Origin: Martelella mediterranea DSM 17316
GTDB lineage: Bacteria > Pseudomonadota > Alphaproteobacteria > Rhizobiales > Rhizobiaceae
NCBI RefSeq assembly: GCF_002043005.1
Contig: NZ_CP020330.1
Location: 4,234,001 to 4,298,000 of the forward strand
Reading direction: 5' to 3'
DNA: 64,000 nt
Below the pieces are notes generated by a model. The model had not been told where the DNA came from, searched no databases, and saw only the letters and a program-made list of their open reading frames with translations. Positions 1-64,000 of the stretch are shown piece by piece (positions within the stretch are counted from its first letter, which is position 1; every line of letters begins with the position of its first letter). The position numbers and the translations under genes are program-made.

Positions 1-459
1 GTTGAGCTCGAAGGACGGGTTCTCGGTGGTGGCGCCGACCAGAATGATTGTGCCGTCTTCCATCACGGGAAGAAAGCTGTCCTGCTGGGCCCTGTTGAAG
101 CGGTGAATCTCGTCCACGAACAGTAGCGTCTGCCGCCCGTTCATGCGCCGGGCGCGGGCCGCCTCGAACACCTTCTTGAGATCGGCGACGCCGGAGAAGA
201 TCGCGGAAATCTGCTCGAAGGCGAGGCCTGCCTCGCCCGACAGCAGCCGGGCGACCGTGGTCTTGCCCGTGCCCGGCGGCCCCCAGAAGATCATCGAGCC
301 GAGCGAACCGGACGCGATCATCCGCGTCAGCACGCCATCTGGGCCGGTCAGGTGCGGCTGGCCGGTGACCTCGGCGAGGTGCTTCGGCCGCAGCCGGTCG
401 GCCAGCGGCCGCTTGCGCTCGATATCTTCCGGAACTTTGGGGGCAAACAGGTCGCTCAT
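1..459 (-). CDS. rarA: Replication-associated recombination protein A (AAA+ ATPase), 5' part only
   Basis: This is the N-terminal 153 residues of RarA/MgsA; the gene runs off the left edge. RarA is a clamp-loader-like AAA+ ATPase that acts at stalled replication forks. Visible motifs are a Walker [10 protein letters not shown] near residues 60–68 and a Walker [10 protein letters not shown] near 113–121, followed by the sensor-like GATTENPSF at 142–150. The start ATG overlaps the stop of the upstream protease gene as ATGA, so the two are probably translationally coupled. The visible part has no frameshift; the C-terminal half is not in the window. Confidence 0.95.
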
Positions 460-1862
460 CTGAAGATCTGGTTTATCATCCTGCCGCCGCGATTGATGGA
501 AAGGCGCCAGAGGCCGGGACTGGCGGCGGCCTGATCTTCCAGCGTGCCGGTAGTATCGATCTCGGTTCCGTTGACCGCGACGATCACATCCCCGCGGGAA
601 AAGCCGATACGGGCGGCGGGCGAGCCGGCTTCAACCTCCGCGACGACGACACCATCAGATATGTCGGGCAGGCGCAACTCCTCGACCACGCGCGGCGAGA
701 TGTTTTCCACCGTCAGGCCGGAAAACGGGCTGTTGCCGTCAATCGTGCGGGTATCGCGCGGCGGATCCTCCGGCGCGAGGCCGAGCGGCAACGCGACGTG
801 GCTGGCCTTGCCGTCGCGCTCGACCGTGAGGTCCGCCTTCTCGCCGATGCCGATCACGGTGAGGCGATAAAGCAGGGCGTCGGGGTGTTCGACCGGCACG
901 CCGTTGACCGCGGTGATGACGGAACCGGGTTGGAGCCCAGCCTTTTCCGCAGGGCTTGCGTCCCGCACCGCCGAGATAATCGCCCCGCGCGCCGCCTTCA
1001 GCCCCAGCGCCTCGGCCATGTCGGAGGTGACCGGGCCGAAGGTCGCGCCGACATAGGGGCGCTGGAACCGCTCATCCCCGCGATCGGCGGCGGCGAGGAA
1101 CACCTTGACCATGTTCGCCGGTATGGCGAAGCCGATGCCGTTCGACCCGCCGCCCTTGGAGAAGATCGCGGTGTTGATGCCGATCAGCTCGCCCTGCATA
1201 TCGAGCAACGCGCCGCCCGAATTGCCCGGATTGATCGCCGCGTCGGTCTGCAGGAAGAAGCCGAACTCGCCATCGGTGATGGAATTGCGCGCAAGCCCCG
1301 AAATGATGCCGCTCGTGACCGTCTGGCCGACGGCGAACGGGTTGCCGATCGCCAGCGACAGGTCGCCGACCTCGACCGCATCGGAATCGCCGATCGGGAT
1401 CGTCGGAAAATCCTCGTCCGAATCGATCTTCAGCACCGCCAGATCATAGCGGTCGTCCTTCAGCAGCACGGTGCACGGAAACTCGCGGCCGTCGGCAAGC
1501 GCGACCCGCACATCGTCAGCGCCGGCGATGACGTGGTTGTTGGTGATGATCGTGCCGTTCTTCTCCACGATCACCCCGGAGCCGAGCGAGGTCTGCTTCT
1601 CCGAACGGCCCGGCATCTGCTGGCCGAAGAACTGGCCGAAGAACGGATCGGAAAAAAGCGGCGACATGCGGCGCGTCACCATGCGCTCCGCATAGACATT
1701 GACCACCGCCGGCGCGGTCTGCTTCACCAGCGGCGCATAGGAATATTGCAGTTCGGCATCGCTGCCGGGAACCACTCTGTCGGCAGCAAGGGCGGGCTGC
1801 ATGGTCAAGGCCATACCGGCGAAAAGAGCCGCGGCGGAAATGCGTGTGAAGTGTGCCGTCAT
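456..1862 (-). CDS. degP: Periplasmic DegP/DegQ-type serine protease with PDZ domains
   Basis: A 468-residue HtrA-family protease for periplasmic protein quality control. Residues 1–26 form a Sec signal peptide ending ALA. The catalytic triad is seen as H110 (TNNHVIAG), D140 (DRYDLAVLKI) and S215 (NPGNSGGALL). Two PDZ domains follow, roughly at 260–355 and 375–465, with the second compact. The length is normal for alphaproteobacterial Do-like proteases. The gene lies directly upstream of rarA with an ATGA overlap. It is divergent from the LprI-like gene at 2103, with about 240 bases between them. DegP or DegQ subtype cannot be decided from sequence alone. Confidence 0.93.
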   Translation of the reverse strand: MTAHFTRISAAALFAGMALTMQPALAADRVVPGSDAELQYSYAPLVKQTAPAVVNVYAERMVTRRMSPLFSDPFFGQFFGQQMPGRSEKQTSLGSGVIVEKNGTIITNNHVIAGADDVRVALADGREFPCTVLLKDDRYDLAVLKIDSDEDFPTIPIGDSDAVEVGDLSLAIGNPFAVGQTVTSGIISGLARNSITDGEFGFFLQTDAAINPGNSGGALLDMQGELIGINTAIFSKGGGSNGIGFAIPANMVKVFLAAADRGDERFQRPYVGATFGPVTSDMAEALGLKAARGAIISAVRDASPAEKAGLQPGSVITAVNGVPVEHPDALLYRLTVIGIGEKADLTVERDGKASHVALPLGLAPEDPPRDTRTIDGNSPFSGLTVENISPRVVEELRLPDISDGVVVAEVEAGSPAARIGFSRGDVIVAVNGTEIDTTGTLEDQAAASPGLWRLSINRGGRMINQIFR

Positions 1863-2102
1863 CAGTCACCTGTCTCTTCATGAATTTCATCCGGAGAACC
1901 CGGAGGGTGCACCACCATCATCGCCCGATATAGGGTGAAAAAGCGGCAGATGCGACAAATCAGGCGCGGTTTTGGGGGCCTATTCATTTCACATTCACGA
2001 TTGAAGCGGAAGATTGCCGTCATCGTCGGGCTGCAACCGCCCGCCACAAAATCGCCGGGCGACAAGAGCAGGCTCGGGCCGCAACCAAAAGGAGGTAATT
2101 CC

Positions 2103-2468
2103 ATGAGACACACCCCCACAGCACTCGCCCTTGTGGCTTCGCTTGCCATCGTCGGCGGCGCGGCCCTGATGACCACGCCGGCCTCCGCCGCGAGCTTCGA
2201 TTGCAGCGCCTCCGGCCTGACACCGAATGAAAAGACCATCTGCTCCAACCTCACGCTCAACGACGACGACGTGAAGATGGCGACGATGTACACCATGCTC
2301 AAAGGTCTGTTCGCCATGGGCATGTCCGGCAACATGGCCGACGACCAGAAGGCCTGGCTGACGGAGCGCGAAGCCTGCGGCACGAATGTCGCCTGTATCG
2401 AAAAGGCCTACGACACCCGCATCGACCAGTTGCAGAAGATTTATGACGGGATCGACAAGCCGATCTGA
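2103..2468 (+). CDS. Small secreted LprI/DUF1311-like protein
   Basis: A 121-residue protein with a Sec signal peptide (about residues 1–30, cleavage after ASA) and four cysteines in the mature part, likely two disulfides. The pattern of cysteine pairs and the C-terminal YDTRIDQLQKIYD helix resembles the LprI/DUF1311 family, some of which inhibit lysozyme. A strong AAGGAGG ribosome site lies about 8 bases before the ATG, which decides this start over the longer reading frame upstream. A bidirectional-looking hairpin follows the stop. Family membership is inferred; lysozyme inhibition is not shown by the sequence. Confidence 0.75.
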   Translation: MRHTPTALALVASLAIVGGAALMTTPASAASFDCSASGLTPNEKTICSNLTLNDDDVKMATMYTMLKGLFAMGMSGNMADDQKAWLTEREACGTNVACIEKAYDTRIDQLQKIYDGIDKPI

Positions 2469-2476
2469 GGATAGAC

Positions 2477-2510
2477 GCGAGGGAAGCGCGCGCATCCGCG
2501 TTTCCCTCGC
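2477..2510. terminator. Bidirectional hairpin between convergent genes
   Basis: A 14-base arm (GCGAGGGAA then G/A then CGCG) pairs with its complement with one G·U wobble and a 6-base loop. It sits between the stop of the LprI-like gene and the stop of the convergent beta-lactamase gene. There is no long U-tract on either side, so termination efficiency is uncertain. Confidence 0.65.
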
Positions 2511-2518
2511 CCCAAGGA

Positions 2519-3337
2519 TCAGCGTGGCGCGTTCAGCGCCCGCCTGGACAAGGCCGGCCATTGCTCCAAAAGAGCCTCCCGGGTCCGGATCCCCGGCGAC
2601 TGCTTGCCGCGCTGCTCCGTCTGCGTGAGCGTCACGAACACCAGCGTGTCCTCGCCGCGTTCGGCCCAGCCGACATACCATCCCCAGCCGTGGTCGTAAT
2701 CAAAACTGCGATCGGCGCGCCGGGGATAGGCCGCGCCCGTCTTGCCGCGCAAAACCCAACCGTCGACGATGTTCTGTTCGAGCAGACTGCGCGTCTTTGC
2801 CATGGCCTCATCACTTGCCGGCAAGGTTCCGAGCACCAGCCCGCGCAGAAAGGCGGCCTGCTGATACGGCGAAATCTTCAGCGATGACGCGATCCAGGCA
2901 CGGTCCAGCCCGTTGTCGTAACCCGGATCGCCGGAAAAATCGGCATTGCCATAGCCGAACGCCTCGCCATAGCGAGTAAGCCTCGCAGCTCCGAGAATAT
3001 GGGTCAGGCGCTGCGAATACCAGACGACGGAATAGCGGATCCAGCGCTCGGGATCGGTATCCTGTTTCCAAGCTGCCCCACCCCAGTCGGGATCGCCTTC
3101 GCGATAGGCCATGACCGGGTGATGAGCGTCCTGCAGCACGCCGGCATCAAAACCCATCACCGCCAGCGCCACCTTGAAGGTCGAGGCCGGCGTGACCTCC
3201 GATCGGCAATCCCCCTCCTCTACCAGAACCGCCCCGGATGTTGCGTTCACCATGAGCGTACAGACCGGCGCCGCCTCGGCGGAACGCGCCAGCGCCGGCA
3301 ACAGGAAAAGCACCAGACCAACAAACAATCGCAGCAT
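2519..3337 (-). CDS. Class D (OXA-type) beta-lactamase
   Basis: A 272-residue serine beta-lactamase that hydrolyses penicillin-type drugs in the periplasm. The class D signature is complete: S-T-F-K at 52–55 with the acylated serine and carboxylatable lysine, S-V-V at 103–105, Y-G-N at 129–131 and K-T-G at 199–201, plus WGWYVGW near 220. An N-terminal signal peptide covers about 1–23. The ATG at 3337 is preferred over the GTG 15 bases upstream because GGAGG lies 5 bases before it. The gene stands alone, downstream of ilvD on the same strand, with no integron, IS or regulator beside it, so it looks like an intrinsic chromosomal enzyme. Confidence 0.93.
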   Translation of the reverse strand: MLRLFVGLVLFLLPALARSAEAAPVCTLMVNATSGAVLVEEGDCRSEVTPASTFKVALAVMGFDAGVLQDAHHPVMAYREGDPDWGGAAWKQDTDPERWIRYSVVWYSQRLTHILGAARLTRYGEAFGYGNADFSGDPGYDNGLDRAWIASSLKISPYQQAAFLRGLVLGTLPASDEAMAKTRSLLEQNIVDGWVLRGKTGAAYPRRADRSFDYDHGWGWYVGWAERGEDTLVFVTLTQTEQRGKQSPGIRTREALLEQWPALSRRALNAPR

Positions 3338-3359
3338 TTTCGCCTCCACCACGCAAAGT

Positions 3360-3419
3360 TTCGGGTCGACCTTTGCAGGACGACCCGAACAGTTTCACAA
3401 GCCCCGCATGTGATGCGGG
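3360..3419 (-). terminator. Two hairpins downstream of ilvD
   Basis: Reading on the minus strand after the ilvD stop, a 7-bp hairpin (CCCGCAT arms, 3403–3419) is followed by a perfect 9-bp hairpin (TTCGGGTCG arms, 3360–3389). They separate ilvD from the beta-lactamase gene and could end ilvD transcription or form the beta-lactamase leader. Neither has a clear U-tract. Confidence 0.5.
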
Positions 3420-3429
3420 AAAGCTGGCA

Positions 3430-5265
3430 CTATTCCGGCAATATCCGCACCGCGCCCTTGTCGGCGCTGGCGGCGAAGGCTGCGTAGGCCTTCAGCGCGG
3501 TCGTCACCTTGCGGCGGCGCGGGCCTTCGGGTTTCCAGCCCTTTTCGTCCTGTGCCGAGCGCCGGGCTTCGAGCTCGGAGGGCGAGATGCGCAGGGAGAT
3601 GGTACGGCCGGGGATGTCGATGTCGATCATGTCGCCATTGCGAACAAGACCGATCGCGCCGCCCTGGGCCGCTTCCGGCGAGACGTGACCGATCGAAAGA
3701 CCGGAGGTGCCGCCCGAGAACCGGCCATCGGTGATCAGCGCGCAATCCTTGCCGAGGCCCTTCGACTTCAGATAGCTGGTCGGATACAGCATTTCCTGCA
3801 TGCCCGGCCCGCCCTTCGGTCCTTCATAGCGGATGACGACGACGTCGCCGGCCTTGACCTCGTTGGAGAGAATGCCCTTCACCGCCGCGTCCTGGCTTTC
3901 GTAGACGACCGCCGGGCCGGAGAATTTCAGGATGCTCTCGTCAACGCCGGCCGTCTTCACGATGCAGCCGTTGAGCGCGATATTGCCCTTCAGCACGGCA
4001 AGCCCGCCATCCTTGGAGAACGGATGCTCGGCATTGCGGATCGCACCGGAAACGCGGTCGAGGTCGAGTTCGGCCCATCGGCGCTCCTGCGAGAACGCCT
4101 GCTGCGAGGGCACGCCGCCCGGTGCCGCCATGAAGAATTTCCGCACGCTTTCGGAATTGGTGCGCACGATATCCCACTGGTCGATGGCGTCGCCCAGCGT
4201 CGCCGAATGAACGGTCGGGCTGTCGCGTTTGATCAGCCCTGCCCGGTCCAGCTCGCCAAGGATCGCCATGATGCCGCCGGCGCGGTGGACATCTTCCATA
4301 TGAACATCATTCTTGGCCGGAGCGACCTTGCAAAGGCACGGCACATGCCGCGACAGCCGGTCGATATCGTCCATGGTGAAATCAAGCTCGGCCTCATAGG
4401 CGGCCGCGAGAATATGCAGCACCGTATTGGTCGAGCCGCCCATCGCGATATCGAGCGTCATCGCGTTTTCGAACGCGGCCTTGCTGGCGATATTGCGCGG
4501 CAGCGCGCTTTCATCGTCCTGCTCATAGTAGCGGCGCGCCAGATCGACGATCTGGTGGCCGGCCTCGACGAACAGGCGGCGGCGGTCGGCATGGGTGGCA
4601 AGCGTCGAGCCATTGCCCGGCAGCGACAGGCCGAGCGCTTCCGTCAGACAGTTCATCGAATTGGCGGTAAACATGCCCGAGCACGAACCGCAGGTCGGGC
4701 AGGCCGAACGCTCGATCGCCTGGACATCGTCATCGGAATATTTGTCGTCGGCGGCGGCGACCATGGCGTCGACCAGATCGAGCGCCTGTTCCTTGCCGTT
4801 CAACACAACCTTGCCGGCTTCCATCGGGCCGCCGGAGACAAAGATCGTCGGGATGTTGAGGCGCAGCGAGGCCATCAGCATGCCGGGGGTGATCTTGTCG
4901 CAATTGGAGATGCAGACCATGGCATCGGCGCAATGGGCGTTGACCATATATTCGACGCTGTCGGCGATGACCTCGCGCGAGGGCAGCGAATAGAGCATGC
5001 CGTCATGGCCCATGGCGATGCCGTCATCGACGGCGATCGTGTTGAATTCCTTGGCGACGCCGCCCGCGCTTTCGATCTCGCGGGCCACGAGCTGGCCGAG
5101 GTCCTTCAGGTGGACGTGACCGGGCACAAACTGGGTGAAAGAATTGACGACGGCGATGATCGGCTTGCCGAAATCACCATCCTTCATGCCGGTTGCGCGC
5201 CAGAGACCGCGCGCGCCGGCCATGTTTCGACCATGGGTCGTCGTTCTTGAACGATAGGCAGGCAT
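3430..5265 (-). CDS. ilvD: Dihydroxy-acid dehydratase
   Basis: A 611-residue enzyme of branched-chain amino acid and pantothenate synthesis that dehydrates 2,3-dihydroxy acids to 2-keto acids. Iron–sulfur ligands are seen as C122 ([10 protein letters not shown]) and the C189–C195 region ([11 protein letters not shown]); the N-terminal [10 protein letters not shown] is also typical. The length matches the long E. coli-like form. The chosen ATG at 5265 (MPAYRSRTT) has AGGAAG upstream; the reading frame is open 33 bases further but without a better start. Its upstream neighbour on the other strand is the PepSY gene, 312 bases away. Confidence 0.96.
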
Positions 5266-5577
5266 GGGGCTTCCTTTCTTAAATCCGGCGTTCAGCACAT
5301 ATGACCGATCCGGTCCTCCTCAATGTGCTCCCTGCGTCACAGGCAGGCATCGCCGCTTGTGGTGGTGGTAACCCATATCGGACGGGCTGTCACTATCGGT
5401 TGGCGGCAAAACGGTACTCTCCGGTACGGTTAGTCAGAAAACCGGTGTTTTCGCCCTAAGCAATCGCTTACGCGGGCCCGGCTCAGCCATAAGCAGATGG
5501 ACGGGGAGGCATTCGAGCAGCAGATCGGGGTCGTTGCGCTCCACTTCCGGCGCGCCTTCCCAAGAAAGGAAATTATC
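5266..5577. other. Divergent intergenic region ilvD / PepSY gene
   Basis: This 312-base spacer must hold the promoters for ilvD (minus) and the PepSY–cytochrome operon (plus). I see no leader peptide, riboswitch or convincing -35/-10 pair. A short direct repeat of CGGTAC occurs near 5411–5428. The last bases carry the AAGAAAGGA ribosome site of the next gene. Confidence 0.4.
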
Positions 5578-5838
5578 ATGATCCGTTCCATGGTTCTCGC
5601 GGTCTCGCTCATTGCCGCTCCAGTCGCCGCATTCGCAATGCCCGCCGTCGGCGATATCGTTGGCACCAACCCGACGGATGCCGCCGCCGCGCTGCAAAAG
5701 GCAGGTTGCAACCTCAAGGGCTTCGAGGCCGAGGGCGGCATGATCGAGGCGAAGTGCTATGATGAAAACAACAAGATGCACGAAGTCTACATCAACCCGA
5801 AGACCGGCGCGATCGCCAGCATCTCCGGGAAGGACTGA
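5578..5838 (+). CDS. Small periplasmic PepSY-like protein
   Basis: An 86-residue protein with a signal peptide (about 1–20, AFA cleavage) and a mature part resembling a single PepSY domain, ending in the strand-forming HEVYINPKTGAIASISG. Two cysteines (near 43 and 59) could form a disulfide. The ATG has AAAGGA seven bases upstream. The cytochrome b561 gene begins 2 bases after its stop, so they are almost certainly one operon. PepSY proteins beside b-type cytochromes are common; the exact role is unknown. Confidence 0.8.
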   Translation: MIRSMVLAVSLIAAPVAAFAMPAVGDIVGTNPTDAAAALQKAGCNLKGFEAEGGMIEAKCYDENNKMHEVYINPKTGAIASISGKD

Positions 5839-5839
5839 A

Positions 5840-6478
5840 ATGTTCGCCGGTAGACAAACAGGGACCGGGGCAGCGATTGCCCCGCCCGACCCGTGGGACC
5901 CGGTGGTGCGCCTCAGTCACTGGTTGATCGCCGCCGCCGTCATCATCAACGGCCTGATTTCAGAGCCTGGCGGAACCCTTCATATCTGGATCGGCTGGAT
6001 CGCGATGGCGGTGCTGGTCATTCGCCTGGTCTGGGGGGGCATCGGCCCGAGGGAAGCCCGGTTTACCGCCTTCCTCCCGGATCCGCGCGCGGCGGTCTCG
6101 CATCTCTTCTCGCTGTTGCGCGGCAAGCCCAAGGAATATCCCTCGCACAACCCGGCCGGCGCGATCATGGTCTATGCGCTCTGGGCCTGTCTTGCCGCGG
6201 TGATCGCGACGGGACTGATCATGACCGACGCCAAAACACCAATCACCATCGCCAAGGAGCGGGCCGCGGTCGAACAGGGCGACTGGTCCGTGCTTGCCGG
6301 GGGTGACGAGGGCGACGAATCCCCCGAGGACTCCGGAGAAATCGTGAAGGAGATCCACGAGACAGCGGCCAATCTCATGCTAATATTGGCGCTCGTTCAT
6401 GTCGCAGGCGTTGCGGCCGAAAGCTACGCGCTCAGGAGAAATCTTGTGCGCCCGATGATCAAGGGTCCACCGCGTTGA
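5840..6478 (+). CDS. Cytochrome b561-family membrane protein
   Basis: A 212-residue b-type cytochrome of the CybB/hydrogenase-cytochrome group, with about four transmembrane helices. Candidate haem ligands are the histidine in VRLSHWLIA (first helix), LHIW in the second, and the histidines in KEIHETAANL and ALVHVAG in the last part. An acidic loop (GGDEGDESPEDSGE) of about 20 residues lies before the last helix. It would move electrons between the quinone pool and a periplasmic partner. It follows the PepSY gene by 2 bases and overlaps the next gene. Confidence 0.85.
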   Translation: MFAGRQTGTGAAIAPPDPWDPVVRLSHWLIAAAVIINGLISEPGGTLHIWIGWIAMAVLVIRLVWGGIGPREARFTAFLPDPRAAVSHLFSLLRGKPKEYPSHNPAGAIMVYALWACLAAVIATGLIMTDAKTPITIAKERAAVEQGDWSVLAGGDEGDESPEDSGEIVKEIHETAANLMLILALVHVAGVAAESYALRRNLVRPMIKGPPR

Positions 6479-7014
6479 CGAAAACCCGGAAACCGACACG
6501 GCAAGGGCGGTCGCAAACGATCGCCCTTGCCATCTTCATGATGCTGCAGAGCGTGGCGGCCCTGTTCTTCGTCGCCGATGCCATTCGGGACCTTTCCAAT
6601 GCCCCGGTGAACGCCGAGTCGATCATCGAGGCGCTGACGGCATTCGTTCTCGTGCTCGGCATCTTCATGGCCGGCTGGCAGCTTCGGCTGACACTTGAAC
6701 GCATGGCCGCACAGGGACGCGCGCTCGATATCGCCCGCGGCGATTTCGTCCGCATCATCGAAACGCAATTCGATGTCTGGGGACTGACGGCGGCGGAGCG
6801 GGAGGTCGGCATGCTCGCGCTGAAGGGCATCGATCTGGCGGAAATCGCGCGCCTTCGGGGATCGGCCCAGGGCACGGTGCGCGCCCAGATGACCCGGATC
6901 TATGCCAAGGCCGGCGTTTCCGGCCGCGCGCAGTTTGCGGCATGGTTTGTCGAGGAGCTTCTGGGAGACGGCATTTCACCGCCCGAGGCGGGTGAAAAAC
7001 AACAGTCGACTTGA
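6475..7014 (+). CDS. Membrane-anchored LuxR-type helix-turn-helix regulator
   Basis: A 179-residue protein with two predicted N-terminal membrane helices (about 14–36 and 48–67), a short coiled linker, and a C-terminal LuxR-type DNA-binding domain (about 102–163, LTAAEREVGMLALKG then a recognition helix around GTVRAQMTRIYAK). The start is TTG overlapping the cytochrome stop as TTGA; the next ATG would remove most of the first helix. No sensor or receiver domain is present. It ends the PepSY–cytochrome operon, so it may sense membrane redox state; that is inference. Confidence 0.78.
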   Translation: MTKTRKPTRQGRSQTIALAIFMMLQSVAALFFVADAIRDLSNAPVNAESIIEALTAFVLVLGIFMAGWQLRLTLERMAAQGRALDIARGDFVRIIETQFDVWGLTAAEREVGMLALKGIDLAEIARLRGSAQGTVRAQMTRIYAKAGVSGRAQFAAWFVEELLGDGISPPEAGEKQQST

Positions 7015-7162
7015 GCCGCAGGCACAGCCCTTGCCGGGCAATCCCGCCCCGGCCTCACGCCCGATACACAAAAATGTGGTCGGAAAGTTTCTTGTTAAAG
7101 CTGAAACTATCGACGATCTTCCAACGTAACAGTTCATGACGAACATTACGGGAGACATTTCG

Positions 7163-8140
7163 ATGTCCGCTTACAAGCCGCCCCATATCCCCGCATCCCA
7201 GATCACGCCGGAGCATATCTACCTTAAGCGCCGGACCCTTCTGGCAGGCCTTGCGGCGGGCGCAACCTTTGCCGCCGCCCCCGGAGCCTTCGCCGCCGGC
7301 GAAGACCTCAGCCAGGGCGACGCGCTGAAAACGGTGAAGGGCCCGATCCCCGCCCCCGCCGACCGCAAGGTGACGAGCTACGAGGACATCACCCACTACA
7401 ATAATTTCTACGAATTCGGGACCGGCAAGGAAGATCCCTATCGCAATTCCGGCGAATTCCAGCCTTACCCCTGGACCTTCGAGATCGACGGCATGGTGCA
7501 GAAGCCGCAGACCGTCGACATCGAAACCCTGCTGACGAAGTTTCCGCTGGAAGACCGCACTTACCGGATGCGCTGCGTGGAAGCATGGTCGATGGTGATC
7601 CCGTGGGTCGGCATACCGCTGAAATCGATCCTCGATCTCGCCGAACCCACGGGCTCGGCGAAATATGTCGCCTTCCAGACCGTGGTGCGCCCCGACCAGA
7701 TGCCCGGCCAGCGCGGTTTCGGCCAGCCCATGCCCTGGCCCTATGTCGAAGGGCTGCGGCTGGACGAGGCCAACCACCCTCTGACCATCATCGCGGTCGG
7801 GCTTTACGGCAAGACGCTCCTGAACCAGTCCGGCGCGCCGATGCGTCTGGTGGTGCCGTGGAAATACGGCTTCAAGGGCATCAAGTCGATCGTCAAGATG
7901 ACGCTCACCGACAAGCAGCCGCCCAATAGCTGGAACCTGCTCCAGTCAAACGAATACGGCTTCTATGCCAATGTGAACCCGGATGTGCCGCATCCGCGCT
8001 GGAGCCAGGCCTCCGAGCGCGTGATCGGCGAAGGCGGTGGCTTTTTCGGCGGCGAGCGGATTCCGACGTTGATGTTCAACGGATATGGCGATGAGGTGGC
8101 GAGCCTCTATGCGGGCATGGACCTCAAGGCCAATTATTGA
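7163..8140 (+). CDS. msrP: Periplasmic methionine sulfoxide reductase, molybdenum subunit
   Basis: A 325-residue molybdopterin enzyme (MsrP, formerly YedY) that repairs oxidised methionines in periplasmic proteins. A Tat signal is visible ([13 protein letters not shown], residues 21–33) with cleavage near AFA. The molybdenum ligand cysteine is C138 in [11 protein letters not shown]. The ATG at 7163 (MSAYKPPH) is preferred because GGGAGA lies 7–12 bases upstream; an ATG 27 bases earlier lacks this. msrQ follows by 10 bases. The length and C-terminal region are normal for the family. Confidence 0.95.
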
Positions 8141-8150
8141 GCACCCGCCC

Positions 8151-8819
8151 ATGACCGATATCGCAGCCAGAAAGCATCCGGCCAGCAAAACCAACTGGTG
8201 GCGCCCGGCTTCCGTCTGGGCGCTCTACGCGCTCGGTCTGGCGCCGGCCGTGTGGTATTTCTACCTCGGCGCAACCAACCAGCTCGGCGTCGACCCGGTC
8301 AAGACCTTCGAGCATGTGCTGGGCATCTGGGCGCTGCGCTTCATCCTCGCGACGCTCTGTATCACGCCGCTGCGCGATCTCGCGGACATCAACCTGATGC
8401 GCTACCGCCGGGCGCTGGGTCTGCTCGGGTTTTATTACGTCTGCTTCCATTTCCTGGTCTATCTCGTTCTCGACCAGCGCATGGATATCTCCATGGTGAT
8501 CGAGGACATCATCAAGCGGCCCTTCATCACCTTCGGCATGATGGCGCTGGTGATGCTGATCCCGCTTGCCGTCACCTCCAACAACTGGTCGATCCGTACC
8601 CTGAAGAAGGGCTGGATTCTGATCCACTCCTTCATCTACGAAATCACGGCCCTTGCCACCCTCCACTTCGCCATGTCGCGCAAGGTCATCGGCCCGGAGA
8701 TCATGCTCTACATCGCGATCGCCGTGCTGCTGCTCGGCTACCGCTTCGCGCGGCCCGCGATCACGGAACGCAAGCGCGCGAGGAAGAAGGCGGCGCGGAT
8801 GCGGAAGGGCACGAAATAG
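8151..8819 (+). CDS. msrQ: Haem-binding membrane partner of MsrP
   Basis: A 222-residue integral membrane protein of the ferric-reductase-like family with about six helices. It passes quinone- or flavin-derived electrons to MsrP in the periplasm. Histidines in CFHFLVYLV, LIHSFIYE and ATLHFAM are candidate haem ligands. The C-terminal tail is strongly basic (ERKRARKKAARMRKGTK). It starts 10 bases after the msrP stop, so the pair is an operon. Confidence 0.93.
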   Translation: MTDIAARKHPASKTNWWRPASVWALYALGLAPAVWYFYLGATNQLGVDPVKTFEHVLGIWALRFILATLCITPLRDLADINLMRYRRALGLLGFYYVCFHFLVYLVLDQRMDISMVIEDIIKRPFITFGMMALVMLIPLAVTSNNWSIRTLKKGWILIHSFIYEITALATLHFAMSRKVIGPEIMLYIAIAVLLLGYRFARPAITERKRARKKAARMRKGTK

Positions 8820-8909
8820 CGCGCCGCTCTCAGCCGGGTGGCGGGATGACGCGCGCCGCCAAATCCAGGCCATAATATCGCCCCTCCCCTGCGTAAACGT
8901 GCCAGCGAC

Positions 8910-9794
8910 ATGACAGCGCGAGGGGACATGACGGATTTCGCGACAACCGTAAAACCATGGTCGCCCGACCGGTGGCTGACCGATATCGCGCCAAATCCGG
9001 CGCTCAGGGGTTTCCGCCGCTTCTGCGTGGAATTCCTGTTCTTCGGCCTCAAGGAGGCGCGCGCCTGCCTGTTTGCGGGCCTGTTCTTCATCGCGATCTT
9101 TGCCGTGCCGCACGCTGGTCTCGCCGGCATTCCGCGCTATGATCTCTTGCTGATCATAGCGCTCGCCATCCAGTTCGCGATGATCCGGTTCGGGCTGGAG
9201 ACGATGGACGAGTTCAAGGCGATCTGCCTTTTTCACGTCGTCGGCTTCGCGCTCGAGGCGTTCAAGACATCGGGGGCGATCCAGTCCTGGGCCTATCCGG
9301 ACTTCGCCTATACCAAGCTTCTCGGCGTGCCGCTGTTTGCCGGTTTCATGTATGCCGCGGTCGGCAGCTATATCATTCAGGCGTGGCGCATCCTCGATGT
9401 CCGCATCATCCACCATCCGCCCTACTGGATGGCGACGCTGGTGGCGCTGGCGATCTACCTCAACTTCTTCACCCACCACTATATCGGCGATTATCGCTGG
9501 TATATCGCGGCGCTCGCCATCGGCCTCTATGCCCGCGCCACGGTGATCTTCCGCCCCTATGACCGCGACCGCAAGATGCCGATGCTGCTCGCCTTCGTGC
9601 TGATCGGCTTCTTCATCTGGCTTGCCGAAAACATCTCGACCTTCTTTTCGGTCTGGCAATATCCGGACCAGCTCGGCGCCTGGTCGACCGTCCATATCGG
9701 CAAATGGAGCTCCTGGACGCTGGTCATCATCATGACCTTCACCATCGTCGCCTTTCTGAAGCATATCCGGGCGACGATCGATGTGCCGAGGTAG
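8910..9794 (+). CDS. DUF817-family integral membrane protein
   Basis: A protein of up to 294 residues with seven or eight predicted membrane helices and conserved-looking histidine and tyrosine motifs (FFTHHYIGDYRWY, WSTVHIGKWSSW, FRPYDRDRKMP). It resembles the DUF817 family, whose function is not known. Two starts are possible, 8910 and 8928; neither has an ideally spaced ribosome site. It stands 90 bases after msrQ and may be a separate transcription unit. Confidence 0.75.
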   Translation: MTARGDMTDFATTVKPWSPDRWLTDIAPNPALRGFRRFCVEFLFFGLKEARACLFAGLFFIAIFAVPHAGLAGIPRYDLLLIIALAIQFAMIRFGLETMDEFKAICLFHVVGFALEAFKTSGAIQSWAYPDFAYTKLLGVPLFAGFMYAAVGSYIIQAWRILDVRIIHHPPYWMATLVALAIYLNFFTHHYIGDYRWYIAALAIGLYARATVIFRPYDRDRKMPMLLAFVLIGFFIWLAENISTFFSVWQYPDQLGAWSTVHIGKWSSWTLVIIMTFTIVAFLKHIRATIDVPR

Positions 9795-9906
9795 AGTTGA
9801 GGGACACATAGCTCGATCCCTCCACCGCTGAACAAGATGCTATTGCGGTTTCGGAGACTGCCACCGTGAGATGAGATCGCGACATCGCGCCAGCGGCGCG
9901 GCGCTG

Positions 9907-10296
9907 TCAGGTTTCCGGAAAATCGAACCCATTCGGCAGCGAAATCCAGATGACGGTCTGCGCCGCCGGAGAATGGCGCGAGAGATGCCCCTTGCCGTGC
10001 GTATCCGTTACCAGAACGAAGTTGCCTGCCGCGACATGGCGGACCTCTCCATCGCTCGTCTCATAATCCACGGAGCCATCCAGTCTTACCGTAAGCACCG
10101 GTTCCGGGACTGTGTGCCAGGCAACCTCGCGCATGCCTGCCGGGATGTGGGTAAGGCGAACGCGAGAGGCGGGATAGCTGGCGGTAACGTCGAATGCCAC
10201 GGCATCGGGATGAACAGATCGTTTTGTCGTGGGCAATTCGATCTCGTCGAAATGGGATTCACCATCCGTGGTGGCATAAATGCGCAGGCACTTCAT
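9907..10296 (-). CDS. Small cupin-domain protein
   Basis: A 129-residue single-domain beta-barrel protein. A cupin-like core runs from about 40 to 125: VRLDGSVDYET, then HVAAGNFVLVTDTHGKGHLS and VIWISLP. Usual metal-binding histidines are only partly matched (H90 region). The ATG at 10296 has GGAGA eight bases upstream, better than the ATG 18 bases earlier. It has no operon partner and the substrate cannot be told. Confidence 0.65.
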   Translation of the reverse strand: MKCLRIYATTDGESHFDEIELPTTKRSVHPDAVAFDVTASYPASRVRLTHIPAGMREVAWHTVPEPVLTVRLDGSVDYETSDGEVRHVAAGNFVLVTDTHGKGHLSRHSPAAQTVIWISLPNGFDFPET

Positions 10297-10420
10297 CGCT
10301 ACAATCTCCGTCATCGTGAATGGACTGGAGGCAAGACGTGCATATCACGTAGATAGAGGCGAAACCACCGACCTCGTGAAGCTGCGCCGTGAGGTAACGC
10401 CCGGACAATGCAAAAGACAG

Positions 10421-10448
10421 AAAAAGCCGGGCGCTTTCGCACCCGGCT
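10421..10448 (-). terminator. Intrinsic terminator of the alpha operon
   Basis: About 30 bases past the rplQ stop on the minus strand, AGCCGGGTGC pairs with GCGCCCGGCT (one G·U pair) around a GAAA tetraloop. The stem runs straight into a T-rich tract (TTTTTCTGTCTTTTG). This ends the ribosomal/rpoA block. Confidence 0.88.
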
Positions 10449-10477
10449 CTTCAATTCACCACACTTGAAAGCGCTGC

Positions 10478-10906
10478 TTACGCGGCTTCCATTTCCGAAT
10501 CGGCTTCGGCAGCTACGCGGGCCTTGTCTTCAGCGCCCTTGGCGTCGACATCGCGGTCAACGAATTCGATGACGGCGATCGGGGCGTTGTCGCCGTGGCG
10601 GAAGCCGGCCTTCATGATGCGGGTGTAGCCGCCATTGCGGTCGACATAGCGCGATGCCAGAACGTCGAACAGCTTCTTGACGGCGTCGACGTCCTTGATC
10701 TGCGAGATCGCCTGACGGCGGGCATGCAGATCGCCGCGCTTGCCGAGCGTGATCAGCTTCTCGACGATCGGACGGATTTCCTTGGCCTTGGGCAGCGTCG
10801 TGACGATCTGCTCATGAACGATGAGCGAGACGGCCATGTTGGCAAACATCGCCTTGCGATGGCTTGCCGTTCTGTTCAGCTTGCGGCCTGCACTTTTATG
10901 GCGCAT
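10478..10906 (-). CDS. rplQ: Ribosomal protein L17
   Basis: 142-residue large-subunit protein near the exit tunnel. It begins [20 protein letters not shown], the family hallmark. The body to about residue 118 is the conserved L17 fold, and an acidic alanine-rich tail ([10 protein letters not shown]) follows, as in other Rhizobiales. It is the last gene of the alpha block, 45 bases after rpoA, and is followed by a strong terminator. Confidence 0.98.
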
Positions 10907-10951
10907 TGCTATTCTCCTTCACTTGCAGGCATCTACCTGCAGTATGACGTG

Positions 10952-11962
10952 TTAGTACTGATCCTCGTACCGCTTGGCGAGGTCGTCGATATTTTCCGGC
11001 GGCCAGGCCGGCACTTCCATGCCCAGATGCAGGCCCATGGAGGCCAGCACTTCCTTGATCTCGTTCAGCGACTTGCGGCCGAAATTCGGGGTCCGCAGCA
11101 TTTCCGCTTCCGTCTTCTGGATGAGATCGCCGATGTAAACGATGTTGTCGTTCTTCAGGCAGTTGGCCGAACGGACCGAAAGCTCGAGTTCGTCGACCTT
11201 CTTGAGAAGGGCCGGGTTGAAGGCGAGTTCGGTGACGTCGTCTTCCTCGGTATCCTTCTGCGGCTCTTCGAAATTGACGAAGACCGAGAGCTGATCCTGC
11301 AGGATGCGGGCGGCGAATGCGACCGAATCCTCGCCGGTGACCGAACCATCGGTTTCGATGGTCATCAGCAGCTTGTCATAGTCGAGAACCTGGCCCTCGC
11401 GGGTGTTCTCAACCTTGTAGGAGACCTTACGGATCGGCGAATAGAGGCTGTCGACCGGGATCAGGCCGATCGGCGCGTCTTCGGCGCGATTGCGCTCGGC
11501 CGGCACATAGCCCTTGCCGTTGTTGACGGTGAATTCCATGCGGATTTCAGCGCCTTCATCGAGCGTGCAGAGCACCAGATCAGGGTTCAGGATCTCGATA
11601 TCGCCAACCGTCTGAATGTCGCCGGCGGTGACAACGCCCGGGCCCTGCTTGCGCACGACCATGCGCTTGGCCTCGTCGCCTTCCATGCGGATGGCGATTT
11701 CCTTGATGTTCAGGACGATGTCGGTGACATCTTCGCGAACGCCGGGGATCGACGAGAATTCATGCAGAACGCCATCGATCTGAACCGCGGTCACGGCAGC
11801 GCCGCGCAGCGAGGACAGAAGGATGCGGCGCAGCGCATTGCCGAGCGTCAGGCCGAAGCCGCGTTCCAGCGGCTCGGCGACGAGCGTCGCCTTCTTCGGG
11901 CCGCTCGAGGTGAATTCCACCTTCGACGGCTTGATCAGTTCCTGCCAGTTTTTCTGTATCAT
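10952..11962 (-). CDS. rpoA: RNA polymerase alpha subunit
   Basis: 336 residues, the usual length. The N-terminal dimerisation domain (1–235) includes [19 protein letters not shown] near 33–52. The linker is acidic. The C-terminal domain (about 255–320) carries [13 protein letters not shown] and [17 protein letters not shown], which contact UP elements and activators. It lies between rpsK and rplQ, the standard position. Confidence 0.98.
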
Positions 11963-12060
11963 GATTTCTACCTTTCGTTCGCCGCACTATCCAATCGTGA
12001 CGGCCGACCTTCGTAGAACCGGCGCCTCTTGCGAGGCCACCGGAGCAAATTGACAGATGA

Positions 12061-12450
12061 TTAGACGCGACGCTTCTTGCGCGGGCGGCAGCCATTGTGC
12101 GGGATCGGCGTCACATCGCGGATCGAGGTGATGACGAAACCGGCAGCCTGGAGCGCGCGCAGAGCCGATTCACGACCCGAACCCGGACCGCAGACTTCGA
12201 CTTCCAGCGACTTCATGCCGTGTTCCTGAGCCTTCTTGGCGCAGTCTTCGGCGGCGATCTGGGCAGCGAACGGCGTCGACTTGCGCGAGCCCTTGAAGCC
12301 CTTGGCGCCAGCGGACGACCAGGCAATCGCGTTGCCCTGAGCGTCGGTGATGGTGATCATCGTGTTGTTGAACGAGGAGTTCACGTGGGCAACGCCCGAC
12401 GAAATATTCTTACGTTCGCGACGGCGAACGCGGGTGGCTTCCTTGGCCAT
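12061..12450 (-). CDS. rpsK: Ribosomal protein S11
   Basis: 129 residues; small-subunit platform protein. The typical core [15 protein letters not shown] and the C-terminal [16 protein letters not shown] are both intact. The gene follows rpsM after an unusually long 206-base spacer that contains a hairpin, and precedes rpoA by 98 bases. Confidence 0.98.
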
Positions 12451-12606
12451 GGTATTCCTTTCGTTGATCTCGACACCGCCGTAACGCCAGCGGCTCCACC
12501 GGGAAAGTTTCGCCTTGGACGAAAACCCTCCTGATCCGTTTCATCGCGGCGGCATTCCCGCCTCACCGCAAACCGGCCCCTTGAAGGCCCAGTCATCTAC
12601 GCAGAA

Positions 12607-12628
12607 AGCCGGCGCAAACCCGCCGGCT
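12607..12628 (-). terminator. Hairpin between rpsM and rpsK
   Basis: AGCCGGCG arms pair perfectly around a 6-base loop, and on the minus strand the stem is followed by TTTCTGCG. It lies 29 bases after the rpsM stop. It may be a partial terminator or an mRNA-stability hairpin, because rpsK and rpoA continue in the same direction. Confidence 0.55.
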
Positions 12629-12656
12629 CTTTCCGGAACAAAATGTCCCGTAAAAC

Positions 12657-13025
12657 TTACTTCTTCTTGCCTGCAATCGCCTTTGCCGGGCCCTTGCGGG
12701 TGCGGGCATTGGTGTGCGTGCGCTGGCCGCGAACCGGCAGGCCGCGACGATGACGCAGACCGCGGTAGCAGCCGAGGTCCATCAGGCGCTTGATGTTCAT
12801 GGAATTCTCGCGACGCAGGTCGCCTTCAACCATGTAATCGCGGTCGATCGCTTCGCGGATCTGAAGGACTTCGGCGTCCGTCAGCTCATGCACGCGGCGC
12901 TCGGCCGGGATGGAAGCCTTTTCGCAGATTTCCTGCGCGAATTTCGGTCCGATCCCGTGAATATACTGCAGCGCGATAACAACGCGCTTGGCAGTCGGGA
13001 TGTTGACGCCAGCAATACGAGCCAC
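12657..13025 (-). CDS. rpsM: Ribosomal protein S13
   Basis: 122 residues beginning [15 protein letters not shown]. The start is GTG at 13025, chosen because AAGGAG lies seven bases upstream and the product then matches the family start; the longer ATG frame adds six non-conserved residues. The C-terminal tail is basic ([19 protein letters not shown]) and contacts tRNA. It is the first gene after adk, separated by 266 bases. Confidence 0.97.
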
Positions 13026-13254
13026 GCCGATTCTCCTTAGCATTTTCTGTTGGCAGCTTGATGTCGCAAGAAACTGCCGGTTTCTTTGGCGGATAACCCG
13101 CCTGTCATTGCTCGGCCGCGACCGATATTCGTAACAAGACGCGTCCTGAAAGAATCTAAAAGGACCGTTAACCGTCTTGCCCCATGTCGCGAGTTGGAGC
13201 GCTCATAGCGGAAACAGCGCCGTATTGCAACCGATTCCTCAAATTTTATGACGT

Positions 13255-13279
13255 CAGGCCGCCGTCTGGCGGCGGCCTG
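13255..13279 (-). terminator. GC-rich hairpin after adk
   Basis: CAGGCCGCC pairs with GGCGGCCTG around a 7-base loop, 13 bases past the adk stop. The following minus-strand bases (ACGTCATAAAATTT) are only moderately T-rich. It suggests that the secY–adk unit ends here and that rpsM–rplQ has its own promoter in 13026–13254. Confidence 0.6.
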
Positions 13280-13291
13280 CGTACAATCGCG

Positions 13292-13882
13292 TCAGGCCGA
13301 AGCGTCGGCCAGAATTTTCTCCACTTCGGCGGTCACGGCATCCATGTCCGCCATGCCGTCAACCGTGCGCAGTTTGCCCTTGGCATAATAATAGCCGATC
13401 AGCGGCGCCGTGCTCTTGTAATAGGCGCGAAGCCGGTCGGCATAGACCTCCGCGTTGTCATCCTTGCGGACCGGCTCACCGCTGGCCTTGGCCTCTTCCG
13501 CGCGTCGGAGAATGCGACCGACCATCGCCGAATCATCGACGGCGAGTTCGATGGCAACGTCGAGGGACAGCCCTTTCTCGCTCAGCATGGCGTCGACTGC
13601 GTCGGCCTGCACCAAAGTGCGGGGATAGCCGTCGAGAATGAACCCGCCAGCGCAGTCCGGCTGCTCGATCCGATCGGACACGATCGCGTTGACCACATCA
13701 TCAGGCACGAGTTCGCCGGCATCCATAAGCGCCTTCGCCCTCTTGCCGACCTCGGTCCCGGCAGCCACGGCCGCACGCAGCATATCGCCCGTGGAAAGCT
13801 GCGGAATGCCATGCCTAGCAACGATGCGCTGCGCCTGCGTCCCCTTGCCGGCGCCCGGCGGTCCCAGAAGTATAAGTCTCAT
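13292..13882 (-). CDS. adk: Adenylate kinase
   Basis: 196 residues; converts ATP + AMP to two ADP. The P-loop [10 protein letters not shown] is at 7–16 and DGYPRT near 84–89. The central lid is short, as in the short-form kinases of alphaproteobacteria, and lacks zinc cysteines. The ATG overlaps the secY stop as ATGA, so the two are coupled. Confidence 0.97.
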
Positions 13883-15216
13883 CGTCCCCTCTTTCCTCCC
13901 CGCAATTTCGATTTCTTGATCAGCCCCTCATACTGCTGGGCAATCAGATGTCCCTGGATCTGCGATACGGTATCCAAGGTCACGCTGACGATAATGAGCA
14001 GCGAGGTACCGCCAAGCGCCAGAGACACGCCGGTGCGGGCCACGAGAATCTCCGGCAGAATGCAGACGAAGACCAGATAGATCGCGCCAACAACGGTAAT
14101 GCGAGTCAGAACATAGTCTATGTATTCGGCGGTGCGCTCGCCCGGACGGATGCCCGGAATGAAGCCGCCGTGCCGCTTCAAATTATCCGCCGTTTCCTTC
14201 GGGTTGAAGACGATGGCGGTGTAGAAGAAGGCGAAGAACGCGATCAGCAGACCGTAGACGATCATGTAGAGCGCCTGACCATGGCCGAGCGATGCGATGA
14301 TGGCGGTCGCCCAGCTCGGCAGTTCCGAAGATGTGAAACCAGCAAGCGTCGCCGGCAGCAACAGCAGCGAGGACGCGAAAATCGCCGGGATAACGCCCGA
14401 GGTGTTGAGCTTCAGCGGCAGGTGCGAGGTATCGCCCTGGAACATGCGGTTGCCGACCTGGCGCTTCGGATACTGGATCAGCAGCCGACGCTGGGCGCGT
14501 TCCACGAACACGATCAGCGCGAACACAGCGATCACGACGACGAGAATCAGGATCGTGACGAAAGCCGAGATCGAACCGACGCTCGAAAGTTCCAGCATGT
14601 TGCCGACGGCGGCCGGAAGGCCCGCGACGATGCCGGAGAAGATGATCAGCGAGATGCCGTTGCCGATGCCGCGCGAGGTGATCTGCTCACCAAGCCACAT
14701 CAGGAACATGGTGCCGCCAACAAGCGTGACGACGGTGGAGAGAATGAAGAACCAGCCGGGATCGGTGACCAGATTGGCGCCGGACTGCAGGCCGATCGCA
14801 ATGCCGTAGGCCTGCGCCGTCGCCAGCACCACCGTGCCGTAGCGGGTATACTGGTTGATGATCTTGCGGCCCTGCTCGCCTTCCTTCTTCAGCGCTTCCA
14901 GCGACGGCACGACGGCGGTCAGGAGCTGCACGATGATCGAGGCCGAGATATAGGGCATGATGCCAAGCGCGAAGATCGCCATGCGCTGCACCGCGCCGCC
15001 CGAGAACATGTTGAACATGCCGAGGATGCCCTCGGACTGGCCCTGGAAGGCCTGGGCATAGGCATCGAGATTGATACCGGGAAGCGGGATATGCGTACCC
15101 AGCCGGTACACGAGAAGCGCCAGAAGGGTGAACCAGATCCGCTTCTTCAGATCCGTCGCCTTGGCAAAGGTCGAGAAGTTCAGATTGGATGCGAGTTGTT
15201 CCGCTGCAGAAGCCAT
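13879..15216 (-). CDS. secY: Preprotein translocase channel subunit SecY
   Basis: 445 residues with ten membrane helices; forms the Sec channel with SecE (also in this window). Family features are the N-terminal [12 protein letters not shown], the plug helix region near [12 protein letters not shown], the cytoplasmic [12 protein letters not shown] loop and [12 protein letters not shown]. The ATG at 15216 (MASAAEQL) is chosen on family start. It is separated from rplO by 221 bases containing an intrinsic terminator, so it may be transcribed apart from the spc genes. Confidence 0.97.
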
Positions 15217-15382
15217 GCGTATCTCCGCGTCGCCGCACGGCCGCAGAAGAGCGCCCGGTGCGAAAAATTGCCCGATTCGTAACAGGCGACATCGCTCCAT
15301 TTCGAACGTGGGCCGTCTTCACGATAAACCACCCGCTTGGCTTTTTTTGGGGGCCAGCCGGTGGTCGAGGCACATATGGAAG

Positions 15383-15414
15383 AAAAAACGCCCGGTGTGA
15401 AGCACTCCGGGCGT
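15383..15414 (-). terminator. Intrinsic terminator between rplO and secY
   Basis: On the minus strand, 24 bases past the rplO stop, ACGCCCGG pairs with CCGGGCGT; a further GTG/CAC pairing extends the stem after one mismatch. The stem ends directly in six Ts then CTTCC. This is the best-formed terminator in the ribosomal cluster and lies inside what is usually a continuous operon. Confidence 0.85.
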
Positions 15415-15437
15415 AGATTTTTCAAATAGAAGCCGAA

Positions 15438-15914
15438 TTATTCGGCGTTTTTGGCGCCGGAGGCAACGGTGATCGAGCCGCCGGCCTTTTCGATCTTCTC
15501 GATCGCGGCCTTGGAAGCGCCTGCGACTTCGAGCGTCAGCTTGGCCTTCAGTTCGCCGTCGGACAGCACGCGAACGCCGTCCTTGACGCGGCGAATCACG
15601 CCGGCTTCCTTGAGGGTTTCGGCGGTGACCGTCTTCTTGGCGTCGAGCTTCTTGGCGTCAACGGCGGCCTGGAGGCGGCCGAGCGACACTTCAGCGAAGT
15701 CCTTCGAAAAGATGTTGACGAAGCCGCGCTTCGGCAGACGACGATAGATCGGCATCTGGCCGCCTTCGAAGCCGTTGATGGCAACGCCCGAACGGGACTT
15801 CTGGCCCTTGACGCCGCGACCGCCGGTCTTGCCGGAGCCCGAACCGATGCCGCGGCCGAGACGCTTCTTGGAATGCGTCGCGCCTTCGCGATCCTTGATT
15901 TCGTTCAGTTTCAT
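15438..15914 (-). CDS. rplO: Ribosomal protein L15
   Basis: 158 residues. The glycine/basic N-terminal half ([20 protein letters not shown]) and [17 protein letters not shown] are the L15 hallmarks. The start at 15914 (MKLNEIKD) has GGGAG upstream. It is 14 bases after rpmD and is the last gene before the terminator at 15383–15414. Confidence 0.97.
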
Positions 15915-15928
15915 GATGGTCTCCCGTC

Positions 15929-16129
15929 TCACTTCTCGTCGACGACGCGGACGAGATGGGGAATGCTGTTGATCATGCCGCGAACGGAAGGCGTATCTTC
16001 CAGGGTGCGCACACGATGCATCTTGTTGAGGCCGAGGCCGATCAGCGTCTGGCGCTGTACGGCGGGACGGCGGATCGGGCTGCCGATCTGCTCAACGGTG
16101 ACAGTCTTCTTGGTGCTAGCTTTGGCCAT
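15929..16129 (-). CDS. rpmD: Ribosomal protein L30
   Basis: 66 residues. Contains the L30 signature [19 protein letters not shown] and [17 protein letters not shown]. Slightly longer N-terminus than E. coli, usual in this order. Lies between rpsE (11 bases) and rplO. Confidence 0.97.
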
Positions 16130-16140
16130 GGTTGCCTCCC

Positions 16141-16710
16141 TTACTCGTCGACAACAGCGCCAGCGGCCTGGCGGCGAGCCTGCAGCGTGGCGTATTTCAG
16201 GCCGCGCTGGGCTGCGATGTCCTTCGGATGCATCTGGCTCTTCAGGGCATCAAAGGTGGCGCGAACCATGTTGTAGGGATTGGACGAGCCGGTCGACTTG
16301 GCGACGACGTCGGCAACACCCAGGGTTTCGAAAACGGCGCGCATCGGACCACCGGCGATGATGCCGGTACCGGCCTTGGCGGTGCGCAGCAGAACCTTGC
16401 CGGCGCCGTGACGGCCCTTGATGTCGTGATGCAGCGTACGGCCGTCGCGCAGCGGCACGAAAATCATCTCGCGCTTGGCGGCTTCCGTCGCCTTGCGGAT
16501 GGCTTCCGGCACTTCGCGGGCCTTGCCGTGGCCGAAGCCGACGCGGCCCTTGCCGTCGCCGACGACGACGAGCGCTGCAAAGCCCATGCGGCGACCGCCC
16601 TTGACGGTCTTGGCAACGCGATTGATGGCAACGAGCTTGTCAACGAATTCGCTGTCGCGCTCATCCCGGTTGTGGCGATCGTCGCGCGATCCCCTTCTGT
16701 CCTGTGCCAT
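16141..16710 (-). CDS. rpsE: Ribosomal protein S5
   Basis: 189 residues. An N-terminal charged extension (about 1–22, rich in Arg/Asp) precedes the double-stranded RNA-binding-like domain ([18 protein letters not shown]) and the C-terminal domain with [20 protein letters not shown]. Acts in decoding accuracy. It follows rplR by a 158-base spacer and precedes rpmD. Confidence 0.97.
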
Positions 16711-16868
16711 TGTCCTGTTCCTTTTTCTTTTCCGGGTGCAATCGGCATATGGAAAGGCCGCTAGCCTCTAGCGTGGCGGCCGGCGAACGGTCGGGCGACT
16801 TGGCTCTTCAAGAGCAGTATCGGCCCGCCGGGTGCGAGACGCGCTGAGACGCGCGCCTCATAACTTCA

Positions 16869-17231
16869 TCAGAAGCTCAGGCCGCCTTCGCGGGCGCCGT
16901 CGGCCAGAGCCTTGACGCGACCGTGAAAGATGAAGGCGCCGCGATCGAACACGACTTCCTTGACGCCGGCCTTGGTGGCGCGCTCGGCGACGAGCTTGCC
17001 AACGGCTTCGGCAGCCGCGCGGTCAGCGCCCGTCTTGAGATCGCCACGCAGCGAAGCGTCGAGCGTCGATGCGGCGGCCAGCGTACGGCCGGCGGCGTCA
17101 TCGATGATCTGGGCATAGATGTTCTTCGAAGAACGATGGACCGACAGACGCGGACGGCCGTTTGCGACCTTCTTGACCTGGCGGCGCACGCGGCTGGCGC
17201 GGCGTGCAATGGTTTCTTTCCTGCTAGCCAT
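16869..17231 (-). CDS. rplR: Ribosomal protein L18
   Basis: 120 residues, with the basic N-terminus ([19 protein letters not shown]) and the 5S rRNA-binding body [20 protein letters not shown], ending [19 protein letters not shown]. Twelve bases after rplF in the spc order. Confidence 0.97.
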
Positions 17232-17243
17232 AACGCGTGATCC

Positions 17244-17777
17244 TTACTTCTTCTTGCCTTCCTTGCGGACGATGCGCTCTTCCGCGTATTTCACGCCCTT
17301 GCCCTTGTAGGGCTCGGGACCGCGATATTCGCGAATGTTCGCAGCGACCTGGCCGACGACTTGCTTGTCGATGCCGGTGACGGTGATTTCCGTCGGCTTC
17401 GGGCAAGCGAGCGTGATGCCTTCCGGCGGCTGATACACAACTTCGTGGGAGAAGCCGAGCGAGAGCTGCAGGTTCTTGCCCTGCATCGCCGCGCGGTAAC
17501 CAACGCCGTTGATCTCGAGCTTGCGCTCGTAACCGTCGGTGACGCCCTTCATGATGTTTTCAACCATGGTCCGGGACATGCCCCACTTGGAGCGGGCTTC
17601 CTTGGACTGGTTGATCGGGGAAACGACGATCGCGCCGTCTTCCATTGCAACGCTGACTTCGTCATTGGCGACGAAGAACAGTTCGCCCTTCGGGCCCTTG
17701 GCTGTGATCTTCTGGCCGTCCACCGACGCAGTCACACCCTTGGGAACCTGAACGGGCTTTTTACCGATACGAGACAT
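17244..17777 (-). CDS. rplF: Ribosomal protein L6
   Basis: 177 residues beginning [15 protein letters not shown]. Two related L6 domains; the second ends with the conserved [20 protein letters not shown]. Placed between rpsH and rplR as expected. Confidence 0.98.
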
Positions 17778-17818
17778 TTGTTTTACCTGTCTGTTTCGCT
17801 AGGAGGATCTGCGCGATC

Positions 17819-18217
17819 TTAGAAGATCGAGCAGAGAACCTCGCCACCAACATTCTGTTCGCGCGCCTGATGATCAGCCATCACACCCTTGGGGGTGGAG
17901 AGGATCGTGATACCCAGACCGTTTGCGACCTGCGGAATGGACTTGACCGAGACATAGACCCGGCGGCCCGGCTTGGAAACGCGGGCGATCTCGCGGATCA
18001 CGGACGCGTTTTCATAATACTTCAGCTCGATTTCGATCTCGGACTTGCCGTTGTCGAAGTCGGTCTGGGTGTAACCGCGGATGTAGCCTTCAGCCTGCAG
18101 AACGTCGAGAACGCGGGCGCGCAGCTTGGAAGCCGGCGTGGTCACGGACGTCTTGCGGCGCGAGGCGCCGTTGCGGATACGGGTGAGCATATCGCCCAGG
18201 GGATCGGACATTGCCAT
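17819..18217 (-). CDS. rpsH: Ribosomal protein S8
   Basis: 132 residues. N-terminal [18 protein letters not shown] and C-terminal [19 protein letters not shown] are typical. In E. coli S8 is the repressor of the spc operon by binding its rplE leader; whether that applies here cannot be seen. An internal ATG two codons in is an alternative start. Confidence 0.97.
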
Positions 18218-18228
18218 GAGGCGCCTCC

Positions 18229-18534
18229 TTACCAGCTCGACTTGACAATACCGGGCACTTTGCCGGTGTTGCCAAGGTCACGAAGTGCGATACGGGACAT
18301 GCCCAGCTTGCGGTAATACGCACGCGGGCGGCCTGACACTTGGCAACGGTTGCGGATGCGCGTCTTGGAGCCGTCGCGCGGCATATCGGCAAGCTTCAGG
18401 GTCGCGCGGAAGCGCTCCTCGATCGGAAGCTTCTGGTCCTTGATGATCGCCTTCAGCGCGGCACGCTTTTCAGCATCCCGGGCAACCGTCTCGCGGCGGC
18501 GCTTGTTCTTTTCGACTGCGCTTGTCTTCGCCAT
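18229..18534 (-). CDS. rpsN: Ribosomal protein S14, zinc-free form
   Basis: 101 residues, the long C-minus type with no CXXC zinc motifs. The C-terminal [20 protein letters not shown] is the family signature. Eleven bases before rpsH and 33 after rplE. Confidence 0.97.
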
Positions 18535-18567
18535 GTCGTTGTTCCTTTTCTACGCTCGTCGTTACGG

Positions 18568-19125
18568 TTACTTGCGGAACGGGAAGTTGAACGCCGTCAA
18601 AAGCGCCCGTGCTTCATCGTCCTTGGTAGCCGTCGTGCAAACGATAATATCCATGCCCCACATCTGATCGACCTTGTCGTATTCGATCTCAGGAAACACG
18701 ATGTGCTCCTTGACGCCCATGGCGAAGTTGCCACGCCCGTCAAAGCTCTTCGGATTGAGGCCCCGGAAGTCGCGAACGCGCGGAAGCGCGATGTTGATGA
18801 GGCGATCAACGAATTCATACATGCGGTTGCCGCGCAGCGTCACCTTGGCGCCGATCGGCATGCCTTCGCGGACCTTGAAGCCGGCGATGGAGTTGCGAGC
18901 GTGGGTGACGATCGCCTTCTGACCGGCAATCGCGGCCAGATCCGCGGCAGCGTTGGCGGGCTTCTTGCTGTCGCCAACCGCTTCGCCGACGCCCATGTTG
19001 ATCACGACCTTGTCCAGGCGCGGGATCATCATGCCGTTGGCGTAGGAGAACTGCTCCTGCATCTGCGGGCGGATCTTTTCGAGGTAGACCGTCTTCAGAC
19101 GCGGCTCATACTTTGCTTCAGCCAT
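18568..19125 (-). CDS. rplE: Ribosomal protein L5
   Basis: 185 residues; 5S rRNA-binding protein at the inter-subunit bridge. Contains [16 protein letters not shown] and [20 protein letters not shown]. Its start overlaps the rplX stop by 8 bases, so translation is likely coupled. Confidence 0.98.
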
Positions 19126-19429
19126 CGATCACTTCTCCCGAACGCTTTGCATAGCGGACCTTCTTGTCACCCTCGACCTTGAAACCGACGCGGGTCGGCT
19201 TGCCGTCCTTGGGATCGGCAACAGCGAGGTTCGACAGATGGATCGGCGCTTCCTTGGCGATGATGCCGGCTTCGGTGGTCTGCGTCTGGCGCTGGTGGCG
19301 ACGCACGACATTGATGCCGGAAACGACGGCGCGGTCATCCTTCGGGGAAACCGCGACCACTTCACCGGTGCGACCCTTGTCCTTGCCGGCGATGACGACG
19401 ACCTTGTCGCCCTTCTTGATTCTCTGCAT
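19118..19429 (-). CDS. rplX: Ribosomal protein L24
   Basis: 103 residues with the KOW motif in [20 protein letters not shown] (about 5–24), which nucleates 50S assembly. Overlaps rplE and follows rplN by 13 bases. Confidence 0.98.
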
Positions 19430-19442
19430 TTTCCGCGCTCCC

Positions 19443-19811
19443 TTACAGAACTTCAGGAGCCAGGGAAATGATCTTCATATGGCTCTTGGCGCGCAGCTCG
19501 CGCGGCACTGGCCCGAAGATACGCGTACCAATCGGCTCTTTGTTGTTGTTGATCAAAACGGCGGCATTGCCGTCGAAACGGATGACCGAGCCGTCAGCGC
19601 GGCGGATGTCCTTCGCCGTGCGCACGACGACGGCCTTCATCACATCGCCCTTCTTGACGCGTCCACGCGGAACAGCCTCTTTCACGGACACGACGATGAT
19701 ATCGCCGACCGAGGCATATTTACGCTTGGAGCCGCCCAGAACCTTGATGCACATGACACGACGCGCGCCGGAATTATCCGCCACGTCGAGGTTTGTTTGC
19801 ATCTGAATCAT
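19443..19811 (-). CDS. rplN: Ribosomal protein L14
   Basis: 122 residues starting [18 protein letters not shown]. The upstream in-frame extension is rejected because family members begin at this methionine. Conserved [15 protein letters not shown] and [14 protein letters not shown] are intact. It is separated from rpsQ by an unusually long spacer. Confidence 0.98.
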
Positions 19812-20161
19812 ATCAGGTCGCCTTCTTGTTGTTACCGGCCCGGTTGGGAACACCCCCTAGACCAGCTTAATCGACACGTATCGAAGCGCCCGCCTGCCCC
19901 TATCCCGGAGCCTGCGGCCGCTCAAATTCCCTACCCGGCCCATCGCGCCGCCTTTCAGGCAACACGAGGTCAAGAGCCGGAGCGTCTTGGTGTAGCGTCT
20001 TTCAGGATGCCATGCGGATCGAGGATCCGGCCCAAACCTGGGCAGCGCCCTTACGGAAAAGGCCGCCCGTTGCCGGACGCCCTTTGCACATCTGCCGTGC
20101 TACATACAGAAATTTCGCCAAAGCGCAAGGGCTCGGGCCAAATACTGCCGGTATTTCCCGA
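19812..20161. other. Long spacer between rpsQ and rplN
   Basis: 350 bases without a convincing gene, where 10–30 are usual. No plausible coding region is seen in either strand. On the minus strand a weak promoter-like pair occurs (TTGCGC, 16 bases, TATGTA, near 20097–20124), but each box matches only three of six positions. A boundary between the S10 and spc transcription units here is possible, not shown. Confidence 0.4.
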
Positions 20162-20407
20162 TCAAGCGTCGGCGGAAACGGTGGAAACCACCTTCCAGCG
20201 CTTGTCTTTGGAAACCGGAGCGCATTCTTCGATGAATACGGTGTCCCCGGTCTTGTACTGGTTCTCGGCGTCGTGCGCCTTGTACTTCTTCGAGCGGCGT
20301 ACGGTCTTCTGGAGAAGCGGGTGGGCGAAACGACGCTCAACCCGGACGACGACCGTTTTATCGTTCTTGTCGCTAACGACAACGCCTTGCAGGATGCGTT
20401 TAGGCAT
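20162..20407 (-). CDS. rpsQ: Ribosomal protein S17
   Basis: 81 residues, OB-fold 16S rRNA-binding protein. [20 protein letters not shown] and [20 protein letters not shown] are typical. Follows rpmC by 21 bases. Confidence 0.98.
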
Positions 20408-20428
20408 TTTCTTGTCGGTCCCTTACGT

Positions 20429-20629
20429 TCAGGCCTTGGAGGCCGAAGCCTTCTGGCTTGCGATTGTCTTTACACGCGCGATGTCGCGACGAACCTGCTT
20501 GATGCGGCCCGTCTGCTCCAGCTGGCCGGTCGCCTTCTGGAAGCGCAGGTTGAACTGCTCCTTCTTCAGCTTGGCGAGTTCGTCCTTGAGCTGGTCTTCG
20601 CTCATGGCGTGTACGTCAGAGGTTTTCAT
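20429..20629 (-). CDS. rpmC: Ribosomal protein L29
   Basis: 66 residues beginning [15 protein letters not shown], helical hairpin protein at the tunnel exit. The ATG at 20629 is preferred to the one three codons upstream by family alignment. Twelve bases after rplP. Confidence 0.97.
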
Positions 20630-20641
20630 CAGTACCACTCC

Positions 20642-21055
20642 TTATTCGGCGATGCGCTGGATGAAGCGCGTCTTGACCGAAAGCTTGGCAGCGCCGAGAC
20701 GCAGGGCTTCGCGGGCAATGTCTTCGCTCACGCCGTCGATTTCGAACATGATCCGGCCGGGCTTGACCTTGGCTGCCCAATAGTCGACGCCGCCCTTACC
20801 TTTACCCATACGCACTTCGGTCGGCTTCGAGGTGACCGGAACGTCGGGGAAAATACGGATCCATACACGGCCCGCACGCTTCATGTGACGGGTGATCGCG
20901 CGGCGGGCCGCCTCGATCTCGCGTGCGTTGACGCGGTTGGGTTCCTGCGCCTTCAGCCCATATTCACCGAAAGCCAGGTCGCTGCCGCCCTTGGCAACGC
21001 CATGGATGCGGCCCTTGAACTGCTTGCGGTACTTTGTACGCTTTGGCTGCAACAT
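20642..21055 (-). CDS. rplP: Ribosomal protein L16
   Basis: 137 residues. [16 protein letters not shown] and the [20 protein letters not shown] segment identify L16, which sits near the A-site tRNA. Normal length and position after rpsC. Confidence 0.98.
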
Positions 21056-21091
21056 TTTCTTTTATCTCCGAACTTCGCCGAACGCCTGAAA

Positions 21092-21805
21092 TCAGGCGTT
21101 CTCGCGGCGGCGATTGTTGCCGCTGTTACCCTTGTTGTCGCCTTCGGTCGCGCGACGCTCGGAGGCCATCGGATCGTGCTCAAGGATTTCGCCCTTGAAG
21201 ATCCAGACCTTGATGCCGCAGATGCCGTATGCGGTTTCAGCTTCGGCCGTGCCGTAGTCGATGTCGGCGCGCAGCGTGTGAAGCGGAACGCGGCCTTCGC
21301 GATACCATTCGGTACGCGCGATTTCCGCGCCGCCGAGACGGCCGCCGCAAACGATACGGATGCCTTCGGCGCCCATGCGCATCGCGGTCTGAACCGAACG
21401 CTTCATGGCGCGGCGGAACGCGATACGGCGCTCGAGCTGCTGAGCGATCGACTGTGCAACCAGCGTGGCGTCGGTTTCCGGCTTGCGCACTTCAACGATG
21501 TTGAGGTGCATTTCCGAATCCGTCATCGTGCCAAGCTTGCGGCGCAGCTTTTCGATATCAGCGCCCTTCTTGCCGATGATCAGGCCCGGACGCGCCGAGT
21601 GGATCGTCACGCGGCACTTCTTGTGCGGACGCTCGATCACGACCTTGGAAACGCCAGCCTGCTTCAGTTCCTTCTGAATATAGCTGCGGATCTTCAGGTC
21701 TTCATGAAGAAGCTTGCCATATTCATGGTTGTCTGCGAACCAGCGGCTGTCCCAGGTGCGGTTGATACCGAGGCGGAAGCCGATCGGATTGATTTTCTGA
21801 CCCAT
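21092..21805 (-). CDS. rpsC: Ribosomal protein S3
   Basis: 237 residues; KH-domain protein at the mRNA entry channel. Begins [20 protein letters not shown] core [20 protein letters not shown]. The C-terminal tail ([20 protein letters not shown]) is low-complexity and polar, as in relatives. Its ATG overlaps the rplV stop by one base (TAATG). Confidence 0.98.
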
Positions 21806-22188
21806 TATGCGGCCTCCTCTTCGACTTCGCGAACGACGATCGTCAGGTGCGAGAACGGCTTCAGGATGCGCGATGCGCGGCCACGACCACGAACCATGAA
21901 GCGCTTCGCGACAATCGACTTGCCGACATAGGCTTCCGCGACGATGAGCTGGTCAGGGTCGAGATCGTGGTTGTTTTCTGCATTCGCGATCGCCGATTCC
22001 AGCGTCTTGCGGACCGTCTCGGAAACCCGCTTCTGCGAGAATTCGAGTTCGGCCAGCGCCCGGTCAACCTTCTTGCCGCGGATCATGGCGGCGACGAGGT
22101 TGAGCTTCTGCGGGCTGACGCGGATGGTGCGCGTAACGGCCTGCGCCTCATTTTCCTTAAGCCGGCGCGCGGCTTTTGCCTTGCCCAT
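21805..22188 (-). CDS. rplV: Ribosomal protein L22
   Basis: 127 residues. The conserved C-terminal hairpin [20 protein letters not shown] lines the exit tunnel and is where macrolide resistance mutations occur in other species. Two bases after rpsS. Confidence 0.98.
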
Positions 22189-22190
22189 TG

Positions 22191-22469
22191 TTACTTCCTC
22201 TTCGCCTTCTTGTCGGCGCCGTGACCATAATAGGTACGGGTCGGCGCGAATTCGCCGAACTTGTGACCGACCATGTCTTCCGATACCGAAACCGGAATGT
22301 GTTTCGAACCATTGTAGACGCCGAAGGTCAGGCCGACGAACTGCGGCATGATCGTGGAGCGACGGCTCCAGATCTTGATCACTTCGTGGCGGCCGCCTTC
22401 ACGAACCTTCTCAGCCTTCTTGAGAAGATAGCCGTCAACGAACGGTCCCTTCCATACTGAACGAGCCAT
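22191..22469 (-). CDS. rpsS: Ribosomal protein S19
   Basis: 92 residues beginning [18 protein letters not shown], with [18 protein letters not shown]. Head protein of the 30S subunit. Between rplB and rplV. Confidence 0.98.
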
Positions 22470-22484
22470 TTCAGACTACCTCTC

Positions 22485-23321
22485 TTATTTCTTCTTCTGG
22501 TGGCGCGAACGCATGATGAACTTGTCGGTCGACTTGTTCTTGCGCGTACGCTTGCCCTTGGTGGGCTTGCCCCAGGGCGAGACCGGGTGACGACCACCGG
22601 AGGTGCGGCCTTCACCACCACCGTGCGGGTGGTCGATCGGGTTCATGACGACGCCGCGAACATGCGGACGCTTGCCCCGCCAGCGCGAACGACCGGCCTT
22701 GCCGTCATTCGTGTTGGAGTGATCGGGGTTCGATACAGCGCCGATCGTTGCAAGGCAAGAGCCCGGCACCAGACGCTGTTCGCCGGAGTTGAGCCGCAGG
22801 ATCGCCATGCCCTGGTCGCGACCGACCAGCTGCACATAGGTGCCTGCCGAACGGGCGATCTGACCGCCCTTGCCCGGCTTCATCTCGACGTTATGCACGA
22901 TCGAGCCGACCGGGATGTTCTGCAGCGGCATCGCATTGCCGGGCTTCACGTCGATGGCGCTGTCTGCAGCCTGCACCTTGTCGCCGACAGCCAGACGCTG
23001 CGGAGCAAGGATGTAGGCCAGTTCGCCATCGGCGTAGTTGATCAGCGCGATGAAGGCCGACCGGTTCGGGTCGTATTCAAGACGCTCGACCGTGCCCTCG
23101 ACGCCGAACTTGCGACGCTTGAAGTCGATCATGCGATAGGTGCGCTTGTGGCCACCGCCCTGGAAGCGCGCCGTAACGCGACCGTAGTTGTTACGGCCAC
23201 CCTTCGAAGACAGGCCCTGCGTCAACGCCTTGACGGGCTTGCCCTTGTAAAGCTCCGAACGCTCGACGATTACCAGTTGGCGCTGGCTCGGCGTTGTCGG
23301 ATTGAATGTTTTCAATGCCAT
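22485..23321 (-). CDS. rplB: Ribosomal protein L2
   Basis: 278 residues, normal length. Peptidyl-transferase-centre protein with the key histidine region near [18 protein letters not shown]. Starts [16 protein letters not shown]. The 41-base spacer to rplW is ordinary. Confidence 0.98.
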
Positions 23322-23362
23322 TTTCTCATTCCCTATTGGGTCTTTACCCTAACGGGTCTGTT

Positions 23363-23656
23363 TCAAACGCCGGTCGTCACGTCCACGGACTGGCCTTCAG
23401 CCAGGGTGACGATCGCCTTCTTGACGTCCTTCTGCTTGCCGGAGAAATTCCGGAAGCGCTTGATCTTGCCCTTGCGTACAAGCGTGTTGACCGCCTTGAC
23501 CTTGACGCCGAAGAGTTCTTCGACGGCGGCCTTGATCTCGGGCTTGCTTGCAGTCTTGGCAACGTTGAACACGACCTGGTTGTTGTCGGAAACAAGGGTC
23601 GATTTTTCAGTGATGACCGGCGAAACGATCACGTCGTAATGGCGGATATCGCTCAT
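23363..23656 (-). CDS. rplW: Ribosomal protein L23
   Basis: 97 residues; docking site for trigger factor and SRP at the tunnel exit. [18 protein letters not shown] is the family start. Its ATG overlaps the rplD stop as ATGA. Confidence 0.98.
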
Positions 23657-24273
23657 TTGAACCGCTCCTCCAGAGCTTCGACCGCAGACTTCGACAGCAC
23701 GAGCTTGCCGCGGCGCAGGATGTCATACACGTTGATGCCCTGAACCGGCAGAACATCGATATTCGGAATGTTGCGGGCCGCCAGCTTGAAGTTGCCGTCC
23801 ACTTCCGCACCGCCGATGATCAGCGCGTTGTCGAGGCCGAGACCGGTGAACTGCGAAAGCAGCGCCTTGGTCTTGGCTTCCTTGGCAACCAGATCGTCGA
23901 TGATGATCAGGTCCTCGGACTTCGCCTTGGTCGACAGCGCATGCTTCAGAGCGAGCGCGCGGACCTTTTTCGGCAGATCGTGCGAGTGATCGCGAACGAC
24001 CGGACCATGGGCAACACCACCGCCGCGGAACTGCGGCGCACGCTTGGCGTGGTGGCGGGCGTTACCGGTGCCCTTCTGCTTGTACATCTTGGCGCCGGTC
24101 AGCGACACTTCCGAGCGTCCCTTGACCTTGTGCGAACCCTGACGCTTGGCAGCGAGCTGGTAGCGAACCATGCGGGCGAGGATGTCTTCGCGCGGCTCGA
24201 GGCCGAAGATCTCGTCCTTCAGGCTGACTTTGCCGGCGTCCTTGCCCTCAAGTGTTTTAACTGTGAGATCCAT
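23653..24273 (-). CDS. rplD: Ribosomal protein L4
   Basis: 206 residues. The tunnel-constriction loop is visible ([20 protein letters not shown]). In E. coli L4 represses the S10 operon; no such leader could be recognised upstream of rpsJ here. One-base overlap with rplC. Confidence 0.98.
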
Positions 24274-24968
24274 TATTCGGCTCCATTGGTTTCAGCCGCA
24301 CGCAGGCCGGCAGGCCGCGGCGCATTTTCAGGAACACCGGACTTCACGGCATCGCGAACCGTAATCCAGGCGCCCTTCGAACCGGGAACGGCGCCCTTGA
24401 CTAGGATCAGGCCGCGCTCTTCATCAGTGCGGACAACCTCGAGGTTCTGCGTGGTGACGCGGGTCTGGCCCATGTGACCGGCCATCTTCTTGCCCTTCCA
24501 GACCTTGCCCGGGTCCTGGTTGGAACCGGTCGAGCCGTGCGAGCGGTGCGAGACCGAAACGCCGTGGGTGGCGCGAAGGCCGCCGAAGTTGTGGCGCTTC
24601 ATCGCACCGGCAAAACCCTTACCGATGGTGGTGCCGGTGACGTCGACGAGCTGGCCCGAAACGAAGTGGCTGGCCGTCAGTTCGGCGCCAACATCGAGCA
24701 GGTTGTCTTCCGACACGCGGAATTCGACGAGCTTGGCCTTCGGCTCGACGGAGCCGGCGGCAAAGTGCCCGCGCAGCGCCTTCGAGGTGTTCTTGACCTT
24801 CGAGCGGCCGGCGCCGAGCTGAACGGCGGTGTAGCCGTTCTTTTCCTTGGTGCGCGTGGAGACGACCTGGCAGCCTTCCATTCGCAAAACTGTTACAGGG
24901 ATATGCTCTCCTGCGTCTGTGAAGACGCGGGTCATTCCCACCTTCTGTGCTATCACACCTGAACGCAT
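24273..24968 (-). CDS. rplC: Ribosomal protein L3
   Basis: 231 residues. Contains the L3 core [20 protein letters not shown], whose tip reaches the peptidyl transferase centre, and [19 protein letters not shown]. An Ala/Arg-rich C-terminal tail ([18 protein letters not shown]) extends beyond the E. coli length. 126 bases after rpsJ. Confidence 0.98.
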
Positions 24969-25094
24969 CGGTTCGTTCCTTTTAGAGTTCCGGCCTTCGG
25001 CAAAGCCTCCGGCGTGTCTCTTTTTGGGACATCATGCGCGCTTCCATAAAGCGCCCAGCGATTGGTCCCGTTTAATTATCCCTCGCCCTGGAAA

Positions 25095-25403
25095 TCAGAG
25101 CTTGATTTCAACGTCCACGCCGGCAGCCAGATCGAGCTTCATCAGCGCGTCAACGGTCTGCGGGGTCGGGTCGACAATGTCGAGCAGGCGCTTGTGGGTG
25201 CGCATTTCAAACTGCTCGCGGCTCTTCTTGTCGATATGCGGGCCACGGTTGACCGTGAACTTCTCGATCCGCGTCGGAAGCGGAACCGGACCGCGAACAT
25301 TGGCGCCCGTGCGCTTGGCCGTCGAAACGATCTCACGCGTGGAGGCATCAAGGATCCGGTGATCAAACGCCTTCAGGCGGATGCGGATATTCTGGCCGTT
25401 CAT
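25095..25403 (-). CDS. rpsJ: Ribosomal protein S10 (NusE)
   Basis: 102 residues beginning [16 protein letters not shown]. Also a transcription antitermination factor with NusB/NusG (NusG is in this window). First gene of the S10 block; 153 bases after tuf. Confidence 0.98.
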
Positions 25404-25500
25404 GCGACTCGTCCTTGTCTTGTTCTTATCTCCGCCATCTCTCTTCGATCAGGCGCGTTGCTAACTTGCAGCCCGGGCTTGCCGGCTTTTCAAACATCTG

Positions 25501-25523
25501 CAGGGGCGGCTGACCCGCCCCTG
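25501..25523 (-). terminator. Hairpin between tuf and rpsJ
   Basis: CAGGGGCGG pairs perfectly with CCGCCCCTG around a 5-base loop, about 33 bases after the tuf stop on the minus strand. Only a weak T-run follows (AGATGTTTG). It may partly separate the str and S10 transcription units. Confidence 0.6.
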
Positions 25524-25556
25524 GCATATTTGCGTCAAGCCCTCAGGGCCAGCCGC

Positions 25557-26732
<1,176 letters not shown>

Positions 26733-26800
26733 TTTAAGGCTCCTATTCCTGTCGAACCCGCGAAGGGGTCAATCTCATTATCTTTGAGGCCGTGCTCCGG

Positions 26801-28900
<2,100 letters not shown>

Positions 28901-28927
28901 GATATCAGGCCTTCCTCGGTGTTCTAA

Positions 28928-29398
28928 TTACCAGCGGTAATGCGAGAATGCGCGGTTGGCATCGGCCATCTTGTGCGTGTCTTCACGCTTCTTGACGGCG
29001 GAGCCGCGATTGCTCGAAGCATCCATGAGCTCGCCGGACAGGCGCTCGATCATGGTGGTTTCGTTGCGCTTGCGCGCGGCAGCAATCAACCAGCGGATGG
29101 CAAGCGCCTGGCGGCGCTCGGGACGGACGTCGACGGGAACCTGGTAGGTAGCACCGCCAACACGACGGGAGCGAACCTCAACGTGCGGAGCAACGTTGTC
29201 GAGGGCCTGATGGAAAACCTCAACCGGGTTCTGCTTCAGCTTGCCTTCGACAGCGTCGAGCGCGCCGTAGACGATCGATTCGGCGACCGACTTCTTGCCG
29301 TGCAGCATGACGGCATTCATGAACTTGGTGATCACCAGATCGCCGAACTTGGGATCCGGGTTGATCTCACGCTTTTCTGCACTGTGGCGTCGTGACAT
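28928..29398 (-). CDS. rpsG: Ribosomal protein S7
   Basis: 156 residues beginning [16 protein letters not shown]. Conserved [20 protein letters not shown]. Nucleates the 30S head and in E. coli is the str operon repressor. 75 bases after rpsL. Confidence 0.98.
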
Positions 29399-29473
29399 GT
29401 TCTTTGTCTCTCAACAGTTGCGGCGCTTAAAACGCGGAGAACCTCGCGCAGCGCCAGAGAAATGAAAACCGAA

Positions 29474-29845
29474 TTACTTCGGACGCTTCGCACCGTACTT
29501 CGAACGACGCTGCTTACGATTCTTGACGCCCTGGGTATCGAGCACGCCACGGATGATGTGGTAACGCACGCCCGGCAAGTCCTTCACGCGGCCGCCGCGG
29601 ATCATAACGACGGAGTGTTCCTGCAGGTTGTGGCCTTCGCCCGGGATATAGCCAATGACTTCAAAGCCGTTGGTCAGGCGGATCTTGGCAACCTTACGAA
29701 GCGCCGAGTTCGGCTTCTTCGGCGTCGTGGTGTAGACGCGGGTGCAAACGCCGCGCTTCTGCGGGTTCTGCTCCAGAGCCGGAACCTTATTCCGCTTCAC
29801 CTGGGGCTGACGCGGCTTGCGGATCAATTGGTTTACGGTAGGCAT
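29474..29845 (-). CDS. rpsL: Ribosomal protein S12
   Basis: 123 residues. Decoding-centre loops are visible ([18 protein letters not shown], with K43 and K88-type lysines in wild-type, streptomycin-sensitive state; the second loop is [13 protein letters not shown]). First gene of the str block; its promoter must lie in the 426-base region upstream. Confidence 0.98.
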
Positions 29846-30271
29846 TCAACCATCCCTTGATTTCGTGTCTCATCGCCCTTCTGGGGCATATTCCATGCCG
29901 TTTCCGGCGATAAAGAAGCACATCAAGCGCTATATGCGCACAAGCACGGCCCAAGCCGCCTTTCCGGCGGATGGACCTAAAAGCAGAGGACACAGGCGCT
30001 TTGCCGCGTCATGCGTGCAGCATTTGATCTTCAACGTGCTGTATAGAACCTAGTCTGAGGTGAACTCCGGGACATTTGGCTTCCCGAACGGCCAGACCTC
30101 ACATGGGTTCCGTTGGCGCGGACATACTCGGTTCCCCGGCCACCGTCAAGCCTGAAGCCCGGAATTTCTTTACCAAAACCCTTAAGGGTCGGCGGTTTGC
30201 GGGCCATTCTCACTGAGGCGGCAAGTTTTGGCAACAAGCGGACCGCCCGACGCAATAAAATGACTCGCCGC
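29846..30271. other. Spacer upstream of rpsL
   Basis: 426 bases between rpsL and the ABC-F gene, both on the minus strand. It should hold the str operon promoter and leader. I found no -35/-10 pair good enough to call, no terminator for the ABC-F gene and no credible small gene. Confidence 0.4.
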
Positions 30272-31864
30272 TCATGACGCCCGCCCGTCGAGGTCGATCA
30301 TGCGCGTGACGCCGATTCTCTCAAGGAACGTCGCGTCGTGGCTGACCACTAGGATCGCCCCGTCATAGGCGTTGAGTCCCGCCTCCAGCGTGGCGAGGCT
30401 CTCGAGGTCGAGATGGTTGATCGGCTCGTCGAGAATCAGCAGTTCCATCGGCCGGGTGCCGCCGATCGCGACGGCGAGCCCCGCCCGCAATCGCTCGCCG
30501 CCGCTCAGCGTCGATACCATCCGCAAGGCGGCATCGGCACGGAACCGAAATCGCGCCAACGCGGCCCGGCAGGCATTCTCGTCGTCATCGGGATTGAGAC
30601 GGCGGAAATTGTCGCGCACGGTCTGGTCCGGATCAAGCAGCGACACCGTCTGGTCGAACAGCGCATGGGTCACATGGATTGCGGCGCTGCCGCCAAGCGG
30701 AGCGAGCCTGCCGGTCAGGACGCGGATCAGCGTCGACTTGCCTGCCCCGTTGCGACCGACAATCGCCACCCGTTCGGGACCCGTCATCTCGAAGGAAAGA
30801 TCGCGAAACAGGGGTTGCTCCGGACGGTAGCTGCCGGTAAGACGGTCCGCCGTGGCGACCCGCCTGCCCGAGGCAAGCCCCGAACGCGCAAGCATCACCG
30901 TGAACGGCGCGACCACCTCGACCCTGGCCCGGGCGTTCGCCAGTTCCGCCGCCGCCTCCTGCTGCTGGCGTTCGGACAGCGCCTTGTCGCGCGCGCCGGT
31001 CCGTTCCGCCTGCGCCTTCATCCCGTCGAGCACCATTTTCGGCTGGTCGCGACGGTCGCGCAGCCGGCGTCCCTTGGCATCGCGCCGCGCCTTGCGCTCG
31101 GAGCGTTCGCGCACGGTGCGTGCCGCCTTGCGCACATCCTTTGCGGCATCGCGGAGTTCGTGCTCCAGCGCCAGCCGCTCGGCCTCCTTCTCCGCCGCGT
31201 AGAAGCTGAAATTGCCGCCATAGCGCGTCATGCCGAGCGATGTCAGTTCGACGATCGAATCCATATGCTCCAGAAGCGCGCGGTCATGGCTGACCACCAG
31301 CGCGCCGCCGCGAAAATCCCCGAGGAAGCGGAGAAGGGCTTCCCGCCCGGGGGCATCGAGATTGTTGGTGGGTTCGTCGAGCAGGATGAAGTCCGGCGTT
31401 TCGAAAGCCAGCGCCGCCAGCCGGGCGCGGGTGACCTCGCCGCCGGAAAGCCGCCCCAGAGGTGTTGAAAGCGGCGCTGCCAGATCCAGCCGGGCAAGCG
31501 CGGCAACCGCCCTCTCCTCCGCTGTCCAGTCGATCGCGGCAAGCGTTTCGGCATCGGCCTCGCCGCGCTCCGCCCGTTCGATCGCCGCCAGCATGGCATC
31601 GATGCCGAAGAGCGTGGCCAGGGTCTCGCCCTCGCCCGCAGAAACCGCCTGATCGAGCACGGCGATCCGACCGACGACCTCAACGCTGCCGGAGGACGGC
31701 GTCAGCGCGCCGGCGATGAGCTTGAGCAGTGTCGTCTTGCCAACGCCGTTGCGGCCGACGAAGCCCGTCAGCCCGGCGCTGAAAACCGCGGAAATGTCTT
31801 TGAAAAGCGTGTGGCCGTCAGCAGTGCTGTAGGACAGGCCGGAAAGCGTGATGGACGCATGCAT
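30272..31864 (-). CDS. ABC-F family ATPase
   Basis: 530 residues, two ABC domains in one chain and no membrane segment. Domain 1 has GRNGVGKTT (37–45), LSGGEVTRARLA and Walker B FILLDEPTNNLD. A charged coiled linker (about 225–320, rich in Arg/Glu/Ala) precedes domain 2, with GRNGAGKSTLIRVL, LSGGERLRAGLAV and LLILDEPINHLD. ABC-F proteins act on ribosomes, as translation factors or antibiotic-protection proteins; which of these applies cannot be told. The ATG at 31864 has GGGAG about 10 bases upstream. First gene of the islet between rpsL and rpoC. Confidence 0.88.
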   Translation of the reverse strand: MHASITLSGLSYSTADGHTLFKDISAVFSAGLTGFVGRNGVGKTTLLKLIAGALTPSSGSVEVVGRIAVLDQAVSAGEGETLATLFGIDAMLAAIERAERGEADAETLAAIDWTAEERAVAALARLDLAAPLSTPLGRLSGGEVTRARLAALAFETPDFILLDEPTNNLDAPGREALLRFLGDFRGGALVVSHDRALLEHMDSIVELTSLGMTRYGGNFSFYAAEKEAERLALEHELRDAAKDVRKAARTVRERSERKARRDAKGRRLRDRRDQPKMVLDGMKAQAERTGARDKALSERQQQEAAAELANARARVEVVAPFTVMLARSGLASGRRVATADRLTGSYRPEQPLFRDLSFEMTGPERVAIVGRNGAGKSTLIRVLTGRLAPLGGSAAIHVTHALFDQTVSLLDPDQTVRDNFRRLNPDDDENACRAALARFRFRADAALRMVSTLSGGERLRAGLAVAIGGTRPMELLILDEPINHLDLESLATLEAGLNAYDGAILVVSHDATFLERIGVTRMIDLDGRAS

Positions 31865-32006
31865 GGATGGAATTCTCCCTCGAAGCCAGAATCAGTGCTG
31901 TCTTGAGGTGATAAATCATCGTCCCGCGCATCCTTGTCGTTTGCTACCGCCTCTATCTATGCCATCCCTGCGGTCGTTTCAAGATCGCCAATGGCCGCTC
32001 GCCGCA

Positions 32007-32654
32007 TCAGGAAACCGGTCCGCTTCCAAGGGTAAACTGGCCGAAATTCGGAAATGCCGACGAGGCGGTATTGCCGTCGTGGGCGAGAGGCTCCGTGATA
32101 TCCATCTCGCTCTGGAACAGCGCCCAATTATCGGTCGCAAGCATCTGCTCGGTGCCGGACCAGCCGGTCGAGCCCGCAAGCCAGATCAGTTCCGCATGGC
32201 CTGCGCCGACCACGGCGGAGGCCACGGTTCCGGAGCCATAAACCCCGAGCCGGTATGCGCCCTTCAGCGCCTTGGAAACGGCGGCGAAATAGGATTCCAC
32301 GGTCTGGAGATCGGCGCTCTCATAATAGTCATAGTCCACGGAGAAATAGATCGCGGAGCCATGCGGCTGGCCGATCGCGGCCGCAAGTTTCAGCGCCTGC
32401 GCGGCATCGCGGCTTCCGTTTGCAGGGTCGAGATCGCCGATCTTTCCGTCCGCGCCGCCGGTCTGCTCGAACACGACCGCCATCGTGAGGCCGGCTGCGG
32501 CAAGGGCGCTGGCCTCGGCCGGCTGAAACTGCTTCTGCGGCAGGGACGAGGAATCCTCGAGATTGTAATAGCGGATGACGGTCTCGACGCCGCCGCTTTT
32601 CAGTTGGGGAATATAGGCCGTCGTGTCCCACGGCGTATCAATGATCCTGTACAT
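32007..32654 (-). CDS. DUF1906 glycoside-hydrolase-like protein
   Basis: 215 residues resembling the DUF1906 (Rv2525c-like) TIM-barrel family, with MYRIIDTPWDT at the start, VIRYYNLEDSSSLPQK, then AIYFSVDYDYYE and the acidic residues expected for the pocket. No signal peptide is seen. The ATG at 32654 has GGAG five bases upstream, better than the upstream frame. Some relatives act on cell-wall peptidoglycan; substrate here unknown. Confidence 0.78.
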   Translation of the reverse strand: MYRIIDTPWDTTAYIPQLKSGGVETVIRYYNLEDSSSLPQKQFQPAEASALAAAGLTMAVVFEQTGGADGKIGDLDPANGSRDAAQALKLAAAIGQPHGSAIYFSVDYDYYESADLQTVESYFAAVSKALKGAYRLGVYGSGTVASAVVGAGHAELIWLAGSTGWSGTEQMLATDNWALFQSEMDITEPLAHDGNTASSAFPNFGQFTLGSGPVS

Positions 32655-32859
32655 AGCGCTCCATCCTCGCCAAACTCGATTACACAACCTATGGTATAGT
32701 AAATATCGAACGGCAACCAGATGGAAAATCTATGGTCGCTTTCAAGGCCCGGATCGCGATATCATGCGACGAAGCAGGCTCCGCGCCACACCGTAAAACG
32801 CCCCTTATTCCCGGCAAATACTGATGCGGATCGGGAGCGACATCACAGAAAGGCCCGAC

Positions 32860-33168
32860 ATGATTGCCATACCCGGCTACACCAGCGACGGCGAGCGCAT
32901 GGTCTTCATCATCACCGGCAAGGTCTACCACGAGTGGAATGGCGATACCGAGGTCCATGTCCTGATCGCCGCGCCGGACGAGGACACCGCCGTGCGCAAC
33001 ACGCTGAACGCGCTGGCAAACGAGGGCTACTCGGAGGCCGACCTTGACCAGATCGGCATGATTTCCGAAATCCCCGACGAAGAGCCCCACGCGTCAGCCT
33101 ATCAGACGGCGCTCGAAGGCGAAGTGGCGATCGTGAAGCTCGGCGGCAGCGCAGACGGCGGCTTCTGA
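32860..33168 (+). CDS. Small protein of unknown function
   Basis: A 102-residue acidic, soluble-looking protein I do not recognise. Predicted strands (RMVFIITGKVYHEWNG, EVHVLIAAPDED) and one helix (TAVRNTLNALANEGYSEADL) suggest a compact alpha/beta domain; the C-terminus is glycine-rich. The ATG at 32860 has GAAAGG six bases upstream. It lies between two minus-strand genes, so it is a single-gene unit. Confidence 0.65.
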   Translation: MIAIPGYTSDGERMVFIITGKVYHEWNGDTEVHVLIAAPDEDTAVRNTLNALANEGYSEADLDQIGMISEIPDEEPHASAYQTALEGEVAIVKLGGSADGGF

Positions 33169-33227
33169 AACTGGCGCTCGGACGCTTTCAATGGATATTC
33201 GCGAGCAAGACAACGCCAGAATGCCGC

Positions 33228-34820
33228 TCAGCCGGCGCTCTCGCTCGGCGATGGCGTCCATGCATGATGGTTGGCCGGAAAGGCGCGTGAGAACTGTCGG
33301 GCGGGCATCGGCCGGCCGATCAGGAACCCTTGAATGCAGATGTCGGGATAGATGGCAACGAGATGGTCGGCCTGGCCTTTGGTTTCCACGCCCTCGCAGA
33401 TCAGGGTCACCTCGAGCACCGCGGCAAGCTCACAGACCTTGCTGACGATCACCGCGCCGATCGCCTGCTGATCGAGCGCCTGGGTGAACATCCGGTCGAT
33501 CTTGATGCCCGCGATCGGCATGCGGGCGATATAGGCAAGGTTCGAATAGCCGGTGCCGAAATCGTCGATGAGGATGCGATAGCCGCGTCTGCTGAAAGCC
33601 GCCATCGCCTGGGTCAGGCTGTCCTGGCTCGCCGTCGAACGCTCCGTCAGTTCCAGCGCGACCTGACCGGCGGAAAGCCCGTGGGACCGGGTTTCGGTCT
33701 CGAGAAAATCCAGAAACTCCAGGCTCAGTATGTCCTCGGAGGCAACATTGATGCTGACATAGAAATCCGGATCGGCGGCAAAATGCGCCGCCATGTCGGT
33801 GAATGCCCGCCTGACGACGCTGCGGGTGATCTGCCCGATGAACCCGCAGGTCTCCGCCGCGGGAATGAAATGATCGGGCGGGATCAACGTCCCGTCGAAA
33901 TCGACCAGCCGCGCAAGGGCCTCCGCCCCGCATATTCTATTGTCGGAAAGCCTGACGATCGGCTGATAATGCACCGTCAGCCGATCGTCGTTCAGCGCCC
34001 GCTCCAGCTTCTGGCGCCATGACCGGCCTTCACGATAGAGATGCGCGTGCCAGAGCCCGAGACACGCGCCCGCCGAAACACCGCCGGCCAGGACAAGCAG
34101 GAAATCAAGCGGCGCCGTCTTCAAAAGGGCGGGCGCGTCATAGGTGGCGACGACGCAGACATCGATCTTGTCATTGCAGCGCGAATAGACCCTTCGCTGC
34201 GCAATGCGATACCAATCACTATTACTTCCGAGCAAAGGCGCGAGCCCTTCGGTATCGCCGAAGGATTGATAGCTGTAGCTGGCATCGCTGGTCAGCACCA
34301 GGGCGGCCAGGCGCTCGGCGGGGTCTTCGTAGCGCGCGAAGGCGGTGGGCGCCGTCATCACGACGCTGTTGCCGAAGGAAGACATATCGACCGCAAGGCC
34401 AGCCGGCGCGATGCCCCTGGCGCCCTTCCAGAGCGTGGCCGCGTTGACGCCCACGACCTGCGAACGCGGCGGCATCTTCACCGGCGTTGCCAGTTCGCCC
34501 CATATGCCGGTACAGACCAGGTACCCGTCCCTCAAACGACCGACGTCGGTAAGATACGGAGCGGCGAAAACGACGCCGCGCATCGCCTCCAGGTCCTCTG
34601 CGGAACAGGGCGCATTGTCAGATCGGTCGAGGGTGCGCAATACCGTCAGACTGGTTTCGGCGACGGAGACCGCGTTTTGAAAGACATCGGAGCCATAATA
34701 GTCGACATATTCGTCGGCGCTATGGTTGCGGATGAACTCGGCGATCACCAGCGAACATATCCCGCCCAGAAAGACCCAGACAAGACAGATGATCCAGATA
34801 CTCCGTCTACCCGCCTCCAT
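33228..34820 (-). CDS. c-di-GMP phosphodiesterase with CSS sensor domain
   Basis: 530 residues. A membrane helix (8–30), a periplasmic CSS-motif domain (about 31–236, cysteines C72 and C103), a second helix (238–258) and a cytoplasmic EAL domain (270–525). Catalytic and metal residues appear intact: E300 of GAEALAR, N358, E390 of ELTER, D419–D420 of DDFGTGYSN, K440, E476 of CEGVET and Q497. In E. coli PdeC-type proteins the cysteine pair forms a redox-controlled disulfide; the spacing here is alike. No GGDEF domain. Likely lowers c-di-GMP in response to periplasmic redox state. Confidence 0.9.
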   Translation of the reverse strand: MEAGRRSIWIICLVWVFLGGICSLVIAEFIRNHSADEYVDYYGSDVFQNAVSVAETSLTVLRTLDRSDNAPCSAEDLEAMRGVVFAAPYLTDVGRLRDGYLVCTGIWGELATPVKMPPRSQVVGVNAATLWKGARGIAPAGLAVDMSSFGNSVVMTAPTAFARYEDPAERLAALVLTSDASYSYQSFGDTEGLAPLLGSNSDWYRIAQRRVYSRCNDKIDVCVVATYDAPALLKTAPLDFLLVLAGGVSAGACLGLWHAHLYREGRSWRQKLERALNDDRLTVHYQPIVRLSDNRICGAEALARLVDFDGTLIPPDHFIPAAETCGFIGQITRSVVRRAFTDMAAHFAADPDFYVSINVASEDILSLEFLDFLETETRSHGLSAGQVALELTERSTASQDSLTQAMAAFSRRGYRILIDDFGTGYSNLAYIARMPIAGIKIDRMFTQALDQQAIGAVIVSKVCELAAVLEVTLICEGVETKGQADHLVAIYPDICIQGFLIGRPMPARQFSRAFPANHHAWTPSPSESAG

Positions 34821-35048
34821 AGCGCTTCCTTTCCGCCGCCGCGCTAATCAGGGGACCTTTTGGCTCTCCCCTTCTGAAGCGCAAATCGCCCCGCAATCGC
34901 TCCCAGATCGACCGCCGACGACAAGACCGCGTAACCAGCAAATGTTATCGCTAGCATTTTAGCAGTAAATGTCAAAGACCGCCGAAAGTCGGTATCCTCT
35001 TACACAAAAGCGTGAAAACGCTTGGCCGGAAGCCGAAGCTGGTGCCTG

Positions 35049-35215
35049 TTCGCCCGGCTGCGGCTCGCTTTGCGGGTTTATCGCGGAGGTCATTGGCGGT
35101 CGCCTCGTCGGCGCGGGAGGTCTTTCGGCGGGCGTCGACGATGAGGTCGTCGCGGGACGCGCCGCGACGACCATCCATGTCATGAACATGGCGACCCGTA
35201 CCGGCTTTGTTATCA
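35049..35215 (-). pseudogene. Decayed copy of the 3' end of rpoC
   Basis: On the same strand as rpoC and about 1 kb downstream of it. 35049–35087 matches 36185–36223 (the last codons before the rpoC stop) with 3 mismatches in 39; 35099–35156 matches the rpoC stretch from 36234 with 5 mismatches in 58. The stretch between differs by one base in length, giving a frameshift: one frame reads RDDLIVDARRKTSRADEAT (rpo[20 protein letters not shown]) and another SAINPQSEPQPGE (rpo[14 protein letters not shown]). The stop codon is also lost. Similarity fades past about 35215. It covers only about the last 54 codons and has no start, so it is a remnant, not a gene. Confidence 0.88.
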
Positions 35216-35417
35216 GAACGCATGAAGCGCTCCATTCTTCCATGCGAAGCGAAGGCATGAAATCACCTGATCGCCGCTCGCTCCGCAACCACTTCAGTCT
35301 GTGCGTCCGCCGTTGTTTTGGCTAACGATATTTCAGTAGGACCCAAAAATGGTCCAGCCGCACCGTAAACGAGGGAAGCGGAGGAATAGCGGTAACAGGC
35401 CGGAGCCAGAATGTTTC

Positions 35418-36035
35418 CTACCGGCTGAAGGCCGAACGCATCAGACCGAAACCGGCCATGGCGAACAGACCGGCCACCGCGCCTTCGATGGCGCGCCTGA
35501 ACCGCTGATATCCCGCCATCGCGCCCGGCAGCGAAAACACCAGGGCATAAAGCATGTAATTGACGAGCCCGAGGATCATGCAAAATCCCGTGGCGATAAT
35601 CATCGGCTGCCCGCCGGACTCCGCGCCAATGGAAAGCGCCGCCATCCACGCCAGCACTGCCTTGGGATTCGAGAGGTTGAGGACAAGTCCGCGGCGAAAC
35701 CAACGCCCGTCCACGGCCGTTTTCCCGCCAGTTTCAACGCCTGCTTTTGCCGCCGCGCGCGCCGACTGAAAGGCAAGGTAAAGCAGATAGGCCCCGCCGA
35801 GCACTTTAAGCACACTCAGGAAATATACCGATCCCTGAAGCATCGCACCCATTCCCGTCGCAGCGATAACGCCCCAGAATGAAAGCCCCGCAGCAAGACC
35901 GGCGCCGAAAACAAGCCCCGCGGCTCTGCCAAACCGCATCGCAATCGTCGCGACGGCGATATTGGCCGGACCGGGCGAGACGGCAACGACAAAGAATGCC
36001 AGCGCGATGGCGAGAATACCGGACAGATGGGCCAT
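35418..36035 (-). CDS. LysE-family amino acid exporter
   Basis: 205 residues with about six membrane helices and the LysE/RhtB signature VAVSPGPANIAVATIAM near the start and LNLSNPKAVLAWMA in the middle. Substrate unknown. The ATG at 36035 (MAHLSG) is chosen by family start. It lies between rpoC (after the rpoC terminator) and the rpoC remnant, so it may have arrived with the event that left that remnant. Confidence 0.9.
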   Translation of the reverse strand: MAHLSGILAIALAFFVVAVSPGPANIAVATIAMRFGRAAGLVFGAGLAAGLSFWGVIAATGMGAMLQGSVYFLSVLKVLGGAYLLYLAFQSARAAAKAGVETGGKTAVDGRWFRRGLVLNLSNPKAVLAWMAALSIGAESGGQPMIIATGFCMILGLVNYMLYALVFSLPGAMAGYQRFRRAIEGAVAGLFAMAGFGLMRSAFSR

Positions 36036-36121
36036 GGACGTGGTCCCCGCTACGTTTGAAAAACAGGTTACGCGCGTTGGCAACGCGTCGCAAGCTTGTC
36101 TGGCGACAGAGCGCTTCACAA

Positions 36122-36153
36122 CAGAAAAGCCGCCGGTGCGAGACCGGCGGCTT
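36122..36153 (-). terminator. Intrinsic terminator of rpoC
   Basis: AAGCCGCCGGT pairs perfectly with ACCGGCGGCTT around a 5-base loop, 29 bases after the rpoC stop, and on the minus strand is followed by TTTTCTGTTGTG. Ends the rplKAJL–rpoBC block. Confidence 0.85.
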
Positions 36154-36181
36154 CCAGATCAGACAGCTTCAACGCAGAGGC

Positions 36182-40396
<4,215 letters not shown>

Positions 40397-40546
40397 GCCT
40401 GTCTCCTTGACTGGGCGGCATCGCCCTTGCTGGCAGTCGATCCGGTCAAAACCCCGATACCGGACGACCTGCCTTTAAAACGGTTGTGGCCGCGAAATGC
40501 GGCGAAACTGACACTTGAGGCTTACTTTCTAAGCATCGAGCGCCGG

Positions 40547-40578
40547 CGACGCGCCCGCCCTTCACAGGGGGCGCGTCG
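40547..40578 (-). promoter_or_regulatory. Hairpin between rpoB and rpoC
   Basis: CGACGCGCCC pairs perfectly with GGGCGCGTCG around a 12-base loop, 10 bases after the rpoB stop. No U-tract follows. It may be a processing or stability hairpin in the rpoBC transcript. Confidence 0.5.
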
Positions 40579-40588
40579 GCTCTCAACT

Positions 40589-44728
<4,140 letters not shown>

Positions 44729-44821
44729 TCAGGTAGCTCCTTCAATCTGCATCCGGGCCTGCAACAGACGGTCACCGATGGCCAATTGGCTCCGTCGTCA
44801 TTTAAGGGTCTTCTTGAGAAC

Positions 44822-44902
44822 CCATTACCCAAAGGCCCGAAATGGGACTTTGGGTAATGGTTTCGGGTCAGTTGTCATTGCGCGGGCGGTGACCGCCCGC
44901 GC
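44822..44902 (-). promoter_or_regulatory. Paired hairpins between rplL and rpoB
   Basis: Two strong stems follow the rplL stop on the minus strand: a 10-bp GC stem (44880–44889 with 44893–44902) and a perfect 13-bp stem (44822–44834 with 44848–44860). Neither has a U-tract. In E. coli this spacer carries an attenuator and an RNase III site that set the L12 to RNA polymerase ratio; the same role here is inference from position. Confidence 0.65.
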
Positions 44903-44917
44903 AACAAAATGCAAAGC

Positions 44918-45295
<378 letters not shown>

Positions 45296-45358
45296 GTTCA
45301 TATTCCTTCAGTGTTGGTTCGAACTGGTTCGAAATTTTGTAAACAGCGAAAAACCGCA

Positions 45359-45877
45359 TCAGGCGGCTTCGTCCTTCGTGGCGTAGGCATTGAGCACGCG
45401 CGCAAGCTGGCTTGCGGGTGCCGAAGCAATCGTCGCGATACGGGTAGCCGGGGTCTGGATCATACCAACCAGCTTCGCACGCAGCTCGTCCAGCGAAGGC
45501 ATCGTCGCAAGCGACTTCACACCTTCCGCGTCGAGCACGGTTGCCCCCATGGCGCCGCCGATGACAACGAGCTTGTCGTTGGTCTTGGCGAAGTCCATGC
45601 AGACCTTCGGAGCCGTCACCGGGTCATCGCAAAATGCGATGAGCGTCTGACCTTTGAACAGGTCGGACATACCCTCGGACTCCGTACCCTGAAGGGCAAT
45701 CTTGGCCAGGCGGTTCTTCGCGACTCTGACAGTGCCGCCCGCTTGACGCATCTTCGAACGAAAATCGTTCATCTGCGCAACGGTGACACCGGCATAGTGG
45801 GCCACGACAACTGAGCCAGAAGCCTTGAAGACTTCGTTCAGTTCCGTGACGAATTCGCGTTTTTCCGCTCTTTCCAC
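45359..45877 (-). CDS. rplJ: Ribosomal protein L10
   Basis: 172 residues; stalk base that holds L12 dimers through its C-terminal helix. The start is GTG with GGAG eight bases upstream. N-terminal [19 protein letters not shown] and middle [17 protein letters not shown] are typical. Preceded by a 348-base leader. Confidence 0.97.
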
Positions 45878-46225
45878 TGCCTATCTCCAGTTGACAGGCC
45901 CATTTTCGGACCTGTCGGTTTGCCTTTGCCGCAAGGGGCTTCTTGTTTTTATCCAAGATCCCAAGCGACGCTCGAGGATCCTGCCCCCATCGGCGCGCGA
46001 TTTCTCAAGCGCCTAGGCACAACCAGGTTCGAACCAGTTAAACCGCCAAAGGTGACTTGCGTCGCCAACGGAAAAATTGGTCTCACCCGTCTCATGCAGG
46101 CATAATTAAGGTTGCCCACCTGCAATCTCGGACAGGAAACCGGGTTTTATCCCGGGTTTTTCCGGGCCCTGGAGCCCGGAAACTTGTCACCGGAAGCGCA
46201 CTTCCAGAAATTCTTCAGTCCGCGC
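45878..46225 (-). promoter_or_regulatory. Leader region upstream of rplJ–rplL
   Basis: 348 bases between rplA and rplJ, the place where many bacteria have a structured leader bound by L10–L12 for autoregulation. A 9-bp hairpin (one G·U, 45893–45916) lies just upstream of the ribosome site. Near rplA a TTCCGGGC/GCCCGGAA stem occurs around 46161–46182. I could not identify a firm promoter. Confidence 0.5.
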
Positions 46226-46921
<696 letters not shown>

Positions 46922-46926
46922 GGCAA

Positions 46927-47355
46927 TCAACCCGTCACTTCCAGGCCCATGGCGCGGGCGGAGCCCTCGACCATGCGCATTGCGCCTTCGATATCGGCGG
47001 CGTTCAGATCGCTCATCTTGGCTTCCGCGATCTTGCGGACCTGCTCAGAGGTGATCTTGCCTGCCGATGCGCGACCCGGGGTCTTCGAACCGGACTTCAG
47101 CTTCGCTTCCCGCTTCAGGAAGTAGGAAACCGGCGGCTGCTTCATCACGAAGGTGAAGGACTTGTCCTGGAAATAGGTGATGATGACCGGAATCGGCATA
47201 CCCTTTTCCATTTCCTGCGAGGCGGCGTTGAACGCCTTGCAGAATTCCATGATATTGATGCCACGCTGACCAAGCGCGGGACCGATCGGCGGGGACGGAT
47301 TTGCCGAACCTGCCGGGACCTGCAGCTTGAGCTGGCCTGCAACTTTCTTAGCCAT
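46927..47355 (-). CDS. rplK: Ribosomal protein L11
   Basis: 142 residues beginning [36 protein letters not shown] and the C-terminal TARSMGL-like end ([12 protein letters not shown]) are standard. Binds the GTPase-associated 23S region. 143 bases after nusG. Confidence 0.98.
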
Positions 47356-47498
47356 TACTCTGCCTTTCACGTTGTGGACCGGAACCCCGGCCCGACTGCC
47401 GGCCTATCGCCGGCGGCTGCGGTTGCGTGGTGCGAACATCCGGGCGCCGGCTAAGCGTCCTGTTCTTCCACGCGCAATGCCCCCGAAGGGGCAAATCA

Positions 47499-48029
47499 TC
47501 AAACTTTCTCGACCTGCGCGTATTCCAGCTCGACCGGGGTGGCGCGACCGAAGATCGAGACCTCGACCTTCAGGCGGGAGCGCTCCTCATCGACGTCCTG
47601 CACCACACCGTTGAACGATGCGAACGGACCATCGGAAACCCGAACCTGCTCGCCGATCTCGAAAAGCACGGTCGCCTTCGGACGCTCGACGCCTTCCTGA
47701 ACCTGACCGAGAATGTGCTCGGCCTCGGAATCCGGAATCGGAACCGGCTTCTGGTCGCTGCCGAGGAAACCGGTCACGCGGGGCGTATTCTTGATAAGAT
47801 GAAACACCTCGTCATTGAGCTCGGCCCTCACCAGCACGTAGCCGGGGAAGAACTTGCGCTCAGAATCGACCTTGCGGCCGCGACGCACCTCGACGACCTT
47901 TTCGGTCGGCACGAGAATGCGGTCGAAATACTGGTCGAGACCCTTCTGGCGGGCCTTTTCCTCGATCGCCTCAGCCACCTTCTTTTCGAAGTTGGAATAG
48001 GCGTGAACGATATACCAACGCATAGCCAT
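47499..48029 (-). CDS. nusG: Transcription termination/antitermination factor NusG
   Basis: 176 residues: NGN domain (RWYIVHAYSNFEKKVAEAIE onward) and C-terminal KOW domain (QVRVSDGPFASFNGVVQDVD). The ATG at 48029 has AGGGG six bases upstream. Works with RNA polymerase and S10, both encoded nearby. 18 bases after secE. Confidence 0.97.
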   Translation of the reverse strand: MAMRWYIVHAYSNFEKKVAEAIEEKARQKGLDQYFDRILVPTEKVVEVRRGRKVDSERKFFPGYVLVRAELNDEVFHLIKNTPRVTGFLGSDQKPVPIPDSEAEHILGQVQEGVERPKATVLFEIGEQVRVSDGPFASFNGVVQDVDEERSRLKVEVSIFGRATPVELEYAQVEKV

Positions 48030-48047
48030 CTGCTTCCCCTTCCCCGA

Positions 48048-48248
48048 TCAGGCGCCGAGATTGAGGATGAAATTCATCAACAAGCTCATCAACTGGTCCG
48101 CAGCAAAAAAGAAAAATGCCGCGATCACGACCATCACGATCACCATGAGGGTCGAAATCACAGTTTCGCGCCGGGAAGGCCAAACGACTTTGGCCGTCTC
48201 AGCGCGCACTTGCTGCAGAAACGTGAATGGATTGGTTTTAGATGCCAT
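48048..48248 (-). CDS. secE: Preprotein translocase subunit SecE
   Basis: 66 residues, single-helix short form. FLQQVRAETAKVVWPSRRET is the amphipathic signature before the membrane helix (STLMVIVMVVIAAFFFFAAD). The ATG at 48248 is chosen by family start. In an operon with nusG; partner of the SecY at 13.9 kb. Confidence 0.97.
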   Translation of the reverse strand: MASKTNPFTFLQQVRAETAKVVWPSRRETVISTLMVIVMVVIAAFFFFAADQLMSLLMNFILNLGA

Positions 48249-48414
48249 AAATGCCCACGCCTTTACGGCACGTAAAGCGGAAGATCCAGCTCCACGCGCC
48301 GCGAGTCTGTTTTTCACTACATATCATCGTTTTTCGTTGACACAAGAGAAAAACGTATTTTTGTTTTCACATTCACGCGAGCCGGCCACTGATTTGCGCG
48401 ACCAAACGGCGTGC

Positions 48415-48490
<76 letters not shown>

Positions 48491-48708
48491 TCATCCTCAG
48501 CGAGCGACAGGCGTTTCCGCGCGCCAGCATCAGACATGGCGCTCATTTACGGATATGACGCGCGCTTTGCAAGGGTGTTTTTCATGAATGCCTGTGAAGA
48601 TTGCGCAATCCGGCCCGTTGCCCGGTTGGTGGCGGCGTGACTCGCTCTACCCCCTGTCGCCGCAAAGTCATGGCGCGCGAAAACCTGAACCGTTGCCGCG
48701 TTGCCCTG

Positions 48709-48731
48709 CATGCCGGCTCAAGGCCGGCATG
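48709..48731. repeat. REP-like palindrome
   Basis: CATGCCGGC pairs perfectly with GCCGGCATG around a 5-base TCAAG loop, 26 bases after the stop of the dehydrogenase gene. The form resembles dispersed palindromes common between genes in rhizobia. No U-tract follows on either strand. Otherwise the 48491–48756 spacer shows nothing coding. Confidence 0.6.
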
Positions 48732-48756
48732 AAGAAGAAAGAGAGGTGCGGCCGGT

Positions 48757-51270
48757 CTACGCCCTGAGCGCCTCGTTTTCCGGATCGAACGGGCTCTCCT
48801 CCACAACGGTCGCGTCATAGAGATCGCCGAGGATCCTGATCTTCAGCTTGGTGCCGGGTACCGCATAGTCCGGCTTCAGCATCGCCAGCGCGATCGACTT
48901 GCCGATGCGCCAGCCGAAGCCGCCCTGGGTGGCGCGACCGGCGAGGTTGCCGTCGCCGTCATAGATCGCCTCCGAGCCGCGTGCGTCGCAATCGGTGACG
49001 CCGTCGACGATCAGGGTCGCGAACACCGAGCCGAGACCCGCCTCCTTCTTCGACAGCAGCGCCTCCTTGCCGATGAAATCCTTCTTCGGTTTGATGAAGC
49101 GGTCGAGGCCCGATTCGTAGGCGGTGTATTCGATCGACATTTCCCGCTGCATGGCGCGGTAGGATTTTTCGAGCGCCATAGCGCCCATCGCCCTTATGCC
49201 GAAGGGCTTGATGTCGAATTCGGCACCGGCTTCCATCAGCTTGTCGAAGATATAGGTCTGCATCGCGATCGGGTGATGCAGCTCCCAGCCGAGTTCGCCA
49301 ACAAAATTGACGCGCAGCGCATGACAGCTTGCCGCCCCGATCGAGATCGGCTGCCCCGTCAGCCAGCCGAAATCCTCGTTTGCGAGCGAGGCGCGCGTCA
49401 GCTTCTTCAGGAGATCGCGCGATTTCGGGCCGGCGACGACCAGCACGCCCATTTCCATGGTCAGCGGCCGCAGCGTGACCGAGCCATCGGTCGGCGCGAG
49501 TTTCATCAGCAGGTCGTGGTCGTGGCTTTCGAGCCCCGCGCCGGAGACCAGATAGAACCGGTCGGGCGCCCATTCGTAAAGCGTGAACTCCGCCCTCACC
49601 CCGCCTTCCTGCCCCAGCAGGTGGCAAAGCGCGATCCGGCCGCGCTTCTTCGGAATGGCATTGGCGAAAATACTGTCGAGGAAGGCGCGCGCGCCGACGC
49701 CCGAGACTTCCATCTTGGCGAATGGCGTCATGTCCAGCACGCCGACCTTTTCGTGGACGTGTTTCACCTCATTGCCGACATGCTCGAAATAGTTCGAGCG
49801 CCGGAACGACCATTTTTCCACGATCCGGCCGTCTTCCAGCGGCGGAGCGTGGTTATGGCTGGTCAGCACATCGGCGCCGACGCCGAGCTCGCTCTCGTCC
49901 AGCGCATAGCCCTCCGGCGCGTACCAGTTGGCTCGCTCCCAGCCATAGACCGAGCCGAACACGCCGCCGAGCGCCTTCAGCCGTTCATAGACCGGCGAAG
50001 TCTTCAGCGGCCGGGCAGCGGCGCGCTCCTCGTCGGGATAGTGCATGGTAAAGACATTGGCATAGGCCTCCTCGTTCTTGGCGATGAGGTAGCCCTCGGT
50101 GGCGTAGGGCCCGAAGCGGCGCGGATCGACGCCGGCAAGGTCCACCGTCGGCTCGCCATTGACGATCCACTCGGCCAACTGCCAGCCGGCGCCGCCTGCT
50201 GCGGTAATGCCGAAGGAATGGCCTTCGTTCAGCCAGAAATTCTTCAGCCCCGGCGCGGGCCCGACGATCGGGTTGCCGTCCGGCGTATAGGCGATCGCGC
50301 CGTTATAGACCTTCTTGATGCCGACCTCGGCAAAGGCCGGAACGCGCGCCATCGCCGTCTCGATATGCGGCATCAGCCGGTCGAGCTCCTCCTGGAACAA
50401 CTCGTATTCGCTGTCGTCGGAAGGCCCGTCGACATAACAGACCGGTGCGCCGACTTCATACGGCCCGAGGATCAGCCCGCCGGCCTCCTCGCGCATATAC
50501 CAGGCGCTGTCGGATTCGCGGAGCACACCCATCTCGGGCAGCCCCTGCTTCTTGCGCTCCAGGATCGCCGGATGCGGTTCGGTGACGATATACTGATGCT
50601 CGACCGGGATGACGGGAATGTTGAGCCCGACCATGGCGCCGGTCCTGCGGGCAAAGTTGCCGGTGCAGGAGATCACGTGATCGGCGGTGAATGCCTCCTT
50701 GTCGGTCTCGACATGCCAGGTTCCGTCCGTGTTCTGGCGGATTTCAGTGACCGTGGTGTTACGCATGATCCGCGCGCCGTTGTCGCGCGCGCCCTTGGCC
50801 AGCGCCTGGGTCAGGTCGGCCGGCTGGATATAACCGTCACCGGGATGCTGGATCGCGCCGAGCAGGCCGTCGGTCTCGCACAGCGGCCAGACCTCCTTGA
50901 CCTCCTCCGGCGTGAGGAACCTGAAATCGACCCCGATCGTCTCGGCGATGCCGGAATAATAGAGATACTCATCCATCCGGTCCTTGGTCATCGCGAGGCG
51001 GATATTCGAGACCTTCGAAAAACCGACATTCAGCCCGGTCTCTTCTTCGAGCGAGGAATAGAGATTGACCGAGTATTTGTGCAGCTGTCCGACGGAATAG
51101 CTCATGTTGAACAGCGGCAACAGGCCGGCGGCATGCCAAGTGGAGCCGGAGGTCAGCTCCTTGCGCTCGATCAGAACCGCGTCCGACCAGCCCTTTTTCG
51201 CCAGATGATAAAGCGTCGATACGCCGACGACGCCGCCGCCGATCACCAGTGCCCGAGTTTTCGTTGTCAT
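48757..51270 (-). CDS. Dimethylglycine/sarcosine dehydrogenase-like flavoprotein
   Basis: 837 residues. N-terminal FAD-binding Rossmann fold (ALVIGGGVVGVSTLYHL, 7–23) and the covalent-flavin histidine motif GSTWHAAGLL with H46, as in dimethylglycine dehydrogenase. The C-terminal half (about 430–835) is a GcvT/aminomethyltransferase-like folate domain that would trap the one-carbon unit. The ATG at 51270 (MTTKTRAL) is the family start; the longer frame is rejected. No glycine-betaine genes lie beside it, so dimethylglycine versus sarcosine or another N-methyl amine is open. Confidence 0.85.
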   Translation of the reverse strand: MTTKTRALVIGGGVVGVSTLYHLAKKGWSDAVLIERKELTSGSTWHAAGLLPLFNMSYSVGQLHKYSVNLYSSLEEETGLNVGFSKVSNIRLAMTKDRMDEYLYYSGIAETIGVDFRFLTPEEVKEVWPLCETDGLLGAIQHPGDGYIQPADLTQALAKGARDNGARIMRNTTVTEIRQNTDGTWHVETDKEAFTADHVISCTGNFARRTGAMVGLNIPVIPVEHQYIVTEPHPAILERKKQGLPEMGVLRESDSAWYMREEAGGLILGPYEVGAPVCYVDGPSDDSEYELFQEELDRLMPHIETAMARVPAFAEVGIKKVYNGAIAYTPDGNPIVGPAPGLKNFWLNEGHSFGITAAGGAGWQLAEWIVNGEPTVDLAGVDPRRFGPYATEGYLIAKNEEAYANVFTMHYPDEERAAARPLKTSPVYERLKALGGVFGSVYGWERANWYAPEGYALDESELGVGADVLTSHNHAPPLEDGRIVEKWSFRRSNYFEHVGNEVKHVHEKVGVLDMTPFAKMEVSGVGARAFLDSIFANAIPKKRGRIALCHLLGQEGGVRAEFTLYEWAPDRFYLVSGAGLESHDHDLLMKLAPTDGSVTLRPLTMEMGVLVVAGPKSRDLLKKLTRASLANEDFGWLTGQPISIGAASCHALRVNFVGELGWELHHPIAMQTYIFDKLMEAGAEFDIKPFGIRAMGAMALEKSYRAMQREMSIEYTAYESGLDRFIKPKKDFIGKEALLSKKEAGLGSVFATLIVDGVTDCDARGSEAIYDGDGNLAGRATQGGFGWRIGKSIALAMLKPDYAVPGTKLKIRILGDLYDATVVEESPFDPENEALRA

Positions 51271-51420
51271 CCGTTCCGCCTCTGAGGATAGCGTGTGCGC
51301 CCGCGTCAGACGGGCCGTTCTGTACCCGACTATGCAACGCCCACCGCGCCGCCAACAGCCCGTTTGCGACATGCAGTCTTGTGGCCGCGACGCGTTGAAA
51401 ATCGGCCCGGCGCGCGCCGC

Positions 51421-54042
51421 TCAGCGCTCGCCGCTGTCGTCATTGCCGGCGTCGGGATGATCGTAGGAGGGCGTTGTCGTCTCCGTCGTCTCCACCGGCG
51501 CGGTTGCGGTCTTGCGCATCTGCTTGCGGATCGAGTTCGCCAGTTCGTCGTGGCGCTCCTTCTGCGGAATGATGTGCAGGTCGCGCTGGGGATAGGGGAT
51601 GGTGATGCCCTCGTCGCGGAACCGCTCGAAGATCGCGACGCGGATATCGTTGCGCACGGTAATGCCGTTGAAGACGTCGGCGAGATAGACGCGCAGCTCG
51701 AAATCGAGCGTCGATTCGCCGAACCCCACGAAGATCACCATCGGCTCCGGGTTCTGCAATACCAGCGGATGGGTGGTTCCGATCTCCATCAGGATGTTCA
51801 TCACGGTGCGGGGATCGCTGTCATAGGAGACGCCGACGGCGACTTCCGAGCGCCCCATCTGGTTGTGGTGCATCCAGTTGCCGACCGAGGCATTGATCAG
51901 CTCGGAATTCGGCACGATGATCGACTGGCGCTGGAAGGTCTCGATCTCGGTGGCGCGCACCGAGATGCGCTTGACGAAGCCTTCGGTGGTGCCGGACACG
52001 ATCCAGTCGCCCACCTTGAACGGCCGCTCCGCCAGCAGGATGAGGCCGGAGACGAAGTTGGAGACGATCGTCTGCAATCCGAAGCCGATGCCGATCGACA
52101 GCGCCGAGGCGACAAGCGCAAGGCTCGACAGGTTGACGCCGGCGGCCGAAATCGCCAGCAGGCTCGCGAGCACGATACCGAGATAGCTAATGCCGGTCTT
52201 GACCGAATTTCTGACGCCGGAGTCTGCCTTCGAGCGCAGCAGCACATTATTGTCGAACCAGCCCTGGAACCAGCGGGTTCCGAGATAGCCGCCGACAAAC
52301 AGCAGCACCCCGATCAGGATGCCGCCAAGCGAGATGGTGATCGATCCGACGGTGACCGAGGTCAGATGCTTTCCGGCCCAGAGCTTGATCTCCTCCCAGC
52401 GCACCCCCCACGATATCAGGATCATCGGGACACCGATGAGAAACGTCGCCGCATAGGTCACAAGCCCCAGAACAAGCGATATCTGGTCGCTGCGCACGCT
52501 TGAAACGCCGAAGCGGCTGACGACGTGCTTGCCATATCCGGTCCTTGCGAAACTGCCCGGCTGCGACACCGCCTGTCCGAGCAGGATGCCGATATACATC
52601 GTGATCAGCACGCCGCCCGTCAGCACCACCTGGTTTGCGGCAAACCGGGACAGCGCGACGTAGCCGATCAGCGCCGCCACCACGATGAACACGCCCACAA
52701 GCCGGGTCATGACGGCGATGGCGGACGGAAACAGGGTTCTGATCGACCGCTTCTGCGCCGTCGCCCCGCCAAGCGGAGCCCGGGGCCGGATGAACGAAAC
52801 CGCGATCAGTATGGTGCCGATCATCACCGAGGTGATGAGACTTCGCGCCACTTCGAGACGCAGATCGGCATCGAGCGTGTCGTTCAATACGCCGAACAGG
52901 ATATCCGCCCAGTTGATCACCGCGAGCGCGGTGAAGGCCAGCGTCAGGTTGCGCGCCGCCGAATTGCTGATCGGCACCAGCCGCCATTGCGGCCGCCCCG
53001 GCGTCAGCACGTTGCGCGACAGCAGAAACACGAAGATGACGACCGCGGCGGAAACATAGGCCGCCCGCACGAAGCGCTCGACATCCGGCAGGAAGATATT
53101 CAGGCCGACGAACAGCACATAGGACACGGCGAGAAAGGCAAGAAGCGCAAGACTCGGGATCATCGTTGTCCAGAAACTTGCCAGAAGCCGGGCGACGTAA
53201 TCGGGCTCCTGCTCCTGCAGATCGAGTTTGGTGCGATCCAGAAGCCGGCTCGATATGCGGTAGGAGAACACCGCCGCCAGCAGGGACAGGAAAAGCGCGG
53301 CCAGAAACTGCAGCCGCTTGGCATTCCAGATATAATTCAGCCAACCGCCATAGGACACCTTGAATGCGGTGATCTCGCCGCGCACCAGACGACTGAAATC
53401 GGAGGAGAACAACTGCACCAGGTCGGTATGGGCAAACAGCATCTCGGTAAATTGCACCCGCCGCAGATGACTGATGTCGGCGGAGGTCTTCTCGGCCAGG
53501 GCGCTCAGTTTCTGCGCCTGGTCGGACAGCGCGTTGATTTCCGAACGCTGCGCCAGAAGCTTGTTGCGTTCCTCGGTGGTCACCGCAGGCTCCGGGGTCT
53601 CGCCCGGACCGGGCGCGGTGCCGAGTTCGAGAAGTTGCGCGCGGACCTCCGTCAGCCGGATCGAAATCGAGCTCAGAATTTTGGCGAGGCCGGCCTGAAC
53701 CTGATCCACCTCAGTCTGCAGTCTCACCAGCGTATCGGTGCCCGGCGTATCCTCCGCAACGGTCGCGGCGACGGTTGAAAGCGACCGGGAGAACCCGTCA
53801 AGCTGATCCTTCATGTCCTGAAAGAAAGGATCGAGCGCCGGTTGCTCCGTTGCCGCCTGGTCGGCCGCCTGCGGCTGACCGGTTTCGGCGGCCGGCGCGG
53901 CGGACGCATCGCCCGCGGCCGGGGCTGCCGTCTCCGATGCCTGCTGGGCCCGGACATCCATGACCGGCAACGTAGAGGTGAGCGCCAGCGCCAGACATAA
54001 AATGCCGAAAATCCCCGCCCTTGCGCCGCCTCGCCAAATCAA
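51421..54042 (-). CDS. Large MscS-family mechanosensitive channel
   Basis: 873 residues. Signal peptide (about 1–32), an Ala/Glu-rich segment, a periplasmic coiled region of DUF3772 type (about 65–190), then about ten membrane helices. The last helix and the MscS core are seen in SALSIGIGFGLQTIVSNFVS, followed by LLAERPFKVGDWIVSGTTEG, the beta domain with VPNSELINASVGNWMHH and the C-terminal alpha/beta domain ending IPYPQRDLHI. The acidic/Thr-rich tail is variable. Protects against osmotic downshock; no operon partner. Confidence 0.88.
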   Translation of the reverse strand: MIWRGGARAGIFGILCLALALTSTLPVMDVRAQQASETAAPAAGDASAAPAAETGQPQAADQAATEQPALDPFFQDMKDQLDGFSRSLSTVAATVAEDTPGTDTLVRLQTEVDQVQAGLAKILSSISIRLTEVRAQLLELGTAPGPGETPEPAVTTEERNKLLAQRSEINALSDQAQKLSALAEKTSADISHLRRVQFTEMLFAHTDLVQLFSSDFSRLVRGEITAFKVSYGGWLNYIWNAKRLQFLAALFLSLLAAVFSYRISSRLLDRTKLDLQEQEPDYVARLLASFWTTMIPSLALLAFLAVSYVLFVGLNIFLPDVERFVRAAYVSAAVVIFVFLLSRNVLTPGRPQWRLVPISNSAARNLTLAFTALAVINWADILFGVLNDTLDADLRLEVARSLITSVMIGTILIAVSFIRPRAPLGGATAQKRSIRTLFPSAIAVMTRLVGVFIVVAALIGYVALSRFAANQVVLTGGVLITMYIGILLGQAVSQPGSFARTGYGKHVVSRFGVSSVRSDQISLVLGLVTYAATFLIGVPMILISWGVRWEEIKLWAGKHLTSVTVGSITISLGGILIGVLLFVGGYLGTRWFQGWFDNNVLLRSKADSGVRNSVKTGISYLGIVLASLLAISAAGVNLSSLALVASALSIGIGFGLQTIVSNFVSGLILLAERPFKVGDWIVSGTTEGFVKRISVRATEIETFQRQSIIVPNSELINASVGNWMHHNQMGRSEVAVGVSYDSDPRTVMNILMEIGTTHPLVLQNPEPMVIFVGFGESTLDFELRVYLADVFNGITVRNDIRVAIFERFRDEGITIPYPQRDLHIIPQKERHDELANSIRKQMRKTATAPVETTETTTPSYDHPDAGNDDSGER

Positions 54043-54134
54043 ACCGCTGGCCCTTTCACTTGTCCTGCACCGGTGCTCTTGACGAGCAGCGCGTCAATTT
54101 CAAGGCAGCGACCCTTGCCGCCGCCCCCGTTTCG

Positions 54135-54716
54135 TCACTTCTGGCCCCAGCCGGTGTTTTCCTCGCTCGAAAGATAGGTCCGCTCGGCAGGCGTGGAACG
54201 GCGCTTCAGGATCGCGTTGCGGTGGGGAAAACGGCCGAATTCGGCGATCACATCGCGATGGCTCTCGGCAAAGCGGGAATATTCCTCATTGCCGAGCGCC
54301 TTGAACAATTCGACGGAGCGCTTCTGGTCCTTCAGCTTTTCAGAATGCTCGAACGGCATGTAGAAGAATGCGCGACGGTCCGCCGGCAACGCCTGGTCCG
54401 CGCCGCTGGCCACCGCGAACTTGGCTTCCCTGAGCGCCAGCCGGTCTGTGGCAAAGGCCATCGGCGTCGCGCGGTAGATATTGCGGGGAAACTGATCGAG
54501 CACGATAACAGCCGCAAGCTGCGCCTCGGGGGTCGCGCGCCATGCGCCGCCGATCTTCTGCGCCAGAGCCCGGTGGGTGGAAAAGAAGCGGTAGAGGATG
54601 GTGCGGTCGAGCGCCGCCACATCGTCGGGCTGGAACCAGTCCTTTGGCGTCAGCTCCTCAAACCAGAATGCGAGCACCTGTTCAGGGCTCGCCGCCTCGT
54701 CGATGAATTCGCTCAT
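54135..54716 (-). CDS. DUF924-family protein
   Basis: 193 residues, all-helical. Family hallmarks are VLAFWFEELTPKDWFQ near the start, VIVLDQFPRNIYR in the middle and FFYMPFEHSE. Function unknown. Lies 92 bases downstream of the channel gene's start on the same strand's upstream side, probably separate. Confidence 0.85.
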   Translation of the reverse strand: MSEFIDEAASPEQVLAFWFEELTPKDWFQPDDVAALDRTILYRFFSTHRALAQKIGGAWRATPEAQLAAVIVLDQFPRNIYRATPMAFATDRLALREAKFAVASGADQALPADRRAFFYMPFEHSEKLKDQKRSVELFKALGNEEYSRFAESHRDVIAEFGRFPHRNAILKRRSTPAERTYLSSEENTGWGQK

Positions 54717-54816
54717 GTCGCCTCTCCTCGGCTTATGCAGTTCTGCTTGCGCATGACAGACGGGGACGATACATTTTCACATAGCTCCGCTCAAGCAAGA
54801 CATTTGCGAGACATAT

Positions 54817-55893
54817 ATGCCTGAACCAGCCGGATCGCGGCGCGGCGTCACCGTCGTCACATCGTTGATCTTCGTGATCCTGCTGTTGCTGGCAATCCGC
54901 GGAGCGGGGACATTCCTCAAGCCGGTGGCGCTGGCGCTGTTCATCATCGCCGTCACCTGGCCGATCAAGAACGCGCTGCAGAGATTCATGCCGGCGCTGG
55001 CGGCGCTGGCGCTCACCGTCATTTCCACAATCGTCGTGTTCGTGATCTTCGCCACGCTGGTGATCTGGGGCTTTTCCCGGGTCGCGACCTCCTTCATCGA
55101 GGCAGCGTGGCAGCTCCAGATCGCCTATCAGGACGCCGTCGCCTGGTTCGATGGAAAGGGGATCGCGGTCGCAAGCTCGCTCTCCGACGTCTTCAATGTC
55201 GGGCTCGTCGTGCGCACCATCCGGCAGATCACCGGCCAGGCCAGCACCACGCTGAGCTTCTGGCTTGTCGTCCTTGCCTATGTCGTGCTCGGCCTCACCG
55301 AGGTCGACAAGCTGCGGAGCAAGCTCGACGTGATCAACCAGCCCGGCTTTGCCGCCACGGCTGTCAGGATTGCCCACGAAACGGCCCGCAAATTCGGCCG
55401 ATACATGCTGGTCCGGACCGAAATGAGCGCCATCACCGGCTTCCTGTTCTGGGGCGCCGCAACAGTCACCGGCCTCGATTTCCCCATCGAGTGGGGCGTG
55501 ATCGCCTTCGCGCTCAACTACATCCCGTTCATCGGCTCGGTGATCGCCACCGTGTTCCCCTCGCTCTACGGCGTCATCCAGTTCGAGAACTGGGAAACCG
55601 CGCTGGTGCTGTTTGCCGCGCTCAACCTGATCCAGTTCATCATCGGCAATTATGTGGAACCGATGGTGTCGGGCTCGACCCTGTCGATCTCGCCCTTCGT
55701 GGTGGTTTTCTCGATCTTCTTCTGGACCTTCATGTGGGGCCTGTTCGGCACCTTCCTCGGCGTGCCGATCACGATCGCGCTCCTGACGGTGTGCGAGAAC
55801 ATTCCCTCGCTGCACTGGGTCGCCGCCATTCTCGGCGGCAAATCGAGACCGAAAAAAGCCAGGGCGCTGCTGGCCGCGCCGCGCCAGGACTAA
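54817..55893 (+). CDS. AI-2E/PerM-family membrane transporter
   Basis: 358 residues with about seven membrane helices in the AI-2E family pattern, including the FGRYMLVRTEMSAITGFLFW and FIGSVIATVFPSLYG regions and a C-terminal VPITIALLTVCENIPSLHW. Members have been linked to autoinducer-2 or ion export; substrate is uncertain. Divergent from DUF924 and convergent with the DUF971 gene, 4 bases away. Confidence 0.85.
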   Translation: MPEPAGSRRGVTVVTSLIFVILLLLAIRGAGTFLKPVALALFIIAVTWPIKNALQRFMPALAALALTVISTIVVFVIFATLVIWGFSRVATSFIEAAWQLQIAYQDAVAWFDGKGIAVASSLSDVFNVGLVVRTIRQITGQASTTLSFWLVVLAYVVLGLTEVDKLRSKLDVINQPGFAATAVRIAHETARKFGRYMLVRTEMSAITGFLFWGAATVTGLDFPIEWGVIAFALNYIPFIGSVIATVFPSLYGVIQFENWETALVLFAALNLIQFIIGNYVEPMVSGSTLSISPFVVVFSIFFWTFMWGLFGTFLGVPITIALLTVCENIPSLHWVAAILGGKSRPKKARALLAAPRQD

Positions 55894-55897
55894 GGCT

Positions 55898-56269
55898 TCA
55901 ACGCGGTCGCTCGGCCCGGTCGCGGGTCATGCCCTTTTCGGCAAGCTCCGCCTCGTAGTCGGCGAACAACCGCGCGCCGTCCTCGCCCAGCTCACGCAGA
56001 TAGCTCCAGGTATAGATGCCGCTGTCGTGCATATCGTCGAAGCCGATGCGGATCGCGTAATTGCCGGCGGCGGCGACCGTCATGATCTCGACATTGCGCT
56101 TGCCCGGCACCGTCACCGCCTGGCCGGGACCATGGCCCTTGACCTCTGCTGAAGGCGACAAGACCCGCAGCATCTCGGCCGGCAGCGCATAACGGGCGCC
56201 ATCGTCAAACGTCACGGTCAGGCTTTTGCGGTCTTTCGAGACCCTGATCTCCGTCGGTGTCGCTGTCAA
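55898..56269 (-). CDS. DUF971 protein (GBBH-like N-terminal domain)
   Basis: 123 residues of the DUF971 fold, with [20 protein letters not shown] and the C-terminal [20 protein letters not shown] characteristic of these small proteins, which often neighbour iron–sulfur or molybdenum genes. Divergent from moaA, with only about 98 bases between starts. Confidence 0.8.
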
Positions 56270-56367
56270 AACCGGTTCCCTTTTCCGTCCAATTCACAGA
56301 GCTTTGTTTGACACCGGACTTGACGCTTGCCAAGCCGAAGAACATCTTCCCGGCAAGGAGATTTTGC

Positions 56368-57405
56368 GTGAACCGGCATTTCAGCGAGATAGCGGACGAA
56401 AAAACCGCCCCGATGATCGACCCTTTTGGGCGCGCGATCACCTATCTGCGCGTCTCGGTGACCGACCGCTGCGATTTCCGCTGCACCTATTGCATGGCGG
56501 AAAACATGACCTTCCTGCCGAAACGCGACCTGCTGACGCTGGAGGAACTCGAACGCCTCTGCAACGCCTTCATCGACAAGGGCGTGCGCAAGCTGCGGCT
56601 CACTGGCGGCGAACCGCTGATGCGCAAGAATGTGATGCATCTGATCGAGGCGCTTGGCCGCCGCATTGATGACGGCGCGCTTGACGAGTTGACGCTGACC
56701 ACCAACGGCTCTCAGCTTTCGCGCTTTGCCGACGATCTCCACGCCGCCGGCGTGCGCCGCATCAACGTCTCGCTCGACACGCTCGACCCGCAGAAATTCC
56801 GTGAGATCACCCGTTGGGGCGATTTTCACAAGGTGATGGCGGGGCTCGAAGCCGCGCGCAAGGCCGGACTGAAGGTCAAGCTCAACGCGGTGGCGCTTGC
56901 CGGCTTCAACGAGGCCGAAATCCCCGACCTTCTCCGCTTTGCCCATGGCGAGGGCATGGACCTGACGCTGATCGAGGCGATGCCGCTCGGCGAGGTCGAG
57001 ACCGATCGCTCCGCGCAATATCTGCCGCTGTCGAAGGTCCGCCGCGACCTTGAGGAGCGCTTCACGCTCACCGACATCCCGCTCGACACCGGCGGGCCGG
57101 CGCGGTTCGTCAGGGTTGCCGAGACCGGCGGCAAGCTCGGCTTCATCACCCCGCTCAGTCACAATTTCTGCGCAAGCTGCAACCGGGTGCGGCTCACCTG
57201 CACCGGCATGCTCTATATGTGCCTCGGCCAGGACGACAATGCCGATTTCCGCGCCGTGCTGCGCGACAATCCGGGTGACGACGCGGCACTCCACCACGCC
57301 ATTGACAATGCCATCGCCCGCAAACCGAAAGAGCACAATTTCGAGCTCGACGAGAAAACCTCCCGCGTCGCCGTCGCCCGCCACATGAGCATGACCGGCG
57401 GCTGA
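56368..57405 (+). CDS. moaA: GTP 3',8-cyclase (molybdenum cofactor synthesis)
   Basis: 345-residue radical-SAM enzyme. The first cluster is bound by C35, C39 and C42 (CDFRCTYC), the second by C268, C271 and C285. [14 protein letters not shown] and the C-terminal MTGG, whose terminal glycines are needed for activity, are intact. The start is GTG at 56368, supported by AAGGAG seven bases upstream; the longer ATG frame adds a non-conserved tail. Supplies cofactor to enzymes such as the MsrP in this window. Confidence 0.95.
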
Positions 57406-57479
57406 AAATATAAAGCATCAACGCGTCTTCCCCCAGACTCGGTTCGGCGATATGAACCGAATGATCAAAATATGGGCGA

Positions 57480-58436
57480 ATGATGCGTATTTCCTCAAAT
57501 CTTTCCGGCGCGCTGTTCATGATCGCGGGCATGGCCAGCTTTTCGATCAACGACGCGATCGTGAAAAAGCTGACCGAGGAGATCGGCGTCGGGCAGATCA
57601 TGTTCTTCCGCGGCCTGATCGTCATGGTCATCGCACTGATCATCGCCTGGCGGGCGGGCGTGTTTTCGCACATACGGGCCGTGTTCGAGCCGCGGGTTCT
57701 GATCCGCAGCACATGCGAGCTTATCGCCGCCATCGCCTACCTCGAAGCGCTGAAGGCGATGCCGCTTGCCAATGCGGCGGCGATCCTGCAATGCCTGCCG
57801 CTCGCCGTGACCCTTGGCGCGGCGCTGTTCATGGGCGAACCCGTCGGCTGGCGGCGCTGGAGCGCGATCATCGCCGGCTTTATCGGGGTGATGATCATCA
57901 TCAAGCCGGGTCCCGCCGGCTTTGAGAGCGGCGCGCTCTACGTCGTGATCGCCATGCTTTTCGCCACCGCCCGCGACCTTCTGACCAAGGCGATCCGCAC
58001 CGATGTGCCGGCGATCGTGATCACCCTGTCGACCTCGGCCCTGCTGACCATCGGCGGCGCCGGGCTCGGCACGATCGAACAGGACTGGGATTTGATGCGC
58101 TGGCCGCTCGTCGGCCTGCTGGTCCTTGCGGCGGGCTTTCTGCTGATCGGCTACCAGTTCATCGTGTTTGCCGTGCGCAAGGCCGATATCTCCTATGTCG
58201 CGCCGTTCCGCTATACCGGGCTGTTGTGGTCGACCATTCTCGGCATGATCATGTTTGCGACCTATCCGGGCGTGAACGTGCTGATCGGCGGCGCGATCGT
58301 CGTCGGCGCGGGCCTTTACTCGTTCTACCGCGAACGCCAGAAGGGCATCGAGCCGCTCAGCGAAACCACCCAGCCCGGCGGCCCGCAGGGCGGGGGATTG
58401 CTGGCGCGCGCCGAAGAGGAGGTTTTGCGCGATTGA
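57480..58436 (+). CDS. DMT-superfamily (EamA) transporter
   Basis: 318 residues with ten membrane helices in two EamA repeats. The N-terminal repeat has FSINDAIVKKLTEEIG and FFRGLIVMV; the second has VAPFRYTGLLWSTILG. The tail (EPLSETTQPGGPQGGG) is polar. Substrate unknown. Its stop overlaps the TTG start of mobA, placing it in the same transcript between two molybdenum-cofactor genes. Confidence 0.85.
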   Translation: MMRISSNLSGALFMIAGMASFSINDAIVKKLTEEIGVGQIMFFRGLIVMVIALIIAWRAGVFSHIRAVFEPRVLIRSTCELIAAIAYLEALKAMPLANAAAILQCLPLAVTLGAALFMGEPVGWRRWSAIIAGFIGVMIIIKPGPAGFESGALYVVIAMLFATARDLLTKAIRTDVPAIVITLSTSALLTIGGAGLGTIEQDWDLMRWPLVGLLVLAAGFLLIGYQFIVFAVRKADISYVAPFRYTGLLWSTILGMIMFATYPGVNVLIGGAIVVGAGLYSFYRERQKGIEPLSETTQPGGPQGGGLLARAEEEVLRD

Positions 58437-59038
58437 CGAAACCTGACCGCATCCCGGCCGTCATTCTCGCCGGCGGCGCCTCGCGGCGCATGGGCGAAGA
58501 CAAGGCGATGCTCGCCTTCGGCGATGGCACGCTGCTTTCCCATGCCCTTGCCCGTCTTTCCGCACAAAGCGGACCGGTGGTCATCAGCCGCCATGATGGG
58601 GCGATGGCGGAATTCGCAGGCGCCCCCATCGTCACCGATGGCGGCGGGGAGCACAATGGTCCGCTCTCCGGCATCCTTTCCGCGCTTCGCCATTTCGAGG
58701 GCGGGTCGGCATCCCATATCGCCTCGATCGCCGTCGACACGCCGTTTTTCCCGGCGGATTTCGTCGACCGGCTAGCCGCAGCAGCCCCCACCCCCAACGA
58801 AATCATTGCCGCGCGTTCGAACGACCGCGTCCATCCCGTTTTCGCGCTCTGGCCGCTCCTGCTTGCCGATGACCTTGCCGCCTGGCTTGCCGACGGCAAC
58901 AGAAGACTGATGGGCTTTCTGGAGCGCCATCCGCACCGGTTCGTGGATTTCGAAATAACCGGCGATAGCGATCCGTTCTTCAACATCAACACGCCGGAAG
59001 AGCTGGAACAGGCCCGAATACGGTTCGGTTCGCTGTAA
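58433..59038 (+). CDS. mobA: Molybdenum cofactor guanylyltransferase
   Basis: 201 residues. The nucleotide-binding motif AVILAGGASRRMGEDKAML is at 8–26, and VDTPFFP and NINTPEEL follow. It adds GMP to molybdopterin. The start is TTG, overlapping the previous stop as TTGA; the first ATG lies inside the essential motif, so an upstream non-ATG start is required. Confidence 0.92.
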   Translation: MTKPDRIPAVILAGGASRRMGEDKAMLAFGDGTLLSHALARLSAQSGPVVISRHDGAMAEFAGAPIVTDGGGEHNGPLSGILSALRHFEGGSASHIASIAVDTPFFPADFVDRLAAAAPTPNEIIAARSNDRVHPVFALWPLLLADDLAAWLADGNRRLMGFLERHPHRFVDFEITGDSDPFFNINTPEELEQARIRFGSL

Positions 59039-59103
59039 ATCGGCTGTTGCGCCATCCCGCGACCCGGCATAGAGCGTAGGCCGAAAGACATGAGGCTGAG
59101 GCG

Positions 59104-59925
59104 ATGGCGCGGAAGATCGACGAGAAGAAGCTGGCAAAGGCCTATAACCGGGCACTAGCGCTGGAAAAGGAAGGCAGGCTTGCCGAGGCCGCCGAGGCCT
59201 ATCGCGAGGTGCTGGCCCTCGACCCCGAGGACCATGGCGGCGCTGAGGTGCGCCTTGCCGCCACAGGCTTCGGCGATACGCCGCTGAAGGCGCCCGGCGC
59301 CTATGTCGAGACCCTGTTCGACCAGCATGCCGATGACTTCGAGGATATTCTGGTGGAGCAACTCGGCTATTGCGTGCCGATGACGATCCGCCAGCGGTTT
59401 CAGGCGCTTGCGCTCGGCCCGTTCCGGCGAATGCTGGATCTCGGCTGCGGCACCGGCCTTGGCGCGGACGCGCTCAGCGACATGGCGGACGACATCACCG
59501 GCCTCGACATTTCCGAGAACATGGTCGAGATCGCCTATGAAAAGGGTCTCTACGACACCCTGTTCGTTGCCGAGGTCGAAGAATTCCTCGAGGAAAGCGA
59601 CGAAACGCCGTTCGATCTGGTGATCGCCGCCGACGTGCTGCCCTATCTCGGCACACTCGACGCGCTGTTTCAGGGCGCTGCCGCCAATATGGAAACAGGC
59701 GGCATCTTCGCCTTTTCCGCCGAGACCCTGCCGGAGGAAAGGCTGAAGGGGGCGGGCTACGCCGTCGGCCCGCATCACCGCTTCGGCCACAGCCTCGCCT
59801 ATATCGAGACTGGCCTGAAGAACGCCGGCTTCGAAACGGTTGAGGTTACCGATATCAATGTCCGGATGGAAAACGGTAAGCCGACGCCCGGCTATCTGGT
59901 GATCGCCCGGCTTCAGGAGGCATGA
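59104..59925 (+). CDS. SAM-dependent methyltransferase with TPR-like N-terminus
   Basis: 273 residues. Residues about 5–50 form a TPR-like helical pair (AYNRALALEKEGRLAEAAEA). The methyltransferase domain (about 100–270) shows motif I MLDLGCGTGLGADAL, motif II ITGLDISENMVEIAYEKG and VIAADVLPYLG. Substrate unknown. Its last 13 bases overlap convergently with yidD. Confidence 0.82.
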   Translation: MARKIDEKKLAKAYNRALALEKEGRLAEAAEAYREVLALDPEDHGGAEVRLAATGFGDTPLKAPGAYVETLFDQHADDFEDILVEQLGYCVPMTIRQRFQALALGPFRRMLDLGCGTGLGADALSDMADDITGLDISENMVEIAYEKGLYDTLFVAEVEEFLEESDETPFDLVIAADVLPYLGTLDALFQGAAANMETGGIFAFSAETLPEERLKGAGYAVGPHHRFGHSLAYIETGLKNAGFETVEVTDINVRMENGKPTPGYLVIARLQEA

Positions 59926-60245
59926 CGGCGTCCGGCGCGATAGAATCGCCACGGCGTGTACCAGTGCCAGCGCGGGTCCAGCTTCTCCGGCACGGGATCA
60001 AAGCCGGACGTGCCGCCCGGCCCGCAGCGCCCGACCCTGAAGAGCGTGAGAAACCCGCCCGACCACAGACCGTGGCGGGCGATCGCCTCATAGCCATATT
60101 CCGAACATGTCGGCAGATGCCGGCAGGACTGGCCGATCAGGCTTGAAAAGGTGAGCTGGTAGAGCCGGATGAGGCCGGTTCCCAGAAGCCTGCCCGGCGT
60201 CTTCGGAAAGGGCCCGCTGTAATTGCGCGAATGCCCGTTACACAT
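59913..60245 (-). CDS. yidD: Membrane protein insertion efficiency factor YidD
   Basis: 110 residues with the YidD core SCRHLPTCSEYGYEAIARHG and GRCGPGGTSGFDPVP. The start at 60245 (MCNGHSRN) overlaps the scaffold gene stop by 8 bases. Assists YidC; usually near rnpA but in several rhizobia elsewhere, as here. The C-terminal extension is short and basic. Confidence 0.88.
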   Translation of the reverse strand: MCNGHSRNYSGPFPKTPGRLLGTGLIRLYQLTFSSLIGQSCRHLPTCSEYGYEAIARHGLWSGGFLTLFRVGRCGPGGTSGFDPVPEKLDPRWHWYTPWRFYRAGRRHAS

Positions 60246-60696
60246 CGCGCCCGACGGCCTCGGCCAGAGCGGGGCCGCGTTCCAGCGCATCGAGCGCCTT
60301 GACGGTGGCCTCGAAGGTCAGCATCACCGAACCGTGGCGGGCCGGATAATCCTTCACCGGCAAGAGACAGCGCATCTCGGCAAAGCGGCCGTCCGGCCCC
60401 TCCCCGCCTTCCTTCAGCATGACCCGCATCTTATCGCGAGCATCGCGGATTTCCGCCGGCGTCGCGCCGATGATGGTCTCGGCCATGATCGCGGATGACG
60501 CCTGACCGAGCGCACATGCCTTCAACTCGTGGGAAAAACCGCTGACGCGACCATCCGCGAGGTTGAGATAGACCGTCAGTTTCGAACCGCACAGCCGCGA
60601 ATGCGCCGAGGCCGATGCGTCGGCATCCGGGAGAACGCCGAGCCGGGTCACATTGCCGGCATGCTGCAATATTTTCGCGGAATAGATATCGTCCAT
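60238..60696 (-). CDS. IscU-like iron–sulfur scaffold protein
   Basis: 152 residues. The three scaffold cysteines are C36 (SRLCGSK), C61 ([14 protein letters not shown]) and C110 (EMRCLLPV). The LPPVK motif of classical IscU is replaced by LLPVK, and the protein is longer than SufU. Likely a SufU/IscU-type assembly protein. Operon with yidD; divergent from hisI. Confidence 0.82.
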
Positions 60697-60831
60697 CGGT
60701 CACCCTGCGGCGCGTCTTTTCAATGTTTCATACGGAAGATGGGTTTTCGGCGCTGTCGCAACAAGCCCGCAGCGCACGATTGCCAAGGTTCCGATCCGGG
60801 TCTATTTAAACCGCCGGAAACGGGAAAAGCC

Positions 60832-61281
60832 ATGCTGAATTTCGAAAAGCCGCCGCAGGACAAGGCCCTGCTCGATGAATCGCGCGTCTTCACCCCGCGT
60901 TTTGATGAAAACGGTCTCGTCACCGCCGTGGTCACCGACGCGCGCGACAACGCCGTGCTGATGCTCGCCCATATGAATGCCGAGGCGCTGGCGCTGACGC
61001 TTCAGACCGGCTTTGCTCATTATTACAGCCGCTCGCGCAAGGCGATCTGGAAGAAGGGCGAGACTTCGGGCAATCTCCAGCGCGTCGAGACGGTGCTTGC
61101 TGATTGCGACCAGGACGCGGTTCTGATCAAGGTGACCATGACCGGCCACGCCGCCGCCTGCCACACCGGCCGCCGCTCCTGCTTCTACCGCTCCGCCTCG
61201 ATCGAGGGCGGCAAAGCCGTGCTGACCAGCATCGACGATGACAGGGCCTTCGATCCGAAGGAAGTCTACGGCGGGAAATAG
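60832..61281 (+). CDS. hisI: Phosphoribosyl-AMP cyclohydrolase
   Basis: 149 residues; third step of histidine synthesis, single-function form. [44 protein letters not shown] and HTGRRSCFY are the family zinc and substrate motifs. The stop is about 105 bases before the left end of the insertion sequence, so it is undamaged. Confidence 0.95.
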
Positions 61282-61376
61282 GGATTTTCGGGAGGGAGAC
61301 TTCGACGTTACCTTGTCGCGAATCTCAGTACATTGAGGCGTCCGGTTTTGCAGCAGCCTCGCAGCCCATAATCTCC

Positions 61377-61386
61377 CCCCTTGAGG
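61377..61386. repeat. Left copy of the IS target duplication
   Basis: CCCCTTGAGG immediately left of the element; identical to 62553–62562 on the right. The 10-bp size suits the ISAs1 family (8–10 bp). Confidence 0.95.
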
Positions 61387-62552
61387 CAGGGCTATCGCAT
61401 ATGAGCGATCATTGAGATTAGGAAGGTATCGTCCCATCCGGCTTTTTTCATTTTGCGCCGGATGGACGCCTTGTCCGGGTGGTGTCGGATGATGTTGAGA
61501 GCGAGCTTGCGAAGGATCGAGAGGTTCCGGGGCCCGTGATCCTTTCGGTTTCTGGCGGCGTCTTCGCAGAAGGCGACGTCGAGCACCCAGTGCAGTTGGT
61601 TCTCGATCGTCCAGTGCGCTCTGGCGATGTCCAGAAAGGCGGTAGCGCTGACTGACCTGGACAGCAGGAAATGTCGGATGTGACGCGTTTGCCGGCCATC
61701 GGGCTCCACCCGGATGCTTTCAAGCCGTGCGATCGCCTTGACGCCGGGAAAATCCATTCCTTCCGCCTTGACGATGACGGCGCGTCGGGTTTCGGTTCTG
61801 TCATGGGCCTTGCCATCGGCCTTTTCGGCTCTGTCGGGGTTGCTTTCCTTTTCAAGCAGGGCGATCGCCCGGTTGAGAAGGCCCGGTTGGTTGCCCTTGA
61901 GTGCAAGCGCATAGTCGGCGCCGGTCTTGAGAATGGCAGAGGCTGTGTCTGCCCTGCAATGCAGCGCGTCAGCCGTGACGATGCAGCCATCCAGCGACAA
62001 GCATGAAAGAGCTTGCAGAACGCCTTTGACTTCACTGCGGCCCGGCGCGAGCTGCTGGCCGATGACCATGCGCTGGTCGGCGGCCCAGATGTTGACCAGA
62101 TGCAGGGGCGAGGCCTTGTCGCCGCGTTTGTAGGCCCCGCGCACGGCCTTGCCGTCGATGGCGATGACGCCGCTGATGGATTTTGCGAAAGCCTGCGCGA
62201 AGCGTGCAAAGACCGTTTCGAAAGCCTCAGGGTCGATATGTCTGAAAACATTCGAGAAAACGTCGTGACTGGGAGTGCCGTAAGGCAGAGGCACGATCTC
62301 CTTCAAAAGCTTGTGCTTGGAGACGCCAAAGTCGGCCATGTCCTGACAGGTTTCGGCCCCGCACAGCACCGCGGCCAAGGCAATGAACAAAACGCTGTTC
62401 AGCGAATAGCGGACATTGGCCGCCCGAGGGTCCGGAACCGACCCGAAAAGAGACGCAAATCCGTCCATCCAACCCTCCACAACAGAAAGGCTGAAGATGA
62501 ATCGATTTGCGTCAAATATTCAATAGCTTAAAAGCCATACGCGATTCCCCTG
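61387..62552 (-). mobile_element. Intact ISAs1-family insertion sequence, 1166 bp
   Basis: Terminal inverted repeats begin CAGGG at both ends: the left reads CAGGGCTATCGCATATG and the right, reversed, CAGGGGAATCGCGTATG, 14 of 17 identical. A single transposase fills the element. A perfect 10-bp target duplication CCCCTTGAGG lies at 61377–61386 and 62553–62562, so the insertion is complete and probably recent. It interrupts no gene; it sits in a palindromic intergenic repeat. Confidence 0.93.
61392..62468 (-). CDS. ISAs1-family DDE transposase
   Basis: 358 residues from the ATG at 62468, which has GGAGGG upstream; a GTG 12 bases earlier is an alternative. Acidic triad candidates lie in AIDGKAVRG, VTADALH and ENQLHWVLDVAFCED. 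LPYGTPSHDVFSNVFRHID and WTIENQLHW are typical of the family. The stop lies inside the left terminal repeat. No frameshift or internal stop, so the element may be active. Confidence 0.93.
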   Translation of the reverse strand: MDGFASLFGSVPDPRAANVRYSLNSVLFIALAAVLCGAETCQDMADFGVSKHKLLKEIVPLPYGTPSHDVFSNVFRHIDPEAFETVFARFAQAFAKSISGVIAIDGKAVRGAYKRGDKASPLHLVNIWAADQRMVIGQQLAPGRSEVKGVLQALSCLSLDGCIVTADALHCRADTASAILKTGADYALALKGNQPGLLNRAIALLEKESNPDRAEKADGKAHDRTETRRAVIVKAEGMDFPGVKAIARLESIRVEPDGRQTRHIRHFLLSRSVSATAFLDIARAHWTIENQLHWVLDVAFCEDAARNRKDHGPRNLSILRKLALNIIRHHPDKASIRRKMKKAGWDDTFLISMIAHMR

Positions 62553-62562
62553 CCCCTTGAGG
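62553..62562. repeat. Right copy of the IS target duplication
   Basis: CCCCTTGAGG immediately right of the element; identical to 61377–61386. Together they show a single clean insertion event. Confidence 0.95.
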
Positions 62563-62718
62563 GGGAGATGTCGCGAAAGCGACAGAGAGGGGTAAAGGGC
62601 GTAAGCCCTAAAAGCCGAGTTCGCAGAAAGGGTTCACCCCTCTCTGCCCCTGTCGGGGCATCTCTCCCTCAAGGGGAGAGATTATTGGCTGAAAGGCCAG
62701 AGAAAGAAGGCGTTCCCC

Positions 62719-63153
62719 TCACCCGGCGATATAGGACTTGATGTGCTCGGCTTCCTGTTCGACCTCGCGGATGCGGGATTTGACGACGTCGCCGATCGAG
62801 ATGATCCCGGCGAGACGGCCGTCGACTTCAACGGGAACGTGACGGAAATGGCGCTTGGTCATCACCTCCATCAATTCGTTGACGCTCACACCCTCGTCGC
62901 AGCGATAGACGTTTTCGGTCATCTCCGTCGAAACCGGATGGGAAAGACATCCCGCCCCGTGCTTGCTGATCGCGCCGACCAGGTCGCGCTCGGTGAAAAT
63001 GCCGACAATGCTGTCATTCCTGCCGACGATCACCACGGCGCCGATCCGGTTTTGATGCAGGATCGTCGCGATTTCCGAAATCGACGTATCGCCCTTCGCG
63101 GTCACGACCGCGCGGCCCTTCTCGGCAAGTATCATTCTCACGGTAATGGACAT
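62719..63153 (-). CDS. CBS-domain protein
   Basis: 144 residues made almost entirely of a CBS pair (Bateman module): repeat 1 about 15–65 with IGAVVIVGRNDSIVGIFTER, repeat 2 about 78–130 with FRHVPVEVDGRLAGIISIGD. Such modules bind adenine nucleotides and act as energy sensors. The ATG at 63153 has GAGGAGG upstream. No catalytic domain is attached. Upstream frame extension is rejected. Confidence 0.9.
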   Translation of the reverse strand: MSITVRMILAEKGRAVVTAKGDTSISEIATILHQNRIGAVVIVGRNDSIVGIFTERDLVGAISKHGAGCLSHPVSTEMTENVYRCDEGVSVNELMEVMTKRHFRHVPVEVDGRLAGIISIGDVVKSRIREVEQEAEHIKSYIAG

Positions 63154-63259
63154 CGAAACCTCCTCGTTTCCGGCGCCGACGCGTGTCCGCCTCCGGCCGG
63201 CCACGCAAAGTCGAATGGTGCATGAGGTTTCGGGCGATTGCAAGGAAACCGTGACCGGT

Positions 63260-63991
63260 TCAGAAAACCAGGGTGCGCGGCCGCTTGACGTCGAACAGCG
63301 GGAAGGTGAGGAAACCGAACAGAAAACCTCCGATATGGGCCTGCCAGGCGATTTCGCCGGCACTGACGCCGGCAAAGCTGACGCCCACCGCGATCAGCAG
63401 ATTGCCGGCCAGCCAGACCAGCACGAAGGCGCGGGCGGTGCGATCGCGGAACACATCGGCAATGGCAAGCCGCGGCCCGAGATGCGCCTGCGGCAGGAAC
63501 CGTCCGCCGGCGAACACGAAGCGGCAGGCCGCCCCCATATAGGCAGAGACCACACCGGACGCGCCGATCAGCACCGTGACCGCGCCCCAATCCGTGGCGG
63601 CGAAGAAGAACGCCGAGGCAGCAGCACTCGTCACCCACAGGATCAGGAAACGCACCGCCCCGATGCGCCGGGCGACGGGCGCGCCGAAGATCGCCAGCCA
63701 GATGGCGTTGAACACGATATGCGTCCAGCCGCCATGCAGCAGCGAATAGGTAAGCGGCGACCACAGCCATGCCCATCCCTGTTGCGAAAGGCTGTGGGCA
63801 TAGCGCACCGGCAGGAACCCGAAGTCCTGCCAGATCATCACATTCGTGCGATAGGAGAGCAGGAATTCCTGCACAAGGAAGATCGCGAACAGCAAGGCCA
63901 GCGCGCCGATCACCACCGGCGGCAGGTTGATGGCGGGCTCGCGACGCCGTTCATGATCCATCCGGCCGCCGCCCATACGCGGTGTCTGCAT
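63260..63991 (-). CDS. Rhomboid-family intramembrane serine protease
   Basis: 243 residues with six or seven membrane helices. The catalytic dyad is S145 in GASGVVSAY and H219 in AHIGGFLFGF; H91 and N95 (GGWTHIVFNAIWL) form the oxyanion site. Appears complete, starting 9 bases from the window edge; an internal ATG at 63961 is an alternative start. Substrates unknown. Confidence 0.9.
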   Translation of the reverse strand: MQTPRMGGGRMDHERRREPAINLPPVVIGALALLFAIFLVQEFLLSYRTNVMIWQDFGFLPVRYAHSLSQQGWAWLWSPLTYSLLHGGWTHIVFNAIWLAIFGAPVARRIGAVRFLILWVTSAAASAFFFAATDWGAVTVLIGASGVVSAYMGAACRFVFAGGRFLPQAHLGPRLAIADVFRDRTARAFVLVWLAGNLLIAVGVSFAGVSAGEIAWQAHIGGFLFGFLTFPLFDVKRPRTLVF

Positions 63992-64000
63992 GATCGCACT

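Follow-up and report, generated by a model that had tools for sequence, protein, structure and literature searches.

Organization of the rpoC region

The window analysed here, i.e., the whole stretch of 64,000 nucleotides taken from contig NZ_CP020330.1 of Martelella mediterranea DSM 17316, contains an intact rpoC gene followed, in the transcription sense, by a hairpin, lysE, approximately 150 nt of further sequence, a remnant of the rpoC 3' end, a flank, a CSS-motif/EAL domain gene and a convergent gene of 114 aa. The comparisons below are based on a set of 13 Martelella genomes, designated G000 (the window's own genome) and G001 to G012. The region between rpoC and the 114-aa gene is referred to as the slot, and the DNA inserted in it as cargo. 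The features of the locus, in window positions, are the following:

36182..40396, minus strand: intact rpoC, 1404 aa, with RpoC Pfam domains; protein 98–99% identical in G001, G006 and G004
36178..36181, minus strand: four bases past the rpoC stop codon, GCCT in the coding sense, common to G000 and G001
36129..36151, minus strand: terminator-like hairpin 3' of rpoC, read by eye
35418..36119, minus strand: lysE, LysE-type exporter gene, open frame of 233 aa (PF01810, E 1.4e-27)
35206..35358, minus strand: stretch separating cargo from remnant, found in none of the 13 genomes other than G000 and G001
35044..35205, minus strand: rpoC 3'-end remnant, consisting of a strong block and a weaker gapped part, with a frameshift and a lost stop codon
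35049..35156, minus strand: strong block of the remnant, 88% identical to the rpoC end at 36185–36291
34821..35043, minus strand: flank past the remnant, 80–81% identical to the sequence after the rpoC stop codon of G002 and G011
33228..34820, minus strand: CSS-motif/EAL domain gene (hereafter EAL), 530 aa (PF12792, PF00563)
32824..33168, plus strand: conserved hypothetical gene, 114 aa, the right-hand border of the slot

The start of lysE is probably at 36035, because its five closest homologs have 204–205 aa; the LysE homologs P0001–P0003 are 86–97% identical. Hairpins comparable to that at 36129–36151 were also recognized by eye 3' of rpoC in other genomes. Beyond the GCCT that follows the rpoC stop codon the DNA of G000 and that of G001 are unrelated. 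The stretch 35206..35358 has no significant similarity to rpoC, and within the flank 34821..35043 the terminator situated past the intact rpoC of G002 and G011 can be recognized by eye in decayed form.

Two further features of the region deserve mention. An open frame of 2992 aa without a stop codon (35879–44857, plus strand) runs antisense across rpoC and rpoB and is probably just a consequence of base composition and codon usage. A 17-nt near-palindrome (GGACC...GGTCC, 35339–35355) is situated where the DNA common to G000 and G001 beside the remnant begins. As a candidate insertion-sequence end it was rejected: it occurs once in the window, and the 11 of 91 loci that have it all represent this place in G000 or G001.

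The remnant of the rpoC 3' end

The first-pass annotation had placed a frameshifted remnant of the rpoC 3' end at 35049–35215. The remnant is real, and its span, approximately 35044–35205, is slightly shorter. In a BLASTN self-comparison of the whole window (E up to 1; 29 off-diagonal matches, the best 15 of which were inspected), 35049–35156 aligned with 36185–36291 over 108 columns at 88% identity with one 1-nt gap (E 4e-31). With 133 bits this was the strongest of the 29 matches, the runner-up having 49 bits, so that the self-alignment suggested as a check on the remnant gave similarity far above background. When the rpoC end was aligned locally with the 300 nt surrounding the remnant, the score was 153, the maximum among 1000 dinucleotide-preserving shuffles being 34.

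The details described earlier hold as well. There are three mismatches in 39 positions at 35049–35087, and five in the second block, which is taken here as 59 nt (35098–35156). Relative to rpoC, the G000 remnant has a one-base insertion, the length difference previously noted, and it reads CAG where the coding strand of rpoC reads TAA, i.e., the stop codon is indeed lost. The remnant, approximately 160 nt in length, lies on the same strand as rpoC and about 1.1 kb from its intact end, and the PF01810 gene and the hairpin are located in between, as had been stated.

How far the remnant extends beyond the strong block is less sharply defined. A translated match (35095–35208, E 1e-4) extends it to 35208. 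At the DNA level the weaker part scored 23.5, above 1000 of 1000 shuffles, but 106 ordinary neighboring windows compared with a longer rpoC piece scored up to 26.5, and the exact extent of this part is therefore uncertain. Past approximately 35205 none of six pieces exceeded the shuffles (p 0.13–0.87). A gapped alignment can be drawn that extends the remnant upstream as far as the stretch common to G000 and G001 reaches, but given the scores of these pieces it was rejected. The similarity to rpoC fades near 35205, where decay is too strong for the joint to be seen.

The significant DNA similarity together with the broken frame and the lost stop codon identify 35044–35205 as an rpoC pseudogene fragment. 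A functional gene was considered and dismissed: the frame is broken in G000, and the stop codon is gone in both G000 and G001. An assembly accident is unlikely, since the same remnant is present in G001, a separate genome.

Distribution of the remnant in the genus

The last 600 nt of rpoC were compared by BLASTN with stretches reaching 5–10 kb past rpoC in all 13 genomes, and a second strong copy of the rpoC end was found in two of them, G000 (108 nt, 88.0%) and G001 (106 nt, 89.6% to the G000 rpoC end). Whole-genome searches also gave a second RpoC end in these two genomes, and the sequence beside the remnant was likewise present in G000 and G001 only (whole-genome search, 2/13). The G001 remnant matches RpoC at the protein level over 51 residues (E 3e-13). 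One whole-genome protein search recovered it and missed the frameshifted remnant of G000; similar frameshifted remnants elsewhere could therefore escape such a search. The lost stop codon is common to both remnants.

In the sister genome G001 the flank past the remnant is 92% identical to that of G000, the EAL side included, and the cargo is unrelated to lysE apart from the last approximately 150 nt before the remnant. Beyond these 150 nt the G001 cargo had no match in the other genomes, and the 150-nt piece itself had none in the other 11. Two of the three cargo frames of at least 70 aa were run against Pfam, with no match at E up to 1. The G001 cargo (L032:4650-5930) contains a 95-aa frame without a Pfam match and, as read by eye, a pair of similar but diverged segments, as though excised from a repeat protein.

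Four of the 13 genomes (G002, G009, G010 and G011) display a different arrangement, in which the intact rpoC end is joined directly to the sequence situated past the remnant in the window. The G000 stretch from the remnant to EAL (local positions 2431–4322) aligned with the rpoC end and EAL of G002 as one BLASTN piece at 87.7% identity, and local 2431–4327 aligned with those of G011 in one alignment at 86.5%; the corresponding values were 79.3% for G009 and 76.0% for G010. It is thus the remnant, and not the intact rpoC, that is colinear with the rpoC–EAL flank of the four relatives. The comparison with relatives that had been proposed earlier bears out the expectation, as these four have no lysE at rpoC and their rpoC end joins the remnant's flank. 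The rpoC–EAL arrangement would accordingly be the original state.

Altogether, an EAL ortholog adjoins rpoC in six of the 13 genomes (G000, G001, G002, G009, G010 and G011), and a lysE ortholog in three (G000, G006 and G008). Both arrangements would be accounted for if the double arrangement were ancestral to the genus, and the relatives had deleted either lysE (G002, G009, G010, G011) or EAL (G006, G008), the deletion in the G002 group resulting from recombination of one rpoC end with the other. We consider this hardly credible: several independent losses would be needed, no trace of a second end was found in 11 of the 13 genomes, and the remnants share sites with G000 and G001 against G006 (four to five of five). 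G009 carries another EAL gene of this family that does not adjoin rpoC (G009:C3:138919-140484, L063), the protein of which is 71% identical. A scan of the genome contigs with the EAL protein gave at least 80 loci, with identity of no more than 39% among the matches listed; it may omit the window's close relatives and was not used.

The slot downstream of rpoC

The 114-aa gene forms the right-hand border of the slot in eight of the 13 Martelella genomes and in the eight genomes of other genera of the family that were examined. In the eight Martelella genomes where rpoC and the 114-aa gene are neighbors, 706–3473 nt lie between them. Apart from the genomes described above, the slot contains the following:

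G006: lysE
G004: choloylglycine-hydrolase-family (CBAH) gene
G005: MarR-type gene (Pfam); G007 has a very similar frame, assigned by its resemblance to that of G005
G003: leucine-rich-repeat (LRR) gene
G012: two small frames, one of which was run and had no Pfam match

The cargo after rpoC in the 13 genomes thus differs, and includes lysE, EAL, CBAH, MarR and LRR genes as well as other frames. In the eight genomes from other genera of the family, examined out of 24, the distance from rpoC to the 114-aa gene is 118–154 nt in four and 831–1984 nt in the other four. By contrast, 240–279 nt separate rpoB from rpoC in 20 of 21 genomes (measured from 20 aa ahead of the G000 rpoB end), the remaining one being incomplete.

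In five congeners (G002 and G008–G011; L185–L189) the 114-aa gene and its neighbors are found far from rpoC or on another contig, and a breakpoint of chromosome rearrangement seems to lie in the same slot. Among these congeners, the frames of G002, G008, G009 and G010 were listed, and in all four transporter-type frames are located past the cargo; the assignment is based on Pfam for the G008 frame beside lysE (ABC-2 permease) and on resemblance for the other three. Both lysE and EAL occur with two right-hand contexts, the 114-aa gene or transporter genes. The similarity between the EAL genes of G000 and G002 ends within the last codons of the gene, and the frames of G000 and G001 terminate with codons other than those of the remaining four genomes. 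Taken together, the two contexts and the differing last codons leave rpoC as the only border common to all arrangements, and this is as expected if rpoC is the sole anchor of the exchange.

In a survey of 394 genomes of the family, the C-terminal 117 aa of RpoC were matched in 363, and more than one match was found only in G000, G061 and G275 (G001 was outside the draw); as a protein search, the survey can miss older or shorter remnants. G061 and G275 were rejected as further carriers of a remnant (L221–L224). The two matches of G061 come from different contigs and lie in long frames of 983 and 1415 aa, and the second match of G275 is a piece on the opposite strand, right at the border of the contig that carries the first; both are probably effects of assembly or contamination.

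These data bear on classic site-specific integration. In this case an element carrying its own rpoC 3' end would have entered the site, and its integrase and the bulk of its sequence would have disappeared afterwards. The layout of a restored gene, an insert and a truncated old end of about 160 nt resembles that of e14 at icd (PMC6379469), and the different cargo in the sister genome would fit reuse of the site. However, no integrase was found among the insert frames tested (LysE of G000 and two of the three G001 frames of at least 70 aa), although a decayed recombinase gene could conceivably lie in the insert. Since more than one match was confined to three genomes among the 363, there is also no sign of a much-used attachment site. 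We regard site-specific integration as very improbable.

Lineage and age of the remnant

The remnants were compared with the rpoC ends at columns that distinguish lineages. In 13 columns that separate G000/G001 from G002/G011, six of which constitute one 6-nt indel, the G000 remnant (R000) is of its own lineage's type at ten and of the G002 type at two, and the G001 remnant (R001) at 11 and one, respectively. In the five columns separating G000/G001 from G006, R000 is own-type at four and R001 at all five. One column sets G000 and G001 alone against all eight others compared, and here R001 is own-type and R000 is not. No column distinguishes G000, G001 and G006 from the four EAL genomes as a set.

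A tree built on 169 columns joins the two remnants as sisters (100/99) and leaves ten of its 12 inner branches unresolved. According to the AU test, grouping the remnants with G002/G011 is rejected (p 0.025) and grouping them with G000/G001 costs no likelihood (p 0.49); neither the placement with G006 (p 0.42) nor that with the four EAL genomes as a set (p 0.16) is rejected. On this modest evidence, an origin from the rpoC end of its own lineage is most likely for the remnant, although gene conversion from the intact rpoC could have given it the own-type sites. The intact rpoC end, in turn, is not visibly foreign, contrary to what the earlier suggestion of foreign DNA restoring the gene would lead one to expect. 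Over its last 900 columns the G000 rpoC is close to that of G001 except at columns 3000–3300, and there is no clear donor tract at the end. Identity between the two genes is 91.3% in alignment columns 3000–3300 and 95–100% in the other 14 pieces, a dip that hints at an imported tract inside rpoC.

The EAL gene has a different history. In the EAL tree G000 and G001 group with G002 and G011 (support 1.0), in conflict with the rpoC and gyrB trees, and EAL has therefore probably been exchanged between lineages, before or together with the displacement event. As EAL was possibly imported, the original state is less clean than a simple displacement story would have it. The same grouping invites another explanation, namely that an rpoC end and EAL arrived together from a G002/G011-like donor and were placed beyond lysE, the remnant being the donor's rpoC end. 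The flank past the remnant is G002/G011-like, and G006, which belongs to the same rpoC group and has rpoC, lysE and the hypothetical gene without EAL, could represent the recipient state. Against this, the own type prevails in the remnant's coding part (10–11 of the 13 separating columns), and its union with the G002/G011 clade is rejected (p 0.025), although that with all four EAL genomes is not (p 0.16). The donor would have had to combine an own-type rpoC end with a G002-type EAL, unless gene conversion took place later, and we therefore find the arrival of a donor's end unlikely.

That both copies are of the same lineage type, on the same strand and only about 1.1 kb apart would also suit a tandem duplication within the genome, the other half of the earlier proposal, in which the rpoC end and the DNA downstream were duplicated, one copy decayed and the intervening DNA was replaced. 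Such a duplication predicts similar DNA after both copies, and no link between post-rpoC and post-remnant sequence was present among the best 15 of the 29 self-matches. Moreover, the cargo differs even between the sisters, and a full replacement would have to be added. Tandem duplication is thus disfavored, and we see little chance of its being correct.

As to age, the strong block of the remnant differs from its own rpoC at 12 of 107 positions in R000 and at 11 of 107 in R001; the two remnants differ from each other at 15 of 107, and the rpoC genes of G000 and G001 at five of 107. Together with the common loss of the stop codon, these mismatches indicate that the event predates the split of G000 and G001. 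In the 169-column tree the stem of the remnants is long (0.2), and a plain clock would read an older event from it; the length may be due to the gapped upstream part.

Proposed displacement of the rpoC end by insertion

We propose, with a probability of roughly 0.6, that the remnant is the decayed 3' end of the lineage's own rpoC, displaced by an insertion in the common ancestor of the two sisters. This reading had been put forward on the basis of the window, and the direct rpoC–EAL junction in four of the 13 genomes, all without lysE at rpoC, supports it. In the ancestor, EAL would have followed rpoC directly, as in the four congeners. The incoming DNA may have consisted of an rpoC 3' end and other sequence, and homologous pairing within rpoC would have restored an intact gene, whereas a non-homologous junction at the other end would have left the old rpoC end, its terminator and EAL approximately 1 kb downstream. 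Being functionless, the old end presumably lost its stop codon while the sisters were still one lineage, and it gained the frameshift in G000. The cargo between the intact end and the remnant would afterwards have been exchanged or differently trimmed, so that G000 has lysE there and the DNA of G001 is unrelated to it. We infer the order of events, the type of recombination and the existence of a donor; no donor of the incoming DNA was found. Single-crossover integration of a circle with a short rpoC end would yield the same order.

As the cargo differs between the sisters, either further exchange or two complementary deletions must have followed the formation of the remnant. Exchange anchored in rpoC is favored, because a separate terminator-like hairpin stands at the start of each cargo, next to rpoC (by eye). 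This leads to a broader and more speculative idea, namely that the rpoC 3' end is a standing anchor for integrase-free cassette exchange in the genus and perhaps in the family, which we put forward tentatively. Units made up of an rpoC end, a terminator and one gene might then move by means of rpoC homology alone and come to lie before unrelated right-hand neighbors, a notion that we hold with some doubt. Now and then, it is possible, if somewhat less than even odds, that a former rpoC end would be left behind as a dated scar. The remnant-bearing genomes are two, G000 and G001, and represent one event.

Accessory hotspots without mobile elements are mostly inferred statistically, and the scar described here displays one event, its order and its rough age. 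If rpoC is a one-sided anchor, any strongly conserved gene end could ferry neighboring genes between species, and such scars could be searched for systematically. A short second match to the end of an essential gene is possibly a displaced end rather than a sequencing error. In itself the remnant is a modest trace of gene swapping beside a core gene in bacteria.

Comparison with known systems

The closest parallel in layout is prophage e14 at icd of Escherichia coli K-12, where, according to PMC6379469, 163 bp were separated as the icd' pseudogene. In both cases an insertion at the 3' end of a housekeeping gene supplies a new end, and an old end of similar length lies beyond. Unlike e14, a prophage with site-specific integration, the insert described here is one exporter gene or another small cargo, no recombinase was found in it, and the old rpoC end has decayed.

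In mechanism, the displacement of effector genes and orphan immunity arrays in the type VI secretion system (T6SS) of Vibrio cholerae is closer. For this system homology-facilitated illegitimate recombination has been proposed, and according to the same source the mechanism has also been hypothesized for Rhs loci (PMC5361080). As there, a one-sided homology anchor upstream, a non-homologous far junction and old 3' parts downstream are proposed. In the T6SS case the displaced effector gene is itself exchanged together with its immunity gene, whereas the anchor in Martelella is an essential gene, the product of which is hardly changed, and the cargo is unrelated to it.

Hotspots without mobile elements, with recombination in the flanking core genes, have been described in a survey of 80 species (PMC5635113). 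The slot after rpoC resembles such core-flanked hotspots in the turnover of cargo between conserved genes. It differs from them in that hotspots are statistical and defined within species, while here one slot is followed across the genomes of 13 species and the scar of a single event is visible. A narrow full-text search of the literature for 'downstream of rpoC' together with 'genomic island' found no paper. The gene involved is mildly unusual, as had been remarked at the outset, and the mechanism is ordinary: it is known in kind from e14 at icd and from T6SS effector displacement, and the use of rpoC as the anchor is the fresh part.
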